Under the pieces are notes generated by a model that saw only the letters and a program-made list of their open reading frames with translations, had not been told where the DNA came from and made no database searches. From Pelomonas sp. Root1444 (lineage in GTDB: Bacteria > Pseudomonadota > Gammaproteobacteria > Burkholderiales > Burkholderiaceae_C), in contig NZ_LMFP01000026.1 of NCBI RefSeq assembly GCF_001426885.1, positions 1 to 64,000 on the forward strand: DNA of 64,000 bases. Reading direction: 5' to 3'. Below are positions 1 through 64,000 of this stretch, one piece after another. The translations under genes and the position numbers were made by a program. Every line of letters begins with the position of its first letter. Position 1 is the stretch's first letter.

Positions 1-1
1 G

Positions 2-76
2 CTGGGAATCTGCACCGCTCCCCGCGCTGCAACCGTCAAGGTGTGTTCGGCGGACGCCTACGTCACCTGGGACTAG
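2..76 (+). CDS. 3' end of an unidentified gene cut by the window edge
   Basis: Frame 2 is open from the window edge to a TAG at 74-76 and gives a 24-residue tail ending in CSADAYVTWD. The two cysteines and the mixed hydrophobic/polar end would fit a small exported or pilin-like protein, but this is too short to identify. Frame 1 is also open, to a TAA at 115-117, so the choice of frame is uncertain. Confidence 0.2.
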   Translation: MGICTAPRAATVKVCSADAYVTWD

Positions 77-117
77 GACATCACGAGATCGTGCACAACT
101 GGACGCTTCATAAGTAA

Positions 118-141
118 AGGAACCCGCCGTGGCGGGTTCCT
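118..141 (-). terminator. Rho-independent terminator of ychF
   Basis: A perfect inverted repeat (AGGAACCCGCC / GGCGGGTTCCT) with a tiny loop lies about 45 bases beyond the ychF stop. Read on the minus strand it is followed by TTTACTTA, so it suits ychF better than the plus-strand gene at the window edge. Confidence 0.7.
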
Positions 142-183
142 GTGGTGCGCGCGGGGCGATCGAAGCGGCCGGCCTGCGACCCG

Positions 184-1275
184 TCAAACGTTGAACAGGA
201 AGTGCAGCACGTCCCCGTCCTTGACGACGTATTCCTTGCCTTCCGCGCGCATCTTGCCGGCATCCTTGGCGCCTTGTTCGCCGCGGTACTGGATGAAGTC
301 GTCGTAGGCGATGGTCTGCGCGCGGATGTAGCCGCGTTCGAAATCGGTGTGGATGACGCCCGCGGCTTGCGGGCCGGTGTCGCCGATGTGGATGGTCCAG
401 GCGCGCACTTCCTTCACGCCAGCGGTGAAATAGGTCTGCAGGCCCAGCAGCTTGAATGCGGCGCGGATCAGGCGGTTCAGGCCTGGCTCGTCCTGGCCCA
501 TCTCGGCCAGGAACATGGCGCGGTCCTCATCGTCCATCTCCGACAGTTCCGACTCGGTCTTGGCGCAGATCGCTACGACCGGACCCTTCTGCGCCGCTGC
601 ATATTCCTGCAGGCGGTCGAGGAACGGGTTGTTCTCGAAGCCGTCTTCCGAGACGTTAGCGACGAACATCGCCGGCTTCGCCGTGATCAGGCACAGCGGC
701 TTCAGGATGGCCAGCTCTTCCTTGCTGAAATCGATGGTGCGCACGGGCTTGGCTTGGTCCAGCGCGGCCTGGCACTTCTCCAGCACCTTGACCAGCGCGA
801 TGGCTTCTTTGTCGCCGGCGCGCGCCACCTTGTTGTAGCGGTGCAGGCTCTTCTCGACGGTGCCGAGGTCCGCCAGGCAGAGCTCGGTCTGGATCACCTC
901 GATATCCGAGATCGGATCGACCTTGCCGTTCACGTGGATGACGTTCGGATCCTCGAAGCAGCGCACGACGTTGACGATGGCGTCGGTCTCGCGGATGTGC
1001 GAAAGGAACTGGTTGCCCAAGCCTTCGCCCTTGCTGGCGCCAGCGACCAGGCCGGCGATGTCGACGAACTCGACCACGGCGGGCATGACGCGCTCGGGCT
1101 TCACGATCTCAGCCAGCGCCGCCAGGCGCGGGTCGGGCAGTTCGACGATGCCGACGTTGGGCTCGATCGTGCAGAACGGATAGTTCTCGGCGGCGATGCC
1201 GGCTTTGGTCAGGGCGTTGAAGAGCGTGGACTTGCCGACATTGGGCAGGCCCACGATGCCGCATTTGAGGCTCAT
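184..1275 (-). CDS. ychF: Redox-regulated ribosome-binding ATPase YchF
   Basis: This is a cytosolic Obg-family P-loop NTPase that binds ribosomes and hydrolyses ATP rather than GTP; in Escherichia coli it affects the oxidative stress response. The protein is 363 residues, the same length as the E. coli protein. The P-loop GLPNVGKS is at residues 9-16 and the G3 element DIAGL at about 72-76. The usual NKxD is replaced by NVSE near residue 209, the signature that goes with ATP preference in this family. A TGS domain closes the C-terminus. The start was chosen at the ATG before SLKCGIVG; the longer upstream reading is GC-rich filler. The gene diverges from the hydroxylase gene across 138 bases. 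Confidence 0.97.
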
Positions 1276-1326
1276 GGCAAGACTTTCCGTTGGGGAGGGC
1301 GGCCGGCCACAGGCCCGCACGCAAGC

Positions 1327-1338
1327 CGGCGATTTTAG
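1327..1338 (-). promoter_or_regulatory. Candidate -10 region of ychF (CTAAAATCGCCG)
   Basis: On the minus strand this reads CTAAAATCGCCG, holding a TAAAAT hexamer about 55 bases before the ychF start. The identical 12-mer occurs upstream of lysS (9514-9525). No good -35 hexamer is visible at 16-18 bases. Confidence 0.35.
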
Positions 1339-1401
1339 TCGGCCGGCGGGCAGACCCCTTGGGCCGCGCGGCCCGGCTGCAGAGCAGCCATACCCCCTGC
1401 C

Positions 1402-1407
1402 TACAAT
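1402..1407 (+). promoter_or_regulatory. Candidate -10 element giving a leaderless hydroxylase mRNA
   Basis: TACAAT ends only 6 bases before the ATG at 1414, and there is no Shine-Dalgarno sequence between them. Transcription would be expected to start at or one base before the start codon. The -35 region is weak. Confidence 0.35.
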
Positions 1408-1413
1408 CGCTGC

Positions 1414-2535
1414 ATGCAAAGCGTGGACGTGTTGGTCAGGGGCCGAGGTGCGGTGGGAAGCAGCCTGGCGCTCAGCTTGGCCGCCCAGGGCCTGAGCGTC
1501 GGCATGACCGGCGCCGCCGAGGCAGCCCGGCCGGACGATGTGCGCACCTATGCGCTGAACGCCGCCTCGGTCGCGCTGCTCACCGAGTTGAAGATCTGGG
1601 GTAGCCTGCCGGCCGATGCCGTCAGCCCGGTCTACGACATGGTCGTCTGTGGCGACGCGTCAAGCGAGCAGCCGGCCGGGCGGCTGAGCTTTTCCGCCTG
1701 GCAACAGGGGCTCGGCGAACTGGCCGTCATCGTCGACGCCGCGGCGCTGGATGCACAGCTCGCCACGGCGCTGCGCTTCTCACCCCATGTGCATGGCGTT
1801 CCAGATCAAACGCCAGCCGCGCTGACCGCGCTGTGCGAAGGGCGCGAATCGGCGGCGCGTGCCGCGTTGGGCGTCGGCTTCACGACCAAGCCGTACGGGC
1901 ATCGCGCGCTGGCGGCGCGGTTGACGGCGGATCGCTCGCATCAAGGTGTCGCGCGGCAGTGGTTTCAGCCCGGCGGCGAGGTGCTTGCGCTGCTGCCTTT
2001 CGAGCGACCCGCGCCCGGCGCGTCCTACGGCCTGGTGTGGTCCTGTGCCGAGGCGCGGGCGGAGCAACTGCAGGCGCTGCCGACAGAAGATTTCGAGCGC
2101 GAGCTCAACGCCGCGACGGGTGCCGCTGCGGGCGCACTGAAGCTGGCCAGCGAGCGTTCCAGCTGGCCATTGGCGGTGGCGCGTGCCGACGCAGTCAGCG
2201 GCGCCGGCTGGGTGTTGCTGGGCGATGCGGCCCACATCGTCCATCCGCTTGCGGGCCAGGGGTTGAACCTGGGTCTTGGCGACGTCGCGGCGCTCAGCCG
2301 CGTGCTGGCCCAGCGCGAGCCCTGGCGGCCGCTGGGCGACGAGCGCCTGCTGCGTCGCTATGCGCGCGAGCGCCTCGCACCGACGCTGGCGATGGGCGAG
2401 CTGACAGATGTGCTGCAGCGCCTTTTCGCACACGGCTCCCCGGCCGCACAAGGCTTGCGCAACCGTGGAATGGATGCGCTGAACCAACTCACTCCCGTCA
2501 AGCGCTGGCTGACCCAGCGCGCCCTCGGGCTCTAA
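1414..2535 (+). CDS. UbiH/UbiF-family FAD-dependent hydroxylase
   Basis: This is a flavin monooxygenase-like protein of the family that hydroxylates the ubiquinone ring, acting at the inner face of the membrane. It has 373 residues. An N-terminal Rossmann start (GRGAVGSS, residues 10-17) follows a beta strand, and the second FAD-binding motif GDAAH is at 270-274, followed by [11 protein letters not shown], a hallmark of UbiH/UbiF/UbiI proteins. The first glycine motif is degenerate: it lacks the usual GxGPAG. The gene sits just ahead of dsbC, an order seen in related Burkholderiales. Which ring position it hydroxylates cannot be told from sequence, so no symbol is given. Confidence 0.88.
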
Positions 2536-2553
2536 CTCCCTCCTCGTCGTACC

Positions 2554-3288
2554 GTGCCATCCACCATCGCCCGATTCCTGACTGCCTTGCTGCTTGCAGC
2601 CTGCCTGCCCGCCCTGGCCAACGAGGCCGTCATCCGCAAGGCGATTGCCGAGCGCATGCCCAATGCGCCCAAGATCGACGAGGTCAAACCCGCAGCCATG
2701 CCCGGCTTGTGGGAGATCCGCATCGGCAACGAGGTGCGCTACACCGACGCCACCGGCACGTACCTGATCGAGGGCGAACTGATCGACCTCAAGGCCAAGA
2801 AGAACCTGACCGCGGAGCGCGTCGCGCAGATCAACCGCGTCGACTTCGCAGCGTTGCCGTTCAAGGACGCTCTGGTGTGGAAGAACGGCAGCGGCAAGCG
2901 CCGCATCGCCGTGTTCGCCGATCCCAACTGTGGCTATTGCAAGCGCTTCGAGGCTTCGCTGCAGGAGCTCAAGGACGTCACGGTCTACACCTTCCTCATC
3001 CCCATCCTCGGCGGCGATTCGCCCGAGAAGACCCGTGCCATCTGGTGCGCCAAGGACCGCACCGGCGCCTGGCTGGGCTGGATGCTCAAGAGCGAGCAGC
3101 CGCCCAAGGCGCCGGCCGCCTGCGACGACGCCGCCATCGAGCGCAACCTCGCGTTGTCGCGCCGCATCCATGTGAACGGCACGCCGGCCATCCTGCTGGA
3201 AGACGGCAACCGCATCCCGGGCGCCGTCGGCCCGGCCGAGCTCGAGAAGCGCCTGCAGGCACTGGCCACGCCGGCCGGCAAGTCCTGA
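2554..3288 (+). CDS. dsbC: Periplasmic thiol:disulfide isomerase DsbC
   Basis: This enzyme reshuffles wrong disulfides in periplasmic proteins and is kept reduced by DsbD. It has 244 residues and begins at GTG. The signal peptide ends with PALA at residues 19-22. An N-terminal dimerisation region (about 23-85) leads to a thioredoxin fold with active site CGYC at 126-129, within NCGYCKRFE. The cis-proline loop is near GTPAILLEDG. A second cysteine pair (WCAKD ... ACDD) matches the structural disulfide of DsbC. It lies 18 bases after the hydroxylase and 4 bases before the DUF3429 gene, so it is probably in one operon. Confidence 0.95.
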   Translation: MPSTIARFLTALLLAACLPALANEAVIRKAIAERMPNAPKIDEVKPAAMPGLWEIRIGNEVRYTDATGTYLIEGELIDLKAKKNLTAERVAQINRVDFAALPFKDALVWKNGSGKRRIAVFADPNCGYCKRFEASLQELKDVTVYTFLIPILGGDSPEKTRAIWCAKDRTGAWLGWMLKSEQPPKAPAACDDAAIERNLALSRRIHVNGTPAILLEDGNRIPGAVGPAELEKRLQALATPAGKS

Positions 3289-3292
3289 CCCG

Positions 3293-3730
3293 ATGAACGC
3301 CGCCCACCGCGAGTTCGCGCAGCGGCTCGGCTATGCCGGGCTGATCCCCTTCGTGCTGGGCTGCGCGCTGATCTGGCTGATCGGCGACCGCGACCTCGAC
3401 CAGCACGCCTTCGTCAGCCTGGCCTTGTCAGCCTATGCGGGCCTCGTCATCGCCTTCCTCGGCGGCATCCATTGGGGGCTGTCCTTCGCGCACGGGCTGC
3501 CTGGGCGCCAGCCGCTGGCCTGGGGTGTCGGCGCCGCGCTGCTCGGCTGGCTGGGCGTGCTGATGGCGCCTTATGCTGGCCTGGCATGGCATGGCGCCGT
3601 GCTGATCGCCTGCTATGGCGTCGACCGGCGCGTGTATCCGCAGCTCGGCGCGGGCGACTGGCTGACGCTGCGCTTTCGCCTGACGGCAGTGGCTGCATTG
3701 AGCTGCTTCCTGGCCGCCGCGGGCAGCTGA
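3293..3730 (+). CDS. DUF3429-family inner-membrane protein
   Basis: A 145-residue integral membrane protein with about four or five hydrophobic segments (roughly residues 13-30, 41-58, 73-92, 98-113 and 128-142). The conserved GGIHWGLSFA near residues 58-67 is typical of DUF3429, a family related to TMEM69; its function is unknown. It starts 4 bases after dsbC, and its stop overlaps the start of the next gene (TGATG), so it is translationally coupled to the M61 peptidase gene. Confidence 0.85.
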   Translation: MNAAHREFAQRLGYAGLIPFVLGCALIWLIGDRDLDQHAFVSLALSAYAGLVIAFLGGIHWGLSFAHGLPGRQPLAWGVGAALLGWLGVLMAPYAGLAWHGAVLIACYGVDRRVYPQLGAGDWLTLRFRLTAVAALSCFLAAAGS

Positions 3731-5436
3731 TGGCCGTCAGCTACCGTATCGAGCTGGCCGACCTCGCGGCGCACCGCTATCGCGTCACGCTGACGCTGGC
3801 CAGCCCGGCCCCTGAGCAGGACTTCAGCCTGCCGGTGTGGATCCCGGGCAGCTACCTGGTGCGTGAGTTCGCCAAGCACCTGAGCGGGCTCACCGCGCGC
3901 CAGGCGGGCCGCGACCTGCCGGTCGAGCAGCTCGACAAGGCCAGCTGGCGCGTGCGCTGCAGCGGCCGTGCGGCATTGACGCTGAGCTACGACGTCTATG
4001 CGTTCGACGCCTCGGTGCGCACCGCCTGGCTGGACAGCCGGCGCGCCTTCTTCAATGCCAGCAGCCTGTGCCTGCGCGCGCATGGCCGAGAGGCCGAGAC
4101 GCATGCCATCACGCTGGCGCGCGTGCCCAAGGGTTGGCGCGTCGCGACCGCCATGCGCGAGCACGCTGGCGGCTACGAGGCCGCCGACTACGACGAGCTG
4201 CTGGATCACCCCTTCGAGATGGGCGCGCACTGGCAGGGCGAATTCGTCGCAGCGGGCGTGCCGCATCGCGTCGTCGTCGCGGGCGCCTGGCCCAGCTTCG
4301 ACGGTGAGCGCCTGCTGGCCGACGTGCAGCGCATCTGCGAGGCGCAGATCGCCTTCTGGGGCGGCGCGCCCTTCGAGCACTACAGCTTCCTGCTCTGGGC
4401 CGTGGACGACGGCCACGGCGGCCTGGAGCACCGCGCCAGCACGGCGTTGATCTGCGCGCGCCGCGAGCTGCCCACGGCAGCGGAAAGCGCCGCGCCAAGC
4501 GACAACTACGCGCGCCTGCTGGGCCTGTTCAGCCACGAGTATTTCCACGCCTGGAACGTCAAGCGGATGCGACCGGCCGAGTTCGCGCGCCTGGACTACC
4601 AGCGCGAGAACTACACCGAGCTGCTGTGGTTCTTCGAGGGCTTCACGAGCTACTACGACGAACTGATGCTGCGCCGCGCCGGGCTGGTCGACGCTGCGCG
4701 CTACCTGAAGCTGCTGGGCGCGTCCGTCAACGGCGTGCTGGCAGCGCCCGGGCGCGCCGTGCAGCCGCTGGCCCAGGCCAGCTTCGAAGCGTGGACCAAG
4801 TACTACCGGCCGGACGAGAACAGCCCCAACGCGACGAGCAACTACTACGCCCAGGGCGCTCTGGTGGCGCTGTGCTTGGACCTGAGCCTGCGGGCGTGCA
4901 AGTCCAGCCTGGACGCGCTGATGCTGCGGCTGTGGAAGGCCAGTGACGGCGGGCCGGTCAGCGAGGCCGACATCCTTGCTGCCGTCCGGGTGCTGGGCGG
5001 CGACGAGATCGCCGGGCAGCTGCATGGCTGGGTGCATGGCACGGGCGAGCTGCCGCTGCGCGAGCTGCTGGCGGCGCACGGCGTCGAGTGGCGCGACGAC
5101 GGCCGCCAGAACGTCGCCCAGCGGCTGGGCCTGCGCGTGCGCGAATCGGCATTGACGGGCGTCCAGGTCAGCCATGTGCTGGCCGGCGGCGCGGGTGAGG
5201 CGGGCGGCCTCAATGCGCGCGACGAGATCCTCGGCTGCAATGGCTGGCGGCTGCGGCGGCTGGACGATGCGCCGGGCCTGCTGGCACCGGGCGACGCGCG
5301 CCTGCGCCTGCTCGTCGGCCGGGACCAGCGCCTGGTCGAGTTGGACGTCGAGCTGCCACTCGCGCGGCCCGCCGCCGTGGCGCTGGCCCTCGCCGATGGC
5401 GCGCAGCCTGCCCGGCGCCGCTGGCTGGGCGCCTGA
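3730..5436 (+). CDS. M61-family metallopeptidase with PDZ domain
   Basis: A 568-residue zinc peptidase of family M61 (glycyl aminopeptidase type). The N-terminal beta domain includes IPGSYLVREFAKH. The catalytic site HEYFH is at residues 269-273, followed by AWNVKRMRP, and the glutamate in FFEGFTSYY at residue 303 is the likely third zinc ligand. A PDZ-like segment follows near 460-550. I see no signal peptide, so the protein looks cytosolic. The start is the ATG overlapping the DUF3429 stop; the longer upstream reading is a shadow of that gene. Its substrate is unknown. Confidence 0.92.
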   Translation: MAVSYRIELADLAAHRYRVTLTLASPAPEQDFSLPVWIPGSYLVREFAKHLSGLTARQAGRDLPVEQLDKASWRVRCSGRAALTLSYDVYAFDASVRTAWLDSRRAFFNASSLCLRAHGREAETHAITLARVPKGWRVATAMREHAGGYEAADYDELLDHPFEMGAHWQGEFVAAGVPHRVVVAGAWPSFDGERLLADVQRICEAQIAFWGGAPFEHYSFLLWAVDDGHGGLEHRASTALICARRELPTAAESAAPSDNYARLLGLFSHEYFHAWNVKRMRPAEFARLDYQRENYTELLWFFEGFTSYYDELMLRRAGLVDAARYLKLLGASVNGVLAAPGRAVQPLAQASFEAWTKYYRPDENSPNATSNYYAQGALVALCLDLSLRACKSSLDALMLRLWKASDGGPVSEADILAAVRVLGGDEIAGQLHGWVHGTGELPLRELLAAHGVEWRDDGRQNVAQRLGLRVRESALTGVQVSHVLAGGAGEAGGLNARDEILGCNGWRLRRLDDAPGLLAPGDARLRLLVGRDQRLVELDVELPLARPAAVALALADGAQPARRRWLGA

Positions 5437-5443
5437 ACGCACG

Positions 5444-6532
5444 ATGAAGAAGCCGCGGCCGCCCTGGCTGCTGGTGCTGGCTGTGCTGGCCCTGCACCTG
5501 CTGCTCGGGCGCGAGGTGCAGCGCATCCATGAAGGCTGGGTCAGCGAAGGGCCGCCGCCGATGCCGCCGCGCATGCAGGTCGAGTTCGTGCGCGAGATGG
5601 TGCTGCAGGCGCCGCCAGTGACCATTCGCACCCTGCCGCCGCCGCCCAAGCGGGTCGTCAAGGCCGGAGCAGCGCGCCCGGCGCCCGAGCCGGCCTCGGT
5701 GCCGGAACCTCTGGCGTTGCCATCCGCGCCAGAGCCGGTGGCGCAGGCCTCCTCGGCACCGGCCGAGGAGGCCCCGGTGCCCGTCGCCCAGGCGGCTTCG
5801 GCGGCGCCGGGCGACGAGCCCGGCCCGGAATGGCCGCTGTCCACGCGCCTGACTTATGTGCTGACCGGCAACTACCGCGGTCCCGTGCACGGCGAGGCCC
5901 AGGTCGAATGGCTGCGCAAGGGCAGCGACTACCAGGTGCACCTCGACGTCAACGTCGGCCCCAGTTTCGCGCCCTTCATCACACGGCGCATGAGCAGCCA
6001 GGGCCAGCTGACGCCGGAGGGCATCGCGCCGCAGCGCTACGACGAGGAAACCAGATTCATCGTCGGCGACGGCCGCCGTGCCAGCGTGTTCTTCCTGCCC
6101 ACCGAGGTGCAACTGGCCAGCGGCGTGCGCCAACCCGCGCAGCGGGGTGCGCAGGACTCGGCCAGCCAGTTCGTGCAGCTCACCTGGCTGTTCCTGACGG
6201 GCAGGGCCGTGCTGGAAAAAGGGCAGGTCGTGAGCTTTCCGCTCGTTCTGCCCAACCGGCAGTACCCGCAGTGGGACTACGAAGTGATCGGCGAGGAGTG
6301 GGTCGAGACCGGCACGGGCTGGGTGCCGGCCTGGCATCTGAAACCCCGCGGGTCGACGAAGGGCGACGACATGACGGCCGAGGTGTGGTTGGCGCCAGGG
6401 ATGCAATACCTGCCGGTGCGCCTGGTCATCCGCCAGGACGTCAGCACCTACGTCGACCTGATGCTCAAAAGCGCGCCGCTGCAAGCCGCGCCAGAATCGA
6501 CCAACGACATCCCCCGGAGATTGAGCCCATGA
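5444..6532 (+). CDS. DUF3108 envelope protein
   Basis: A 362-residue protein with one N-terminal membrane anchor (about residues 6-20, PWLLVLAVLALHLLLG). A Pro/Ala/Glu-rich linker runs from roughly 60 to 125. A beta-rich DUF3108 domain begins near STRLTYVLTGNYRG and runs to the end. The linker and single anchor resemble TonB-like spacer architecture, but the C-terminus is DUF3108, not TonB. Function is unknown. It begins 7 bases after the M61 gene and its stop overlaps the start of the crotonase gene (ATGA), so it is one transcription unit. Confidence 0.85.
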   Translation: MKKPRPPWLLVLAVLALHLLLGREVQRIHEGWVSEGPPPMPPRMQVEFVREMVLQAPPVTIRTLPPPPKRVVKAGAARPAPEPASVPEPLALPSAPEPVAQASSAPAEEAPVPVAQAASAAPGDEPGPEWPLSTRLTYVLTGNYRGPVHGEAQVEWLRKGSDYQVHLDVNVGPSFAPFITRRMSSQGQLTPEGIAPQRYDEETRFIVGDGRRASVFFLPTEVQLASGVRQPAQRGAQDSASQFVQLTWLFLTGRAVLEKGQVVSFPLVLPNRQYPQWDYEVIGEEWVETGTGWVPAWHLKPRGSTKGDDMTAEVWLAPGMQYLPVRLVIRQDVSTYVDLMLKSAPLQAAPESTNDIPRRLSP

Positions 6533-7317
6533 GCTACGAGTGCATCATCACCGCCATCCACGGCGACGGCCCGCGCAAGACCGGCCTCATCACGCTGAAC
6601 CGCCCCAAGGCGCTGAACGCGCTGAACGACCAGCTGATGGACGAGCTGGGCGAGGCGCTGCTGGCGTTCGATGCCGACGACGGCATCGGCTGCATCGTGC
6701 TGACCGGCTCGGAGCGCGCCTTTGCCGCCGGTGCCGACATCCCGACGATGTTGCCCCACACCTTCGCGACGGCCTTCAAGAGCGGCCTGATCTCCAAGAA
6801 CTGGGAAACCATCCTGCAAGTGCGCAAGCCGGTCATTGCCGCGGTCGCCGGCTTTGCGCTCGGCGGCGGCTGCGAGCTGGCGATGATGTGCGACTTCATC
6901 ATCGCCGCCGACACCGCCAAGTTCGGCCAGCCGGAGATCAAGCTGGGCATCGTGCCCGGCGCCGGGGGTACGCAGCGCCTGCCGCGCGCCGTTGGCAAAA
7001 GCAAGGCCATGGACATGCTGCTGACGGCCCGCATGATGGGTGCAGCCGAGGCCGAGAGCGCCGGGCTGGTGTCGCGCGTCGTGCCGGCGGACACGCTGCT
7101 GGCCGAGGCGCTGGCCGCGGCCGAGCAGATCAACGGCTTCAGCGGCCCGTCGGTCGCGCTGATCAAGGAGTTGGTCAACCTGGCCTACCAGGCCCCGCTG
7201 ACCGATGGCGTCAACGTCGAACGGCGCTACTTCCACGCGCTGTTCGGCAGCCATGACCAGCGCGAGGGCATGGAAGCCTTCCTGGCCAAGCGCGCCCCCA
7301 GCTTCGAACACCGTTGA
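6529..7317 (+). CDS. Enoyl-CoA hydratase/isomerase (crotonase) family protein
   Basis: A 262-residue cytosolic crotonase, probably adding water across the double bond of a 2-enoyl-CoA in fatty-acid or aromatic acid breakdown. The oxyanion-hole segments are FAAGADI (about residues 65-71) and ALGGGCELAMMCD (about 111-123). The catalytic glutamate region is PEIKLGIVPGAGGTQRLPR (about 138-156). It overlaps the DUF3108 stop by four bases. The exact substrate cannot be read from sequence. This is the last gene of the run from 1414. Confidence 0.92.
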   Translation: MSYECIITAIHGDGPRKTGLITLNRPKALNALNDQLMDELGEALLAFDADDGIGCIVLTGSERAFAAGADIPTMLPHTFATAFKSGLISKNWETILQVRKPVIAAVAGFALGGGCELAMMCDFIIAADTAKFGQPEIKLGIVPGAGGTQRLPRAVGKSKAMDMLLTARMMGAAEAESAGLVSRVVPADTLLAEALAAAEQINGFSGPSVALIKELVNLAYQAPLTDGVNVERRYFHALFGSHDQREGMEAFLAKRAPSFEHR

Positions 7318-7500
7318 CTCTTGTGGCGAAACGATGACGAACCTAGGGACGACTGTTTACGTTGTGTGAATAGTCAGTTCCGGCGGGCCTGGTGTTTCTA
7401 CTGAGGTCGGCTGCCTACAGTTCAGGCCATGGACACCGCGGTCGCGATGTCCGAATGACCCGAAGGCAGGACGCCCTGCCAGCCACTGAAGGAGCCCGTC
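7318..7500. other. Non-coding gap before the DUF4148 gene
   Basis: These 183 bases carry no ORF I would accept. A good ribosome binding site, AAGGAG, sits at 7489-7494, seven bases before the next ATG. A promoter is expected here, but I could not pick convincing hexamers. Confidence 0.5.
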
Positions 7501-7881
7501 ATGAGCAAGCTGTCCACCGTCATCGCCGCCACCCTGTTGATCGCCGCTGGCGCCGCCTCGGCCCAGGCCACCGGCACCGCCCCGCTGACCCGCGAGGCTG
7601 TCATCGCCGAACTGGCCGCCGCCCGCAACAGCGGTGAACTCGCCGCCATCCAGGGCGAGAAGGGTGTCGAGGTGACGACCGCCGCCAGCGCCAAGGCCGC
7701 CGCCGTCGCCACCGTCAAGCTGCCCCGCCAGGCCGTGCTGACGGTCAAGCCGACCGAAGTGCGTGGCGACGACAAACTCGCCGCTGCCCAGGCCGCGGAC
7801 CACGGCGAGAACGCTGCCCGTGAACTGGGCGACTTCCCGGCCCCGGTCGCCCGCCGCGCCTCCGCGCTGGCCGCCCGCTGA
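7501..7881 (+). CDS. Small exported DUF4148-like protein
   Basis: A 126-residue protein with a clear signal peptide (residues 1-23, ending AASAQA). The segment REAVIAELAAARNSGELAAI at about residues 32-51 matches the DUF4148 pattern that is common and multi-copy in Burkholderiales. The rest is Ala/Lys/Val-rich and low complexity. Function is unknown and the location is periplasmic. It stands alone, with its own ribosome binding site and a terminator directly after it. Confidence 0.8.
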   Translation: MSKLSTVIAATLLIAAGAASAQATGTAPLTREAVIAELAAARNSGELAAIQGEKGVEVTTAASAKAAAVATVKLPRQAVLTVKPTEVRGDDKLAAAQAADHGENAARELGDFPAPVARRASALAAR

Positions 7882-7902
7882 AGCAAAGCGGCTTCAAAGT
7901 CG

Positions 7903-7933
7903 AAAAAGGCGACCCGCAGGGGTCGCCTTTTTT
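7903..7933. terminator. Bidirectional Rho-independent terminator
   Basis: A strong stem (AAAAAGGCGACCC / GGGTCGCCTTTTT) with a four-base loop carries T-runs on both sides. It separates the convergent DUF4148 gene and lysS and can serve both. Confidence 0.9.
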
Positions 7934-7978
7934 ATTGGCGCGCGTCGCTGTTGCGCGCGATGGCCAGGGCGCCGCGCC

Positions 7979-9496
7979 TCAGGACTCCCGGCGCAGCGCC
8001 GGGAACAGGATGACGTCGCGGATCGACGGCGAGTCGGTGATCAGCATCATCAGCCGGTCGATGCCGATGCCGCAGCCGCCCGTCGGGGGCATGCCGTACT
8101 CCAGCGCACGGATGAAGTCCGCGTCGAAGAACATCGCTTCCTCGTCGCCCGCGTCCTTGTTGGCCACCTGCGCGTGGAAGCGGGCGGCCTGGTCTTCGGC
8201 GTCGTTCAGCTCGGAGAAGCCGTTGGCGTACTCGCGGCCGGTGATGAACAGCTCGAAGCGCTCGGTGATCTTGGGATTCGCGTCGGACGCGCGGGCCAGC
8301 GGCGAGACCTCGACGGGGTAGTCGATGATGAAGGTCGGCTCCCAGAGCTTTTCTTCGACGACGGCCTCGAACAGGCCGAACTGCAGCTCGGCCAGCCCCC
8401 AGCGGGTGGGCGCTTCCTCGCCCGCGGCCTTCAGGCGGCCGCGCAGCACGTCCGCGTCGTCGGCCTCGGCTTCCGTCAGGCCGGCGAACTGGATCAGCGA
8501 GTCGCGCACGGACACGCGGGCGAAGGGCTTGTCCAGCGCCACCGGCTTGCCGGCGTAGGTCAGCGCGGCGCCGCCGGTGGCGGCAATCGCCGCGTGGCGC
8601 AGCACGGCCTCGGTGAAGTCCATCTGGTCGTGATGCGTCCAGTAGGCCGCATAGAACTCCATCATCGTGAACTCGGGGTTGTGCCGGACCGAGATGCCTT
8701 CGTTGCGGAAGTTGCGGTTGATCTCGAACACGCGCTCGAAGCCGCCCACCACCAGGCGCTTGAGGTAGAGCTCCGGCGCGATGCGCAGGTACATCTGCTG
8801 GTCGAGCGCGTTGTGGTGCGTGATGAAGGGCTTGGCGTTGGCGCCGCCAGGAATGGGGTGGAGCATCGGCGTCTCCACTTCCAGGAAGCCGTGCTCCACC
8901 ATGAAGCTGCGGATGGCCGAAACGGCCTTGCTGCGCGCCGTGAAGCGCTTGCGGGCGTCCTCGTCGGTGATTAGGTCGACGTAGCGCTGGCGGTACTTCT
9001 GCTCCTGGTCGGTCATGCCGTGGAACTTGTCCGGCAGCGGGCGCAGGCTCTTGGTCAGCAGGCGCAGCGTGGTGACGGTGATGGTCAGCTCGCCGGTCTT
9101 GGTCTTCATCAGCGTGCCTTCGCCGCCGAGGATGTCGCCCAGGTCCCAGTGCTTGAAGGCGTCGTAGACCTCCGCGCCGACGTTGTCGACCGTCACGCGC
9201 AGCTGGATGCGGCCGGTGGCGTCCTGCAGCGTGCAGAAGCTCGCCTTGCCCATCACGCGCTTGAGCATCATGCGGCCGGCCACGCTGACCTTGACGGCCT
9301 GCGGCTCCAGCGCCTCGTTGTCGGTCTCGCCGTATTGCGCGTGCAGCGGCGCGGCGCGGTGCTGGGGCTTGAAATCGTTCGGGAACGGCACCGGGTTGGC
9401 GGCCCGCAGCGCGGCCAGTTTCTCGCGGCGCTCGGCGATCAGTTGGTTGTCGTCAGCCTGGGCGGGGGCTTGGGTGGTCGGTGTCGTTTGGGTCAT
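7979..9496 (-). CDS. lysS: Lysyl-tRNA synthetase, class II
   Basis: This charges tRNA(Lys) with lysine using ATP, in the cytosol. It has 505 residues, the usual LysS length. An N-terminal OB-fold anticodon-binding domain (about 60-170) is followed by the class II core: motif 2 is [20 protein letters not shown], and motif 3 at the C-terminus is [16 protein letters not shown]. The start is the ATG before [10 protein letters not shown]; the upstream extension reads back through the divergent flippase promoter. It diverges from the flippase across only 43 bases. Confidence 0.97.
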
Positions 9497-9513
9497 TGCG
9501 GGCCTTGGTGAAT

Positions 9514-9532
9514 CGGCGATTTTAGAATCGCC
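9514..9532. promoter_or_regulatory. Palindromic divergent promoter element between lysS and the flippase gene
   Basis: The gap holds a perfect inverted repeat, GGCGATT-TTAG-AATCGCC (9515-9532). On the minus strand it contains TAAAAT (9519-9524), a -10 for lysS. On the plus strand it contains TAGAAT (9523-9528), a -10 for the flippase. The two hexamers overlap, so polymerase could not occupy both at once. No clear -35 is seen on either side. Confidence 0.4.
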
Positions 9533-9539
9533 CGCCTCG

Positions 9540-10766
9540 ATGACCCCACACAGCCTGAAGCGCGCCACCCTCACCTTGCTTGCCGGCAGCGCGCTGGCCC
9601 AGGCCGTCCCGCTTTTGCTGGGGCCGTGGATCGCACGGCTGTACACGCCCGCGGAGTACGGGCAGTTCTCGCTGCTGTGGACCGTGGCGAGCAACCTGGC
9701 CGTCGTCGGCTGCGCGCGCTACGAGTTCGCGCTGGCGCTGGAGACGGGCGACGAGGGCGCTGCGGCGCTGCTGGCACTGTGCCTGCGCATGCTGCTGGCG
9801 ATGACGGGCATGGCCTTCGTCGTCGGCGCCGCGTGGTTCGTGTGGGCCAACTTCTCCCTCGCCGCGGCACTGCCGCTCGTCGTGCTGGCGCTGGCCGCCA
9901 GCCAGGCGCTGGCGCAGTGGGCCGCGCGCGCGGGGCGTTTCGCCGTGCTGGCGTGGGGCCGCGTCGTGCAGTGGGGCGGCGGCGCGCTGGCGCAGGTCGG
10001 TTTCGGCTTGATGCAGGCGGGGCCCTGGGGGTTGGCGGGCGGTGCGGCGCTGGCCACGGCGGCGGCTGCGGCCTTGCAAGCCCGGCCCGCACCAGCGGGC
10101 GGCTGGCGCGGGCTGCTGGCCTCGCGGCCGCTGCGCGGCACGGCCGAGAAGCACCGCGACTTCCCGCTGCTGAACACGCCGCATGCCTTTGCCGGCGCGC
10201 TGCAGGACACGCTGGCGATCACGCTGCTGACGGCGTGGCTGGGCGCACCCGAGGCCGGCGCCTGGGCGCTGGCGCTGCGCTACCTGAAGGCGCCGGCGAG
10301 CCTGGTCGGCGGGTCGCTGTCGCAGGTGCTCTATCCGCGGCTCACGCAGGCCGCCAGCCGCGGCGAGGCGCGCGAGCTCGTGCGCCGCAAGCTGCGGCTG
10401 CTGGCCGCCGTCGCGCTGCCGCTGATGATCGCGTTGCTGGCCTTTGGCCCCTGGTTGTTCGCGACCGTCTTCGGCCCCGAATGGCGCGGCGCGGGCGAAT
10501 TGGCGCGGTCGCTGGCGCCCTATGTCGCGCTGCACTTCATCGCCTCGCCGCTGTCCGTCGTCACGATGGCCTGGGGTGCGCAGGCCTGGGCGCTGAAGCT
10601 GGCGCTGGCGGGGCAGCTGATGTTCGTGGGCGGGCTGGCCGCGGGCATCTACCTGGGCGGCTTGGCCGGCGCGGGCTGGGGCGTGTCGGCGGCGATGCTG
10701 GTCTACTTCGGCTACTTTTTCTGGGGGCTGCTGCAATGGGCCCCTGCACACGGGGAGACGCTTTGA
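9540..10766 (+). CDS. Wzx-type polysaccharide flippase
   Basis: A 408-residue polytopic inner-membrane protein with about 12 hydrophobic segments, of the oligosaccharide flippase/MATE-like superfamily. It would move an undecaprenyl-linked sugar unit across the membrane. The N-terminus has the family-typical [27 protein letters not shown] pattern (about residues 14-40, with the motif LYTPAEYG). The ATG lies about 12 bases after a TAGAAT hexamer and has no ribosome binding site. It is first in the plus-strand polysaccharide operon and overlaps the next gene. Confidence 0.88.
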
Positions 10767-11356
10767 AAGCAAGCTTGGCACGGCGGTTGTGGCAGCCCGT
10801 CAAGCGGCTCGTCTCGCGGCTGTGGGGCCCACGCATGGTGTATGGCTTCGTACGCGGCGACGGCGAGTTCCTGCCCAACACGCGGCTGAGCAACAGCGCC
10901 GTCGTGTTCGCTCCCGATAAGCTCGAAATCGGCGATCACGTGTTCATCGGGCATTTCAGCGTGCTTGACGCGACCTACGGCCTGAGCATCGGCGAGGGTT
11001 GCCAGATCGGCTTCTTCACTGGCGTGTTTACCCATTCCAGCCACGCTGCCGTTCGTCTTTACGGCCGCGAGTACGTCAAGGTGTCGCACAAGCAGGCTTA
11101 TCACACCGCGCAGGTGGTGATCGGCGCCTACAGCTTCGTTGGAGCGCATGCAACCGTGCTGCCGGGCACTCGGCTGGGTAAGGGCAGCCTGGTGTCCGCT
11201 TACAGCCAAGTGCAGGGTGAGTTCCCCGATTACGCCATCCTGGCCGGGCAACCTGCCAAGCAGGTCGGCGACACTCGTCGCAAGGATGCCCAGCTGCTGC
11301 GCCAGCATCCAGAGCTGGCCGTGCACTACCAGGCTTGGGCTGGAGAGTTGCCATGA
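10763..11356 (+). CDS. Left-handed beta-helix acyltransferase (hexapeptide family)
   Basis: A 197-residue hexapeptide-repeat enzyme, probably O- or N-acetylating a sugar of the polysaccharide. Repeats such as LEIGDHVFIGHFSVLD and VVIGAYSFVGAHATVLPG (about residues 53-145) show the I/V/L-G-x4 turns, and the C-terminal cap is ILAGQPAKQVG. The start is a TTG at 10763 overlapping the flippase stop (TTGA). GGGGA lies six bases upstream, which favours this start over the internal ATG at 10834. Its stop overlaps the next start (ATGA). Confidence 0.85.
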   Translation: MKASLARRLWQPVKRLVSRLWGPRMVYGFVRGDGEFLPNTRLSNSAVVFAPDKLEIGDHVFIGHFSVLDATYGLSIGEGCQIGFFTGVFTHSSHAAVRLYGREYVKVSHKQAYHTAQVVIGAYSFVGAHATVLPGTRLGKGSLVSAYSQVQGEFPDYAILAGQPAKQVGDTRRKDAQLLRQHPELAVHYQAWAGELP

Positions 11357-12441
11357 GCCTCGGCGGCGGCCTCAAGCTCGTCCTCATCGGCGACGGCGAA
11401 AGCCCGCACCTGCTGAAGTGGGCGCGAGCGCTGCAGCCCCGCGTGCAGCTGTACGCCATCTCGTCACGCGGCTTCCTGCCCGAGTTCCTGCAACTGCTGC
11501 CCGATGCGCGCCGGCTGGCGCTGAACACCCAGCCCGACCACGCGGGCGGCAATGTCGCGCTGATCAAGCAGCTGCCACGCATCGGCGCCTGGCTGGCCGA
11601 CACCGATGCCGACTGGCTGCACGCCCACTACCTGACCTCCCACGGCTCGCTGGCCTGGGCGGCCAAGCTGGGCTGGCGGCTGCGCGCGCAGATCGCCGGC
11701 TCGGCCTGGGGCAGCGACATCCTCGTCACGCCTCAGCGCGGCGGTGCCTGGCGCTGGATGACGAAGAAGGTGCTGCGTCACTGCGCCATCACGACATCGG
11801 ACTCGCTCCACATGGCTGAGCGCATGCGCGAGCTGGGCGCGGGCGAGGTCATGGTCTTCCCCTTCGGCCTGGAGGCGATGCCGAAGAACAACGCGAAGAA
11901 GCAGCCTTGGCTGTGCTTCGCCAACCGTGGGCTGGAGCCGATCTACCAGCCGCAGCTTGTCGTCGATGCGTTTGCGCGCATCGCGGCCGCACAGCCTGAG
12001 GCGCGGCTCGTCGTGGCCAATGACGGCTCGCTGCGCGTCGCGTTGGAGGCCGACGTCGCCGCCCGCGGCCTGGCAGACCGCGTGAGCTTTGTCGGGCGCC
12101 TGGACGCGCAGGCGCAGGCGTCGCACTACGCCCGCGCCACCTGGTTGCTCAGCTTGCCGCAGAGCGATTCGGTCTCCGTTTCCGTGCTGGAGGCGATGGG
12201 CCATGGCTGCGTGCCGCTGCTGTCCGACCTGCCGGCCAACCGCGAGGTGATCGGCGATTCGGCCCGCGGTCTGATTGTCGGCATGCAGGTCGCCTCGCTC
12301 GACGACTTGCCGGCGCGCATGGCGGCGCTCGACACGTCCAAGCTTGCCGCTGTGAACCGTGACTGGGTGGCTGCCCACGGCCTGTTCGAGCCACATGTGC
12401 AGCGCTTCCTCACGCGGCTCAAGGAGCTGACGCCCGCATGA
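11353..12441 (+). CDS. Glycosyltransferase, GT4-like
   Basis: A 362-residue GT-B-fold glycosyltransferase acting on the cytosolic face of the membrane. The C-terminal donor-binding domain has VSFVGRLDAQAQ and the E-x7-E type segment VSVSVLEAMGHGCVPLLSD (about residues 275-295). It is linked by ATGA overlaps to the acyltransferase before it and the GT4 gene after it. Donor and acceptor sugars are unknown. Confidence 0.85.
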   Translation: MSLGGGLKLVLIGDGESPHLLKWARALQPRVQLYAISSRGFLPEFLQLLPDARRLALNTQPDHAGGNVALIKQLPRIGAWLADTDADWLHAHYLTSHGSLAWAAKLGWRLRAQIAGSAWGSDILVTPQRGGAWRWMTKKVLRHCAITTSDSLHMAERMRELGAGEVMVFPFGLEAMPKNNAKKQPWLCFANRGLEPIYQPQLVVDAFARIAAAQPEARLVVANDGSLRVALEADVAARGLADRVSFVGRLDAQAQASHYARATWLLSLPQSDSVSVSVLEAMGHGCVPLLSDLPANREVIGDSARGLIVGMQVASLDDLPARMAALDTSKLAAVNRDWVAAHGLFEPHVQRFLTRLKELTPA

Positions 12442-13664
12442 GGATCCTGCTCGTCAACCACTACGCCGGCTCTCCCGCCCACGGCATGGAGTTCCGGCCC
12501 TATTACCTGGCCCGCGAATGGGTAAGGGAGGGGCACGAGGTGACGATCGTCGCGGCCTCGTACTCCCATGTGCGCGCGGTGCAGCCCGAGGTCGCGGGCG
12601 AGCCGCGCGAGGAGATCATCGACGGCATCCGCTACCGCTGGTTGCCCACGCCGCACTACGCCGGCAACGGTGTCGGCCGGCTGCGCAACATCCTGTCGTT
12701 CCTCCGCCAACTGCGCGCCGACGCCTGGCGGCTGACGCGGGAGATCCGGCCCGACGCGGTCATCGCGTCCAGCACCTACCCGATGGACATCTGGGTGGCC
12801 AGGAAGTTGGCGCGACTGGCCAAGGCCAAGCTCGTCTACGAGGTGCACGACCTCTGGCCGCTGTCGCTGATCGAGCTGTCCGGCATGTCGCCGCGCCACC
12901 CGTTCGCCATGCTCTGCGGCAAGGCCGAGGGCGATGCCTACCGGCATGCCGACGTCGTCGTCTCCATGCTGCCCTGCGTGCATGAGCACATGACGCACCG
13001 GGGCCTGGACTTGCGCAAGCTGCATATCGTGCCCAATGGCTTTGCGCCCGAGGAATGGCAGGGCGAGTCCGCGCCGCTCGGGGCAACGCTCGCGGCTCAC
13101 CTGGACGCCGAGCGTGCGGCCGGCCGCGTCGTCGTCGGCTATGCCGGCTCCATGGGCCTGCCGAATGCGCTGGACGTGGTGCTCAATGCCGCGGCGCGCG
13201 TGAAGGACGCGCCGCTGAGCTTCGTGCTGGTCGGCAGCGGCCATGAGGGCACACGCCTGGCCGAACGGGCAGCCGCCGAAGGGCTGACGAACGTCCGCTT
13301 CTTCGCTCCCATCCCCAAGGCGCAGATCCCGACGCTGCTGTCGCACTTCGACATCGCCTACATCGGCTGGCAGCGAACGCCCATCTACCGCTTCGGCATC
13401 GCGCCCAACAAGCTCATCGACTACCTGATGGCCGGCCGCGCGGTGCTGCATTCCGTTGAGGCCGGGAACGACCCCGTGGCCGAGGCCGGCGCGGGGCTCA
13501 CCGTCGCGCCCGAACACCCCGAGGCCGTCGCGAACGGGCTGCTCGCGCTGGCCGCGTTGACGGCGGCGCAGCGCGCGGAGATGGGCCAGCGTGGCCGCGC
13601 CTTCGCCATGGCGCACCACGCCTACCCGGTGCTCGCGGCGCGCTTCATCCAGGCCTTGACATGA
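12438..13664 (+). CDS. Glycosyltransferase family 4, WbuB/WcaI-like
   Basis: A 408-residue GT-B glycosyltransferase. The N-terminus MRILLVNHYAGSP with HGMEFRPYYLAREW and the segment VHDLWPLSLIELSGMSPRHP (about residues 136-155) resemble the WbuB type, which in O-antigen clusters transfers N-acetyl-fucosamine. The C-terminal domain has VGYAGSMGLPNALD and IAPNKLIDYLMAGRAVLHS. If the WbuB resemblance holds, it fits the 6-deoxy amino sugar implied by the DegT and CapD genes downstream. The donor assignment is inference. Four-base overlaps lie on both sides. Confidence 0.85.
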   Translation: MRILLVNHYAGSPAHGMEFRPYYLAREWVREGHEVTIVAASYSHVRAVQPEVAGEPREEIIDGIRYRWLPTPHYAGNGVGRLRNILSFLRQLRADAWRLTREIRPDAVIASSTYPMDIWVARKLARLAKAKLVYEVHDLWPLSLIELSGMSPRHPFAMLCGKAEGDAYRHADVVVSMLPCVHEHMTHRGLDLRKLHIVPNGFAPEEWQGESAPLGATLAAHLDAERAAGRVVVGYAGSMGLPNALDVVLNAAARVKDAPLSFVLVGSGHEGTRLAERAAAEGLTNVRFFAPIPKAQIPTLLSHFDIAYIGWQRTPIYRFGIAPNKLIDYLMAGRAVLHSVEAGNDPVAEAGAGLTVAPEHPEAVANGLLALAALTAAQRAEMGQRGRAFAMAHHAYPVLAARFIQALT

Positions 13665-14329
13665 CCGAGCTGGAGCAGATTGCGCAACGCTACGCCCGCC
13701 GCGATGCCAGCGACCGCTACAGCCTGCTGCGCCCGGAGGTCTGGCAGATGTGGCAGGAACGCCAGCGCGAATTGCTGAAGCTGCTGGCCGCGCGGCCCGG
13801 CACGCCGGCCGAGTGGCACGCCGCCGAGGTGGGCTGCGGCGCCGGCGGCAACCTGCTCGACCTGTTGCGCCTGGGCGTGCTGCCCGCCCATCTCACCGGC
13901 ATCGAGCTGCTGCCAGAACGTCTGGTCGCCGCCCGCGCGGCGTTGCCCGAGGGCGTGCGCCTGCTGGCCGGCGATGCCGCCACGGCCGAGATGGCGCCCG
14001 CCAGCCAGGACCTCGTGCTGCAATCCACCGTGTTCTCCTCCATCCTCGACGACGCGCTGCAGCAGCGCGTGGCGGATGCGATGTGGCGCTGGCTCAAGCC
14101 GGGTGGCGCCGTCGTCTGGTACGACTTCACCGTCAACAACCCGCGCAACCCCGATGTGCGCGGCGTGCCGTTGAAACGCGTGCGGGTGCTGTTCCCACAA
14201 GGCCGCTTCACGGCGCGCCGCGTGACGCTCGCGCCGCCGCTGGCGCGGGCCTTTCCGGCCGCCTATCCGGTCTTCAACCTCGTGCCTTGGCTGCGCACGC
14301 ACCGCTTGGTGCTGATCGACAAGCCCTGA
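13661..14329 (+). CDS. Class I SAM-dependent methyltransferase
   Basis: A 222-residue Rossmann methyltransferase. Motif I is [15 protein letters not shown] at about residues 57-71, with the acidic end of strand 2 at [10 protein letters not shown] late-strand motif, [18 protein letters not shown], lies at about 144-161. It overlaps the preceding GT4 gene by four bases and ends 19 bases before the aminotransferase gene. It probably methylates a sugar or the lipid-linked glycan; the target is unknown. Confidence 0.83.
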
Positions 14330-14348
14330 TGCACGAAAATCCCGCCCG

Positions 14349-15509
14349 ATGACTGCCCAGCCCTTCCTTCCCTTTGCCCTGCCCGACATCGGCGACGACG
14401 AAATCGCCGAGGTCGTCGACACGCTGAAATCCGGCTGGATCACCACCGGCCCCAAGGCCAAGCGCTTCGAGCAGGCCTTCGCCGAATTCCTGGGTGACCC
14501 GCAGATCGAATGCATCGCCGTCAACTCGGCAACGGCCGGCCTGCACCTGGCGCTGGAGGCCATCGGCCTGGGCCCTGGCGACGAGGTCATCACGACGACG
14601 CACACCTTCACCGCGACCGCGGAGGTCGTGCGCTATCTGGGCGCCGACGTGAAGCTGGTCGACATCGACCCCGCGACGCTGAACATCGACATCGCCGCCG
14701 TCGAAGTGGCGATCACGCCCCGCACCAAGGCCATCCTGCCGGTGCACTACGCCGGCCTGGCCGTCGACATGCTGGCCATCCTCGACATCGCCCGGCGCCA
14801 CGGCCTGCGCGTCATCGAGGACGCGGCCCATGCCTTGCCGACGACGTTGGAGAAGGAGCTGATCGGCACACTCGGCAGCGATGCCACGGTGTTCAGCTTC
14901 TACGCCAACAAGACAATGACGACCGGCGAGGGCGGCATGCTGGTCACGCGAAACCCTGAGCTCGCCAAGCGCGCCCGTGTCATGCGCCTGCACGGCATGA
15001 GCCGCGACGCCTTCGACCGCTTCACGGCCAAGGTGCCGAGCTGGTACTACGAAATCGTCGCGCCGGGGTTCAAGTACAACCTGACGGACATCGCGGCGGC
15101 GCTGGGGCTGCACCAGCTCAAGCGCCTGCCTGAGTTCCAGGTCCGCCGCGAGCAGATTGCGAATCGGTTCAATGACGCCTTTGCCGACCTGCCGCTGATC
15201 CTGCCGCCCGAAGCGCCCGAGGGCGATACGCATGCGTGGCACCTTTACGTCGTGCGCCTGGCCGACGACGCGCCCATTACGCGTGACGCCTTCATCGAAG
15301 GCATGTACGCCGCCGGCATCGGCTGCAGCGTGCACTACGTGCCGCTGCACCTGCATCCTTATTGGCGCGACCGCTACGGGCTGACGCCCGAACAGTTCCC
15401 GCAGTCGCAGAACGCGTTCGAGCACACGGTGAGTCTGCCGCTGTACACGGCGATGAGCGATGCGGATGTGGAACGCGTCATCGCCGCGGTGCGCAAGCTG
15501 CTGGTCTGA
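14349..15509 (+). CDS. DegT/DnrJ/EryC1/StrS sugar aminotransferase
   Basis: A 386-residue PLP-dependent aminotransferase that would aminate a 4-keto-6-deoxy nucleotide sugar. The PLP lysine is K188 in [13 protein letters not shown]. Other family features are [20 protein letters not shown] (about 58-77), EDAAHALP, and a C-terminal [12 protein letters not shown]. With the CapD-type dehydratase three genes downstream it forms a PglF/PglE-like pair producing a UDP-4-amino-6-deoxy-HexNAc. The product stereochemistry is not readable from sequence. Confidence 0.92.
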
Positions 15510-15517
15510 GGCACGCA

Positions 15518-16102
15518 TTGACCAAGCGCTTGTTGGACGTGATCTGCTCCGGACTGGGCCTGCTGCTGCTGGCGCCGCTGCTGCTGGCCGCGGCCGTCTG
15601 GATCAAGCTCGATTCGCCGGGACCGGCCCTGTTCCGCCAGACCCGCGTCGGTCGCTTTGGTGTGCCGTTCACGATCCACAAGTTCCGCACGATGCGCGTC
15701 GCGCCGGGTGCGCAGATCACGGTGGGCGAAGACCCGCGCATCACCCGCGCCGGCCGGCTGCTGCGCGCCACCAAACTCGACGAACTGCCACAGCTGTGGG
15801 ACGTACTGCGCGGCGCCATGAGTCTGGTCGGCCCGCGCCCGGAGGTGCCTCGGTACGTGGCCTTGTACCCGGCCGAACTGCGCGAGGTGGTGCTCTCCGT
15901 GCGGCCCGGCATCACGGACCCGGCGTCACTGCAGTTTCGCAACGAGAGCGAGCTGCTGGCCCTGGCGGCGGACCCGGAGCGCGAGTATGTCGAGGTCGTG
16001 ATGCCGACCAAGCTGCGATTGGCCGCCGACTATGTGCGCAGCGCCAGCCTGATGGGCGACCTGCGGCTGATCCTGGCGACGCTGGGTACGTTGAAGAACT
16101 GA
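15518..16102 (+). CDS. Initiating sugar phosphate transferase, PglC-size
   Basis: A 194-residue monotopic phosphoglycosyl transferase that moves a sugar-phosphate from a UDP-sugar to undecaprenyl phosphate. The N-terminal membrane helix (about residues 8-28, VICSGLGLLLLAPLLLAAAV) is followed by SPGPALFRQTRVGR and FTIHKFRTM. The catalytic Asp-Glu dyad is in TKLDELPQLWDVLRG, then SLVGPRPEVP. It matches the short PglC class rather than the 460-residue WbaP class. Start: TTG at 15518, with GAGG at 15507-15510; no ATG fits the N-terminal helix. It lies 8 bases after the aminotransferase gene. Confidence 0.9.
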   Translation: MTKRLLDVICSGLGLLLLAPLLLAAAVWIKLDSPGPALFRQTRVGRFGVPFTIHKFRTMRVAPGAQITVGEDPRITRAGRLLRATKLDELPQLWDVLRGAMSLVGPRPEVPRYVALYPAELREVVLSVRPGITDPASLQFRNESELLALAADPEREYVEVVMPTKLRLAADYVRSASLMGDLRLILATLGTLKN

Positions 16103-16111
16103 GACCTGACG

Positions 16112-17983
16112 ATGAACTGGTTGTCCCTGGATGCCTGGCTGACGCGCATCCGCCCCCAACGCGAGACCCTGGCCCTGGCCCTCGACATGGCGGCCGTGGC
16201 GCTGGCCTGGCAGGCCACCTACCTGTTCCGCCTCGGCTTCGAACGCTGGTTAAGCGCTCGACCCGACTACGACCACTGGGTGCTGCTGGGCGTTGTGGCG
16301 GTCTACGGGCTGCTGCTGAAACTGCTGAAGGTGCCGAAAGGTATGTGGCGGTTCAGCGGCTTCGGCGAGATCAAGCGTCTGGCGGCCGTTTGTGTTGCGG
16401 CAGGGCTCATCGTGGCCGTGGCGGTGTTGATTGCCCAACTGCCCCAGGTGCCGCGCGCCGTGCTGGCGCTGCATCCGGTCTTCACGCTGATGCTGCAGGC
16501 GATGATGCGCATGGGTTACCGCATGCTGTACGAGCACATGCGCAGCCGTATCAGTGGCAACGCGCAGGAGCAGCGTCGAGCGCTGGTCATGGGCGCCGGC
16601 GATGCGGGGCGGTTGCTGGTTGCAGGTATTCAGCACAGCCAAGGCTGGGTGGTGGTGGGCTTCCTCGACGACGCACCCGAGAAGCGCGGCGCCCGCGTGG
16701 CCGGCGTGCCGGTGCTAGGCGCGCTGGAAGAGGCGTCGCGTTCTGTGGCACTGCACGGCATCACCCACATCGTCGTCGCGATGCCGGCCGCCACAACGGC
16801 CCAGCGCCGCCGTGCGCTGGATCTCGCTGGCCAGGCCGGCCTGCCGGTGCTGACGGTGCCCAGCAGCCAGGAACTGCTGGCGGGCCGTCATGTGGATCAG
16901 GTGCGCGACATCGAGCCCGAGGATCTGCTGGGCCGGGAGCCGGTGGAACTGGACGAGGGCGGCATGAGCGAATGCCTCGGTGGCAAGGTTGTGCTGATCA
17001 CCGGGGCTGGCGGCTCCATCGGGTCCGAGTTGTGTCGCCAGGTAGCGCGCTACGGCCCCTCAAAGATCGTGCTGTACGAACTGAGCGAGTTCGCGCTGTA
17101 CACCATCGAGCAGGAGTTGGGCGAGAAGTTCCCGCACATCCCGCTTTTGCGGCTGATCGGTGACGTGAAGGATCTGGAGCACCTGCGCTACGTCTTCGGC
17201 AAGTACCAGCCGCAGATCGTGTTCCATGCGGCGGCGTACAAGCATGTGCCGCTGATGGAAGAGGAGAACGCGTGGGCAGCGCTGCGGAACAACACGTTGG
17301 GAACCTATCAAACGTGTCTGGCTGCCGCAGAACACGGCACAGAGCGCTTCGTGCTGATCTCGACGGACAAGGCGGTGAATCCCACCAACGTGATGGGCGC
17401 CACCAAACGCGCAGCGGAACTGGTGATCAGCCACATGGCGGCGCAAGGCCATGCGACGAAGTTCATGGCCGTCCGCTTCGGCAACGTGCTCGGTTCGAGC
17501 GGCAGCGTCATCCCGAAGTTCAAGGAGCAGATCGCCAAAGGTGGACCAGTGACGGTGACCCACCCGGAGATCACGCGCTACTTCATGACGATCCCCGAGG
17601 CGGCCCGTCTGGTCGTTCAGGCCGGCTCAATCGGCGAGTCAGGTCAGGTCTTTGTGCTCGACATGGGTGAGCCTGTGAAAATCGCCGAGTTAGCGAGGAC
17701 GATGATCCGTATGAGCGGACGCGACGCGAGAGATGTCCGTATCGAGTTCTCGGGACTGAGGCCCGGGGAAAAGCTCTACGAGGAACTGTTGAACGATCGG
17801 GACAGCACGCTGCCCACACCAATCGCCGCGCTGAGCATCGCGAGGCTGAACAGCACGGACGCCGCACAGCGTGTCCTGGACTGGATGGAGTCTGCGTTGT
17901 CAGCGAGCGCAGAAGGCGATGACGCAGTAAGAGAGAAGTTGCGAGAACTGATCCCGACGGAGTACCGCATCGGCGGCACTTGA
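16112..17983 (+). CDS. CapD/WbpM-type UDP-HexNAc 4,6-dehydratase
   Basis: A 623-residue membrane-anchored dehydratase. Four N-terminal membrane segments span about residues 22-130. A first, CoA-binding-like Rossmann domain (MGAGDAGRLL, about 168-177) precedes the catalytic SDR domain, with GAGGSIGSE at 298-306. The motif STDKAVNPTNVMGATKRAAE has Met-x3-Lys in place of Tyr-x3-Lys, as is normal in PglF/WbpM/FlaA1 enzymes. It converts UDP-GlcNAc to a 4-keto-6-deoxy sugar, supplying the DegT aminotransferase. It is last in the operon and is followed by a terminator. Codon use near its 3' end is somewhat less GC-rich than upstream. Confidence 0.93.
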   Translation: MNWLSLDAWLTRIRPQRETLALALDMAAVALAWQATYLFRLGFERWLSARPDYDHWVLLGVVAVYGLLLKLLKVPKGMWRFSGFGEIKRLAAVCVAAGLIVAVAVLIAQLPQVPRAVLALHPVFTLMLQAMMRMGYRMLYEHMRSRISGNAQEQRRALVMGAGDAGRLLVAGIQHSQGWVVVGFLDDAPEKRGARVAGVPVLGALEEASRSVALHGITHIVVAMPAATTAQRRRALDLAGQAGLPVLTVPSSQELLAGRHVDQVRDIEPEDLLGREPVELDEGGMSECLGGKVVLITGAGGSIGSELCRQVARYGPSKIVLYELSEFALYTIEQELGEKFPHIPLLRLIGDVKDLEHLRYVFGKYQPQIVFHAAAYKHVPLMEEENAWAALRNNTLGTYQTCLAAAEHGTERFVLISTDKAVNPTNVMGATKRAAELVISHMAAQGHATKFMAVRFGNVLGSSGSVIPKFKEQIAKGGPVTVTHPEITRYFMTIPEAARLVVQAGSIGESGQVFVLDMGEPVKIAELARTMIRMSGRDARDVRIEFSGLRPGEKLYEELLNDRDSTLPTPIAALSIARLNSTDAAQRVLDWMESALSASAEGDDAVREKLRELIPTEYRIGGT

Positions 17984-17989
17984 ATGTGG

Positions 17990-18014
17990 AAAAGGGGCCT
18001 GCAGGCCCCCTTTT
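17990..18014. terminator. Bidirectional terminator between the two polysaccharide operons
   Basis: The near-perfect hairpin AAAAGGGGCCTGCAGGCCCC is followed by CTTTT on the plus strand and by CCCCTTTTCC on the minus strand. It lies between the convergent CapD-type gene and the gmhA-like gene and marks the junction of the two operons. Confidence 0.85.
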
Positions 18015-18035
18015 CGTATCAGGCGAACCCTGTAG

Positions 18036-18620
18036 TCACTCCTTGATCGGCGTGCTGCACAAGGTTTTCATGACCATGTGGCCGAACATCAGGTGAACGT
18101 CCTCGCACATTTGCATGTCAAAGGAGTTGACCCAGACGCTGTGGTCGCACATGGGCATCATCTTGCCGCCGTCGTAACCGACCACGCCCAGCACCTTGCC
18201 TCCAGCGCGGCGCGCCGATTCAATGGCCTTGAGCACATTCGGCGAGTTGCCGCTGCCGCTCACCGCGATCAGCAAGTCGCCCTCGTCCATCAGTGCGTCG
18301 ACCTGGCCGGCGAAAACGTCGGCGTATGACAGGTCATTGCCGTAGGCCGTGATCAGGCCCATGTTGTCGCACAGACAGACGCCGCGGAACTTCCTGCCCG
18401 TGGCCAGATTGACCATCTTGTTCCAATCGGTGATGTAGTGCGAGGCGGTCGACGCGCTGCCGCCGTTGCCGCAAGTCAGGATCTTCTTGCCACTGTCGAA
18501 AGCGGCCTTGACCATGTCGATCCCTTGCTGGAAGGCATCGGTGTTCAGTTGTACAGCCAGTCGCGCGTGCGCGGCCAGATAGTTGGAGACAGTGAAGTTC
18601 GTAGCCATGGGGGACGTCAT
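18036..18620 (-). CDS. gmhA: Sedoheptulose-7-phosphate isomerase (GmhA-like SIS protein)
   Basis: A 194-residue SIS-domain isomerase, expected to make D-glycero-D-manno-heptose 7-phosphate in the first step of heptose activation. The phosphosugar-binding motif is CGNGGSASTASH (about residues 50-61), and SGSGNSPNVLKAIE is near 129-142. It is downstream of hddA and the fusion gene and completes a GDP-heptose route. The start is taken at the ATG overlapping the hddA stop (ATGA); an ATG four codons later is also possible and neither has a strong ribosome binding site. It could be a paralogue dedicated to this polysaccharide, with another copy for lipopolysaccharide core elsewhere. Confidence 0.88.
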   Translation of the reverse strand: MTSPMATNFTVSNYLAAHARLAVQLNTDAFQQGIDMVKAAFDSGKKILTCGNGGSASTASHYITDWNKMVNLATGRKFRGVCLCDNMGLITAYGNDLSYADVFAGQVDALMDEGDLLIAVSGSGNSPNVLKAIESARRAGGKVLGVVGYDGGKMMPMCDHSVWVNSFDMQMCEDVHLMFGHMVMKTLCSTPIKE

Positions 18621-19603
18621 TCGGTGGGTTGGTAGAACACGATCTGGGCGCCGGTACGGTCGAAACGGAACTTGACCGGCTGCAAATCGGCGAGCGCCGC
18701 GGTGATTGTCACGTGACGCTCGGGAGGGGCATAGAACATGATGAAACCGCCATTGCCCGCGCCGAGTAACTTGCCACCCAGGGCGCCACTGGCCATGCCT
18801 GCGGCATACCAAGCATCAATCTGCGGATCGGAGATGCCGGCTGTCAATTGGGCCTTGAGGCGCCAATTCTCGTCCAGCAGATCACCAAGGTGCTCAAGTG
18901 TGCCGGACTCCAACTGCTCCTTCATCTCGAAGGCCAACTTGACCATCCGGCGCATGAGTGCGCGACGATCGGTTGCTTTCATGGCTTCCGATTGGTTGGC
19001 CAGCACGGCAGATGCACTGCGCGTGCGCCCAGTGAAGAACACCAGGGTCGCATCTTCCATCTCCTGCAACAGCGCTGGCTTGCACATGACAGGGTCGACG
19101 GACACTGAATCGTCCGGATGGAAGCGGATCAGATTGAGGCCACCGTAGGCCGCCGCGTACTGGTCCTGTTTGCCTATCGGCTCTCCGCAGCGATGAATCT
19201 CGATCTCGCAGGCCTGACGAGCGAGTTTCTCCTTGGGCGCGAACTGGTTGCGATAGGCGTAGAGGGCGTTGAGCAGGCCGACGGTGTATGTGCTGGACGA
19301 GCCCAGACCGGAGCCCTTCGACGGAATGTCAGCCATCGACGCGATTTCGATGCCACCGTCAATGCCTACCAGATCCAGCGCCTCGCGCACGAGCGGATGC
19401 TCGACCTGTTGACGTCGCTCGACATCTTCGGTGCGCGTGTAGCTGACACGGATGCGACCGTCGAACTTCTTGTTGACGCAGATGTACATGTACTTGTCGA
19501 TCGACGTCGACAGTACGGCGCCCACCTCTTCGCGATAGAACGCGGGCAGGTCGCTTCCTCCGCCCACGAAGCTCATTCGCAACGGGGTCTTGCTGACGAT
19601 CAT
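18617..19603 (-). CDS. hddA: D-glycero-alpha-D-manno-heptose-7-phosphate kinase (GHMP)
   Basis: A 328-residue GHMP-superfamily kinase. The N-terminal motif PLRMSFVGGGSDLP (residues 7-20) is typical of HddA-like sugar kinases, and the ATP loop KGSGLGSSST is at 96-105. The C-terminal motif KLLGAGNGGFIMFY is about 274-287. It phosphorylates heptose-7-phosphate at C1, giving the 1,7-bisphosphate for the HAD domain encoded next door. Both ends overlap neighbours by four bases (ATGA), so translation is coupled with the fusion gene and gmhA. Confidence 0.9.
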   Translation of the reverse strand: MIVSKTPLRMSFVGGGSDLPAFYREEVGAVLSTSIDKYMYICVNKKFDGRIRVSYTRTEDVERRQQVEHPLVREALDLVGIDGGIEIASMADIPSKGSGLGSSSTYTVGLLNALYAYRNQFAPKEKLARQACEIEIHRCGEPIGKQDQYAAAYGGLNLIRFHPDDSVSVDPVMCKPALLQEMEDATLVFFTGRTRSASAVLANQSEAMKATDRRALMRRMVKLAFEMKEQLESGTLEHLGDLLDENWRLKAQLTAGISDPQIDAWYAAGMASGALGGKLLGAGNGGFIMFYAPPERHVTITAALADLQPVKFRFDRTGAQIVFYQPTE

Positions 19604-21543
19604 TCTTCTCCCTCGGGCTTTGGCGCTAGCTCAACAACAAAACTTGCAATTATCTGCGATCGCTCAACAGTCGGGGTTTCATCGAGTTCCCGTGCAGCCA
19701 GGGTCGTTAACTGTTCCTCGTCCGGCGTGCCTCGCCAAGCGTAGTCCTGCTTCAGCCGCGCCTCGCGGGTGGCGGGTGCCACATCCACGTACATCTTCAT
19801 CGTGTCGGGCCGTCCAAGCAGGTCGTCCATCAGCAGGGCGGGTACCCCCTCGACGATGAGAACGTCCTCGGGGCCGACGGAATGCTCGATGTGCTGGGCG
19901 CCGGCGTTGCGGGCGATGCGGTCGTACACAGGTTCCGACAGCACGACGCGCGAGCTCGAGTCCGCTGCGGCCGCTATGGCGGCCGATGCGGTGACCAGGT
20001 CGAAGCGCTCGCGCACGCCGGAGCCTTCGACGCGGTCGGACTTGGGCTTGAGCCAGCCATCCAGCGAGATCGCATGGGCCTGGCGCCCCAGCGCATGCAG
20101 CAGCTCCTTGAGCACCTGCGCGGCATAGCTCTTGCCTGCGCGGGCCAGGCCGCCGATGAGCACGAGACGCCGTCCCTGGCTGGCCTCGATGGCGATCGGC
20201 GCCAGGCGTCGCGTCAGTGCAGCGTGACCATCCAAGATCCATTCCACCGCGTCCGCGAGGTCGGGCGCAATGTAGTCAGGGCGGACTGCATGCTTGGCGT
20301 CTGCCCCCGCGTGACCGGTGCGCAGCAAGACCGTGCGAACGCCGGCGCGGCGGCCGGCTTCGACGTCCGAGGTGGTGTCGCCGATCATCCAGGAGTCACG
20401 GCGGCCGATGCCCAGATCGCGGCAAGCCTGATCGATCAAGCCCGGCTCGGGCTTGCGGCAACTGCAGGGGCCCTTGAGCGCCGGGACCTCGCCGGGAAAG
20501 CCCTTGTCTGGGTGGTGCGGGCAGAGGTAGAGGCCATCGAGGAAGGCGCCGCCGGCACCAAGCTGGGACTCCAGGCGGGCGTGAATGCGGTCCAGTCCTT
20601 CGAAGCTCACGTCGCCACGCGCAACCACGGGCTGGTTGGTGATGACCACAGCCAGCGTGCCGCTGCGGTTGAGGCGGCGGATGGCGGTGGCGGCACCAGG
20701 CAGCAGCTCGAGCTGGTCGGGTGACTTGAGGTGGGTGACCTCGCGGTTGATGGTGCCGTCACGGTCCAGAAAGACCGCGCTGCGCAACTGGCGACCGGAG
20801 AGCCGCTCGGGAAGGCCGGCGACGAAGTCGCGCTCGACCTTGTCCAGGCGTTCCGGCGTGCCCATGTCCTTGATGTACTCGGGCGTGACGTAGCCGTGCA
20901 GGCGGCGGCCAAGCTCGAGCATGCGGGGGAACATGTGCTTGGCGATGTCGGCCTTGCCTTCGGCGGGTGTGACGTCCTCCAGCCCGGCGCGATCCAGCAC
21001 GTACAGCGCCGCGTTGACGAGGTTGCGGACCTCGCGGCCTTCGGGATGTGGGTACGGCAGGATGGCGCGGACAGCCCCGTGCGAGTCGATGTCGACCAGG
21101 TCGGAGTCCTGTGGATGGTCATTAGGATGAAGGAACAGCGTGCCGACGGCGCCGGAGGCCTCGTGGGCGTTCCAGAGCTTGCGCAGATCAACGTCCATGA
21201 ACGTATCGCCGTAGAGCAGCAGGAAGCGGTCGGCGAGCAGGGGTAGCGCGTCGCGCAGGGCGCCGGAGGTGCCGCGCGGCTCGTCTTCGATGGCGTAGAT
21301 CAGCTTGACGCCAAAGGCCGAGCCGTCACCGAAGTACTCGGAGATCTTCTCGTGCCGGTGCTGGACCAGCAGCGCGATGTCGGTGAAGCCGTGCTTGCGG
21401 CAGAGGTCGATCTGATGATGCAGGACAGGTTTGCCGAGCACCGGCACCATCGGCTTGGGCAGGTCGCCGCTGCGCTCTCGCAGGCGGGTGCCCATGCCGC
21501 CGGCGAGGATGGCGACCTGACTTCTCGTGAGGGATGCGTTCAT
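19600..21543 (-). CDS. Three-domain heptose protein: nucleotidyltransferase + HAD phosphatase + P-loop kinase
   Basis: A 647-residue fusion. Domain 1 (about 8-240) is a sugar nucleotidyltransferase of the HddC/RmlA type, with LAGGMGTRLRE at 13-23, PKPMVPV at 29-35 and YGDT at 111-114. Domain 2 (about 254-440) is a HAD-IIIA phosphatase like GmhB, with FLDRDGTINRE (nucleophile D260, acid D262), a zinc-loop cysteine/histidine set between C341 and C362, and GDTTSDV at 388-394. Domain 3 (about 457-647) is a P-loop kinase-like domain with Walker A GLARAGKS ending at K471-S472 and a uridine-kinase flavour (SLDGWLKPKSDR, VEGVPAL). Domains 1 and 2 would make heptose-1-phosphate and then GDP-heptose. 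The role of domain 3 is unknown. Confidence 0.9.
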   Translation of the reverse strand: MNASLTRSQVAILAGGMGTRLRERSGDLPKPMVPVLGKPVLHHQIDLCRKHGFTDIALLVQHRHEKISEYFGDGSAFGVKLIYAIEDEPRGTSGALRDALPLLADRFLLLYGDTFMDVDLRKLWNAHEASGAVGTLFLHPNDHPQDSDLVDIDSHGAVRAILPYPHPEGREVRNLVNAALYVLDRAGLEDVTPAEGKADIAKHMFPRMLELGRRLHGYVTPEYIKDMGTPERLDKVERDFVAGLPERLSGRQLRSAVFLDRDGTINREVTHLKSPDQLELLPGAATAIRRLNRSGTLAVVITNQPVVARGDVSFEGLDRIHARLESQLGAGGAFLDGLYLCPHHPDKGFPGEVPALKGPCSCRKPEPGLIDQACRDLGIGRRDSWMIGDTTSDVEAGRRAGVRTVLLRTGHAGADAKHAVRPDYIAPDLADAVEWILDGHAALTRRLAPIAIEASQGRRLVLIGGLARAGKSYAAQVLKELLHALGRQAHAISLDGWLKPKSDRVEGSGVRERFDLVTASAAIAAAADSSSRVVLSEPVYDRIARNAGAQHIEHSVGPEDVLIVEGVPALLMDDLLGRPDTMKMYVDVAPATREARLKQDYAWRGTPDEEQLTTLAARELDETPTVERSQIIASFVVELAPKPEGEE

Positions 21544-22367
21544 TGGGAGGCCTCCTTGCGACCGCGTCGCAGGATCAGCGCCTTGAAAATCTGTTCCTGG
21601 GCCTGCTGCGGTATGGCGACCCAGGTTGCGATGCAGGCGATGCCGATCACGCGTCGAATCGAGTGCTGGCTACTGAAGTTGGAGGTACGAGCGCGGAGGT
21701 TGAAACGCCAGTGACGTGGGTCGCGACGCGTGTTGTCCTGCCGGTACTGGACCAGCACCTCAGGCAGGTTGGCGAAGCGAAGTCCGGCGTTCATCCAGCG
21801 CAGCCACAGGTCCAGGTCCTCCGCGAAGCGAAAATCGGGGTTGTAGCCGCCATGCCGCTCGATCGCCTCCTTGCGGTACATGACAGTCGGGTGCGCGATA
21901 GTGGTGGTCAGCTGCATGCCCTTGGCAATGGCTGTCGAGGTCTGGGGGTAGCTGCGATGGGCGAGGAACTGCCCATCGTTGCTGATGATATCGAGCGCGC
22001 CGCCGACGACCGAGATCTCCGGATGTGCCTGCAGGTACGCCACTTGTAGCGCCAGCCGCTCGGGCATGCAGACGTCGTCCGAGTCGAAGCGGGCGATGAA
22101 TTTGCCGCGAGCCTTGCTGATGGCCAGGTTCAGGCTTCCGGGCAGGCCCAGGCGTGCGGTCGGATGGACGTAGATGAAGCGCGGATCTTCGGCGCAGACG
22201 GCGCGGCAGGCCTCGGCCAGTTCTGGGCGGTTGCTCTCGTCGACGACGATGCACTCGAAGTCGGTGAAGGTCTGGGCGCGGATGCTTTCAAGGCTGGTAC
22301 GGACGATGTGAGGTTCCTCGTTGAACGAGGGCATCACCACCGTGACGAGGGGAGTTGAAGCGGTCAT
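21540..22367 (-). CDS. Glycosyltransferase family 2
   Basis: A 275-residue GT-A glycosyltransferase. The N-terminus is VTVVMPSFNEEPHIVRTSLE (about residues 8-27), the metal-binding DSDD is within ARFDSDDVCMPERL (about 95-108), and the downstream catalytic region FRFAEDLDLWLRW is about 182-194. It is cytosolic or membrane-associated. The ATG follows TTGAAGCGGTC with no strong ribosome binding site. It overlaps the fusion gene by four bases and starts 8 bases after the epimerase gene. Donor unknown. Confidence 0.9.
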   Translation of the reverse strand: MTASTPLVTVVMPSFNEEPHIVRTSLESIRAQTFTDFECIVVDESNRPELAEACRAVCAEDPRFIYVHPTARLGLPGSLNLAISKARGKFIARFDSDDVCMPERLALQVAYLQAHPEISVVGGALDIISNDGQFLAHRSYPQTSTAIAKGMQLTTTIAHPTVMYRKEAIERHGGYNPDFRFAEDLDLWLRWMNAGLRFANLPEVLVQYRQDNTRRDPRHWRFNLRARTSNFSSQHSIRRVIGIACIATWVAIPQQAQEQIFKALILRRGRKEASQ

Positions 22368-22375
22368 GCCGGACC

Positions 22376-23368
22376 TCAGAAGCCTTCTTGGCGGGCGATC
22401 TCGTCGATGGCGCGCAGGACGGCGGCCTCGGAGCCGAGCGCCGGCTTCCATCCCAGAGCCTGAATCTTGGCGGTCGAGTAATGGAACTTGGGCACGTCGC
22501 CGACCCAGCCACGATTTCCCGTGCCGAACTGGATGTGGGCGGAGGGTGCCACGCGCTTGACGACCTGCTCGGCGATCCAACGCACGAAGACGCCCTCGTC
22601 GACCGGGCCGACGTTGATCGGTAGTGTCTTGGGGATGTCGGCGCGCGAGCGGACGAGCAGCATGGCTGCGACCAGATCGCTGACATGCAGATACGCCTTG
22701 CGCTGGGTGCCGTTGCCCAGGACTTCGAGGCTGTTGCCGGTGGTCTTGAGCTTGCGGACGAAGTCGAGGATGACGCCGTGGGTCGCGGGCACGCCGACGA
22801 CGTTAGGGAAGCGGAAGAGGCAGGCGCACTCGAGGTGGCTCTCGGCGGCGGCGCTGATTAAGGCCTCGGAAGCGAGCTTCATGGCGCCGTAGTTGGAAAT
22901 CGGCAGCAGGGGGCCGATGTCCTCGTGCAGAGGTTGATCGCCGAGGTCGCCGTAGATCGCGGAGCTGGAGGCGAAGTAGAGTTTGGCGATCTTGTTGGCC
23001 TTCATGCAGCGAAGGATCTCGGCGGTGGTGAGGAAGGTGTCCTTCAGGTCGACGTCGGCATCGGCGACGCCGGCCGGGATGTCGGAGTTGGCGGCCAAAT
23101 GCCAGACTTCGTCGATGGCACCGAAGGTGGCGGCCTGGGCGAAAGCGGCTTGTGCTGGAGCGCGCTGCGCCAGGTCGGCTTCGATGAAATGCAGGCGCGA
23201 GGTGGCGCTGCCGACGCTCAGATAGTCGCGGCTGCCACGCAGCAGGTTATCGATCACCACGACGGTGCGGCCTTCCTCAAGGAGGCGTTCGCAAAGATTG
23301 GCGCCGATGAAGCCGGCGCCGCCGGCGACGATGGACGCACGGTTGCCTTGAATCGAATGATTTTCCAT
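22376..23368 (-). CDS. NAD-dependent sugar epimerase/dehydratase
   Basis: A 330-residue extended short-chain dehydrogenase acting on a nucleotide sugar. The NAD motif is VAGGAGFIGANL (about residues 14-25), the Ser region is YFASSSAIYGD, and Tyr-x3-Lys is in SNYGAMKLASE. The C-terminal VPKFHYSTAKIQALGWKP is typical of GalE/WbpP/HldD relatives. The start was set at the ATG at 23368; an upstream TTG at 23383 overlaps the preceding stop (TTGA) and could add five residues. It may act on the GDP-heptose or a 6-deoxy derivative, but this is inference. Confidence 0.87.
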   Translation of the reverse strand: MENHSIQGNRASIVAGGAGFIGANLCERLLEEGRTVVVIDNLLRGSRDYLSVGSATSRLHFIEADLAQRAPAQAAFAQAATFGAIDEVWHLAANSDIPAGVADADVDLKDTFLTTAEILRCMKANKIAKLYFASSSAIYGDLGDQPLHEDIGPLLPISNYGAMKLASEALISAAAESHLECACLFRFPNVVGVPATHGVILDFVRKLKTTGNSLEVLGNGTQRKAYLHVSDLVAAMLLVRSRADIPKTLPINVGPVDEGVFVRWIAEQVVKRVAPSAHIQFGTGNRGWVGDVPKFHYSTAKIQALGWKPALGSEAAVLRAIDEIARQEGF

Positions 23369-23379
23369 GATTTCTATTC

Positions 23380-24441
23380 TCAATATTCATGCCCCTGCAA
23401 TCGCAGGTGCGCCGTTGGATTCGCTTGATGGGCTCGCTTCAGATTGCGATATTCGCTTAGTTGGGAAGTTCTCTGTCTTGAGAGGATGGAAATCGAGAAA
23501 ATCACCGGATACAAGATGGCCATGTACCTAAAGTGGTAGAACGGCGATGCCGCGGCTACAACGACGATGAAAGGAATCGAATTAACGATAAACGTCGTAA
23601 GGATTCGATGACGTATCAGGGCGAAAAGGAATAATAACTGGCACGCGCCCTCAAAAATAACAAATGGATCCGCGCCGCTGAGAAATTTAACGACGGAGCC
23701 CAGCGGCTGAATGAAGGGAGAAACGAGAAGGAGGATCGAACGGCCAGCGACGGGAATCGGAGAATAGCCAAGCGTGAGTTCACGCCCCAACTGCGCCAAC
23801 GCGCCCGAACCCTCGTCCGAGACGATTCCTTCCAGCATGGACAACGACTCTTCGCCAGTTCCGGTTGCAAGGAAAACAGCGGACACAACGACTGCAAACG
23901 CAGTTGCCTTCCTAAGCCCGTAGCGGATGGAAACAAAAGCCAGTGGTAAGAAAAGAACCAGTGCAGGACGCACAAGCACGGCAATCGAAATCACGATCGC
24001 CAGCGCGGCATGCCATACTGAAATTCGTTTGGTCGCGATGATGGCTATGCTTGCCAGCGCCAAGATTGCAAGCCCATCCTTCCCCGTTTGAGCAACGTAG
24101 AAAAATGCGAGCGGGGAAAGTGTTGCGTAGCGAAGCTCTTTTCGGTCATCGCCGTTCAGCACCGCGAATACGCAAAGGCCAATAAATGCAACAAAGCCAA
24201 TGTAAAAAGGGAGATGCTGATAGATGAACTTAAGCAGCAAAACGATGGTATAGGAGGAGGAGTCTGCCAAATATTCAGGCAGGTCGGAGCGAGCAAAGTA
24301 CTCGTATCGGAGGGGGTCAAATCCTTCCTCGCGGGCGACTTCGAAACCGTTTACGAGAAACCAGATGGTCGCGGAAAGACCCACGAACAACACCGCAGCA
24401 ATCAGATTGCCGAGAGCGGAGGGACGGACCGATCTGCGCAT
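23380..24441 (-). CDS. Polytopic membrane protein, probable O-antigen/capsule polymerase (Wzy-like)
   Basis: A 353-residue integral membrane protein with about nine or ten hydrophobic segments and a longer loop near residues 205-235. It contains FYVAQTGKDGLAILALAS, a pattern seen in Wzy/EpsG-like polymerases, and no glycosyltransferase motif. It sits where a polymerase would be expected and no other candidate is present. GC content is close to one half by eye, far below its neighbours, so it was probably acquired separately. The assignment rests on topology and context only. Confidence 0.6.
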   Translation of the reverse strand: MRRSVRPSALGNLIAAVLFVGLSATIWFLVNGFEVAREEGFDPLRYEYFARSDLPEYLADSSSYTIVLLLKFIYQHLPFYIGFVAFIGLCVFAVLNGDDRKELRYATLSPLAFFYVAQTGKDGLAILALASIAIIATKRISVWHAALAIVISIAVLVRPALVLFLPLAFVSIRYGLRKATAFAVVVSAVFLATGTGEESLSMLEGIVSDEGSGALAQLGRELTLGYSPIPVAGRSILLLVSPFIQPLGSVVKFLSGADPFVIFEGACQLLFLFALIRHRILTTFIVNSIPFIVVVAAASPFYHFRYMAILYPVIFSISILSRQRTSQLSEYRNLKRAHQANPTAHLRLQGHEY

Positions 24442-24450
24442 TTGGATGGA

Positions 24451-25293
24451 CTATTCGGACGCGCAAGCGATTTGCCGCTCATTCGGAAGGAAGAAGTCGC
24501 GGGGGGCGTCTGTCGTGAACATGGGAGGCGACCACGTCGGAGCGGCAGGGTCTCCGAAGGCCGCCGCCCACCACGCGAAGGTACTGTTGCCAATTATTCG
24601 TCCCGGCGCACTACGCAGCGTATCAAAGTCCTCCAGAGCATTCGCCCCGCGCTCAAGCATTCGGAAGGTAGCGCCAGGGCACTGGCCCTGGACGGCGTTG
24701 CATACCTTTGCCGCGTACGTCGCGTCATCGGTGATCACCGCGAAGCGTGTGAAGCCCCGTGCCATTGATTGCCTCACTGCGTCAACGTAGAAGGGCGCAT
24801 TGACCACCTGGAAACGAGGGAGCTCCAGGAAGTCGCCTCCTCGAATGTGAACGGCGATCTCACCCACCAATAGGCGCTCGGCGGCTCGGGCGGCGATCGG
24901 CCGAACTTGCATCGCGCTTATTGCCCTTGCAAACGTCTCCTGCGTCCAGCCGTGTTGAAAGTAGCCGTCGGCGAAGAAGGGCAACCGCGAACGGGTTGCT
25001 TTGTTGCTCTGCCAGAACGTCTTATCGTTGACTCCCAGACCCGGTAGCAACCGGCCCGCGCGCGCGGATACCGATAGCCAGCGACGGATGCGCAGTTCCG
25101 TAGTCGATGCTACGTGAAGCCATTGGTTGTCCATCAACAGCTTGATCGAGTCCGGGTCTCGTGGCGAGTCGTACCTCTGTAGAGCGTCGGTGAACACTGT
25201 GACGGGCGTCTGTCTGCATTGTGAGAGCAGAGCCACCGCAGCAAGTTGATACAGCTGATTTCCAAGGCCACCGGACAGGCGCAGATAGATCAT
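24451..25293 (-). CDS. Alpha-1,2-fucosyltransferase-like protein (GT11)
   Basis: A 280-residue protein of glycosyltransferase family 11. It begins with YLRLSGGLGNQLYQLA (residues 3-18), the family's N-terminal signature. HIRGGDF at 149-155 corresponds to the conserved HxRxGD donor-binding motif. Near the C-terminus, IIGNSTFAWWAAAFG matches the conserved NSTFSWW block. The family normally uses GDP-L-fucose. No GDP-fucose synthase gene is present in the window and the neighbouring gmd-like gene is broken, so the donor must come from elsewhere or be a different GDP-6-deoxysugar. The long upstream extension in the same frame is a shadow of the next gene. Confidence 0.88.
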   Translation of the reverse strand: MIYLRLSGGLGNQLYQLAAVALLSQCRQTPVTVFTDALQRYDSPRDPDSIKLLMDNQWLHVASTTELRIRRWLSVSARAGRLLPGLGVNDKTFWQSNKATRSRLPFFADGYFQHGWTQETFARAISAMQVRPIAARAAERLLVGEIAVHIRGGDFLELPRFQVVNAPFYVDAVRQSMARGFTRFAVITDDATYAAKVCNAVQGQCPGATFRMLERGANALEDFDTLRSAPGRIIGNSTFAWWAAAFGDPAAPTWSPPMFTTDAPRDFFLPNERQIACASE

Positions 25294-25316
25294 GGCAGGT
25301 AGAGGCGGTAGTGCCG

Positions 25317-26288
25317 TCAAGGACGAATGGCAAGCGAGACAGGCATGCGCCTGGCCGCTTCGATGACCCACGCGATCGCCAACTGCGTGGCGATCAGCGC
25401 GATCAGCGGCGTCGCCTGCCAACCGACCGTGGCTGCAGCTGCTCCGGTAATAGCTATCGCCATTGCCGCTATGCCCAATGCACGTTGCTGACCGCTTCCA
25501 GCGCGGCTGATGAAGGCCGCGCGCGTCGACGTGTTGATCAGGCTGAGCATCGAATTTAGTGCCACGAGCAACAGGGCGACATGGTTGGCGCTCAGGTGGG
25601 CCACCATCTCGCGCAGGCGCGTCGATGCCGCCGCCAGCGCCGCCAGCGCCATGACAGAGGCCAGTAGCCAGCCGGCGACCAGCCTTGGGCGCGAGCTCGT
25701 GGAAACCGACGTGGCTTGATCCGCCCCGTACGGGATTGTCTGCAGGTACCACCACTGGACCAGCGATGGCAGCACCGTGCTGGCCAAGATGAAACCAGCC
25801 GCCGTCTGCGGCACACGGGTCGCTGCGAGCGAGTAAGTCAGATACAAGAGCAGGCTGGTGACGCCGGGAATGATCCCGATCACGACAGCGGCACGCATCG
25901 ACACGACGGCTTGCGTCACCAGCCGGTAGTATCGTAGCGACACCCGATAGGACAGCCCGGTATTCATCGCAAGCAGCACGACCACGACTGAGATGAGGGG
26001 CACCGGAAAGCGTTGCACTGACAAGCCATAGATTGTCACGGCGCAGGCCATGGCCTGGACGGACAGTAGCAGTCCGATCTGCAATCGCCCTGCATGGGCT
26101 TGTCCTCGCGACTCGGTCGCCGCGATGCATTCGTTCATCAGCAACTGGAACGGGACGCATGCGCCCGTGGCGAGCAGCACGAGGATCACGACAGGCGAGT
26201 TCGCCACCCCGAATCCTTGTGCGACAAGGATGCCCAGCGGATTCACGATCCACGACGACAGCAGGGTGAGCAGGAAACGCCTGAGCAT
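25317..26288 (-). CDS. Polytopic membrane protein, possibly flippase-like
   Basis: A 323-residue protein with about ten membrane segments and no recognisable enzyme motif. It is Ala/Leu/Val-rich, with the last segments at about 240-310. It is shorter than normal Wzx proteins (400-480 residues). Position between an acetyltransferase and a fucosyltransferase gene suggests a role in transport of the glycan. It could be the flippase of the minus-strand operon, complementing the 408-residue one at 9540, but sequence alone does not prove it. Confidence 0.5.
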   Translation of the reverse strand: MLRRFLLTLLSSWIVNPLGILVAQGFGVANSPVVILVLLATGACVPFQLLMNECIAATESRGQAHAGRLQIGLLLSVQAMACAVTIYGLSVQRFPVPLISVVVVLLAMNTGLSYRVSLRYYRLVTQAVVSMRAAVVIGIIPGVTSLLLYLTYSLAATRVPQTAAGFILASTVLPSLVQWWYLQTIPYGADQATSVSTSSRPRLVAGWLLASVMALAALAAASTRLREMVAHLSANHVALLLVALNSMLSLINTSTRAAFISRAGSGQQRALGIAAMAIAITGAAAATVGWQATPLIALIATQLAIAWVIEAARRMPVSLAIRP

Positions 26289-26309
26289 GATCGAGCGTGC
26301 GTATACCGT

Positions 26310-26876
26310 TCAGCGCAGCGGTTCAAAGACCAGCGTTGACGCACCGCGTCGCACCAGGGTCTCAGGTGGCACGTCGCGATCTACGGTGACGCCGGCCGCT
26401 ATGACGGATCCGCGCCCAATCGTGACCTGACCGACCATGGTCACGCCAGCACCGATCCAGACGTCATCCTCAACGACGATGAGCTTCTCTCCGCCACCGC
26501 CGGAGAATCGCGGCTGCACGCCTTTGCCGAAGCGGTGACCACCTGCGACGATGGAGCAGCCAGGCGCGATCAGCACCCGATCGCCGATGCGCACATTGCC
26601 GACGACCGCGGTCAACGCGTTGACCTGCGAGTACGCGCCGATGTCCACGCCATCCTGGCCCGCGTTGATGTACACGTGCGCACCGATCTCCGCGAAGCGC
26701 CCGATGCGCGTTTCACCGGAAAGCGTCGCGAGCGGATGGCGGAAGTACAGCGCTCGTCGTCCCTTGCTCAGCGCCCGGAAAGGAATCAGCAGGGCCGCCG
26801 GCCACAGGCGGGCCAGCGTCTTGAGAGCGTTCGCGGGCCGCGGCTTTGCCGCTTCTGCTTCAGGGGCTGCGCTCAT
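26310..26876 (-). CDS. Hexapeptide-repeat acetyltransferase (WcaF/CysE-like)
   Basis: A 188-residue left-handed beta-helix acyltransferase. Repeats run from about residue 57 to 175, such as IGRFAEIGAHVYINAG, VRIGDRVLIAPGCSIVAGG and VWIGAGVTMVGQVTIGRGS. An insertion loop, HRFGKGVQPRFSGGG, lies at about 114-128. The end VRRGASTLVFEPLR is the cap. It probably O-acetylates a sugar. It overlaps the alkaline-phosphatase-like gene upstream by four bases and ends 21 bases before the next membrane protein gene. Confidence 0.87.
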   Translation of the reverse strand: MSAAPEAEAAKPRPANALKTLARLWPAALLIPFRALSKGRRALYFRHPLATLSGETRIGRFAEIGAHVYINAGQDGVDIGAYSQVNALTAVVGNVRIGDRVLIAPGCSIVAGGHRFGKGVQPRFSGGGGEKLIVVEDDVWIGAGVTMVGQVTIGRGSVIAAGVTVDRDVPPETLVRRGASTLVFEPLR

Positions 26877-28231
26877 CGTGAGCCTCGGGAAGAAGTGGAT
26901 TCAAAAAGATGAGCGTTGTCGGCAGGCACCGTCTTGTCGGAGTCGTCGCCGCTGGACACGATGTACGGCACCTGTCCCTCATACGCCGTCGGCTGGACGT
27001 CGCAGCCCGTCTCCCGGTACTTCGCGTGTTTGCACCACACCGTCGGCCGCAAAGGGTGATCCGAAATCACGATCAGCCGAAAGCCGGCGCCGAAGCGCTC
27101 ATGGCCCTGCCGCCACATCTGCGCCGCGATCTGCCCCGCGAGCTGCAGGTTGTCCGCGTAGTCGGCCGCGAGTCCGGCACTGGGCAGATGGCCCGGCGGA
27201 TGAGGGAAGGGAAGATGTGCATACAGCGTCCCCCCCCCGCTCTGCCAAAACGGCGATTGCATCGCCGCGTCGCGCACTCGCTCACGAAAGGCTTTCCAAT
27301 CGTCCGCCGCGAACCAGTCGCAATCGCTGGCCTTTCGCCCGGGCAGCAAGCGCCCAAAGCTGCACAGCAGGCTGCTGACGGGCGGCCTACTCGGCGGCGC
27401 GAAACGGGCGCATGAGGCCTGGCCGCTCGCGGCGCAGTACGGGTGATGGAAGCCGACGATGTGCACGCCATCCGACGGATCAAAGCGCAGACGCGAGAAG
27501 TCAAACGTGCCCGTGCGATCGCACACCGCCGTCGGTGTGCATACGCGCGCTTGCGGCACGTGCGGGCCGCCGAACATCTCCGGAATCACCGTGATCGTCG
27601 AAGCACCGACCGTCCTGATCCGATGCGTGCGCGGCGCACCGCCAGCTTGCGTGATCGCAGCCGCGATCTGCTCGCCCGCCTCGGCATTGAGCTCGTCCAG
27701 CAGCAGCACGACCGTCGCGCCCTGCGCAGACGTACCCGTCGGCACGCGCACGTAAACCGGATCCATCGCCCGCACGGCCAGCATCGGAAAGGTCACGAAC
27801 AGCAGGCCGCCAACGACCAGCGCCGCCTGCATGCGCCGCCAGTGCGCCGACGACAACTTGGCCGCCGCCAGCCAGGCCAGCAGCAGCGTGCCGAGTGCGA
27901 GTCCGATCTTGTGAACGGCGCCCAGCTCAACGGGAAAAAGCGGCAGCGCCCGGATCGCGGGTTGGAAGACGTAGACCGCCGCGGCGACCGTCAGCACGCG
28001 CAGCGCGGCTTCGGCCAGCCAAGCGGGTAGCAGCAACGCCAGCGGCACCAGGGCTAGCAGCACGACGCCGAACAACGCGACCACGGCCAGACAAATGCCG
28101 CCCGGCGACTGATCGCCGTGATATAGGCTGCTCAAGACCCAGTCCGCGCGAGACAGCAGCATCAGCAACGCCACGATCATTGCGTGCGCGACCCAATGGC
28201 CCAGACGACGCGGGCTTGCCGCAACGCTCAT
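26873..28231 (-). CDS. Alkaline-phosphatase-superfamily membrane enzyme with a G9 tract
   Basis: A 452-residue protein with about five N-terminal membrane helices (to about residue 165) and a C-terminal periplasmic domain. VVLLLDELNAEAG (about 184-196) sits where sulfatases and phosphoethanolamine transferases hold their first metal-binding acid, and VISDHPLRP near residue 400 resembles the late SDHG metal motif. It may add a charged group to the glycan or a lipid. Within SGGGTLYAH the gene carries nine G in a row (minus strand of 27230-27238). The start is the ATG five bases after the methyltransferase stop. The sulfatase-like assignment is moderate. Confidence 0.65.
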   Translation of the reverse strand: MSVAASPRRLGHWVAHAMIVALLMLLSRADWVLSSLYHGDQSPGGICLAVVALFGVVLLALVPLALLLPAWLAEAALRVLTVAAAVYVFQPAIRALPLFPVELGAVHKIGLALGTLLLAWLAAAKLSSAHWRRMQAALVVGGLLFVTFPMLAVRAMDPVYVRVPTGTSAQGATVVLLLDELNAEAGEQIAAAITQAGGAPRTHRIRTVGASTITVIPEMFGGPHVPQARVCTPTAVCDRTGTFDFSRLRFDPSDGVHIVGFHHPYCAASGQASCARFAPPSRPPVSSLLCSFGRLLPGRKASDCDWFAADDWKAFRERVRDAAMQSPFWQSGGGTLYAHLPFPHPPGHLPSAGLAADYADNLQLAGQIAAQMWRQGHERFGAGFRLIVISDHPLRPTVWCKHAKYRETGCDVQPTAYEGQVPYIVSSGDDSDKTVPADNAHLFESTSSRGSR

Positions 28232-28236
28232 CCCGC

Positions 28237-29553
28237 TCACAGCTTCTCCAGCAACGCCAGCCGGCGCGACGATCCTTCCAGCGCGATTTCCTCGACGGTG
28301 CGGAAGCGCTCTTCGAAGGCATGACGCTGGGCCTCGAGTGTGAAGCCCGCGCCGTCGGCGCGATCGCGGTTGGTCAGCAGCTCCTGGACCATCGGATCCT
28401 GGGGCTCGAGATACTCGACGATCAGATGACGACGCGTGGACGCTGCCATTAGCGCGGCCACCTCGCTCATCGGAATGCTGCGCCCGATCGCTAAATGGTG
28501 GATCAAGGCCAGCGCCATCGTGACGTCCGCCTGCGCGCCCAGCCGTTGAACGAGGCCGCGATACTCGCGCCCCATCCAACCCCGACCGGTCGGCAGATCG
28601 TCCAAGCCCGTGCAGACCGTGTAGATCGGCGTGGCGGCCGTGATACGCGTGCGCAGATGCTCGATCGCCGGCATGTCCGCGTCCACCGCGATCACGCCCG
28701 CGCTCGCGACGTCCGCGGCGATAAGCGAGTACTCACCCTGGTTGCAGCCCAGATCCGCGACCCAACTCGGCGACACGCCGGACAGCCAGCGAGCAACGAT
28801 CGCGCGCTTGCGCGCAAGATCGACCGCGGGATAGTGGCTGCGCGTCTGCTCGTACGCGGCCCACATCGAAGCCCGCGGCGCGCGATGCAATCCCGCGAGC
28901 TGCCAACGCAGAAAATCGATCAGCCCCTTGTGCAGCGGCTTCAGCAGCGTGGCCTTTGACGCTGCCGGCTCCGAAGATGCAGCGGCATTGCCACCCGACG
29001 ACTGCATCAGCGCGATGCTGATCCGCGAGGTCCAGCGCTTGGTCCCCAGCAGCGCGCGCGCCGACTCCGGCGACAGTCCGTCAAGGCCGGCCTTGAACAC
29101 GTCCGACGGTTCTATGCCTCGGTGGCATGACGCTGCCAGTGGAAACACGAAGTGACGAAGGAACTGGCCGTAGGCCCACCACTGTCGACGCTCAATCGGC
29201 TGCACCGAGAAGTGGTCGCAAAACTCCGCCCGCTCGCGCTCGAACAACACATTGAGCGCCGAGGCATCCTTCAGCTCTAGGCCTTCTGCCAGTGCTGTCT
29301 CCGCGACGTCCAGCGTCGTGCTTGCTGCCTGCAGAAACTGCCCGTGCGTCCATTCCCAAGGGTAGGTCGTGAACCCCACCTTACGTGCCCGGATCAGTTG
29401 GCGCCCCTCGAATGCGAACGGCGTCAACAGACCGCGCTTCACCAGTTCCGCCGCGGACGGCGAATCAAGGAAGTGCGGTGAAGGCAGTGGCGAGTAGGCG
29501 TGCCTGAGCACACTGTCGGCCGTCACCTCGACCCGTCCGATCGGATCCCTCAT
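28237..29553 (-). CDS. NoeA-like methyltransferase with kinase-like N-terminus
   Basis: A 438-residue protein. The C-terminal half is a class I SAM methyltransferase: [18 protein letters not shown] with D267-E274 as motif I, then VIAVDAD. The N-terminal half (MRDPIGRV..., [21 protein letters not shown]) looks like proteins annotated as NoeA-like nodulation methyltransferases. Residues D96, N101 and D113 are spaced like the catalytic loop and metal aspartate of APH/protein kinases. The start overlaps the stop of the 65-residue membrane protein (ATGA), and the alkaline-phosphatase-like gene begins 5 bases after it, so the three form a module. Substrate unknown. Confidence 0.75.
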
Positions 29554-29747
29554 TTTTTCTTGCGCAGTCGGGAGATCAGGGCTTTGATCGCGACGAGCGG
29601 ATTCTTCACGAACACGATGATCGCGCCTACCAGGGCAACTAATCCTTGCACCAGTAGCATCCCGGCGCCCGGGTCGACGTAGGCGTGCGCGGACAAGGGC
29701 AACAATGCCAGCAGCAGGGCGATGCGAAGGCTGCACGGATTCTTCAT
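29550..29747 (-). CDS. 65-residue YVDPGAG membrane protein
   Basis: A very small protein with an N-terminal signal-like segment (residues 4-20, ending LSAHA) followed by [20 protein letters not shown], a second hydrophobic stretch and a basic tail RLRKKK. Short proteins with a Y-(I/V)-D-P-G-x-G motif recur near polysaccharide and methyltransferase genes in my memory of such loci; I know of no assigned function. The start is the ATG 13 bases after the remnant gmd stop. The reading frame is open further upstream only because it runs into the frameshifted gmd remnant. It is coupled to the methyltransferase gene by an ATGA overlap. Confidence 0.7.
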
Positions 29748-29760
29748 AGCGTGTGCCGAA

Positions 29761-30069
29761 TCACTCATGGTGATCGTAGGCGCGGAACCGGCGGCCTTGA
29801 CGAGGCTGTCGTGGCGCGCAGCGGTGTAGTCGGCCTCGACCATCTCGGCCACGAGCTTGCAGTCGGTCAGGTCGGCGTAGTGCAGCTTGAAGCGCTGGTT
29901 GTCGACGTGCGGGTCTTGATAGAGGTGGTCGACGCGATCGGTGTTGAACAGCCTGCTGCGGCGCTTGATGCCGTGCACCTCGTAGCCCTTGGACATAAGC
30001 AACTCGGCGAGATAGGAACCGGCTTGGCCCGTTACGCCCGTGATGGGAGGCGACTTTGCGTTGTGACAT
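29761..30069 (-). pseudogene. gmd: GDP-mannose (or GDP-heptose) 4,6-dehydratase remnant
   Basis: The ATG at 30069 gives MSQRKVA; then a one-base insertion (near 30046-30050) shifts frame. In the shifted frame one reads [18 protein letters not shown] and then [39 protein letters not shown], unmistakably the N-terminus of Gmd. It jumps directly to [20 protein letters not shown], the Gmd C-terminal helix, so roughly 250 central codons are missing. A one-base loss near 29783-29787 returns to the first frame, giving FRAYDHHE and a TGA at 29761. The catalytic Tyr-x3-Lys region is gone. The original gene may have been gmd or the related heptose enzyme dmhA/wcbK. Confidence 0.9.
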
Positions 30070-30127
30070 ATGTGTTCTGTAATGCGCTGCGCAAATGGCA
30101 GCTGCTCGACAAGGGCGTCTTGTAAGC

Positions 30128-31339
30128 TTAGCGACGCAGGGCCAGACGGAATCTGGAATAACGCTCGGCGTTGCGTGGGTCTGTTGTGGTCCGACGCCAG
30201 AGATGGCGAGTGAGAATGGCAATCACGAACAGTACGAAAGTTCCGGCGCCAATGCTGGCCGCAATCGCCAGCCGCCTGGGTTTACTTTTCAGTTCTGGCG
30301 GCGTGGCTATGTCAACGACTTGGAGTAGAGCGCCTTCACGGCTCTCGTCCACACGCGCGATCTCATACTGGCGGGCGAATTGTTCAAAGAGCGCTTCCTG
30401 ATACTTGAACTCGCGGTAGCGTCCAATGTAGTTGGCGTCATTTGTACTGCTGGAACTGGACTCCAGACGTTGCACTTGCGCGCGCAAAGCGCCGACTTTG
30501 GCGGACTGTGTTTGCAGCTCCGGAGAACCTTCAGCCATAACGTGACTCAGTGTCCGCAATTTGACTTCTGCAGCGGTCAGCTCTGCGCGCAGCAGGGCAA
30601 ACGTTTCTGCGGCGGCCTTTGGTTCGGCCTTCAGCGCGCCCTCGGTAAAGCCGCTTCGCTGCAGAGCGAGTTGAGCCTCTGTCAGTTTGACTTTGGCGCG
30701 TTGCAATTCGCCTTCAAAGAAGACCCGGCGTTGCTGAGCTTCTGTCAATGCGAGATCGCTGGATAGGCGACGCAGCTCGGCGACGAACTGATTGGCAATA
30801 TCTGCCGCCATTTGCGGCGAACCGGAATCGACCTCGATTGCGATCAATCCGTCTTTCTTGCCCAGACTGATGCGGACGTCTTGTTCCAGTCGCTTTCGCG
30901 CGCTGGCACGGTACTCGGTCTTGTACTCGTCCATGAGCTTGAAGCGGTCGATAATGCGATCCCCGACATTCACGCTGCTCAACAGAGCGAGGTACTGATC
31001 GCCAGGCGTCTTGATCGCACCAGCCGCCCCGCCCGCAATACCGGCCAGCGAGCCCAGAGATGCCAGGGCGGATGCTGTTGCGCTCTGCTGCTGCTGCGGA
31101 GGCAGGAACACGGTACGGGCCGTGAAGGTCGGACTGATAAGGAAGGTACAACCTAGTGCTGCAGCGCCCGTAATGACTGGAGTCAGGATGAGTTTGCGCC
31201 AGTGCAAGGCCAGCGCAGTGCCGATCTCCAACATGTCGGGCCCTTCGAATTCGCCCGGATAGCTGTGATCACCTGATGGCGGTTCGGAGATCGGGAGAGG
31301 CATGCTGCTATTGGGGTTGCTGGTGCTGCTTGTGGTCAA
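30128..31339 (-). CDS. Wzz-type chain-length determinant
   Basis: A 403-residue inner-membrane protein of the polysaccharide co-polymerase family. TM1 is at about residues 50-71 ([20 protein letters not shown]), and a Gln/Ser-rich periplasmic start follows (FLPPQQQQS). A long helical coiled-coil region spans about 180-330. TM2 is at about 362-382, preceded by the proline motif [12 protein letters not shown], the classic PxxPxxPxR-like element. There is no C-terminal tyrosine kinase domain. It sets glycan length. GC content is lower than in the housekeeping genes. It lies 19 bases after the Wza-like gene and is transcribed with it. Confidence 0.9.
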
Positions 31340-31358
31340 AGATCACTCCCGCTCGCAA

Positions 31359-33230
31359 TCAGTTCTTGATAGTCTTCAATGCCGCGGCACCCAGGCCGAA
31401 CTGATACAGAATTTGCGTCCAATCCTTTGCCTCCTGCAGGAAGCTCGTCTTGTCTATCTCTTCAGGAACGAAGATCGTGTCGCCTGGCAGGGCTGGGATA
31501 TTGGTCATAGCGGATCCGATACTCAACCAGCCGGTGTTGTTCCGCCGCGCGCTGGCCACCGAACCGTTGGCTCGAATGACGAAGATGCTGCCGGTGTCGG
31601 CACCACGGGTGGCGCCACCGGCCAGTTGTAGCATGTCGTCGATGGAGTTACCGGATTTCAGCAGGTAGCTACCGCCGTTGAAGACACTGCCAAACACGCC
31701 GACCGTGGTCGGGCGTGGAGGGATATACAGGCGATCACCATCTTCAACGGCCAAGGTTGGCAGCCCCTGAGTGTCGGTCGTGAGGTCGAGCACGATGCGC
31801 CCACTAGGGCGCACGGCACGCAGGCGTTCGATGAGCCGGCTGGTGCTAGCCTGCTTTTGCGATGCAGCCTGCGCCTCGTCGGCCGTGTTGACCTTCTGTG
31901 TCGACGTGTTGCGCGTGAAGTCGGTTTCAAGGTCCCGGAGCGCGCGGTCGTACTGCACCTCCTGCACCTTGCGCACGCTTTCGCGTGAAAAGTCAGTGCC
32001 GAACACATAGGCCTGCGGCGTAAATCCGCCCGCTGCCTTAACGGCGTCCATCAGCGTGCTCGTTGGGGGCAGCACATAGTCGCCGGGACGGGCCACCTCG
32101 CCTTCGATGCGCACGTTCTTGTATTGCTTGGCCTGTGGCAGTGCGGCCGTCACGCTGTTGAAAGCGCGCAGTACATCGCCATTGGCGACTTTCAAGTTGC
32201 CCTCGCGCGGCAGTGCAAGTTCGGTCACACGACGGTCGTTGCGATCGCTGAGCCGCTCGATAGCAATGCGGCTGGCATCCGCCACGGTAGAAAGGCCGGC
32301 CACATAAGCGACCGCATCATTGACTGTATCGCTCGGCTTTAATTCCACCACTGCCGGCTTGTTCACGCTGCCTATCAGGGCGATTTGCGGGCCGATGGGG
32401 CCCACGTGAAGGACGTCATCGGCCTGCAACGGCAGGTCGCCTTTCTTGTCGCCGCGCACCAGCAGATCGTAGAGGTCGAAGCGGCCGATGGTCTGGCCAT
32501 TGCGGCGCAGTTCGATGTTGCGGAAACTACCGGCGGCGGAGGGGCCGCCAGATTGAACCAAGCCGGTCATCACAGTGGCCAAGCTGCTCACGCTGTAGGC
32601 GCCGGGCTTCGTCGCAAAGCCCGTCACGTAGTAGCGGATGCTGCGAAGCCGTCCGAGCATGGCGCTGAGCTGGAAGTTCTTGAATACCTGGCCGACGCGG
32701 CGCGTTAGCAGATCGTTCAGATCGGCGTGGCGCACGCCGGCGACCACCACCGGCCCGACACGCGGGATGACGATGCGGCCGGCGCGGTCCACCGTCAGTC
32801 GCAGATCGGCATCGACAGAGCCCCACAGCGTGAGTTGGATCTCATCACCCAAGCCCACCAGGTAGTCCGCCGGCACCTGCCGATTCGCTTCCTGCGCGGC
32901 CAGGCTGCGCGACGGCAGCATCAGGTCACTGCCCAGGCGCTGGATGGTCGTGCCGGCCAGCTGACTGGCATAAGCCTCGAATTCGCTGAGGATAGGCTTG
33001 GCCGGTGCGAAAGACGAGGGGCGAACCGGCGTTTCTTCAGGCAGGGGAGGGCGCGCCTGCTCGTCAGTCGTCTGAAGAGGGCGTGCGGGGCTGCCCAGAC
33101 GAACAGGTCCTTGCACGGCGCTCGTGCTGTCGGAATCAGCGGTGTCTGTTGCTGCAAAAGTCGCGGCGTTGCCCCCCAGCAGCGCGGTGGCCACGAAGCC
33201 TGAGATCAGGCGTAAGCGCAAGTCGTTCAT
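31359..33230 (-). CDS. Wza-like polysaccharide export protein with SLBB domains
   Basis: A 623-residue exported protein. The signal peptide ends near AATFAA (residues 22-27), and there is no lipobox cysteine, unlike E. coli Wza. A polysaccharide-export domain begins around VPADYLVGLGDEIQLTLWGS (about 119-138), followed by several SLBB beta-grasp units (RYYVTGFATKPGAYSV, VRIEGEVARPGDYVLPPTS, VGVFGSVFNGGSYLL). It would form the outer-membrane or periplasmic channel for the glycan and works with the Wzz protein encoded next. First gene of the minus-strand operon, divergent from the wecA-like gene. Confidence 0.9.
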   Translation of the reverse strand: MNDLRLRLISGFVATALLGGNAATFAATDTADSDSTSAVQGPVRLGSPARPLQTTDEQARPPLPEETPVRPSSFAPAKPILSEFEAYASQLAGTTIQRLGSDLMLPSRSLAAQEANRQVPADYLVGLGDEIQLTLWGSVDADLRLTVDRAGRIVIPRVGPVVVAGVRHADLNDLLTRRVGQVFKNFQLSAMLGRLRSIRYYVTGFATKPGAYSVSSLATVMTGLVQSGGPSAAGSFRNIELRRNGQTIGRFDLYDLLVRGDKKGDLPLQADDVLHVGPIGPQIALIGSVNKPAVVELKPSDTVNDAVAYVAGLSTVADASRIAIERLSDRNDRRVTELALPREGNLKVANGDVLRAFNSVTAALPQAKQYKNVRIEGEVARPGDYVLPPTSTLMDAVKAAGGFTPQAYVFGTDFSRESVRKVQEVQYDRALRDLETDFTRNTSTQKVNTADEAQAASQKQASTSRLIERLRAVRPSGRIVLDLTTDTQGLPTLAVEDGDRLYIPPRPTTVGVFGSVFNGGSYLLKSGNSIDDMLQLAGGATRGADTGSIFVIRANGSVASARRNNTGWLSIGSAMTNIPALPGDTIFVPEEIDKTSFLQEAKDWTQILYQFGLGAAALKTIKN

Positions 33231-33343
33231 TCGTAGGTGTCCGTGTCAGGCAGCCGGTGGGGCTGCCTTGGGCAAAATGGTCGCGGATTCTAGTGGGCGT
33301 GCGTGAACGAACCTGGCGGCGCGCGCTCATTAAACTTCCGCCG
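33231..33343. promoter_or_regulatory. Divergent promoter region, wza-like / wecA-like
   Basis: These 113 bases separate the two divergent genes. On the minus strand TAGAAT (33288-33293) is a plausible -10 for the long polysaccharide operon. Its leader would contain the hairpin GGCAGCC-CCACC-GGCTGCC (33248-33266). No JUMPstart/ops element (GGCGGTAG) was found. No clear promoter for the plus strand is visible. Confidence 0.4.
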
Positions 33344-34435
33344 ATGCTCTATCTCCTTGTGTCCTTCTTTGTCGCTGCGGTGGTGACCCTGCTGGTCGTT
33401 CACTCGTCCCGCAGCCACGCGCATCTGTCTGCGGATGCGGATCTTTCCGGCCCCCAGAAGTTCCACGCCAAGCCTGTTCCGCGCGTCGGCGGCGTGGGCA
33501 TGTTCACCGGTCTTCTGTGTTGCATGTTGGTGGCCGTTCTGACGAACCGACCTGACTGGCGGTTCGGCGTTTTGCTACTGGTCTGTGGCCTTCCAGCCTT
33601 CCTGGCGGGGCTGGTCGAGGACCTGACCAAGCGGGTCTCTCCCGCAAAACGCCTGCTGGCCACGGCCGTGTCGGCAGCGCTGGGCATCTGGCTGCTGGAC
33701 GCGACGATCACCAAGACTGATGTTCCGGGGCTGGACCTGCTGGTCTCAACCGCGCTGGGCGCCTGGATCGCCACCGTGTTCACGGTGGCCGGCGTCGCCA
33801 ACTCCGTCAACATCATCGACGGCTTCAACGGGCTGTCGTCCATGTGCGTCAGCCTGATGCTGCTGGTATTCGCCTATGTCGCCTACCAGGTCGGCGACAT
33901 CCCGCTGGCGCTCTGGGCGCTGGCGGGTGTCGGCGCGGCGCTGGGCTTTTTCGTCTGGAACTTCCCCGCTGGCTTGATCTTCCTCGGCGACGGTGGCGCC
34001 TACTTCCTTGGCTTCTACCTGGCCGAGATCGGCATCCTCCTTATCGCCCGCAACGCCGAGGTGTCGCCGCTGTTCCCGTTGATGGTCTGCATCTATCCGG
34101 TGTTCGAAACCATCTTCTCCATCTACCGCCGCAAGATCGTCCGCGACGTGCCGCCGGGGCTGCCTGACGGCATCCACCTGCATTCGTTGATCTACCGCCG
34201 CCTGATGCGCTGGGCCATTGGCGCTCGCGACGCGCGCGCCATGACACGTCGGAATTCCATGACGGCGCCCTACCTGTGGATGCTGTGCGTGTCCTCCCTC
34301 GTCCCGGCCCTGATGTTTTGGGATTCCACGCCGCTGATCGGCGCTTGCATGCTGTTGTTCGCGCTGACGTACATCGCGCTTTACCGCCGCATCGTGCGCT
34401 TCAAGACGCCAAAGTGGCTGGTTGTGACGCGCTGA
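33344..34435 (+). CDS. WecA/MraY-family undecaprenyl-phosphate glycosyl-1-phosphate transferase
   Basis: A 363-residue polytopic membrane enzyme with about ten or eleven helices that starts a glycan by joining a HexNAc-1-phosphate to undecaprenyl phosphate. Family motifs are KPVPRVGGVGMF (about residues 41-52), VNIIDGFNGLSS (about 154-165) and NFPAGLIFLGDGGAYFLGF (about 206-224), and the histidine-rich cytosolic loop is DGIHLHSLIYRRL. The ATG at 33344 opens with a strong membrane helix. The window thus has two possible initiating enzymes, this one and the PglC-like protein at 15518. Confidence 0.9.
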   Translation: MLYLLVSFFVAAVVTLLVVHSSRSHAHLSADADLSGPQKFHAKPVPRVGGVGMFTGLLCCMLVAVLTNRPDWRFGVLLLVCGLPAFLAGLVEDLTKRVSPAKRLLATAVSAALGIWLLDATITKTDVPGLDLLVSTALGAWIATVFTVAGVANSVNIIDGFNGLSSMCVSLMLLVFAYVAYQVGDIPLALWALAGVGAALGFFVWNFPAGLIFLGDGGAYFLGFYLAEIGILLIARNAEVSPLFPLMVCIYPVFETIFSIYRRKIVRDVPPGLPDGIHLHSLIYRRLMRWAIGARDARAMTRRNSMTAPYLWMLCVSSLVPALMFWDSTPLIGACMLLFALTYIALYRRIVRFKTPKWLVVTR

Positions 34436-34459
34436 AACGCTCGGAAAGGGCAGGGCGGC

Positions 34460-34465
34460 GATAAT
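34460..34465 (+). promoter_or_regulatory. Candidate -10 element giving a leaderless rhlE mRNA
   Basis: GATAAT ends 8 bases before the rhlE ATG, with no Shine-Dalgarno sequence between them. The -35 region is weak. Confidence 0.3.
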
Positions 34466-34473
34466 CGGCGGCT

Positions 34474-35943
34474 ATGAGTGAAAACGCGTCCCTCCCCGTC
34501 GTGCCTGCCACTGCGGACGCCGAACCGGCCCCTCCGGCCCGTTTCGACACCCTTCCCCTTGATCCCAAGCTCCTGCGTGCGGTGGCCGATTCGGGCTACC
34601 TGACGATGACGCCCATCCAGGCCAAGGCGATCCCTATCGTCCTGGAAGGCCGTGACGTGATGGGCGCTGCCCAAACCGGCACCGGCAAGACGGCCGCCTT
34701 CTCGATCCCGCTGCTGCAGCGCATGCTCAAGCACGAGAACCCGAGCGTGTCGCCCGCCCGCCACCCCGTGCGCGCGCTGGTGCTGGCGCCGACGCGCGAG
34801 CTGGCCGACCAGGTGGCCGAGAACGTCAAGAAGTACGCCAAGCACACGAACCTGCGCTCGGTCGTCGTCTTCGGTGGCATCGACATGAAGCCGCAGACGG
34901 CCGCGTTGAAGGCTGGCGTCGAGGTGCTGATCGCCACGCCTGGCCGGCTGCTCGACCACATCGAGGCCAAGAACTGCGTGCTCAATCAGGTCGAGTACGT
35001 CGTCCTCGACGAGGCGGACCGCATGCTGGACATCGGCTTCCTGCCGGACCTGCAGCGCATCCTGAGCTACCTGCCCAAGGCGCGCCAGACGCTGTTGTTC
35101 TCGGCGACTTTCTCGCCCGAGATCAAGCGGCTGGCGCAGAGCTATCTGCAGGACCCGATCCTCGTCGAGACGGCGCGGCCCAACCAGACGGCGTCGACGG
35201 TCGAGCAGCGCTTCATCGCCGTCAGCGATGACGACAAGCGCGCGGTGGTCAAGCAGATCCTGAAGGAGCGTGCCATCTCCCAGGCCATCGTCTTCGTCAA
35301 CTCCAAGCTGGGCGCGGCGCGCCTGGCGCGAACGTTCGAGCGCGACGGCCTGCGCACCGCCGCGCTGCACGGGGACAAATCGCAGGACGAGCGCCTGAAG
35401 TCGCTGGATGCCTTCAAGCGCGGCGAGGTGGACCTGCTGGTAGCCACCGACGTGGCGGCGCGTGGCCTGGACATCGCCGATCTACCGGCGGTCTTCAACT
35501 TCGACGTGCCATTCAACGCGGAAGACTACGTCCACCGCATCGGCCGTACCGGCCGCGCCGGCGCCTCGGGGTTGGCGGTGACTTTGGTCGCCAAGTCGGA
35601 TGCGCGTCTGGTGGCGGACATCGAGAAGCTGATCAAGCGCAAGATCGACCTGGATCCCTTCGAGCTGCAGGACGCGCGCCCGCCGCGCTTCGAGCGCCGT
35701 CGCGACGAAGAGGAGGCGGCTCCCGCCCGGCCTGCGGCCCGGCCCGCCGTGCGTCCGCCGTCGCCGTCCCGCGACCCGTTCTTCGACAAGCCCTACGAAG
35801 CCAGCCACGTCGGCGACGAGCCGCCGGCCTGGGAGAAGACCAAGGCCGCCGCGCCGGTCAAGGGACTGTCCAGCTACATCAAGCCCAAGAAGCAGGTCGC
35901 GGCGCTGTTCGGCGGCAAGAAGCCGGCGTCTGCCGAGTCCTAA
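34474..35943 (+). CDS. rhlE: DEAD-box RNA helicase, RhlE type
   Basis: A 489-residue ATP-dependent RNA helicase, cytosolic, likely in ribosome assembly or RNA decay. Motifs in order: Q motif TMTPIQAKAIP (about 44-54), motif I AQTGTGKT (66-73), PTRELADQ, motif II DEAD (179-182), SAT in LFSATF, and motif VI HRIGRTGRAG (about 352-361). The C-terminal tail (after about 395) is basic, Pro/Ala-rich and disordered. rne, also in this window, encodes its possible degradosome partner. Its stop codon overlaps the convergent methylase stop (CTAA). Confidence 0.93.
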   Translation: MSENASLPVVPATADAEPAPPARFDTLPLDPKLLRAVADSGYLTMTPIQAKAIPIVLEGRDVMGAAQTGTGKTAAFSIPLLQRMLKHENPSVSPARHPVRALVLAPTRELADQVAENVKKYAKHTNLRSVVVFGGIDMKPQTAALKAGVEVLIATPGRLLDHIEAKNCVLNQVEYVVLDEADRMLDIGFLPDLQRILSYLPKARQTLLFSATFSPEIKRLAQSYLQDPILVETARPNQTASTVEQRFIAVSDDDKRAVVKQILKERAISQAIVFVNSKLGAARLARTFERDGLRTAALHGDKSQDERLKSLDAFKRGEVDLLVATDVAARGLDIADLPAVFNFDVPFNAEDYVHRIGRTGRAGASGLAVTLVAKSDARLVADIEKLIKRKIDLDPFELQDARPPRFERRRDEEEAAPARPAARPAVRPPSPSRDPFFDKPYEASHVGDEPPAWEKTKAAAPVKGLSSYIKPKKQVAALFGGKKPASAES

Positions 35944-36701
35944 GCCAGCAGCGCGAAGACCGCAGGGATGCGGTCGGGCAGGGTGGTGCGGTTGGCGCGC
36001 CAATCGGCCACCGTCGCGGTCTGAGTCCAGCCACCGGGCAGCGTCAGCCCGACGCTGATGGACAGCCTCGTTGCGGGCTTGAGTGCCGCCAGCATCGCCT
36101 GGCGCAGCGCCTCGTTGCGATACGGCGTCTCGATCAGCAACTGGGTTTGCTGCTGGCGGGCTGACATCGCCTCCAGCTCGCGGATGCGCGCCGTCCGCGC
36201 CGCCGCATCCACCGGCAGATAGCCGACGAAGGCGAAGCTTTGGCCGTTGAGGCCACTGGCCGCCAGCGCCAGCAGCAGCGAACTCGGGCCCGACAGCGGC
36301 ACCACCTCGACGCCCGCCTCGTGAGCCAGCGCGACGAGCCTCGCGCCCGGGTCGGCCACCGCAGGCAGGCCGGCTTCCGAGATCAGGCCGAGGTCGTGGC
36401 CCGCCAGTGCCGGAGCCAGCAGCGCCTGCCAGGCGGCCGAGTCGTCGCCACCGGCACGGCCCCCCTTGGGTGGCCTCGGCAGCTCGGCGATCTGCACGGC
36501 CTGCAGCGGCTGGGCCAACGGTGCGATAGCGTCGACGCGCTTCAGCAGCGAGCGCGTGGTCTTCGCGTTTTCGGCGGCCCAGTGCGTCAGCCGCGCTGCT
36601 GTTTCGATGACGCGCCGCGGCAGCACCTCGCGCAGGTCTAGCGTGTCGTCGACGCCGAAGTCCAGCGTGTTCGGCATCAGGATCAGGCGACCCGGCTTCA
36701 T
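35940..36701 (-). CDS. Tetrapyrrole-methylase-family SAM methyltransferase (RsmI-like)
   Basis: A 253-residue protein of the tetrapyrrole methylase fold. Characteristic segments are GRLILMPNTLDFG (residues 4-16), LGLISEAGLPAVADPGARLV (about 103-122) and VPLSGPSSLLLALAASGLNG (about 133-152), close to the RsmI pattern. RsmI 2'-O-methylates C1402 of 16S rRNA, but this protein is shorter and diverges at the N-terminus, so it may be a paralogue with another target. It overlaps yceF by four bases, and its stop overlaps that of rhlE. Confidence 0.85.
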   Translation of the reverse strand: MKPGRLILMPNTLDFGVDDTLDLREVLPRRVIETAARLTHWAAENAKTTRSLLKRVDAIAPLAQPLQAVQIAELPRPPKGGRAGGDDSAAWQALLAPALAGHDLGLISEAGLPAVADPGARLVALAHEAGVEVVPLSGPSSLLLALAASGLNGQSFAFVGYLPVDAAARTARIRELEAMSARQQQTQLLIETPYRNEALRQAMLAALKPATRLSISVGLTLPGGWTQTATVADWRANRTTLPDRIPAVFALLA

Positions 36702-37273
36702 GCCAGCGGCTCCAGGCCGGCGCGTCGCAGTAGCGCGCAGGTGCGGATCAGCGGCAGGCCGATCAGCGCCGTGGGGTCGTCGGATTCAACGGCTTCCAGC
36801 AACGCGATACCCAGGCTTTCGACCTTGGCGCTTCCGGCACAGTCATAGGGTTCATCGGCGCGCAAATACGCCTCGATGGCGGCATCGCTCAATGCGCGAA
36901 AACGCACCCGCACCTCGGCCCGCTCGATGGCCGCGACGCCGGGCGCCACGATCGCCACGGCGGTCTGGAAAACCACCTCGCGGCCGCTCATGTGCCGCAG
37001 CTGCTCGGCTGCGTTCTCGTGCGTGCCGGGCTTGCCAATGGCCTGCCCGTCCAGTTCGGCAACCTGGTCTGAACCGAGGACGACCGCCCCCGGGAAACGT
37101 GCAGCGACCGCCCGCGCCTTGGCCAACGCCAGCCGCTCCGCCAGCGCCGCCGGTGCCTCGCCGGGCTGGGCGGTTTCGTCGACTTCGGGCGCCACGGCCT
37201 CGAAGGGAATACGCAGACGCGCCAGCAACTCCTGTCGGTAGCGCGAGGTCGAGGCGAGGATCAATGCAGACAT
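36698..37273 (-). CDS. yceF: Maf-family nucleoside triphosphate pyrophosphatase (YceF)
   Basis: A 191-residue Maf protein that hydrolyses non-canonical nucleotides; the YceF subgroup prefers 7-methyl-GTP. The N-terminus LILASTSRYRQELLARL (residues 4-20) has the S-T-S-x-Y-R loop of YceF rather than the S-x-S-P-R-R of Maf/YhdE. The catalytic area is GSDQVAELDG (about 67-76) and GKPGTHENA. Its position divergent from yceD-rpmF-plsX is conserved in many proteobacteria. The start is the ATG 32 bases from the divergent yceD gene. Confidence 0.92.
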   Translation of the reverse strand: MSALILASTSRYRQELLARLRIPFEAVAPEVDETAQPGEAPAALAERLALAKARAVAARFPGAVVLGSDQVAELDGQAIGKPGTHENAAEQLRHMSGREVVFQTAVAIVAPGVAAIERAEVRVRFRALSDAAIEAYLRADEPYDCAGSAKVESLGIALLEAVESDDPTALIGLPLIRTCALLRRAGLEPLA

Positions 37274-37305
37274 CGGGGCATTCTCCCCCGCCTAAACTCT
37301 CACCC

Positions 37306-37869
37306 ATGAAATCGCGCGCCTTTGTTCCCGAGAAGCTCGACGTCGCCGCGCTCGCCCACGACGGCGCCAGCCTGCAGGGCGAGTGGCCCGCTGCGTCGCT
37401 GGAACGCCTGGCCGATGCCGCCGACCCCGAGGCGCCCGCCAGCGGCTGGCCGGCATTGCGCTGGAGCCTGGATGGTGAGATCCGCCGGCCCAAGGCCGCG
37501 GCGCCGCAAACCTGGTTGCACCTGACGGCATCAGCGCACGTCGCGCTGACCTGCCAACGCTGCCTGAAGCCCGTGCAGGAAGACATCGACGTCGACCGCT
37601 GGATTCGCTTCGTCGACACCGAGGCTGAAGCCGCCGCGCTCGACGTGGACAGCGACGACGACGTGCTGGCCCTGCCGCGCCACCTCGACGCGCGCGAATT
37701 GATCGAGGACGAACTGCTGCTGGCCCTGCCGTTGGTGCCGCGCCACGAGATCTGCCCCGAGCCGCTGCCGGTGCCGGACGCCGCCGAGGAATCCGCACCC
37801 GAAGAAGAGGCCGAGCGCCCCAACCCCTTCGCCGCACTCGCGGCGCTGAAGCGCGGCGGCAGCGCCTGA
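37306..37869 (+). CDS. yceD: YceD/DUF177 protein (23S rRNA accumulation)
   Basis: A 187-residue DUF177 protein. The conserved CQRCL (about residues 82-86) and the late EICPEPLP give the cysteine set of the family, and an acidic C-terminus follows. In bacteria and plastids the family is linked to 23S rRNA accumulation and it almost always precedes rpmF, as here. A TAAACT hexamer ends 7 bases before the ATG and no ribosome binding site is visible, so the message may be leaderless. The long upstream reading in this frame is a shadow of yceF. Confidence 0.9.
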   Translation: MKSRAFVPEKLDVAALAHDGASLQGEWPAASLERLADAADPEAPASGWPALRWSLDGEIRRPKAAAPQTWLHLTASAHVALTCQRCLKPVQEDIDVDRWIRFVDTEAEAAALDVDSDDDVLALPRHLDARELIEDELLLALPLVPRHEICPEPLPVPDAAEESAPEEEAERPNPFAALAALKRGGSA

Positions 37870-37917
37870 CGCCATGGCCGCCATCGCCTTGCCGGACGCC
37901 GCCATCGCCGGCCCGGC

Positions 37918-37946
37918 TTGGCGGGCGGCGCATTCGCTGCTACACT
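37918..37946 (+). promoter_or_regulatory. Sigma-70 promoter for rpmF-plsX-fab
   Basis: TTGGCG (37918-37923), a 17-base spacer and TACACT (37941-37946) form the best -35/-10 pair in the window. They lie 88 bases before the rpmF start, leaving a leader of about 80 bases. They would drive rpmF and the fatty-acid genes independently of yceD. Confidence 0.55.
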
Positions 37947-38033
37947 CGCGGGCTTTTCTGCGGCCTGGAGTTCGAGCCTTGATCTCGCTCCCAGGGGTCG
38001 CGTCCCCCATTTCCGCAGAGTCTGGAGAATTTC

Positions 38034-38219
38034 ATGGCTGTTCAGCAAAACAAGAAGTCGCCTTCCAAGCGCGGCATGCACCGTTCGCACAATGCCCTGG
38101 TCACGCCCGGCACGGCCATCGAGCCGACGACCGGCGAAGTGCACCTGCGTCACCACATCAGCCCCACCGGTTTCTACCGTGGTCGCAAGGTGCTGAAGAG
38201 CAAGGCCGACGCGGCTTGA
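38034..38219 (+). CDS. rpmF: 50S ribosomal protein L32
   Basis: A 61-residue ribosomal protein of the large subunit. [20 protein letters not shown] and [15 protein letters not shown] are diagnostic of bL32. The cysteine-free form is used, without the CxxC zinc knuckle found in some bacteria. A good ribosome binding site (TGGAGA) lies before the ATG. It is linked to plsX downstream, as in most proteobacteria. Confidence 0.97.
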
Positions 38220-38263
38220 TGCTCCGCGCCGCCCCTGGGCGGTGCGCACCGATGAATCTGCCG

Positions 38264-38293
38264 ACCCGGCCTGCGTACCGCGCAGTGCCGGGT
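38264..38293 (+). promoter_or_regulatory. Intercistronic hairpin between rpmF and plsX
   Basis: ACCCGGC-CTGCG, a five-base loop, CGCAG-T-GCCGGGT forms a 12-pair stem with one bulged T, followed by TTGGTCTTT. It could partly terminate or stabilise the short rpmF message, allowing more L32 than PlsX to be made. It is not a full terminator because the T-run is broken. Confidence 0.45.
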
Positions 38294-38324
38294 TTGGTCT
38301 TTGTGGCCCACAAAAACCACTCAC

Positions 38325-39419
38325 ATGACCTCGCCCCTGCCTGAACCGATCCGGCTGGCCGTCGACTGCATGGGCGGCGACCACGGCCCCTCGGTGACGT
38401 TGCCGGCCTGCCGCGCCTTCCTCGACAAGCATCCCGGTGCCGAACTCATTCTCGTCGGCAAGCCCGAGGCGCTGACGGCCGCTGCAGCCTGGCCGCGCTG
38501 CCGCGTCTTCGCGGCCAGCGAGGTCGTGACGATGGAGGACCCGATCGAGGTGGCGCTGCGCCGCAAGCGCGACTCGTCGATGCGCGTCGCCATCCAGCAG
38601 CTGAAGGCCGATCGCGACGGCAACCCCGCCCAGGCGCATGCCTGCGTGTCCGCCGGCAACACCGGCGCGCTGATGGCGGTGGCCCGCTACGTGCTGAAGA
38701 CGCTCGACGGCATCGACCGCCCGGCCATTGCCACCGTCATGCCCAACCAGCGCGGCCGCTTCACGACCGTGCTGGACCTGGGCGCCAACGTCGACTGCAC
38801 GGCCGAGCATCTGCTGCAGTTCGCCGTCATGGGCAGCGCGCTGGTCTCGGCCGTCGAGGGCAACGAGGAGCCGAGCGTCGGCCTGCTCAACATCGGCGAA
38901 GAGGCCATCAAGGGCAGCGAGACCATCAAGCAGGCCGGCGAGCTGCTGCGCGCCGCGGGCGCGGCCGGCCGGCTGAACTTCTTCGGCAACGTCGAGGGCA
39001 ACGACATCTACAAGGGCACGACGGACATCGTCGTCTGCGACGGCTTCGTCGGCAATGTCATGCTCAAGACCTCGGAAGGCCTAGCCACGATGATGGGCGC
39101 CTTCATCAAGGAGGAGTTCAGCCGCAACCTGCTGGCCAAGGCGGCCGCGTTGATTGCGATGCCGGTGCTGAAAGCCTTCAAGCACCGCGTCGACCACCGC
39201 CGCTTCAATGGCGCGGCGCTGCTGGGCCTGCGCGGGCTGGTCTTCAAGAGCCACGGCTCGGCCGACGCCTTCGCCTTCGAGATGGCCCTGGCACGCGCTT
39301 ATGATGCCGCCCGCAACCGGCTGCTTGACCGGGTCCACGACCGCATCGTCGCCACGCTGCAAGCCAGGGCGGGCGATGCTGGAGACAACGCGGCGAACTC
39401 CGTCGCGCAGGCTGCATGA
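38325..39419 (+). CDS. plsX: Phosphate acyltransferase PlsX
   Basis: A 364-residue peripheral membrane enzyme that makes acyl-phosphate from acyl-ACP for phospholipid synthesis. Family motifs are [13 protein letters not shown] (about residues 9-21), [17 protein letters not shown] (about 106-122), [11 protein letters not shown] and [15 protein letters not shown] (about 231-245). The start is the ATG before TSPLPEP; a GTG eight codons upstream is in frame but less likely. Its stop overlaps the fabH start (ATGA). Confidence 0.96.
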
Positions 39420-40414
39420 GCCCTACTGGAACCACCCCCCACCGCTACTCCCGCATCCTCGGCACCGGCAGTTTCCTGCCGGCCGACCGCGTGACCAACC
39501 AGGACCTCGCCGCGCGCCTCGCGGCCGATGGCATCGAGACCTCCGACGAGTGGATCGTCGAGCGCACCGGCATCCGCGCCCGCCATTTCGCGGCGCCGGA
39601 CGAAGCCGCCAGCGACCTGGCCTTCCCGGCCGCGCAGGCCGCGCTCGAAGCGGCCGGCGTCAAGGCCGAGGAGCTGGACCTCATCATTGTCGCCACGTCC
39701 ACGCCGGACATGGTCTTCCCGTCCACCGCCTGCCTGCTGCAGCGCAAGCTGGGCGTGCACGGCTGTGCGGCGTTCGATGTGCAGGCCGTCTGCTCCGGCT
39801 TCGTCTACGCCCTCAGCGTGGCCGACGCGATGATCAAGAGTGGTGCGGCGAGCAAGGCGCTGGTCGTCGGCGCCGAAGTGTTCTCGCGCATCCTCGACTT
39901 CAAGGACCGCACCACCTGCGTGCTGTTCGGTGACGGCGCCGGCGCCGTCGTGCTGGGCGCGAGCGTTGAGCCCGGCATCCTCGCCACCGAACTGCATGCT
40001 GACGCGCGCCACGTCGACATCCTCTGCACGCCGGGCAGCGTCAGCGGCGGCCAGGTCATCGGCACGCCGCTGCTGAAGATGGACGGCCAGGCGGTCTTCA
40101 AGCTGGCCGTCGGCGTGCTCGAGAAGGTCGCACGCTCGGTGCTCGACAAGGCCGGCATGACGGACGCCGACATCGACTGGCTGATCCCGCACCAGGCCAA
40201 CATCCGCATCATGCAGGGCACGGCCAAGAAGCTGAAGATGGACCTGAGCAAGCTCATCGTCACCGTCGACGAGCATGGCAACACGTCGGCCGCCTCGGTG
40301 CCGCTGGCGCTGGACGTCGCCGTGCGCAGCGGCCGCATCCAGCGGGGCGACACGGTCATGCTGGAGGGCGTGGGCGGCGGCTTCACCTGGGGCGCGGCCC
40401 TGCTGAAGTACTGA
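39416..40414 (+). CDS. fabH: 3-oxoacyl-ACP synthase III
   Basis: A 332-residue condensing enzyme that starts fatty-acid chains from acetyl-CoA and malonyl-ACP. The catalytic triad is visible: C126 in [11 protein letters not shown]259 in IPHQANIRI and N289 in EHGNTSAAS. The C-terminus [13 protein letters not shown] is typical. The ATG overlaps the plsX stop. It is followed by fabD after 56 bases. Confidence 0.97.
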
Positions 40415-40470
40415 CCTCCAAGCTTGCCATCCGGCACTCTTGCGACCGCGACTGATTTGGAACTGATCAC

Positions 40471-41418
40471 ATGACTGCACCTTTTGCCGTTGTCTTCCCC
40501 GGCCAGGGCTCGCAGGCCGTCGGCATGCTCGACGCCTGGGGCGACCATCCGGAAGTCCGCCTCGTCCTGGAAGAAGCCTCCGCCGTCCTCGGCGAGGACA
40601 TCGGCGCGCTGATCCACGCCGGCCCCAAGGATCAGCTGGACCTGACGACCAACACCCAACCCGTCATGCTCACGGCCGGCATCGCCTGCTGGCGCGCCTT
40701 CGTCGCCGAGACCGGCGCGGTGCCCGTCGCGGCCGCCGGCCATTCGCTCGGCGAATACACCGCCCTCGTCGCTGCCGGTGCGCTGAGCCTGGCCGATGCG
40801 CTGCCGCTGGTGCGCTTCCGCGCCCAGGCGATGCAGGAGGCCGTACCGGTCGGCACGGGCGCGATGTACGCCATCCTGGGGCTGGACGGCGACGCCGTGC
40901 GCGCAGGCTGTGCCCAGGCTGCGGCGGAAACGGGCGAGGCGATCGAGGCCGTCAACTTCAACGACCCCAAGCAGACCGTGATCGCCGGCAGCAAGGCCGG
41001 CGCCGAAAAGGCGGCCGAGATCCTGAAGGCGGCGGGCGCCAAGCGCGCGCTGCCGCTGCCGGTGTCGGCGCCGTTCCACTCCAGCCTGATGAAGCCGGCC
41101 GCCGAGCGCCTGAAGGAGAAGTTGGCGAGCGTGCAATTCAAGGCGGCGGCTTTCCCGGTCATCAACAACATCGATGTCGCCGTCACCGACAGCGACGATG
41201 CGATGCGCGACGCGCTGTACCGCCAGGCCTTCGGCCCGGTGCGCTGGGTCGAGGTCGTGCAGGCGCTGAAGGCGCGCGGCGTCGTCCACCTGATCGAAGC
41301 CGGCCCCGGCAAGGTGCTGAGCGGCATGGCCAAGCGCATCGACGCTGAACTGCAGGCCGCCTGCGTCTTCGACCCCGCCTCGCTGGCCGAGGCCCGCTCG
41401 CTGCTGGGAGGCGGCTGA
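40471..41418 (+). CDS. fabD: Malonyl-CoA:ACP transacylase
   Basis: A 315-residue transacylase that loads malonyl groups onto ACP. VFPGQGSQAVGML is at residues 8-20, the nucleophile S92 is in GHSLGEYTAL, and the histidine is in the later region SAPFHSSLMKPA (about 195-206). Length and motifs match the E. coli enzyme closely. Its stop is followed by one base and then the fabG ATG, so the two are tightly coupled. Confidence 0.97.
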   Translation: MTAPFAVVFPGQGSQAVGMLDAWGDHPEVRLVLEEASAVLGEDIGALIHAGPKDQLDLTTNTQPVMLTAGIACWRAFVAETGAVPVAAAGHSLGEYTALVAAGALSLADALPLVRFRAQAMQEAVPVGTGAMYAILGLDGDAVRAGCAQAAAETGEAIEAVNFNDPKQTVIAGSKAGAEKAAEILKAAGAKRALPLPVSAPFHSSLMKPAAERLKEKLASVQFKAAAFPVINNIDVAVTDSDDAMRDALYRQAFGPVRWVEVVQALKARGVVHLIEAGPGKVLSGMAKRIDAELQAACVFDPASLAEARSLLGGG

Positions 41419-41419
41419 C

Positions 41420-42163
41420 ATGACTGAATCCGTAAGCAAGGGCGTTGCCCTCGTCACCGGCGCCAGCCGCGGCATCGGCCGCGCGATCGCGCTGGCATTG
41501 GCCCATGAAGGCTGGCGCGTCATCGGTACGGCCACGACCGAGTCCGGCGCCGCCGGCATCACCGAGGCGCTCGCCGCCCACGGCGGCCGCGGCATTGCGC
41601 TGAACGTGACCGACGCCGCCGCCAGCCAGGCTGCCGTGGACGACATCGTCGCCAAGGAAGGCGGGCTGCACGTGCTCGTCAACAACGCCGGCATCACGCG
41701 CGACACGCTGTCCATGCGCATGAAGGATGACGACTGGGACGCCGTGCTGGACACGAATCTCAAGGCCGTGTTCCGCCTCGCCCGAGCGGCCACCAAGCCG
41801 ATGATGAAGCAGCGCAGCGGCCGCATCATCAACATCACCTCCGTCGTCGGCGCCTCCGGCAATGCCGGCCAGGCCAATTACGCCGCCGCCAAGGCCGGCG
41901 TGGCGGGCCTGACGCGTTCGCTAGCCCGTGAACTGGGCAGCCGCGGCATCACCGTCAACTGCGTCGCGCCGGGCTTCATCGCCACCGACATGACCGAGGT
42001 GCTACCCGAGGCGCAGAAGACCGCTCTGCTGGCGCAGATCCCGCTAGGCCGCCTCGGCGCGCCAGAGGAAATCGCCGCCGCCGTCGTCTTCCTGGCGTCA
42101 CCCGGCGGGGCTTACATCACGGGCACCGAACTGCACGTCAACGGCGGCATGTACATGGCCTGA
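41420..42163 (+). CDS. fabG: 3-oxoacyl-ACP reductase
   Basis: A 247-residue NADPH-dependent short-chain dehydrogenase that reduces 3-oxoacyl-ACP. The cofactor loop is TGASRGIGRAIA (about 13-24) and NNAGIT is about 88-93. The catalytic Ser-Tyr-Lys set is in INITSVVGASGNAGQANYAA and the following AAAKAG. The C-terminal GGAYITGTELHVNGGMYM is typical of FabG. Confidence 0.97.
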   Translation: MTESVSKGVALVTGASRGIGRAIALALAHEGWRVIGTATTESGAAGITEALAAHGGRGIALNVTDAAASQAAVDDIVAKEGGLHVLVNNAGITRDTLSMRMKDDDWDAVLDTNLKAVFRLARAATKPMMKQRSGRIINITSVVGASGNAGQANYAAAKAGVAGLTRSLARELGSRGITVNCVAPGFIATDMTEVLPEAQKTALLAQIPLGRLGAPEEIAAAVVFLASPGGAYITGTELHVNGGMYMA

Positions 42164-42250
42164 TTTGGCCCGGGCGCGCCGATTTAGGGGCGCCCATCTA
42201 GAGCCCGTAGAATGCTGGGCTGTTTTCTGCAAACCCCTCCTGGAGGAGTC

Positions 42251-42490
42251 ATGAGCGATATCGAAGCACGAGTCAAGAAAATCATCGCCGAGCAACTCGG
42301 CGTGGCTGAGGCCGACGTCACGAACGAGAAGGCGTTCGTCGCCGACCTGGGCGCCGATTCTCTGGACACCGTGGAACTGGTGATGGCCCTCGAAGACGAG
42401 TTCGGCATCGAGATCCCCGACGAAGAGGCCGAGAAGATCACCACCGTGCAGTTGGCGATCGACTACGCCGTCAAGCACCAGAAGGCCTGA
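42251..42490 (+). CDS. acpP: Acyl carrier protein
   Basis: A 79-residue acidic carrier protein. The phosphopantetheine serine is S37 in [10 protein letters not shown] strong ribosome binding site (GGAGGAG) sits before the ATG at 42251, so the longer reading from 42212 is rejected. AcpS, encoded at 56039, would attach its 4'-phosphopantetheine arm. Confidence 0.98.
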
Positions 42491-42502
42491 GGGCCTTCTT
42501 CT
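42481..42502 (+). terminator. Hairpin overlapping the acpP stop (attenuator/partial terminator)
   Basis: GAAGGCC-TGAG-GGCCTTC followed by TTCTCTCTCC spans the acpP stop codon. It could reduce read-through into fabF and so raise the ACP:FabF ratio, a ratio known to be high in bacteria. The T-run is interrupted, so it is probably only partial. Confidence 0.45.
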
Positions 42503-42528
42503 CTCTCCCGTTATCTGATCCGCACCGC

Positions 42529-43773
42529 ATGAGCCGTCGTCGCGTCGTCGTCACCGGTCTTGGCCTGATCAGTCCCGTCGGCAATACCGTTGCCGAAGGC
42601 TGGGCCAATATCCTCGCCGGGCGTTCCGGCATCGCCACCGTCACCCGCTTCGACGCCAGCAACCTGGCGTGCCATTTCGCGGGTGAGGTCAAGGGCTTCC
42701 AGATCGAGGACTACATCCCCGCGAAGGAAGCCCGGCACATGGATGGTTTCATCCATTACGGCTTGGCGGCGGCCTTCCAGGCGGTACGTGATGCTGGCCT
42801 GCCCACGGGCGACCAGCTGACCGAAGAACAGGCCGAGCGCATCGGCGTGCTCGTGGGTTCCGGCATCGGCGGCCTGCCGCTGATCGAGGACACCAAGACC
42901 GAGCTGATCAACCGTGGCCCGCGCCGCATCTCGCCGTTCTTCATCCCGGCGTCGATCATCAACATGATCTCGGGCCACGTCTCCATCAACTTCGGCTTCC
43001 AGGGCCCCAACCTGGCGATCGTGACGGCCTGTACCACGGGCTTGCACGCGATCGGCGAAGCCGGCCGCATCATCGAGTATGGCGACGCCGACGTGATGAT
43101 CGCGGGCGGCTCGGAAGGCGCGGTCTCGCCGCTGGGCATCGGCGGTTTCGCCGCCGCTCGGGCGCTCTCTACCCGCAACGGCGACCCCGCAACTGCATCC
43201 CGCCCCTGGGACAAGGATCGCGACGGCTTCGTGCTCGGTGAGGGTGCCGGCGTGCTGGTGCTCGAAGAGTACGAACACGCGAAGAAGCGCGGCGCCAAGA
43301 TCTATTGCGAACTGGCCGGCTTCGGCATGGGCGCGGACGCGTTCCACATGACCGCGCCGAACGTCGACGGCCCCAAGCGCTCCATGCGCAACGCGCTGCG
43401 CAACGCCGGCCTCAACCCCGACGAGGTTCAGTACATGAACGCGCACGGCACGTCCACGCCGCTGGGCGACGTGAACGAGACCAACGCGATCAAGCTGGCC
43501 TTCAGCGATCACGCGAAGAACATGGTCGTCAGCTCGACCAAGTCCATGACCGGCCACCTGCTGGGCGGCGCGGGCGGCATCGAGTCGGTGTTCACCGCGC
43601 TGGCCATCCGCGACCAGGTCGCGCCGCCGACGATCAACATCTTCAACCAGGATCCCGAGTGCGACCTGGACTACTGCGCCAACGAGGCGCGGCCGATGAA
43701 GATCGACGTCGCGGCGAAGAACAATTTTGGTTTCGGCGGCACCAACGGCACGCTGATCTTCAAGCGGGTCTAA
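42529..43773 (+). CDS. fabF: 3-oxoacyl-ACP synthase II
   Basis: A 414-residue elongating condensing enzyme. The Cys-His-His triad is C168 ([10 protein letters not shown]), H306 ([11 protein letters not shown]) and H343 ([11 protein letters not shown]). The N-terminus [17 protein letters not shown] and C-terminus [16 protein letters not shown] match FabF. It begins 38 bases after acpP and is followed 12 bases later by a small membrane protein gene. Confidence 0.97.
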
Positions 43774-43785
43774 GCACGTTCGGCA

Positions 43786-44205
43786 ATGCGCCGCACGCCG
43801 CCCGTCGTCGTGTGGCTGCAGCCCCAGCCGGCAGTGCAGGCTGTCGTCGCCTTCATCGCCGCGCTTGCTTCGGCCGGCCTGGCGGTCTGGGCCCTCAGCC
43901 ATCAGCAAGCCGCCTGGCCTGCGCTGCTGAGCGTGCCTGCCGCGACGCTTTACGCCTGGCGCGCCGCCCGTGTGGCGCCGCGCCGCCTGCGCTGGGACGG
44001 CCAGACCTGGTGGCTTGCTGAATCCGACCGTGCAGAGGAAACCGCTGTTCAACTCGCCGTGCTGATCGACCTCGACGCCTGGTTGCTCCTGCGCGCCACC
44101 CCCGGGCCACGCTGGTTGCCGCTGGCCCGGCTCCAGCAGGCGGCACAGTGGGGTGCGTTGCGAGCGACGCTTTTCTCCGCGCCCGGCGCAGCCGTGCAGC
44201 GATGA
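43786..44205 (+). CDS. Small membrane protein of unknown function upstream of rpoE
   Basis: A 139-residue protein with two adjacent hydrophobic segments (about residues 18-37 and 44-56) and a C-terminal soluble part containing RRLRWDGQTWWLAE (about 68-81) and DLDAWLLLRATPGPRWLPL. The layout, two helices followed by a W-rich beta part, resembles YgfX-like proteins, but I cannot confirm that. Its stop overlaps the rpoE start (ATGA), which suggests co-translation with the sigma factor. Confidence 0.7.
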   Translation: MRRTPPVVVWLQPQPAVQAVVAFIAALASAGLAVWALSHQQAAWPALLSVPAATLYAWRAARVAPRRLRWDGQTWWLAESDRAEETAVQLAVLIDLDAWLLLRATPGPRWLPLARLQQAAQWGALRATLFSAPGAAVQR

Positions 44206-44777
44206 CTGCCGACGCCGACACGCTGCTGGTGCGCGAAGCCCAGGCCGGCAATCGCAACGCCTTCGACATGCTGGTCCTGAAGTACCAGCGCCGTGTCGAG
44301 CGCCTGCTGTCGCGCAGCGTGCACAACCCGGCGGACGTGGCCGACCTGTGCCAGGAGACCTTTCTGGCTGCCTACCGCGCGCTGCCGGCCTTCCGCGGCG
44401 ACAGCGCTTTCTACACCTGGCTCTACCGCATCGCCATCAACGCCGCCCAGCGCCAACGCGCGCGGCACCGGCCGGTCGAGTCGCTGGACGACGATGAGGG
44501 AACTTTCGGCACCTCGGCGTCTCCAAGCGACGATGCGACCCCCGAAGCCTTGCTCGCCAGCCGTCAGGTGGCCCTCGGGCTCAACGAGGCGGTCGAATCC
44601 CTGGCCGAAGATCAGCGCCGGGCACTGTTGCTGCGAGAGGTGGATGGCTTGAGCTACGACGAGATCGCCGACTTGATGGGCTGCCCACCGGGCACCGTGC
44701 GCTCGCGCATCTTCCGCGCCCGCGAAGCGCTGGCGTCGCGGCTGCGGCCGCTGTTGGGTGGGGGAGGGTGGCGATGA
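44202..44777 (+). CDS. rpoE: Extracytoplasmic-function sigma factor RpoE
   Basis: A 191-residue group 4 sigma factor that directs RNA polymerase to envelope-stress genes. Region 2 is at about 18-85 (FDMLVLKYQRRVERLLSR, DVADLCQETFLAAYRALPAF, TWLYRIAINAAQ). Region 4 is at about 125-180 (LREVDGLSYDEIADLMGCPP, GTVRSRIFRAREAL). The start was taken at the ATG overlapping the previous stop; the longer reading is rejected. Its anti-sigma factor gene overlaps its stop codon, the usual arrangement. Confidence 0.95.
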   Translation: MTADADTLLVREAQAGNRNAFDMLVLKYQRRVERLLSRSVHNPADVADLCQETFLAAYRALPAFRGDSAFYTWLYRIAINAAQRQRARHRPVESLDDDEGTFGTSASPSDDATPEALLASRQVALGLNEAVESLAEDQRRALLLREVDGLSYDEIADLMGCPPGTVRSRIFRAREALASRLRPLLGGGGWR

Positions 44778-45319
44778 GCGCCGCCGGAACTGCGCTGGAT
44801 CAGGCGCTGTCCGCCGTGATGGACGGCCGCGCCACGCCCGAGGAATGGGCGCAGGTGAATGCCGCCTGGGCGGGCGATCCCGGGCTGCGCGAGCGCTGGG
44901 CGCTGTGGCATACGGCCGGCGACGGCCTGCGTTCGGCCGAGTTGCCTGCCCTGCACCGGGAGCCGCAACGCCTGCTGGATGCACTGCATGCGCGGATGCC
45001 GGCGCCCGTCGTCGAGCACCCGCGCCGCCGCGACTGGTTCGCTCCCCTGGCCGTGGCGGCCGGTTTTGTCGCGATGGCCATCGGCGTCGGCGCACTGCGA
45101 CCCGCGCAGGCGCCGCAAGCCGTTGTCGCCGCTGCGCCGGCCGCCACATCGCGCGTGCAGGGCCTTGCCGGCATGAGCTTTGCGCAGACCGCTGCAGGCC
45201 GTACGCTCCCGGCTCTGGGCACGGCGCGGGAAGCCGGCTTGCCGGTGGAGGCGCCACCCGAGATCATCGATTGGGGTCTGGCGCTGCCCGAGCCGGCGGC
45301 TTCGCATCCCTTGCCTTGA
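44774..45319 (+). CDS. rseA: Anti-sigma-E factor RseA
   Basis: A 181-residue single-pass inner-membrane protein. The cytosolic anti-sigma domain (about 1-80) has the RseA_N features LSAVMDGRATPEEW and LRERWALWHTAGDGLR. The membrane segment is about 90-110 (WFAPLAVAAGFVAMAIGVGAL). The periplasmic tail of about 70 residues is Ala/Pro-rich. It would hold RpoE at the membrane until cleaved. The start overlaps the rpoE stop (ATGA). No rseB follows; the protease gene comes next. Confidence 0.9.
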   Translation: MSAAGTALDQALSAVMDGRATPEEWAQVNAAWAGDPGLRERWALWHTAGDGLRSAELPALHREPQRLLDALHARMPAPVVEHPRRRDWFAPLAVAAGFVAMAIGVGALRPAQAPQAVVAAAPAATSRVQGLAGMSFAQTAAGRTLPALGTAREAGLPVEAPPEIIDWGLALPEPAASHPLP

Positions 45320-45382
45320 AGCGCGTCGCGCCTGCCCCATCTGTCTTGTCCGTTCTTCCGTATCGCCTCCCTGGAAATCCAT

Positions 45383-46852
45383 ATGCACGCTGAGAACCGC
45401 CACCATCCCGCGCGCGCGCGCTTCCTGCTTTCGAGCACGGCACTGGCGCTCACCCTGGCGCTCGGCCAGGCGCCGGCCGTCGCCCAGGCCCGCGAACTGC
45501 CGGACTTCAGCGAGCTGGTCGAGCGCGTCGGCCCCGCGGTCGTGAACATCCGCACCGCCGAGAAGGTCAAGGTGCCCGAAGGCCAGGCCGAGATGAACGA
45601 GCAGATGCAGGAGTTCTTCCGGCGCTTCGGCATCCCCGTGCCCAACCAGCGCCGTGGCGCCCCGCGCGGCGGCGGCACGCCGGACGATGACGGCCCGATG
45701 CGCCGTGGCGTAGGTTCCGGCTTCATCCTCAGCGCCGACGGCTATGTGCTGACCAACGCCCACGTCGTGCAAGGTGCCGATGAGGTCATCGTCACGCTGA
45801 CCGACAAGCGCGAGCTCAAGGCGAAGCTGATCGGCGCCGACCAGCGCTCCGATGTCGCGGTGGTCAAGGTCGAGGCCACCGGGCTGCCGGTCGTCAAGGT
45901 CGGCGACAGCAACAAGGCCAAGGTGGGCGAATGGGTCATGGCCATCGGCTCGCCTTTCGGCCTCGAGAACACGGTGACGGCCGGCATCATCAGCGCCAAG
46001 CAGCGCGACACCGGCGACCTGCTGCCGCTGCTGCAGACCGACGTGGCCATCAACCCCGGCAACTCCGGCGGGCCACTCGTCAACCTGCGCGGCGAGGTCA
46101 TTGGCATCAACTCGCAGATCTACAGCCAGAACGGCGGCTACATGGGCATCTCTTTCGCGATCCCCATCGCTGACGCCATCCGTGTGGCCGATGAACTGCG
46201 CGCCGGTGGCCGCGTCGTGCGTGGCTACCTCGGCGTGCTGCCCGACGACATCACCAAGGAAATCGCCGAGGCCATCGGCCTGGGCAAGCCGCAAGGCGCG
46301 GTGATCCGTTCGGTGGTCGCCGGAAGCCCTGCCGAGAAGGCCGGCGTAGAGGGCGGCGACGTCGTCACCAAGGTCGACGGCAAGACGGTGGACAAGGCGG
46401 CCGACCTGCGCCGCCTGGTCGCCAACGTGAAGCCCGGCGCCAAGACGACGCTGACGGTTTTCCGCCGCGGCACGACCAAGGACATCGTCGTCACCATCGG
46501 TGAGGACGAGCGCAGCAAGAAGCCCGGCAGCGGTACCGAAGGCGGCAGCGAGCCGGCGCCCGCCAACGGCCCGAGCGCGGCATTGGGGCTCAAGGTCTCG
46601 GAGCTGACCGACGCCCAGCGCAAGGAACTCAAGCTCAAGTCCGGCGTCAAGGTGGACAGTGCCACCGGCGCGGCCGCGCGTGCCGGCCTGCGCGAGGGTG
46701 ACCTCATCCTGTCGATCGACAACGTCGAGGTGTCCTCGGTCAAGTCCTTCCAGGCGCAGATCGCCAAGGCTGACAAGGCCAAGTCCATGAACCTTGTCGT
46801 GCGCCGCGATGACGTCACCAGCTTCGTGTTGCTGAAGCCGGCGGCCCGCTGA
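45383..46852 (+). CDS. mucD: Periplasmic serine protease, DegP/MucD family
   Basis: A 489-residue HtrA-family protease and chaperone. The signal peptide ends around VAQA (about residues 30-35). The catalytic triad is H127 (TNAHVVQ), D157 (DQRSDVAVVKV) and S228 (NPGNSGGPLV). Two PDZ domains follow at about 270-360 and 390-480 (RGYLGVLPDD; ARAGLREGDLILSIDNVEV). Its location after rpoE-rseA supports the MucD role in clearing misfolded envelope proteins and tuning sigma-E. DegQ is an equally reasonable name. Confidence 0.93.
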   Translation: MHAENRHHPARARFLLSSTALALTLALGQAPAVAQARELPDFSELVERVGPAVVNIRTAEKVKVPEGQAEMNEQMQEFFRRFGIPVPNQRRGAPRGGGTPDDDGPMRRGVGSGFILSADGYVLTNAHVVQGADEVIVTLTDKRELKAKLIGADQRSDVAVVKVEATGLPVVKVGDSNKAKVGEWVMAIGSPFGLENTVTAGIISAKQRDTGDLLPLLQTDVAINPGNSGGPLVNLRGEVIGINSQIYSQNGGYMGISFAIPIADAIRVADELRAGGRVVRGYLGVLPDDITKEIAEAIGLGKPQGAVIRSVVAGSPAEKAGVEGGDVVTKVDGKTVDKAADLRRLVANVKPGAKTTLTVFRRGTTKDIVVTIGEDERSKKPGSGTEGGSEPAPANGPSAALGLKVSELTDAQRKELKLKSGVKVDSATGAAARAGLREGDLILSIDNVEVSSVKSFQAQIAKADKAKSMNLVVRRDDVTSFVLLKPAAR

Positions 46853-47074
46853 CCCGCCGATACCGCCGCCGGCCACTCGGGCTTTCCGCGATGCGGCAAG
46901 GCCGATGGCCGGCGCGATCAATGTTGTCCACCGTTTGCGGAAGTTGGCGCCGGCTAACTTCGCTAGCCTGGCTGGGATTGTTGGCGCGAACCGCTAAAAT
47001 CAAGTCCGAACGCGCAAGGGAAAGCGGTATCCAGCGATGGAATCGCGGCCCGTTGGCGATGGCCGGATTTGATC

Positions 47075-47110
47075 CACAGGCGATCCACAAGCACTTGTGG
47101 ATAACCTGTG
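47075..47110. repeat. 36-bp palindrome carrying DnaA boxes
   Basis: Arms CACAGG-cg-ATCCACAAG and CTTGTGGAT-aa-CCTGTG are separated by CA, giving 15 of 17 paired positions. The right arm holds a perfect DnaA box on the minus strand (TTATCCACA, 47104-47096). TGATCCACA just left (47070-47078) and CGATCCACA (47081-47089) are near-matches. There is no T-run after it, so it is not a terminator. Confidence 0.65.
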
Positions 47111-47186
47111 TATGAAATTCCTTGTTGGCAGGCTGCAACGGCCGGAAAACCAATGCTGGTGCGGTTTCCCGGCCGACCCTTTTGGC

Positions 47187-47192
47187 TACAAT
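47187..47192 (+). promoter_or_regulatory. Candidate -10 element upstream of the small RNA unit and lepA
   Basis: TACAAT is preceded by GG and followed by GAAAGCC. A start of transcription would fall at about 47198-47200. The -35 region at 16-18 bases (GTTTCC) is poor. Confidence 0.4.
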
Positions 47193-47197
47193 GAAAG

Positions 47198-47262
47198 CCC
47201 AACAAGCAGTTGCCATACCTTTTGTTGGAAGGCACGTCGCCTCTTCGACGTGCCTTTTTTTT
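47198..47262 (+). ncRNA. Candidate small RNA or lepA leader attenuator
   Basis: A segment of about 65 bases begins 6 bases after a TACAAT hexamer. It contains the stem CCAACAA / TTGTTGG (47199-47205 with 47222-47228) directly followed by an 11-pair stem and eight T. No start codon plus reading frame is apparent. It could be a free small RNA, or a leader that terminates transcription before lepA under some condition. Confidence 0.4.
47229..47262 (+). terminator. Strong Rho-independent terminator upstream of lepA
   Basis: AAGGCACGTCG, a six-base loop and CGACGTGCCTT run into eight T. It lies over 370 bases after mucD and 106 bases before lepA. Confidence 0.85.
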
Positions 47263-47367
47263 ACCTACGACACGGCGCTCCCGCGCCTTCACATCGCTGC
47301 GCGATATGAGTCTGCGGTGCAACGGCTTCGCCGTTGTGTCTTCAGCCACCCAGCGCAGTAGGTCAGC

Positions 47368-49176
<1,809 letters not shown>

Positions 49177-49210
49177 ACTCCACCGCCCACCCGCCTTGAA
49201 AACCTCCCTG

Positions 49211-50188
49211 ATGAGCGTTCTGACCGGTCTCCTGTACGCGGCCCTGGTGGCCTACCTCGGCGGCTGGTACGTCGGACGCTGGACCGGCAACTTCGCGCTG
49301 CTGCTCTTCGTGCTGACGGCCGTGACCATGCTGTACTGGCTGGCCGAGCGTTTCCATTTCGCGCCGGCCCGTGGCCGGGCGGCGCAGACCCTGCTCGACA
49401 ACGACGCCAAGCGCCGTGAGACGCTGGCCGCCCAAGGCATCAGCCGCGTGGACGGCGACATCGAGCCGGCGCGCCAGCAGATCCTGCAGCAGCCCTGGTG
49501 GCTGGACTGGACCGCCGGGCTGTTCCCGGTGATCCTGGTCGTGTTCCTGCTGCGCAGCTTCCTGTTCGAGCCTTTCAAGATCCCGTCGGGCTCCATGGTG
49601 CCGACGCTGCTGGTGGGCGACCTCATCCTGGTGAACAAGTTCCACTACGGCGTGCGCCTGCCGGTGATCAACAAGAAGATCATCGCCAACAACGACGTCA
49701 AGCGCGGCGACGTGATGGTGTTCCGCTACCCCGAGGACCCGAGCACCGACTTCATCAAGCGCGTGGCCGGCATCCCCGGCGACGAGGTGAGCTACATCAA
49801 CCAGAAGCTCTACATCAACGGCAAGGCCGCGCCCGTGCAGCCCCAGGGCAACTTCTACGACGAGGACGCCCGCGTCTACCGCCCGCGCTTCCTGGAGAAG
49901 CTCGGCGAGCGGGAGCACCAGATCCTCGTGCAGCCCGATGCGCAGCGTTTCTTCCGCGCCGACCGCGCCGACGGTCCGTTCCCCTTCAGCGAGAACTGCC
50001 GCTACACCATCGAAGGCGTGACCTGCAAGGTGCCGGCCGGCCACTACTTCATGCTGGGCGACAACCGTGACAACTCGCGCGATTCGCGCTTCTGGGGCTT
50101 CGTGCCGGACGAGAACATCGTCGGCCGCGCCTTCATGGTCTGGATGAATTTCGGTAACCTCAAGCGTGTCGGTACCTTCTTCGATTGA
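49211..50188 (+). CDS. lepB: Signal peptidase I
   Basis: A 325-residue inner-membrane serine protease that removes signal peptides. Two N-terminal membrane segments (about 2-20 and 24-44) precede a cytosolic loop, a further helix at about 97-116, and the catalytic domain: S128 in PSGSMVPTLL and K183 in DFIKRVAGIPGDE. Box E is GDNRDNSRDSRFWGFV. The start is uncertain: ATG at 49211 is used here, and an in-frame TTG at 49196 would add five residues. Neither has a good ribosome binding site. S128 and K183 are numbered from the ATG. Confidence 0.95.
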   Translation: MSVLTGLLYAALVAYLGGWYVGRWTGNFALLLFVLTAVTMLYWLAERFHFAPARGRAAQTLLDNDAKRRETLAAQGISRVDGDIEPARQQILQQPWWLDWTAGLFPVILVVFLLRSFLFEPFKIPSGSMVPTLLVGDLILVNKFHYGVRLPVINKKIIANNDVKRGDVMVFRYPEDPSTDFIKRVAGIPGDEVSYINQKLYINGKAAPVQPQGNFYDEDARVYRPRFLEKLGEREHQILVQPDAQRFFRADRADGPFPFSENCRYTIEGVTCKVPAGHYFMLGDNRDNSRDSRFWGFVPDENIVGRAFMVWMNFGNLKRVGTFFD

Positions 50189-50195
50189 TGCCCAG

Positions 50196-50582
50196 ATGAC
50201 TTCCTGCCGTCGTTCCACGCCATCGTCATCCTCCCGCCCGCAGCGCGGCCTCTCGCTGATCGGCCTGCTGTTCTGGGGCGGCATCATCGCGGTGCTGGCC
50301 GTCGTCGCCATGAAGGTCTTTCCCACCGTGCTCGAGTACTACACGGTGAAGAAGGTCGTCGACCGCATCGCCGCCGGCAACCCGGCCACCGTGCCGCAGG
50401 TGCGCCAGGAGTTCGAGAGGGCCACCCAGGTCGAGTACTCCATCCAGAGCATCAAGAGCAGCGATCTCTCGATCAGCAAGGACGGCAACGACAAGGTCGT
50501 CATCGAGTTCGCCTATGACAAGGAGATCGACCTGGCCGGGCCGGTCTACCTGCTCATCAAGTACCGGGGCAAGTCGCGTTGA
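50196..50582 (+). CDS. DUF4845 membrane-anchored protein
   Basis: A 128-residue protein with one membrane helix (about residues 20-41, LSLIGLLFWGGIIAVLAVVAMK) and a small periplasmic domain. It matches DUF4845, a family almost always encoded between lepB and rnc in beta- and gammaproteobacteria. The start of the hydrophobic part (GLSLIGLL) resembles a prepilin-like N-terminus, but the family is not known to be processed. Function unknown. It begins 7 bases after lepB and ends 16 bases before rnc. Confidence 0.85.
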   Translation: MTSCRRSTPSSSSRPQRGLSLIGLLFWGGIIAVLAVVAMKVFPTVLEYYTVKKVVDRIAAGNPATVPQVRQEFERATQVEYSIQSIKSSDLSISKDGNDKVVIEFAYDKEIDLAGPVYLLIKYRGKSR

Positions 50583-50598
50583 CGCCAGCCCCGTGCCG

Positions 50599-51303
50599 AT
50601 GAACGCCGCGCTGGACGACCTGCAACGCCGCCTCGGCCACCGCTTCCAGCGACCCGAGCTTCTGGCGCGGGCCCTGACCCACCGCAGCTATGGTGCCGAC
50701 CACAACGAGCGCCTGGAATTCCTCGGCGATGCCGTGCTCAGCCTGGCCGTGTCCAGCCTGCTCTACGAACATCACGCCGGCTCCGACGAAGGCGACCTGA
50801 CGCGTGTGCGCGCCCATCTCGTGCGCGAGGACAGCCTGCATAAGCTTGGCCTGGCCCTGGGCCTGCCGGCGGTGCTGAAGATGTCCGACGGTGAGGCCCG
50901 CGGCGGCGGCGCGCAGCGACCGTCCATCCTCGCGGATGCGGTCGAGGCCGTGCTGGGTGCGGCCTACATCGACGGCGGCTACGACGCGGCGCTGGCCATC
51001 GTGCGTCGCCTGCTGGCCGAGACCATCGCCAGCGCCAGCAGCACCGGCGATTTCGGCAAGGACGCCAAGACCGCTCTACAGGAATGGCTGCAGGCCCGCC
51101 GCATCGCGGTGCCCAGCTACCGTATCGTGGCGACGCGCGGCCAGGCGCATGCCCAGACCTTCGAGGTCGAATGCGCGGTGCCGGCGCTCGACGTGGCAGA
51201 ACTGGGCGAAGGCCGCTCGCGCCGCATCGCCGAGCAGGAGGCCGCCCGCCGCCTGCTGGATCGCCTTCAGGACAGATCGACCGCCGAACGAGGCAAACCA
51301 TGA
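50599..51303 (+). CDS. rnc: Ribonuclease III
   Basis: A 234-residue double-strand-specific endoribonuclease that processes rRNA and mRNAs. The signature [11 protein letters not shown] (about 36-46) holds catalytic acids, and a second acidic site is in [16 protein letters not shown] (about 114-129). The C-terminal double-stranded RNA-binding domain (about 155-225) ends with [10 protein letters not shown]. The ATG at 50599 is preferred; the longer reading overlaps the DUF4845 gene. It overlaps era by four bases (ATGA). Confidence 0.96.
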
Positions 51304-52211
51304 CCGAGACCACCAAGCCCGCATCCGAAGTTCCGCAGCGCTGTGGCCTCATCGCCATCGTCGGCCGGCCCAACGTCGGCAAGTCCACGCTGCTGAACGC
51401 CCTCGTCGGGCAGAAGGTCAGCATCACCTCCGACAAGGCCCAGACGACGCGCCACCGCATCACCGGCGTGCGCACGGTGGACGAGGCGCAGTTCGTGTTC
51501 GTCGACACGCCGGGCTTCCAGACCAAGCACAACGCCGCGCTGAACCGCACGCTGAACCGCACCGTGCACGGCGTGCTGGCCGACGTGGACCTGGTGCTGT
51601 TCGTCGTGGAGGCCGGCCGCTTCGGGCTGGACGACGCCAAGGTGCTGGGCCTGCTGCCCGAGGACAAGCCGGTCGTGCTGATCGCCAACAAGCTCGACGC
51701 CGTGCACCGCCGCGCCGAGCTGGCGCCCTGGCTCAAGGGCATGCAGGAGCGCCGCAACTTCACCGAGTTCGTGCCGCTGTCGGCCAAGAAGGAGGCCGAC
51801 GTCACGCGCCTGTTCAAGATCCTCAAGCCCTACCTGCCCGAGCAGGGCTGGTTCTACGAGGAAGACGCGCTGACCGACCGCAGCGAGAAGTTCCTCGCCA
51901 GCGAGATCATCCGCGAGAAGCTGTTCCGCCTCACCGGCGACGAGCTGCCCTACACGTCCACCGTCGTCATCGACAAGTGGGAGGAGGAGGGCGAGCTGCG
52001 CCGCATCAGCGCCAGCATCGTCGTCGAGCGCGACGCCCACAAGGGCATGATCATCGGCCAGGGTGGCGAGCGCCTGAAGCGCATCGGCTCGGAGTCGCGC
52101 CAGGAGCTGGAGCACCTGATGGACGGCCGCGTGTTCCTGGAGCTGTGGGTGAAGGTGCGCTCGGGCTGGGCGGATACCGAAGAGCATCTGCGCAGCTACG
52201 GCTACGAGTGA
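51300..52211 (+). CDS. era: GTPase Era
   Basis: A 303-residue ribosome-assembly GTPase that binds the 3' end of 16S rRNA. G1 is GRPNVGKST at residues 22-30, G3 is VDTPGFQ (about 74-80), and G4 is NKLD (about 138-141). The C-terminal KH domain has [19 protein letters not shown] (about 247-265), the GxIxGxxG core. It is coupled to rnc, the universal arrangement. Confidence 0.97.
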
Positions 52212-52221
52212 TCGCCACACG

Positions 52222-52992
52222 ATGAGGCTCACGCGCCCGCCGGCGCTTCAGCAGGCCTACGTGCTGCACCAGCACGACTGGAGCGAGTCCAGCCTCATCC
52301 TCGACCTGTTCACGCGCGAGTCCGGCCGCGTCGCCGTGGCGGCCAAGGGCGCCAAGCGTCCGTACTCGCAGCTGCGCGCGGTGCTGCTGCCGCTGCAGCG
52401 CATCTCGGTCAGCCTAAGCAAGCCGGCCAAGGCCGATGGCGGCGAGGTGCAGACGCTGCGCAGCGCCGAGTGGGGCGGCGGCGCCACGCTGCCCAGCGGC
52501 GCCGCGCTGTTCTCCGGCTACTACCTCAACGAGCTGCTGCTCAAGCTGCTGGCCCGCCACGACCCGCACCCGCAGCTCTTCGACGCCTACGCCGATGCGC
52601 TGGCGCACCTGGCCGAGGGCGATGCCGCGCTGCGCGCCTTCGAGATCAAGCTGCTGGCCGAACTCGGGCTGCTGCCCGACCTCAGCGTCGTCACGCCCAC
52701 GCAGACGCCCATCGAGCCGGCGCGGCGGTATCAGCTCTCGCCCGAATCCGGCCTGATCCCGCCCACGGGCGACGCCCACCTGCCCGGCAGCCTGCTCATC
52801 CAGCTGCAGGCGGCCCTGCTGCATGGCAGCCCGGCCGCGCTGCGCCAGGCCTGCGCGGCCGAGCTGCCGGCGCTGAAGACGACGCTGCGCGGGCTGCTGC
52901 ACTACCACCTGGGCCACCAGTCGCTGCGCACCCGCTCGCTGATGGTCGAAGTGCAGCAGTTGCTGGACGGCGCTAGGGTCAGCCGCAGCTAG
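52222..52992 (+). CDS. recO: DNA repair protein RecO
   Basis: A 256-residue recombination mediator that helps RecR load RecA onto SSB-coated DNA. The N-terminal OB fold (about 5-85) has AYVLHQHDWSESSLILDLFT and RVAVAAKGAKRPYS. The helical C-terminal domain includes LLLKLLARHDPHPQLFDAY and HYHLGHQSLRTR. There is no zinc-binding cysteine set, as in other proteobacterial forms. Its last codons lie inside a run of CTAG-containing repeats. Normally pdxJ would follow; here two unrelated genes intervene. Confidence 0.95.
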   Translation: MRLTRPPALQQAYVLHQHDWSESSLILDLFTRESGRVAVAAKGAKRPYSQLRAVLLPLQRISVSLSKPAKADGGEVQTLRSAEWGGGATLPSGAALFSGYYLNELLLKLLARHDPHPQLFDAYADALAHLAEGDAALRAFEIKLLAELGLLPDLSVVTPTQTPIEPARRYQLSPESGLIPPTGDAHLPGSLLIQLQAALLHGSPAALRQACAAELPALKTTLRGLLHYHLGHQSLRTRSLMVEVQQLLDGARVSRS

Positions 52993-53012
52993 GGTCGCGC
53001 CGGGGCTAGGGG
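52972..53012. repeat. Three GCTAGGG repeats around the recO stop
   Basis: GCTAGGG occurs at 52972, 52988 and 53005, spaced 16 and 17 bases apart; the first two extend to GCTAGGGTC. The middle copy supplies the recO TAG stop. CTAG is usually a rare tetranucleotide in proteobacterial genomes, so three in 41 bases stand out. Confidence 0.6.
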
Positions 53013-53066
53013 CAGACGCAGCTTTCGGCGCGGCCGGTCGCTGCGAAGAATGTGCGCACGAGCTGG

Positions 53067-53082
53067 TGCTGCATGGCAGCCC
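53067..53082. repeat. 16-base direct repeat of a recO segment
   Basis: TGCTGCATGGCAGCCC here is identical to 52817-52832 within recO. The copies are 250 bases apart and bracket the recO 3' end, suggesting a short duplication or recombination scar at the edge of the inserted genes. Confidence 0.5.
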
Positions 53083-53115
53083 CGGTGCCTTGCAGTCCAA
53101 ACGAAAGCGCCTCCC

Positions 53116-54564
53116 ATGCCGCCCAATACCGTCGACACCGCCGTCAAGGACATCCGCCATCACATGGAGACGGGGTGGTTCAACCCCGTCACCAACGACG
53201 ACATCAAGAGCGTCAAGTCCATCCTGTCCAACCTCGACGCGGCAGACAGCCGCGCGGTGATCGGCAAGCTCGGCGCGGACGAGCTGCGCAAGATCGCCGA
53301 CGAGATGAACGACGACGCGTGGTTCGGCAATGGCGGGCTGAGCCATGGCGAGCGCCGCGACTTCTTCAACGAGATGGCGCGCGACCTGGGTGGCGCCGAA
53401 CTGGCCAGGCTGTCGCAGGCCTTTGACCGCACGACCGGCCGCCAGACCTCGCGCGACCGCCTGCTGGCCGACGACAACATCACCGCGCTGGCCGCCGCCG
53501 TCGGCCAGCACGGCAGCAACCAGACCAAGCTCGACTTCATCGGCCAGCTGGCCGGCGCGTCCACCGACCAGACCGCCATCGACACGATGCACGAGTCGCG
53601 CCTGCACGACCCGCAGGCCCGCGCGATCGCCGAGGTGATCGGCAGCATGGAGAACAGCCCCGCCACCGCGCAGCAGGCGCTGCAGAGCCTGCAGCCCGAT
53701 CAGCGCCTGGCGGTGCTGAAGGCGGCAGCCAACGAGACCCTCCTCGTCGGCGGCGCCATGGGCGGCGTCGGCGCGGTGCGCACCGACACGGCGGCGCTCG
53801 AGCAACTGCTGAAGGTTGCCAGCCGCATCGGCGATGCCGACACCAAGGCGCGCGTCTTCGCCGACGCCGCCTCGGTGATGACCGACCTGGCCAGCCGCGG
53901 CCGCGGCGACGCGGCCGAGAGCGTGCGGCGCAGCATGGGCCAGCTCGTTCTCAGCGACACCAACGGCGTGATGCGCGAGCTGGCCGCCAACCGCGAGACC
54001 GCCAACGGCTCGGCGCTGGCGTCCTACGCCAAGGCCTCGCTGAATGCCAAGGACTTCGACGCCCTCGGCGAGATCCAGGCGCAGATCTCATTGGGCAACG
54101 GCAAGAACGAGGATCCGGCCGCCCGCTTCGAGGCCCAGGTGCAGGCGCCCGGCGGCGGCCAGCGCTACGTCAACGCGGAGACCGCCGGCTACTTCGCCGG
54201 CGCGGTGAGCGCGGCCGTCAAGAGCATCACGACGGACGCCAAGGAGCAGGGCGACCTGATCAACGCGACGCTGAAGAGCGTGCTGACCATCGTCGACAAG
54301 ACCGCCGGCCGCGCCCATCCCGGCGTGGGCATCGCCGCCTCGGTGCTGAAGGAGTGGACGCAGTTCGGCGTCAAGGCGGCCATGGATGCGAAGATCAGCG
54401 CTCAGGTCAGTGCCGACGACAAGCTGTTCTGGGCCTTGGTGCCGAGCGTCGCCACGCGTCAGCTGCCGAACGGCCTGCCGGACCTGGAGCAGGCCGCCAG
54501 CAGTGGCGCCGGCTCGGCCTTCAACGGCACCTGGATCGTCACCCGCGAACATGCCAAGCCATGA
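53116..54564 (+). CDS. Unrecognised 482-residue helical protein in the recO-pdxJ interval
   Basis: I do not recognise this protein. It is acidic, Ala/Asp/Gln-rich and predicted mostly helical, with no signal peptide, membrane segment or cysteine that I could see. Segments such as LGADELRKIADEMNDDAWFG (about 56-75) and MSDLASRG-like helix turns recur; a Gly-rich stretch is ETLLVGGAMGGVGAVRTD (about 211-228). The C-terminal part has GYFAGAVSAAVKSITTD. It may be a secreted or effector-like protein without a classical signal, but that is a guess. It starts at ATG 53116, and its end overlaps the next gene by 14 bases. Confidence 0.7.
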   Translation: MPPNTVDTAVKDIRHHMETGWFNPVTNDDIKSVKSILSNLDAADSRAVIGKLGADELRKIADEMNDDAWFGNGGLSHGERRDFFNEMARDLGGAELARLSQAFDRTTGRQTSRDRLLADDNITALAAAVGQHGSNQTKLDFIGQLAGASTDQTAIDTMHESRLHDPQARAIAEVIGSMENSPATAQQALQSLQPDQRLAVLKAAANETLLVGGAMGGVGAVRTDTAALEQLLKVASRIGDADTKARVFADAASVMTDLASRGRGDAAESVRRSMGQLVLSDTNGVMRELAANRETANGSALASYAKASLNAKDFDALGEIQAQISLGNGKNEDPAARFEAQVQAPGGGQRYVNAETAGYFAGAVSAAVKSITTDAKEQGDLINATLKSVLTIVDKTAGRAHPGVGIAASVLKEWTQFGVKAAMDAKISAQVSADDKLFWALVPSVATRQLPNGLPDLEQAASSGAGSAFNGTWIVTREHAKP

Positions 54565-55066
54565 ACGACAAATCCTTGCAGACCCGGCTCGCCGCGCGCG
54601 GTTGCGCACCAGCCTCTGGCTCGCCGCGGGTCTGGCCATGAGCAGCGCCGTCGTGGACGCCGCACCCGCCGTCGCCTTGCCCGCCCCGCCGGCCGGCGCC
54701 GTCGCGGTGGACTGGGACCATTTCGGCGAGCCGTCGCTGTCCGCCGCGCGGCGTGCCAACGTGGCGGCCAGCCGCGAGTTGCTGCTGCCGGCCGCCGGCG
54801 TGAACGTGGCGGTGGACACCCAGCTCTACCGCCTGCCCGGCGATGCCCCCTGGGAGCGGGTGCTGGGCCATTACCAGCAGAGGACGACGCCTGGTTGGAG
54901 GCCCGCGGCCGGCCCCGCCCGGGTGGACCCCGGCAACCCGGCCCGGCAGCAGCGCTTCATCGCGGCAGGCGACCCCGCGCAGCGCTTCGCCATCGTGTGG
55001 CTGCCGCCCGTCGGCGAGGTGCGCGATGGCCTGCTGATGGTGCTGCGCACGGCCTCGGCGCGCTGA
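54551..55066 (+). CDS. Exported protein of unknown function, coupled to the preceding gene
   Basis: A 171-residue protein. The N-terminus has an Arg-rich start (RRARLRTS) and a hydrophobic stretch ending SSAVVDAAPA at about residues 22-43, a plausible signal peptide. The mature part has VDWDHFGEPSLSAARRAN and VNVAVDTQLYRLPGDAPWERVLGHYQQ, and no family is recognised. The ATG at 54551 overlaps the preceding gene by 14 bases; an ATG further in (about 54638, MSSAVVDA) is a weaker alternative. The tandem pairing with the cytosolic partner suggests joint function, perhaps a secreted protein and its helper. Confidence 0.6.
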   Translation: MPSHERQILADPARRARLRTSLWLAAGLAMSSAVVDAAPAVALPAPPAGAVAVDWDHFGEPSLSAARRANVAASRELLLPAAGVNVAVDTQLYRLPGDAPWERVLGHYQQRTTPGWRPAAGPARVDPGNPARQQRFIAAGDPAQRFAIVWLPPVGEVRDGLLMVLRTASAR

Positions 55067-55185
55067 AAAGCCGCTTCGTCGCAGCCGCCGGGCCAGGTGC
55101 CGACGGCTTTACCGTGCCCGGCGAGGCGGCGGTTCCCGCTCCACTACCATCCGGGCTACCCGCCGCCCCCGCCGCTGCTTCCAGG

Positions 55186-55953
55186 ATGAACCCTTTCGCT
55201 CCCTCCAGTGTCCGTTGCGCCTTGTCGGTCAACGTCAACAAGGTCGCGCTGCTGCGCAACACCCGCCACCTCGGCATTCCCAGCGTGCTGCGTGCGGCCG
55301 AGCAATGCCTGCTGGCCGGGGCGCATGGCATCACGGTGCACCCGCGGCCCGATGCGCGCCACATCCGCACGGGCGACGTGGACGACCTCGCCGCCTTCCT
55401 GAAGGACTGGCCCCAGGCCGAGTTCAACATCGAGGGCAACCCGACGCAGAACCTGATGGATTTCGTGCGCCGCCACCGGCCGCACCAGGTCACCTTCGTG
55501 CCCGACTCGGAGGAGCAGTTCACCTCCGACCATGGCTGGACGCTGCCGGCCGATGCCGAGCGGCTGCGCCCGCTGATCCGCGAAGCCCAGGACCTCGGGG
55601 TGCGCGTCAGCCTGTTCATGGACCCGAACCCGGCGGCCATGGCGGCCGTGGCCGAACTGGGCGCCGACCGCATCGAGCTCTACACCGAGACCTTCGCCAG
55701 CGCCTTCGGCACGCCGGCAGGCGACGCGGTGCTGGCCGGCTTCACCGCCACGGCCGCGGCGGCACTGAAGGTGGGGCTGGGCATCAACGCCGGGCATGAC
55801 CTGAACCGCGACAACCTGACTGCCTTCCTGCGCGCAGTGCCGGGCGTGCAGGAGGTGTCGATCGGCCATGCGCTGATCGCAGACGCGCTGGAGCTCGGCT
55901 ATGCCGAGACCGTGCGCGCCTACCTGCGTGCCATCGCCGCGGCCGACGCGTGA
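55186..55953 (+). CDS. pdxJ: Pyridoxine 5'-phosphate synthase
   Basis: A 255-residue TIM-barrel enzyme that condenses 1-deoxyxylulose 5-phosphate with 3-amino-2-oxopropyl phosphate in vitamin B6 synthesis. Active-site regions are [15 protein letters not shown] (about 13-27), [14 protein letters not shown] (about 47-60), FNIEGNPTQ (about 81-89) and [15 protein letters not shown] (about 199-213). The ATG follows CCAGG. acpS follows 85 bases later, the conserved pdxJ-acpS pair. Confidence 0.96.
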
Positions 55954-56038
55954 TGCAGGCCGCCGCGCCGGGCCGCCCCACGCGAGGCCCGTCCCTCGTG
56001 GAGGGCCGCCCGCCGTACGCTGCAGGCAGGGTGCCGGC

Positions 56039-56434
56039 ATGATCTACGGCATCGGCACCGACGTCTGCGACATCCGCCGCATCCGCGCGACGCTGGCCCG
56101 CCGCGGCGAGCGCTTTGCCGAGAAGGTGCTGGGCCCGCACGAGCTGGCCGTGTTCCGCGAACGCCGCGCCAAGGTCGAGGCGCGTGGCGAGGCCTATCTG
56201 GCCACCCGCTTCGCCGCCAAGGAGGCTTTCTCCAAGGCCATCGGCCTGGGGCTGCGCATGCCCATGACCTGGCGCGCCATGGAGGTCGTCAAGGCACCCA
56301 GCGGCAAGCCGGAGATCGCCTTGCACGGCGAGCTCGCCGCCTGGTTCGCCGCGCGCGGCCTGCGCGCGCATGTGACCGTCAGCGACGAGCAGGACTACGC
56401 CGCCGCCTTCGTCGTCGTCGAGACGACCGCCTAA
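56039..56434 (+). CDS. acpS: Holo-ACP synthase
   Basis: A 131-residue phosphopantetheinyl transferase that activates AcpP with coenzyme A. Magnesium and CoA ligands are D8 (GIGTDVCDI) and E62 ([12 protein letters not shown]). The start is the ATG before IYGIGTDV. Its TAA overlaps the stop of the convergent membrane protein gene (CTAA). Confidence 0.95.
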
Positions 56435-58119
56435 AACGCCCGCGGCTGGAACAGCAGCCGCTCGGCCAGCTCGCGGCGCGCCGGCGGCTGCGCGGCCAGG
56501 CGGTCCAGCATCGCGATGACGGGCTCGCAGGCCGGCCCGGTCGCCGCGCCGTCGGGCGCATCCGCCCACAGCCGCGACAGCATGCCCAGCGCGGCGCCCC
56601 CGACCGAGCGGTTCAGTACCTCGATCTCGATGGACGTCGCCGGCTTGGGCAGCCAGCGCGGCGGCGGGGCGATGGCGGCGTCCAGCAGCCACTGGCTTTC
56701 GCGGATCTGCAGGCCGATCGGCAGCTGCCGGCGCACGTCGAGGCGGCCGTCCAGCAGGTCGCGGCAGGCCGGGCGGGTGCCCCCGGGCGTCGCCTGCAGG
56801 GCGCGCAGCTGGTCGGCGACGAGCTGCACATAACGCCGCCGCGAGGCGGCATCGCTGCGGGCGATCAGCGCCGGCATCTGGCGCGCCAACGGCGACAGCG
56901 CGGCGGCTTGCACGTCCTCGTCGGGGGCGCCGGCCTGGCGTGCGTCCCACATGCGCTTGGCCACGGCATCGATAGTGCCGGCGCTGTGCTGCTCCAGCGC
57001 GTCCCACACCGGATGGATGCGCAGCGCGTCGTCGAAGTCGGGCAGGCCCGACTTGCCCACCGGCGGCAGCGCAATGGCCAGCGTCTGCGGCATCGGCGCG
57101 ATCAGCGCGTGGGCGAGCAAGTCCTCGCGCGGGGCGAACCAGATGCTGCGCGACGGCGTGTCCAGCGTCTTGTCGATCAGCGGCTGCGGCAGCCCAAGCT
57201 CGCGGTAGGTGGCCTCCAGCTGCTGATTGGCCAGCTCTTCGAAGACCGGGTTGTAGGTGCCGGTGGACGCGCGGTGAAAGCCCAGCCGCGCGCCCGGCGT
57301 CAGCTGCCGCGGCCGGCCGGCCAGGAACACGACGGTGCAGGCGCTGGCGCAGTCGCCAACCGCGCGCACCTCATGCCCGCGCGGCTTCAGCGCCGCGGCC
57401 ATCAGCTCGGCCTCGTGCAGCCGGCCACCGGGCGACACCAGCTCGATGCGGCGCAACCCGCGCGCGGCCTCGCTGTCCAGCAGGTCGCGCATGCGGGTGG
57501 CGTCGCCCATGCCGATGGTGCCGTCCAGCCGCAGGCTGCGGCCATCCGGTGAAAGGCTGAACTTGGCGTGGCCGATGGGGTCGATGCCGCGCGCCATCTG
57601 CCAATAGCCGCCCAGGCTGGGCAACACGCCGAACAGCACGGACACCAGCAGCTGCAGCGCACCCAGCGCCAGCGTGATGTACGCCAGGTAGCCCCACAGC
57701 CGCGAGCCGTTCTCGCGCAGGTAGTGGCCGGCCGAGCGCCAGGCGCCCACGATGCACCAGACGTCCAGCCCCAGCAGCAGCGGCAGGACGAGCAGCAGCG
57801 CGATGGCGCTGACCTGCAGCGAATCGCCCTTGACGCTGATCCAGCTCATCAGCCCGGTCAGCGCCATGGCCAGCGGCATCGCGACCAGCAGGTTGTTGAC
57901 CCAGTAGGCGCGCACCAGGCTCATCTCGCCATGCCAGTGGCGTGCGAAGTAGCCGCGCTGCGACGGCTCCGGCACGCGCGGCCGCCGCGGCGCAGGCGCG
58001 GCCCGGCGCGGATGGGCGGCGGGCTGCTGCCAGGAGGCTGGCGCCGCCGGGGCGGCGGGCCTGTCTGCCGACTGCGTGGGGTCGCTCGTCGGGCCGGGTT
58101 GTCGGCGCGGGTCGTTCAT
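56431..58119 (-). CDS. Membrane protein with ClpP-like (COG3904) domain
   Basis: A 562-residue protein. A Pro/Ala-rich cytosolic N-terminus (1-60) is followed by about three membrane helices (74-96, 103-126, 142-168). A ClpP/crotonase-like domain spans about 185-330: [15 protein letters not shown] (228-242), [15 protein letters not shown] (254-268, candidate nucleophile S259) and GFHRAS with H282. A 230-residue helical tail follows. COG3904 proteins are predicted periplasmic ClpP-like enzymes with no proven substrate. It stands alone, 28 bases from the next minus-strand gene. Confidence 0.72.
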
Positions 58120-58147
58120 CGTGGGCTCCCTGTCCCGGCCAGCGTCT

Positions 58148-59167
58148 TCAGTTCTTCTTCGTGGCCGCAGCCTTGGCCGGTGCCGGTTTGGCCAGCGACT
58201 GGCCCTTGGCGCGCACGTCCATGTCCATGTCCATGTGCATCAGGCTGCTGTCGGGCATCTTCATCGTCATGGTCATGGTCATCTTGAGATGGCTGGCCAG
58301 CGGCAGGCGGTCGGCCAGGCGCAGCGAGCTGGTGCCCTGGCCGCGGCCGGCCATGGCGACGTTCATGACGCGCGGCGCCGCATCGGCAGCCGGCGCTGAC
58401 GCGGCCTCGCCGGCGGGGGCGGACGCGGCCTGCGGCGGCAGCGGGGCATTGACGTCCATCGTCATGTCCATGCCGAGGTCGAAGTGGGCCGTGCCACGGT
58501 CCACGCGCGCCAGCGTGTAGCGCAGCTTGCTCTGCAACGAGCCCGCACCGCCGGGCATGGGGATGGGCAGCGCCAGGGTCATCGGCACGTCCACGCTTTC
58601 GCCGACTTTGAGCGGCTGCTGCGCCAGCGTCTTGTAGAGCTGCAGCGCCTCGCCGATCATGGCGTTGCCCTGGGCGCGCATGGCGTCGTTCAGCTCCGGC
58701 GCGCCTTGCACGTTCTGGATCTCGAAGGCGAAATCCTTGGGGTTGAAGCGGGCGATGAAGTTCAGGTCCTGGACCTTGCCGGGCAGTGGCGAGACCTTGC
58801 CGCCCACGTCGATCTGGCCGCCCTTGCTGCCGGTCGTCATGGTCAGCGGCAGCCAGCCGTCGGCATCGGGCTGGCCCACCTTCATGGTTTGATCCATCTG
58901 CAGCTTCATCTTCATCGGCCCCATGCTGGCGAAGTGCTCGGTCGCCTGGGCAATCTTGGCGCGCTGCTCGTCCGTCGCGTCGGGTGCGGCCTCGACGCGC
59001 ATCTTGATGACGGCCTGGATGTCGATGAGCTGGCGCTGGTGCTGGCCGGCGCGGGGCGCGGTGTCGAAGGCCACGGCGGCGGGCGCGGCCGGGGCGGCGC
59101 TGGCGCCGAAACTCAGGCCGATCAGTGCGCCGGCCAGGGCCGGGTGGAACAGGGAAGCAAGGGTCAC
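58148..59167 (-). CDS. Exported Met-rich protein of unknown function
   Basis: A 339-residue protein with a signal peptide (about 1-25, ending GASAAPA). The mature part is beta-rich, with alternating Met/Thr and Met/Asp runs: DMTMDVNAPL, LKMTMTMTMKMPDSS and MHMDMDMDVRAK. These come from tandem hexamer repeats in DNA. A Pro/Ala linker (PPQAASAPAGEAASAP) divides the C-terminal part. Methionine runs in periplasmic proteins can bind copper(I), but no other metal motif is seen and the alternation also suits beta strands. Function not recognised. Confidence 0.65.
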   Translation of the reverse strand: MTLASLFHPALAGALIGLSFGASAAPAAPAAVAFDTAPRAGQHQRQLIDIQAVIKMRVEAAPDATDEQRAKIAQATEHFASMGPMKMKLQMDQTMKVGQPDADGWLPLTMTTGSKGGQIDVGGKVSPLPGKVQDLNFIARFNPKDFAFEIQNVQGAPELNDAMRAQGNAMIGEALQLYKTLAQQPLKVGESVDVPMTLALPIPMPGGAGSLQSKLRYTLARVDRGTAHFDLGMDMTMDVNAPLPPQAASAPAGEAASAPAADAAPRVMNVAMAGRGQGTSSLRLADRLPLASHLKMTMTMTMKMPDSSLMHMDMDMDVRAKGQSLAKPAPAKAAATKKN

Positions 59168-59311
59168 GAAGGCCTCTCCAAATGCAGGACTGCCGCCGGT
59201 CGGCGGCCGGGCAGCATCCTAGGGCGGCGGGCGAGGTTACGGCGCGCGCACAGACGCGGTAATTTCAACGTCCGTGCAATAGGTCTGCCCGGCGCCGCCG
59301 CGTGCACGGGT

Positions 59312-60850
59312 TCAATCGCGGTAGTTGTTCAGCAATGGGTAGCGCCGCGCCACCAGCGCGAACAGCGCCGCGGCCACCAGCGCGAAGCCGGCGAAGAAAA
59401 ACATCAGGCAGGCGGTCTCGCTGTAGCCGCTGGACTTGACGGCCGCCAGCGCCCCCGGGCTCTTGATGCTGACGTTGGACAGCAGCACCCACAGATTGCC
59501 GACCGTCACCGACAGGCTCCAGAAGCTCATGATGGTGCCCTTCATCGACATCGGCGCCTGGCTGTACGCGAACTCCAGCCCCGTGGCCGACACCAGCACC
59601 TCGCCCAGCGTCAGCAGCGCATAGGGCAGCACCTGCCAGACGATGCTGACCGTCGCCCCTTCGTCCAGCCACAGCTGCAGCACGCCGGCGGCGATCCACG
59701 CGAAGCCTGCCAGCGCGATGCCCGCGCCCATGCGCCGCAGCGCCGTGACCTTCAGGCCCATGCGCTCCAGCGCCGGGTAGAGCACCAGGTTGTTGAAGGG
59801 GATGAGCAGCATCACCAGCAGCGGGTTCAGCGCCTGCATCATGGACGACTGGAACCACGCGGGCTTGCTCATCTGGTCGGCCTGCAGCACCCAGGTCGAG
59901 GCCTTCTGGTCGAACAGGGACCAGAACGGCGTGACCAGCGCGAACAGCACCAGCACGCGCAGCACCGCTCGCACGCCGTCGACGGCTTCGTCCGGATGCA
60001 CGCCGCGGGCGCGGTCCAGCTGCAGCGAGGCGCCGATGCCGCCGAAGCCCATCACCAGCACCAGCGCCAGGCAGACCGCGGCCACGAAACCTAGGCTGCC
60101 CATCTGGCCCAGGCTGTACGCCGCCAGCAGCACGCCCAGCGCCGCGACGGTCATGCCGAGGCCGCCGCTCTTCAGCGCCGTCCACACCACCCACATGAAG
60201 CTGTGCGGGTTGGCGCCGCGCGGCGGCTGGTGGACGTATTTCTTGCGGCCGCTCCACAAGATCAACGTGGCCAGGGCCATCAGCACGCCGGGCAGGCCGA
60301 AGGCGACGCTGGCGCCGAAGTGCTTCAGCACGACCGGCATCAGCAGCGACGCGAAGAAGCTGCCGAAGTTGATGATCCAGTAGAAGGCGTCGTAAACCTT
60401 CTGCGCGAGCGACCGGTTGCCCTTGTCGAACTGGTCGCCGACGAAGCTGGTGACCAGCGGCTTGATGCCGCCGGAGCCCAGCGAGATCAGGAACAGGCCG
60501 AAGTAGAAGCCCTTGATGCTGTCCTCGAAGATCGCGAGACACGCGTGACCCGCGCAGTAGACGAGGCTGAGCCAGAAGATGGTCGGGTACTTGCCGAAGA
60601 AGCGGTCGGCCAGCCAGCCGCCCAGCAGCGGGAAGAAATAGACGCCGATGACGAAGGTGTGGAACACCTCCTTGGCCTCGGCCTTGCGCAAGTCCTCGGG
60701 GATGGCCAGCAGCAGGCTGGTCATCAGGAACACCGTCAGGATGTTGCGCATGCCGTAGAAGCTGAAGCGCTCGCATCCTTCGTTGCCGATGATGTAGGGA
60801 ATCTGCGGCGGCATCTTGGCCGCGGTGGCGGCGTGCGGAGAGGTCGTCAT
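59312..60850 (-). CDS. Proton-dependent oligopeptide transporter (POT family)
   Basis: A 512-residue inner-membrane transporter of the MFS superfamily that imports di- and tripeptides with protons. The N-terminal ExxERFxYYG motif is present as EGCERFSFYG (about residues 24-33). The loop 2-3 signature is LADRFFGKYPTIFWLS (about 80-95). SLGSGGIKPLVTSFVGDQF (about 121-139) matches the conserved POT signature. Fourteen hydrophobic segments are expected. Downstream of rne and oriented the same way, but separated by a terminator. Confidence 0.93.
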   Translation of the reverse strand: MTTSPHAATAAKMPPQIPYIIGNEGCERFSFYGMRNILTVFLMTSLLLAIPEDLRKAEAKEVFHTFVIGVYFFPLLGGWLADRFFGKYPTIFWLSLVYCAGHACLAIFEDSIKGFYFGLFLISLGSGGIKPLVTSFVGDQFDKGNRSLAQKVYDAFYWIINFGSFFASLLMPVVLKHFGASVAFGLPGVLMALATLILWSGRKKYVHQPPRGANPHSFMWVVWTALKSGGLGMTVAALGVLLAAYSLGQMGSLGFVAAVCLALVLVMGFGGIGASLQLDRARGVHPDEAVDGVRAVLRVLVLFALVTPFWSLFDQKASTWVLQADQMSKPAWFQSSMMQALNPLLVMLLIPFNNLVLYPALERMGLKVTALRRMGAGIALAGFAWIAAGVLQLWLDEGATVSIVWQVLPYALLTLGEVLVSATGLEFAYSQAPMSMKGTIMSFWSLSVTVGNLWVLLSNVSIKSPGALAAVKSSGYSETACLMFFFAGFALVAAALFALVARRYPLLNNYRD

Positions 60851-60881
60851 GGGGCCTCGAGGGTGTTGAGGGGGCTAAGAG

Positions 60882-60914
60882 AAAACGCCGCGCGGCTTGT
60901 GGCCGGCGGCGTTC
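60882..60914 (-). terminator. Rho-independent terminator of rne
   Basis: On the minus strand GAACGCCGC pairs with GCGGCGTTTTC, with a GC-rich middle that can extend the stem, and is followed by TTTTCTCTT. It lies 25 bases after the rne stop. Confidence 0.75.
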
Positions 60915-60938
60915 GTAGGGCAGGTCAGGAGAAGGTGA

Positions 60939-63848
60939 TCAGGCCTCGAACGGCAGCTTCACCTGGCTCAGGTCCTTGCGGGTCTCGACGAGCACCAGCG
61001 GGCCCTCGTCGACGACGGCCACCGGGGCGGGCTCGCGGCCCAGGGGGGCCGGGGCCGGCTCGGCTGCGATGGCCGCCTGCGCCGCAGCGATCTTGTCGGC
61101 GTCGGAGTTGACCCATTGCAGGCCGGCACCTTCGGCGATGGCTTGCAGCTCGCCCAGCGGCAGCTTGAAGGTCTCGACGACCGGCGCCGGTGCCGGCGGC
61201 GGCGGGGCGACCACCGTGACGGGCACCGGTGCCGGTGCCTGGACGGGCGCGGCGGCGCTGGCCATGGCGTTCTCGATCAGCGAGCCCTGGACCGGCTCGG
61301 CTTCGGCGACGCTGGCTGCTTCTTCGCCGGCGGCGGTTTCCTGGCCTTCGACGGCACCTTCCTCGCGGCGGTTGCGGTTGCGGCCGCGGCCACCACGGCG
61401 GCGGCTCTCGCGGCCCTGGCCTTCGGCCGCGTCGTCGCCTTCGGCGGCAGGCGCTGCATCGGTGACGGCACCAGCGTCCGTTGCGGCTTCGGCAGGCGCT
61501 TCGGTGGCGCCTTCGACTGCCGCCTCATCGCCGGCCGGTGTGCCTTGCTCGTCCGCACGGTCACGGCCACCACGGCGACGGCGGCGGCCGCGGCCCTGGC
61601 GCTCTTCGCCCGCCGGCGTGTCGCCGGTTGCGGGCAGGCCGGCTTCGGCCTGGCTGTCGACGAAGGCCGGCGGCGCGTCGTGGGCGGCGGCCAGTTCCTC
61701 GTTCAGCGGTGCCGTCGCGGCCAGCGGTGCCACGGTTTCTGCGGGTGCGCGTTCCTGGCGGTCGCCACGTGGGCGGCGCTCGCCGCGCTCGCCCCGCTCA
61801 CCACGGTCGGGCCGCTCGGTGCGCTCCGGACGCTGCTGTTGCTCGGGCTTGTCGCCGGCGCCTTCGCTGCGCGGCTTGCGGTCCGCGCGCTCGCCCCGTT
61901 CGGCGCGCTCGCCGCGGGCCTCCTGCGGCTTGCCATCGCGGCGGCCACCTTGGCCGCGCGGCTCACCACGCTCGCCGCGCTCACCACGGCGGCCACCGTC
62001 GCGGCCTCGGCCGTCACGGCCGCCTTCACGCTTGGGCTTGTCCGTCGTGACGGCTGCGGGAGCCGGCGGCGGGGGGGCGACGACCGGGGCCGGTGCAGCG
62101 GTGTCGCCGCCGCTGAAGAAGCTGAACAAGCGGCTGAAGAAGCCCTTGGATTCGGCCGCGGGGGCCGGCGGCGGAGGTGCGACGACCTGGGCCGGTGCCG
62201 GCGGCGGCGGGGCGATCACGGCCGGTGCCGGCAGCGGCGCGGGCTGCTCGGGCAGGATGCCCTTGATGACCGGCTCCTGCTTGTTCTTCTTCTCGCCGGC
62301 GTCGCGGCGGGTGATGCCCACCTCGTCTTCCGGCTCTTCGATCATCGTGTAGCTGGCCTGCAGGTTCTCCAGCCGCGGGTCGTCGTGGCGCAGGCGCTCC
62401 AGCTTGTAGTTGGGCGTCTCCAGGTGCTTGTTGGGCACCAGCAGCACGGTCACGCGCTGCTTGAGTTCGATCTTGGTGATCTCGGTGCGCTTCTCGTTCA
62501 GCAAGAAGGACGTGACCTCCACCGGCACCTGCACGTGCACGGCGGCGGTGTTGTCCTTCATGGCCTCTTCCTGGACCATGCGCAGGATCTGCAGCGCCGA
62601 GGACTCGGTGTCGCGGATGTGGCCGGTGCCGTTGCAGCGCGGGCAGGTGATGTGGTTGCCTTCGCTCAGCGCCGGGCGCAGGCGCTGGCGGCTCATTTCG
62701 AGCAGGCCGAACTTGCTGATGGAGGCGAACTGCACGCGGGCGCGGTCCTGGCGCAGCGCGTCGCGCAGGCGCTGTTCCACGTCGCGGCGGTTCTTGCTCT
62801 CCTCCATGTCGATGAAGTCGACGACGATGAGGCCGCCCAGGTCGCGCAGGCGCATCTGGCGGGCGATCTCGTCGGCCGCTTCGAGGTTGGTGCGGGTGGC
62901 GGTCTCTTCGATGTCGGTGCCGCGGGTCGAGCGGGCCGAGTTGACGTCGACCGACACCAGCGCTTCGGTGTGGTCGATGACGATGGCGCCGCCTGAAGGC
63001 AGGTTCACCGTGCGGCTGAAGGCCGTCTCGATCTGGTGCTCGATCTGGAAGCGGCTGAACAGCGGCGCGTCGTCGCGGTAGCGCTTCACGCGATGGCCCT
63101 GGTCGGGCATCACGTGGTTCATGAACTGGTGGGCCTGCTCGAACAGGTCGTCGGTGTCGATCAGGATCTCGCCGATGTCGGCGGTGAAGTAGTCGCGGAT
63201 CGCGCGGATGACGAGCGAGGACTCCTGGTAGATCAGGTAGGCGCCCTTGCCGCCCTTGGCAGCGTCGTCGATCGCGGTCCAGAGCTTGAGCATGTAGTTC
63301 AAGTCCCACTGCAGCTCCGGCGCCGAGCGGCCGATGCCGGCGGTGCGGGCGATCAGGGACATGCCCTTGGGGTACTCGAGCTGGTCGAGGTTTTCCTTCA
63401 GCTCCTCGCGGTCCTCGCCCTCGATGCGGCGCGACACGCCACCGCCGCGCGGGTTGTTGGGCATCAGCACCAGGTAGCGGCCGGCCAGCGACACGAAGGT
63501 CGTCAGCGCCGCGCCCTTGTTGCCGCGCTCTTCCTTCTCGACCTGGACCAGCAGCTCCTGGCCCTCCTTGATCGCGTCCTTGATGGTCGCGTTCTTGACG
63601 TCGGCGCCCTCGCGGAAGAACGAGCGCGAGATTTCCTTGAACGGCAGGAAGCCGTGGCGGTCCTCGCCGTAGTCGACGAAGCAGGCTTCGAGCGAGGGCT
63701 CGACCCGCGTCACGACGGCCTTGTAGATGTTGCCCTTGCGCTGTTCGCGGCCTTCGATTTCGGTTTCGAAGTCCAGCAGCTTCTGGCCATCAACGATCGC
63801 GAGGCGCCGTTCTTCCGGCTGCGTCGCATTGATCAGCATGCGTTTCAT
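60939..63848 (-). CDS. rne: Ribonuclease E
   Basis: A 969-residue endoribonuclease that starts mRNA decay and processes rRNA and tRNA. The S1 domain is about 36-120. The catalytic magnesium acids are D301 (LVSVDVNSA) and D344 ([10 protein letters not shown]). The Zn-link CPRCNGTG (C402, C405) holds the tetramer. The C-terminal half (after about 530) is disordered: several VAPPPPAPA repeats, a long Arg/Gly/Glu-rich segment (about 590-700) that should bind RNA, and an Ala/Pro tail. The start is the ATG before [12 protein letters not shown], with AAGGAG upstream. Ends with QVKLPFEA. Confidence 0.96.
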
Positions 63849-64000
63849 GTCATCACTCCTTCGCGCGTCCCGTGTGGAGACGCGCCACGTCATGCCACCC
63901 GAGGGTGGCGTTCAAGACGCACGAGCGACAGCGTGGAACCGTGGAAGGAGTGCCCTGGACCGCTCGGGTATCTGACGGGGGTCAGACGCCGGGCGGCGTT
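63849..64000 (-). promoter_or_regulatory. rne 5' leader with two stable hairpins
   Basis: The leader holds GCGCGTC...GACGCGC (63863-63869 with 63879-63885) and GCCACCC-TC-GGGTGGC (63894-63909), directly upstream of a strong ribosome binding site (63856-63861). The rne leader of E. coli is known to mediate autoregulation through hairpins; this arrangement would suit the same purpose. The promoter lies beyond or near the window edge and was not identified. Confidence 0.45.

Follow-up and report, generated by a model that had tools for sequence, protein, structure and literature searches.

In this study, we analyzed a window of 64,000 bases (positions 1-64000 of contig C26, in a genome of 5.89 Mb and 33 contigs) and found at 29761..30069, on the minus strand, a short stretch inside a polysaccharide operon that reads, from its sequence, as a pseudogene of gmd. 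Very probably, this pseudogene is what remains of a complete gmd that headed the cassette, immediately behind wzz, and that was spare there and decayed.

Structure of the gmd remnant

A search of the genome for another gmd, as had been proposed when the remnant was first described, located a full copy at C26:104084-105208, about 74 kb away, which encodes 374 residues and reached 591 bits with the NCBIfam model TIGR01472 (cut-off 415). Direct reading of the minus strand and alignment to this intact gene together delimited the remnant from its original start codon to its original stop codon. From 30069 to 29761 the strand encodes MSQRKVA, a one-base shift, 61 residues, the deletion junction, 23 residues, a second one-base shift and FRAYDHHE followed by the stop. 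The early shift (+1) lies near codon 8, between GTCGCC and ATCACGGGC, and the late shift (-1) lies in GG-TTC. Specifically, the Gmd front part, from ITGVTGQ to LTD, occupies 29862..30044 (-) in the original frame; the Gmd tail, which has lost one base before FRAYDHHE and ends with AYDHHE and the stop, occupies 29761..29855 (-); and the junction between them falls at 29858..29861 (-), a position uncertain within about 3 bases. The two shifts cancel each other and thereby produce an open frame of 102 codons, in which just the first 7 and the last 8 codons are those of gmd and the remainder is in another frame.

Comparison with the intact host gene by blastn gave an E-value of 9e-61, with the front (30044..29861) aligned gap-free at 88% identity over 184 bases and the tail aligned at 80% with one gap, ending at the gmd stop codon. 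The remnant also matched PF16363 at 80.9 bits, and both results are far beyond chance. Between the end of the front match and the start of the tail match lie about 816 bases in the intact gene and 3 in the remnant. The loss from the middle amounts to about 813 bp, in frame (1125 - 309 = 816, from which the one additional codon at the start of the host gene is subtracted), and about 271 codons are absent. With them the remnant has lost the catalytic middle of Gmd, where we take the catalytic residues to lie. Relative to gmd as represented by TIGR01472, PF16363 and the E. coli structure 1db3, the remnant shares the start, the NAD-binding front and the C-terminal tail, but it is without these middle codons and its frame, intact in the homologues, is broken by two one-base shifts.

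These results agree with the original prediction of a collapsed GDP-sugar 4,6-dehydratase gene within the operon, in which a Gmd N-terminus is joined to a C-terminal part with the centre deleted, and in which a one-base insertion after MSQRKVA is cancelled by a one-base loss before FRAYDHHE. The accompanying statement that both ends match almost exactly was too strong, as the nearest relatives are 89-90% identical in the front and at most 86.5% in the tail (query 29400-30250). With the same query, homology to the gmds of relatives begins at most 5 bases from the start codon and ends at most 6 bases from the stop. Searches of the surroundings found no repeats of at least 12 bases in 29400-30250 and no promoter-like or terminator-like sites in 29500-30300.

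Probable decay of the remnant and its position behind wzz

The front part was first compared with 36 gmds, and 28 intact ones were retained, namely those with a protein identity of at least 76%, matches of at least 300 residues and both parts found. In 252 compared bases the remnant carries 8 private substitutions, distributed 2/3/3 over codon positions 1/2/3. For the initial count of constraint, 14 of the 28 were picked by hand as the nearest (12 of the genus, presumably Roseateles, including the host's own, and two of other genera; L160, a further member of the genus, was omitted), and their pooled private substitutions were 8/1/38 (Fisher exact test, positions 1 and 2 against 3, p 0.02). 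Adding L160, which made 15 intact gmds, gave 8/3/41 and p 0.03, and all 28 gave 13/3/41 and p 0.10. Since p rises to 0.10 with the full set, the codon-position test taken by itself is suggestive. In addition, at sites where all 28 intact gmds agree, the remnant has six private residues, compared with at most two in any intact gene, and these six were the same under all three comparison sets (14, 15 and 28 genes). Protein-level constraint has thus been lost, and the six private residues together with the deletion and both shifts point to drift. The damage had been regarded as recent. The remnant is indeed still easily read, but its eight private substitutions, six private residues, two shifts and large deletion mean that it has been drifting for some time.

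The remnant starts 58 bases behind the stop codon of wzz, at the head of a variable cassette. The conserved genes end with the wzz-like gene for a chain-length protein (30128..31339 (-); PF02706 28.3 bits, cut-off 25.5), after which the variable part follows, and a putative polysaccharide export (Wza-like) gene, named by its place and sequence, stands at 31359..33230 (-). To place this boundary among relatives, 100 wzz loci were examined, 20 from one genome set and 80 kept of 176 from another, with five pairs having identical wzz. A wza-type gene was upstream of wzz on the same strand in 97 of the 100 loci, and 73 of these 97 also carried a wecA-type gene on the other strand; the genes behind wzz vary from genome to genome. 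Nine of the 100 loci hold a gmd of at least 70% identity within 10 kb behind wzz. One of them, a Roseateles MAG (L082), has gmd directly next after wzz, with the contig ending inside gmd. A homologue of fcl (58-59% identity to the host's) stands between wzz and gmd in two loci, L072 and L117, the former with an additional short ORF; one other ORF separates the two genes in L049; and in the other five loci gmd lies 2.9 to 7.7 kb from wzz.

The collapsed form was sought in two collections. The first comprised 149 genomes, including the host's own and all 19 other genomes of the genus, and was queried with the 310-base stretch, taking at most the best four candidates per genome. Matches were obtained in 74 of the 149 genomes, and among the matches listed none had the collapsed form: where front and tail were on the same contig they were about 1 kb apart, as in intact genes, and the remaining listed matches had the two parts on different contigs or held one part alone. 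The second collection, 399 genomes of the family with the host's own included, was queried with 160 bases across the junction, taking the best two candidates per genome. Here 169 of the 399 genomes matched, and among the matches listed (E to about 1e-5) the window alone spans the whole query; of the other listed matches, the better ones are confined to the front (1-84) or to the tail (82 onward), and a few weak ones extend across the junction for roughly 50-60 bases. The collections searched yielded no sister strain, and hence no intact allele at this very site, and the nearest wzz is at most 62% identical at the protein level, so the history of an older cassette is one that we infer.

According to the reading we favor, gmd would have been the first gene of such an older cassette, directly behind wzz. 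With another locus making that nucleotide sugar, the copy would have been spare, and a large deletion, two shifts of one base each and point changes would then have brought about its decay. That the gene once functioned at exactly this place, the order in which the changes came and redundancy as their cause are points that we infer.

First among the alternatives, the remnant might be a partial duplicate of the host's intact gmd, generated by recombination and never functional here. The two sequences are in the same genome and on the same contig, and their 88% identity over 184 bases is slightly below that of the nearest relatives. Yet the gmds of L146 and L147 are slightly closer to the remnant than the host gene is (89-90% vs 87.5%), and the homology is bounded by the start and stop codons, with no flanking sequence carried along. 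Furthermore, the tree groups the host gmd with that of L150 at 97% support and leaves the remnant, whose own place is weakly supported, outside this pair. This grouping makes a separate gmd likelier than a recent copy of the host gene, and we consider the duplication improbable.

Second, the short ORF might itself function as a gene, or serve as a leader on which ribosomes are kept moving toward the following start codon. The stop codon of the remnant overlaps with a candidate ATG of the gene behind it (ATGAGTGA), no stop codon interrupts the frame between the original start and stop, and an estimate from base composition puts the chance of 101 codons remaining open at 7%. On the other hand, 10 of the 28 intact homologues also have this shifted frame open across the parts compared, which indicates that its openness needs no selection. 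Moreover, the frame read with its upstream codons included had no Pfam match, and the short ORF was absent from the other genomes among the matches listed for the 149 and the 399 genomes. A working gene is therefore quite unlikely, and so, to the same degree, is the retention of the remnant, with its cancelling shifts, as a short leader that is translated up to the start of the next gene and thereby sustains expression of the downstream operon.

Third, sequencing or assembly error could be invoked, as one-base shifts are a usual type of error and the assembly is a 33-contig draft. The 813-base loss and the six private residues at invariant sites are not readily explained by errors, and the flanking genes are open, which leaves this explanation with very little probability.

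Identity of the lost gene and the sugar supply of the cassette

A structure-sequence search with the remnant as it stands (window 29790-30044) matched 1db3, the Gmd of E. coli, at an E-value of 2.4e-29. Eight further matches followed at 1.8e-23 to 3.1e-21, seven of which are named GDP-mannose dehydratase, the other, 5uzh, having no telling name; two more Gmd structures, 2z1m (2.2e-7) and 1rpn (1.9e-6), matched weakly. The GDP-heptose 4,6-dehydratase structure 7us5, a DmhA/WcbK protein of the same SDR superfamily, matched far more weakly, at 0.0014. NCBIfam gave a concordant result, with TIGR01472 (gmd) reaching 2.4e-28 as against 0.0015 for the second-best model. The TIGR01472 score of 99.4 bits falls short of the curated, full-length cut-off of 415, which identifies the stretch as the remnant of a gmd and not as a Gmd enzyme. 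The remnant is nearer to Gmd than to other SDR dehydratases, and alignment to both families thus speaks clearly for the former; judged on these matches, the lost gene is gmd, not dmhA/wcbK.

The original prediction had allowed that the lost enzyme could be DmhA/WcbK instead, with the strain having switched, for example, from 6-deoxy-heptose to heptose, but the GmhA-, HddA- and HddC-like genes that favor this in the same cassette score under curated cut-offs, while the structure matches, the NCBIfam models and the identity of the remnant DNA to the host's own gmd make it extremely improbable. A DmhA/WcbK origin of the remnant was rejected by sequence.

Directly after the remnant, at 29550..29747 (-), lies a gene of uncertain exact start, whose 65-residue product begins, by eye, with a signal-like segment and contains the motif YVDPG. 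It had no Pfam match, and the pattern Y[VI]DPG[ASTM] followed by a stop within 90 residues was found, among the examined loci, only in those holding this stretch. The next gene, at 28237..29553 (-), overlaps it by four bases (ATGA) and matched a methyltransferase model below the cut-off (20.6 bits vs 27). An ORF of at most 568 residues at 26873-28579 (-) looks by eye like a membrane protein; it gave no Pfam match, and its last 445 residues gave no NCBIfam match. Further along the cassette are a GT11-family glycosyltransferase gene with an approximate start (24451..25305 (-); PF01531 30.7 bits, cut-off 23.9) and an intact SDR epimerase gene (22376..23383 (-)). The nearest solved relative of the latter is 3ehe, a UDP-glucose 4-epimerase, and by this relationship the gene is GalE-like; 7us5 was absent among its 19 matches (up to 1e-15).

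The heptose-type genes occupy 18036..21543 (-) and comprise a nucleotidyltransferase/GmhB-like fusion, an HddA-like kinase and a GmhA-like isomerase. The presence of GmhA-, HddA- and HddC-like genes, as described earlier, was confirmed, but not the identities given by those names, as the NCBIfam scores are under the curated cut-offs for HddA, HddC, GmhB and GmhA. The best NCBIfam model for the nucleotidyltransferase part of the fusion is a mannose-1-phosphate guanylyltransferase. Given these scores and this model, a heptose pathway in the cassette is likely, not proven. The fusion itself (19600-21543 (-), 647 residues) consists of an HddC-like nucleotidyltransferase, a GmhB-like HAD phosphatase and about 200 more residues, which include a P-loop-like GGLARAGKS (by eye) and had no Pfam match.

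Parts of this region have counterparts elsewhere. At 7.3-9.4 kb behind the wzz of L045 (genome G016), an epimerase, a GT2 and an HddC-like gene stand in the same order as in the window cassette, with identities of 58%, 51% and 75%, this third value covering the 55 residues with which the stretch ends; no gmd was found behind this wzz in the stretch examined. In addition, three MAG contigs (L116, L122 and L127), which bear the apparently doubtful label Bordetella parapertussis, hold a wza-wzz pair related to that of the window.

The gene after the intact gmd matched GDP-L-fucose synthase (fcl) at 6.7e-149 and 495.4 bits, just under the cut-off of 500, and both genes stand behind putative exosortase-type genes, so named by sequence. 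From its gene content, the genome can be expected to make GDP-4-keto-6-deoxymannose via the intact gmd and, with the adjoining fcl, probably makes GDP-fucose; a supply of GDP-fucose from this other locus to the window cassette is plausible. With an intact gmd and an adjoining fcl in the same genome, the glycan change that had been expected from the loss of the remnant's enzyme is unsupported.

Comparable remnants and implications

An inactivated gmd is present in the O-antigen cluster of Yersinia pestis, likewise a broken gmd within a polysaccharide cluster. In the Salmonella B1 and D1 O-antigen clusters, PMC3715488 describes a wzy remnant left by different serial deletions, with an active wzy elsewhere. 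These wzy remnants resemble the gmd remnant in being degraded by deletion within the cluster while another locus supplies the function. They differ in that wzy, several serovars and nearby IS elements are concerned there, whereas here the gene is gmd, the case is a single genome and repeats alone were searched for. PMC8706939, judged by its title, concerns mutation of gmd and resistance to phage in Vibrio cholerae. None of the literature titles listed dealt with remnants of gmd within polysaccharide clusters or with exopolysaccharide clusters of Roseateles. The gmd remnant is of the same kind as the remnants already described, with another gene, and is in this respect ordinary.

The remnant is a small fossil that points to gmd as the former first gene of the cassette, and it has little reach beyond this genome. 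Neither the 102-codon ORF nor the 150-codon frame that runs across the remnant should be annotated as a gene. GT11 is, as we understand it, a family of fucosyltransferases. If the GT11 gene of the cassette encodes a fucosyltransferase, its GDP-fucose must now be supplied by the second polysaccharide locus, an arrangement that would link the two loci.
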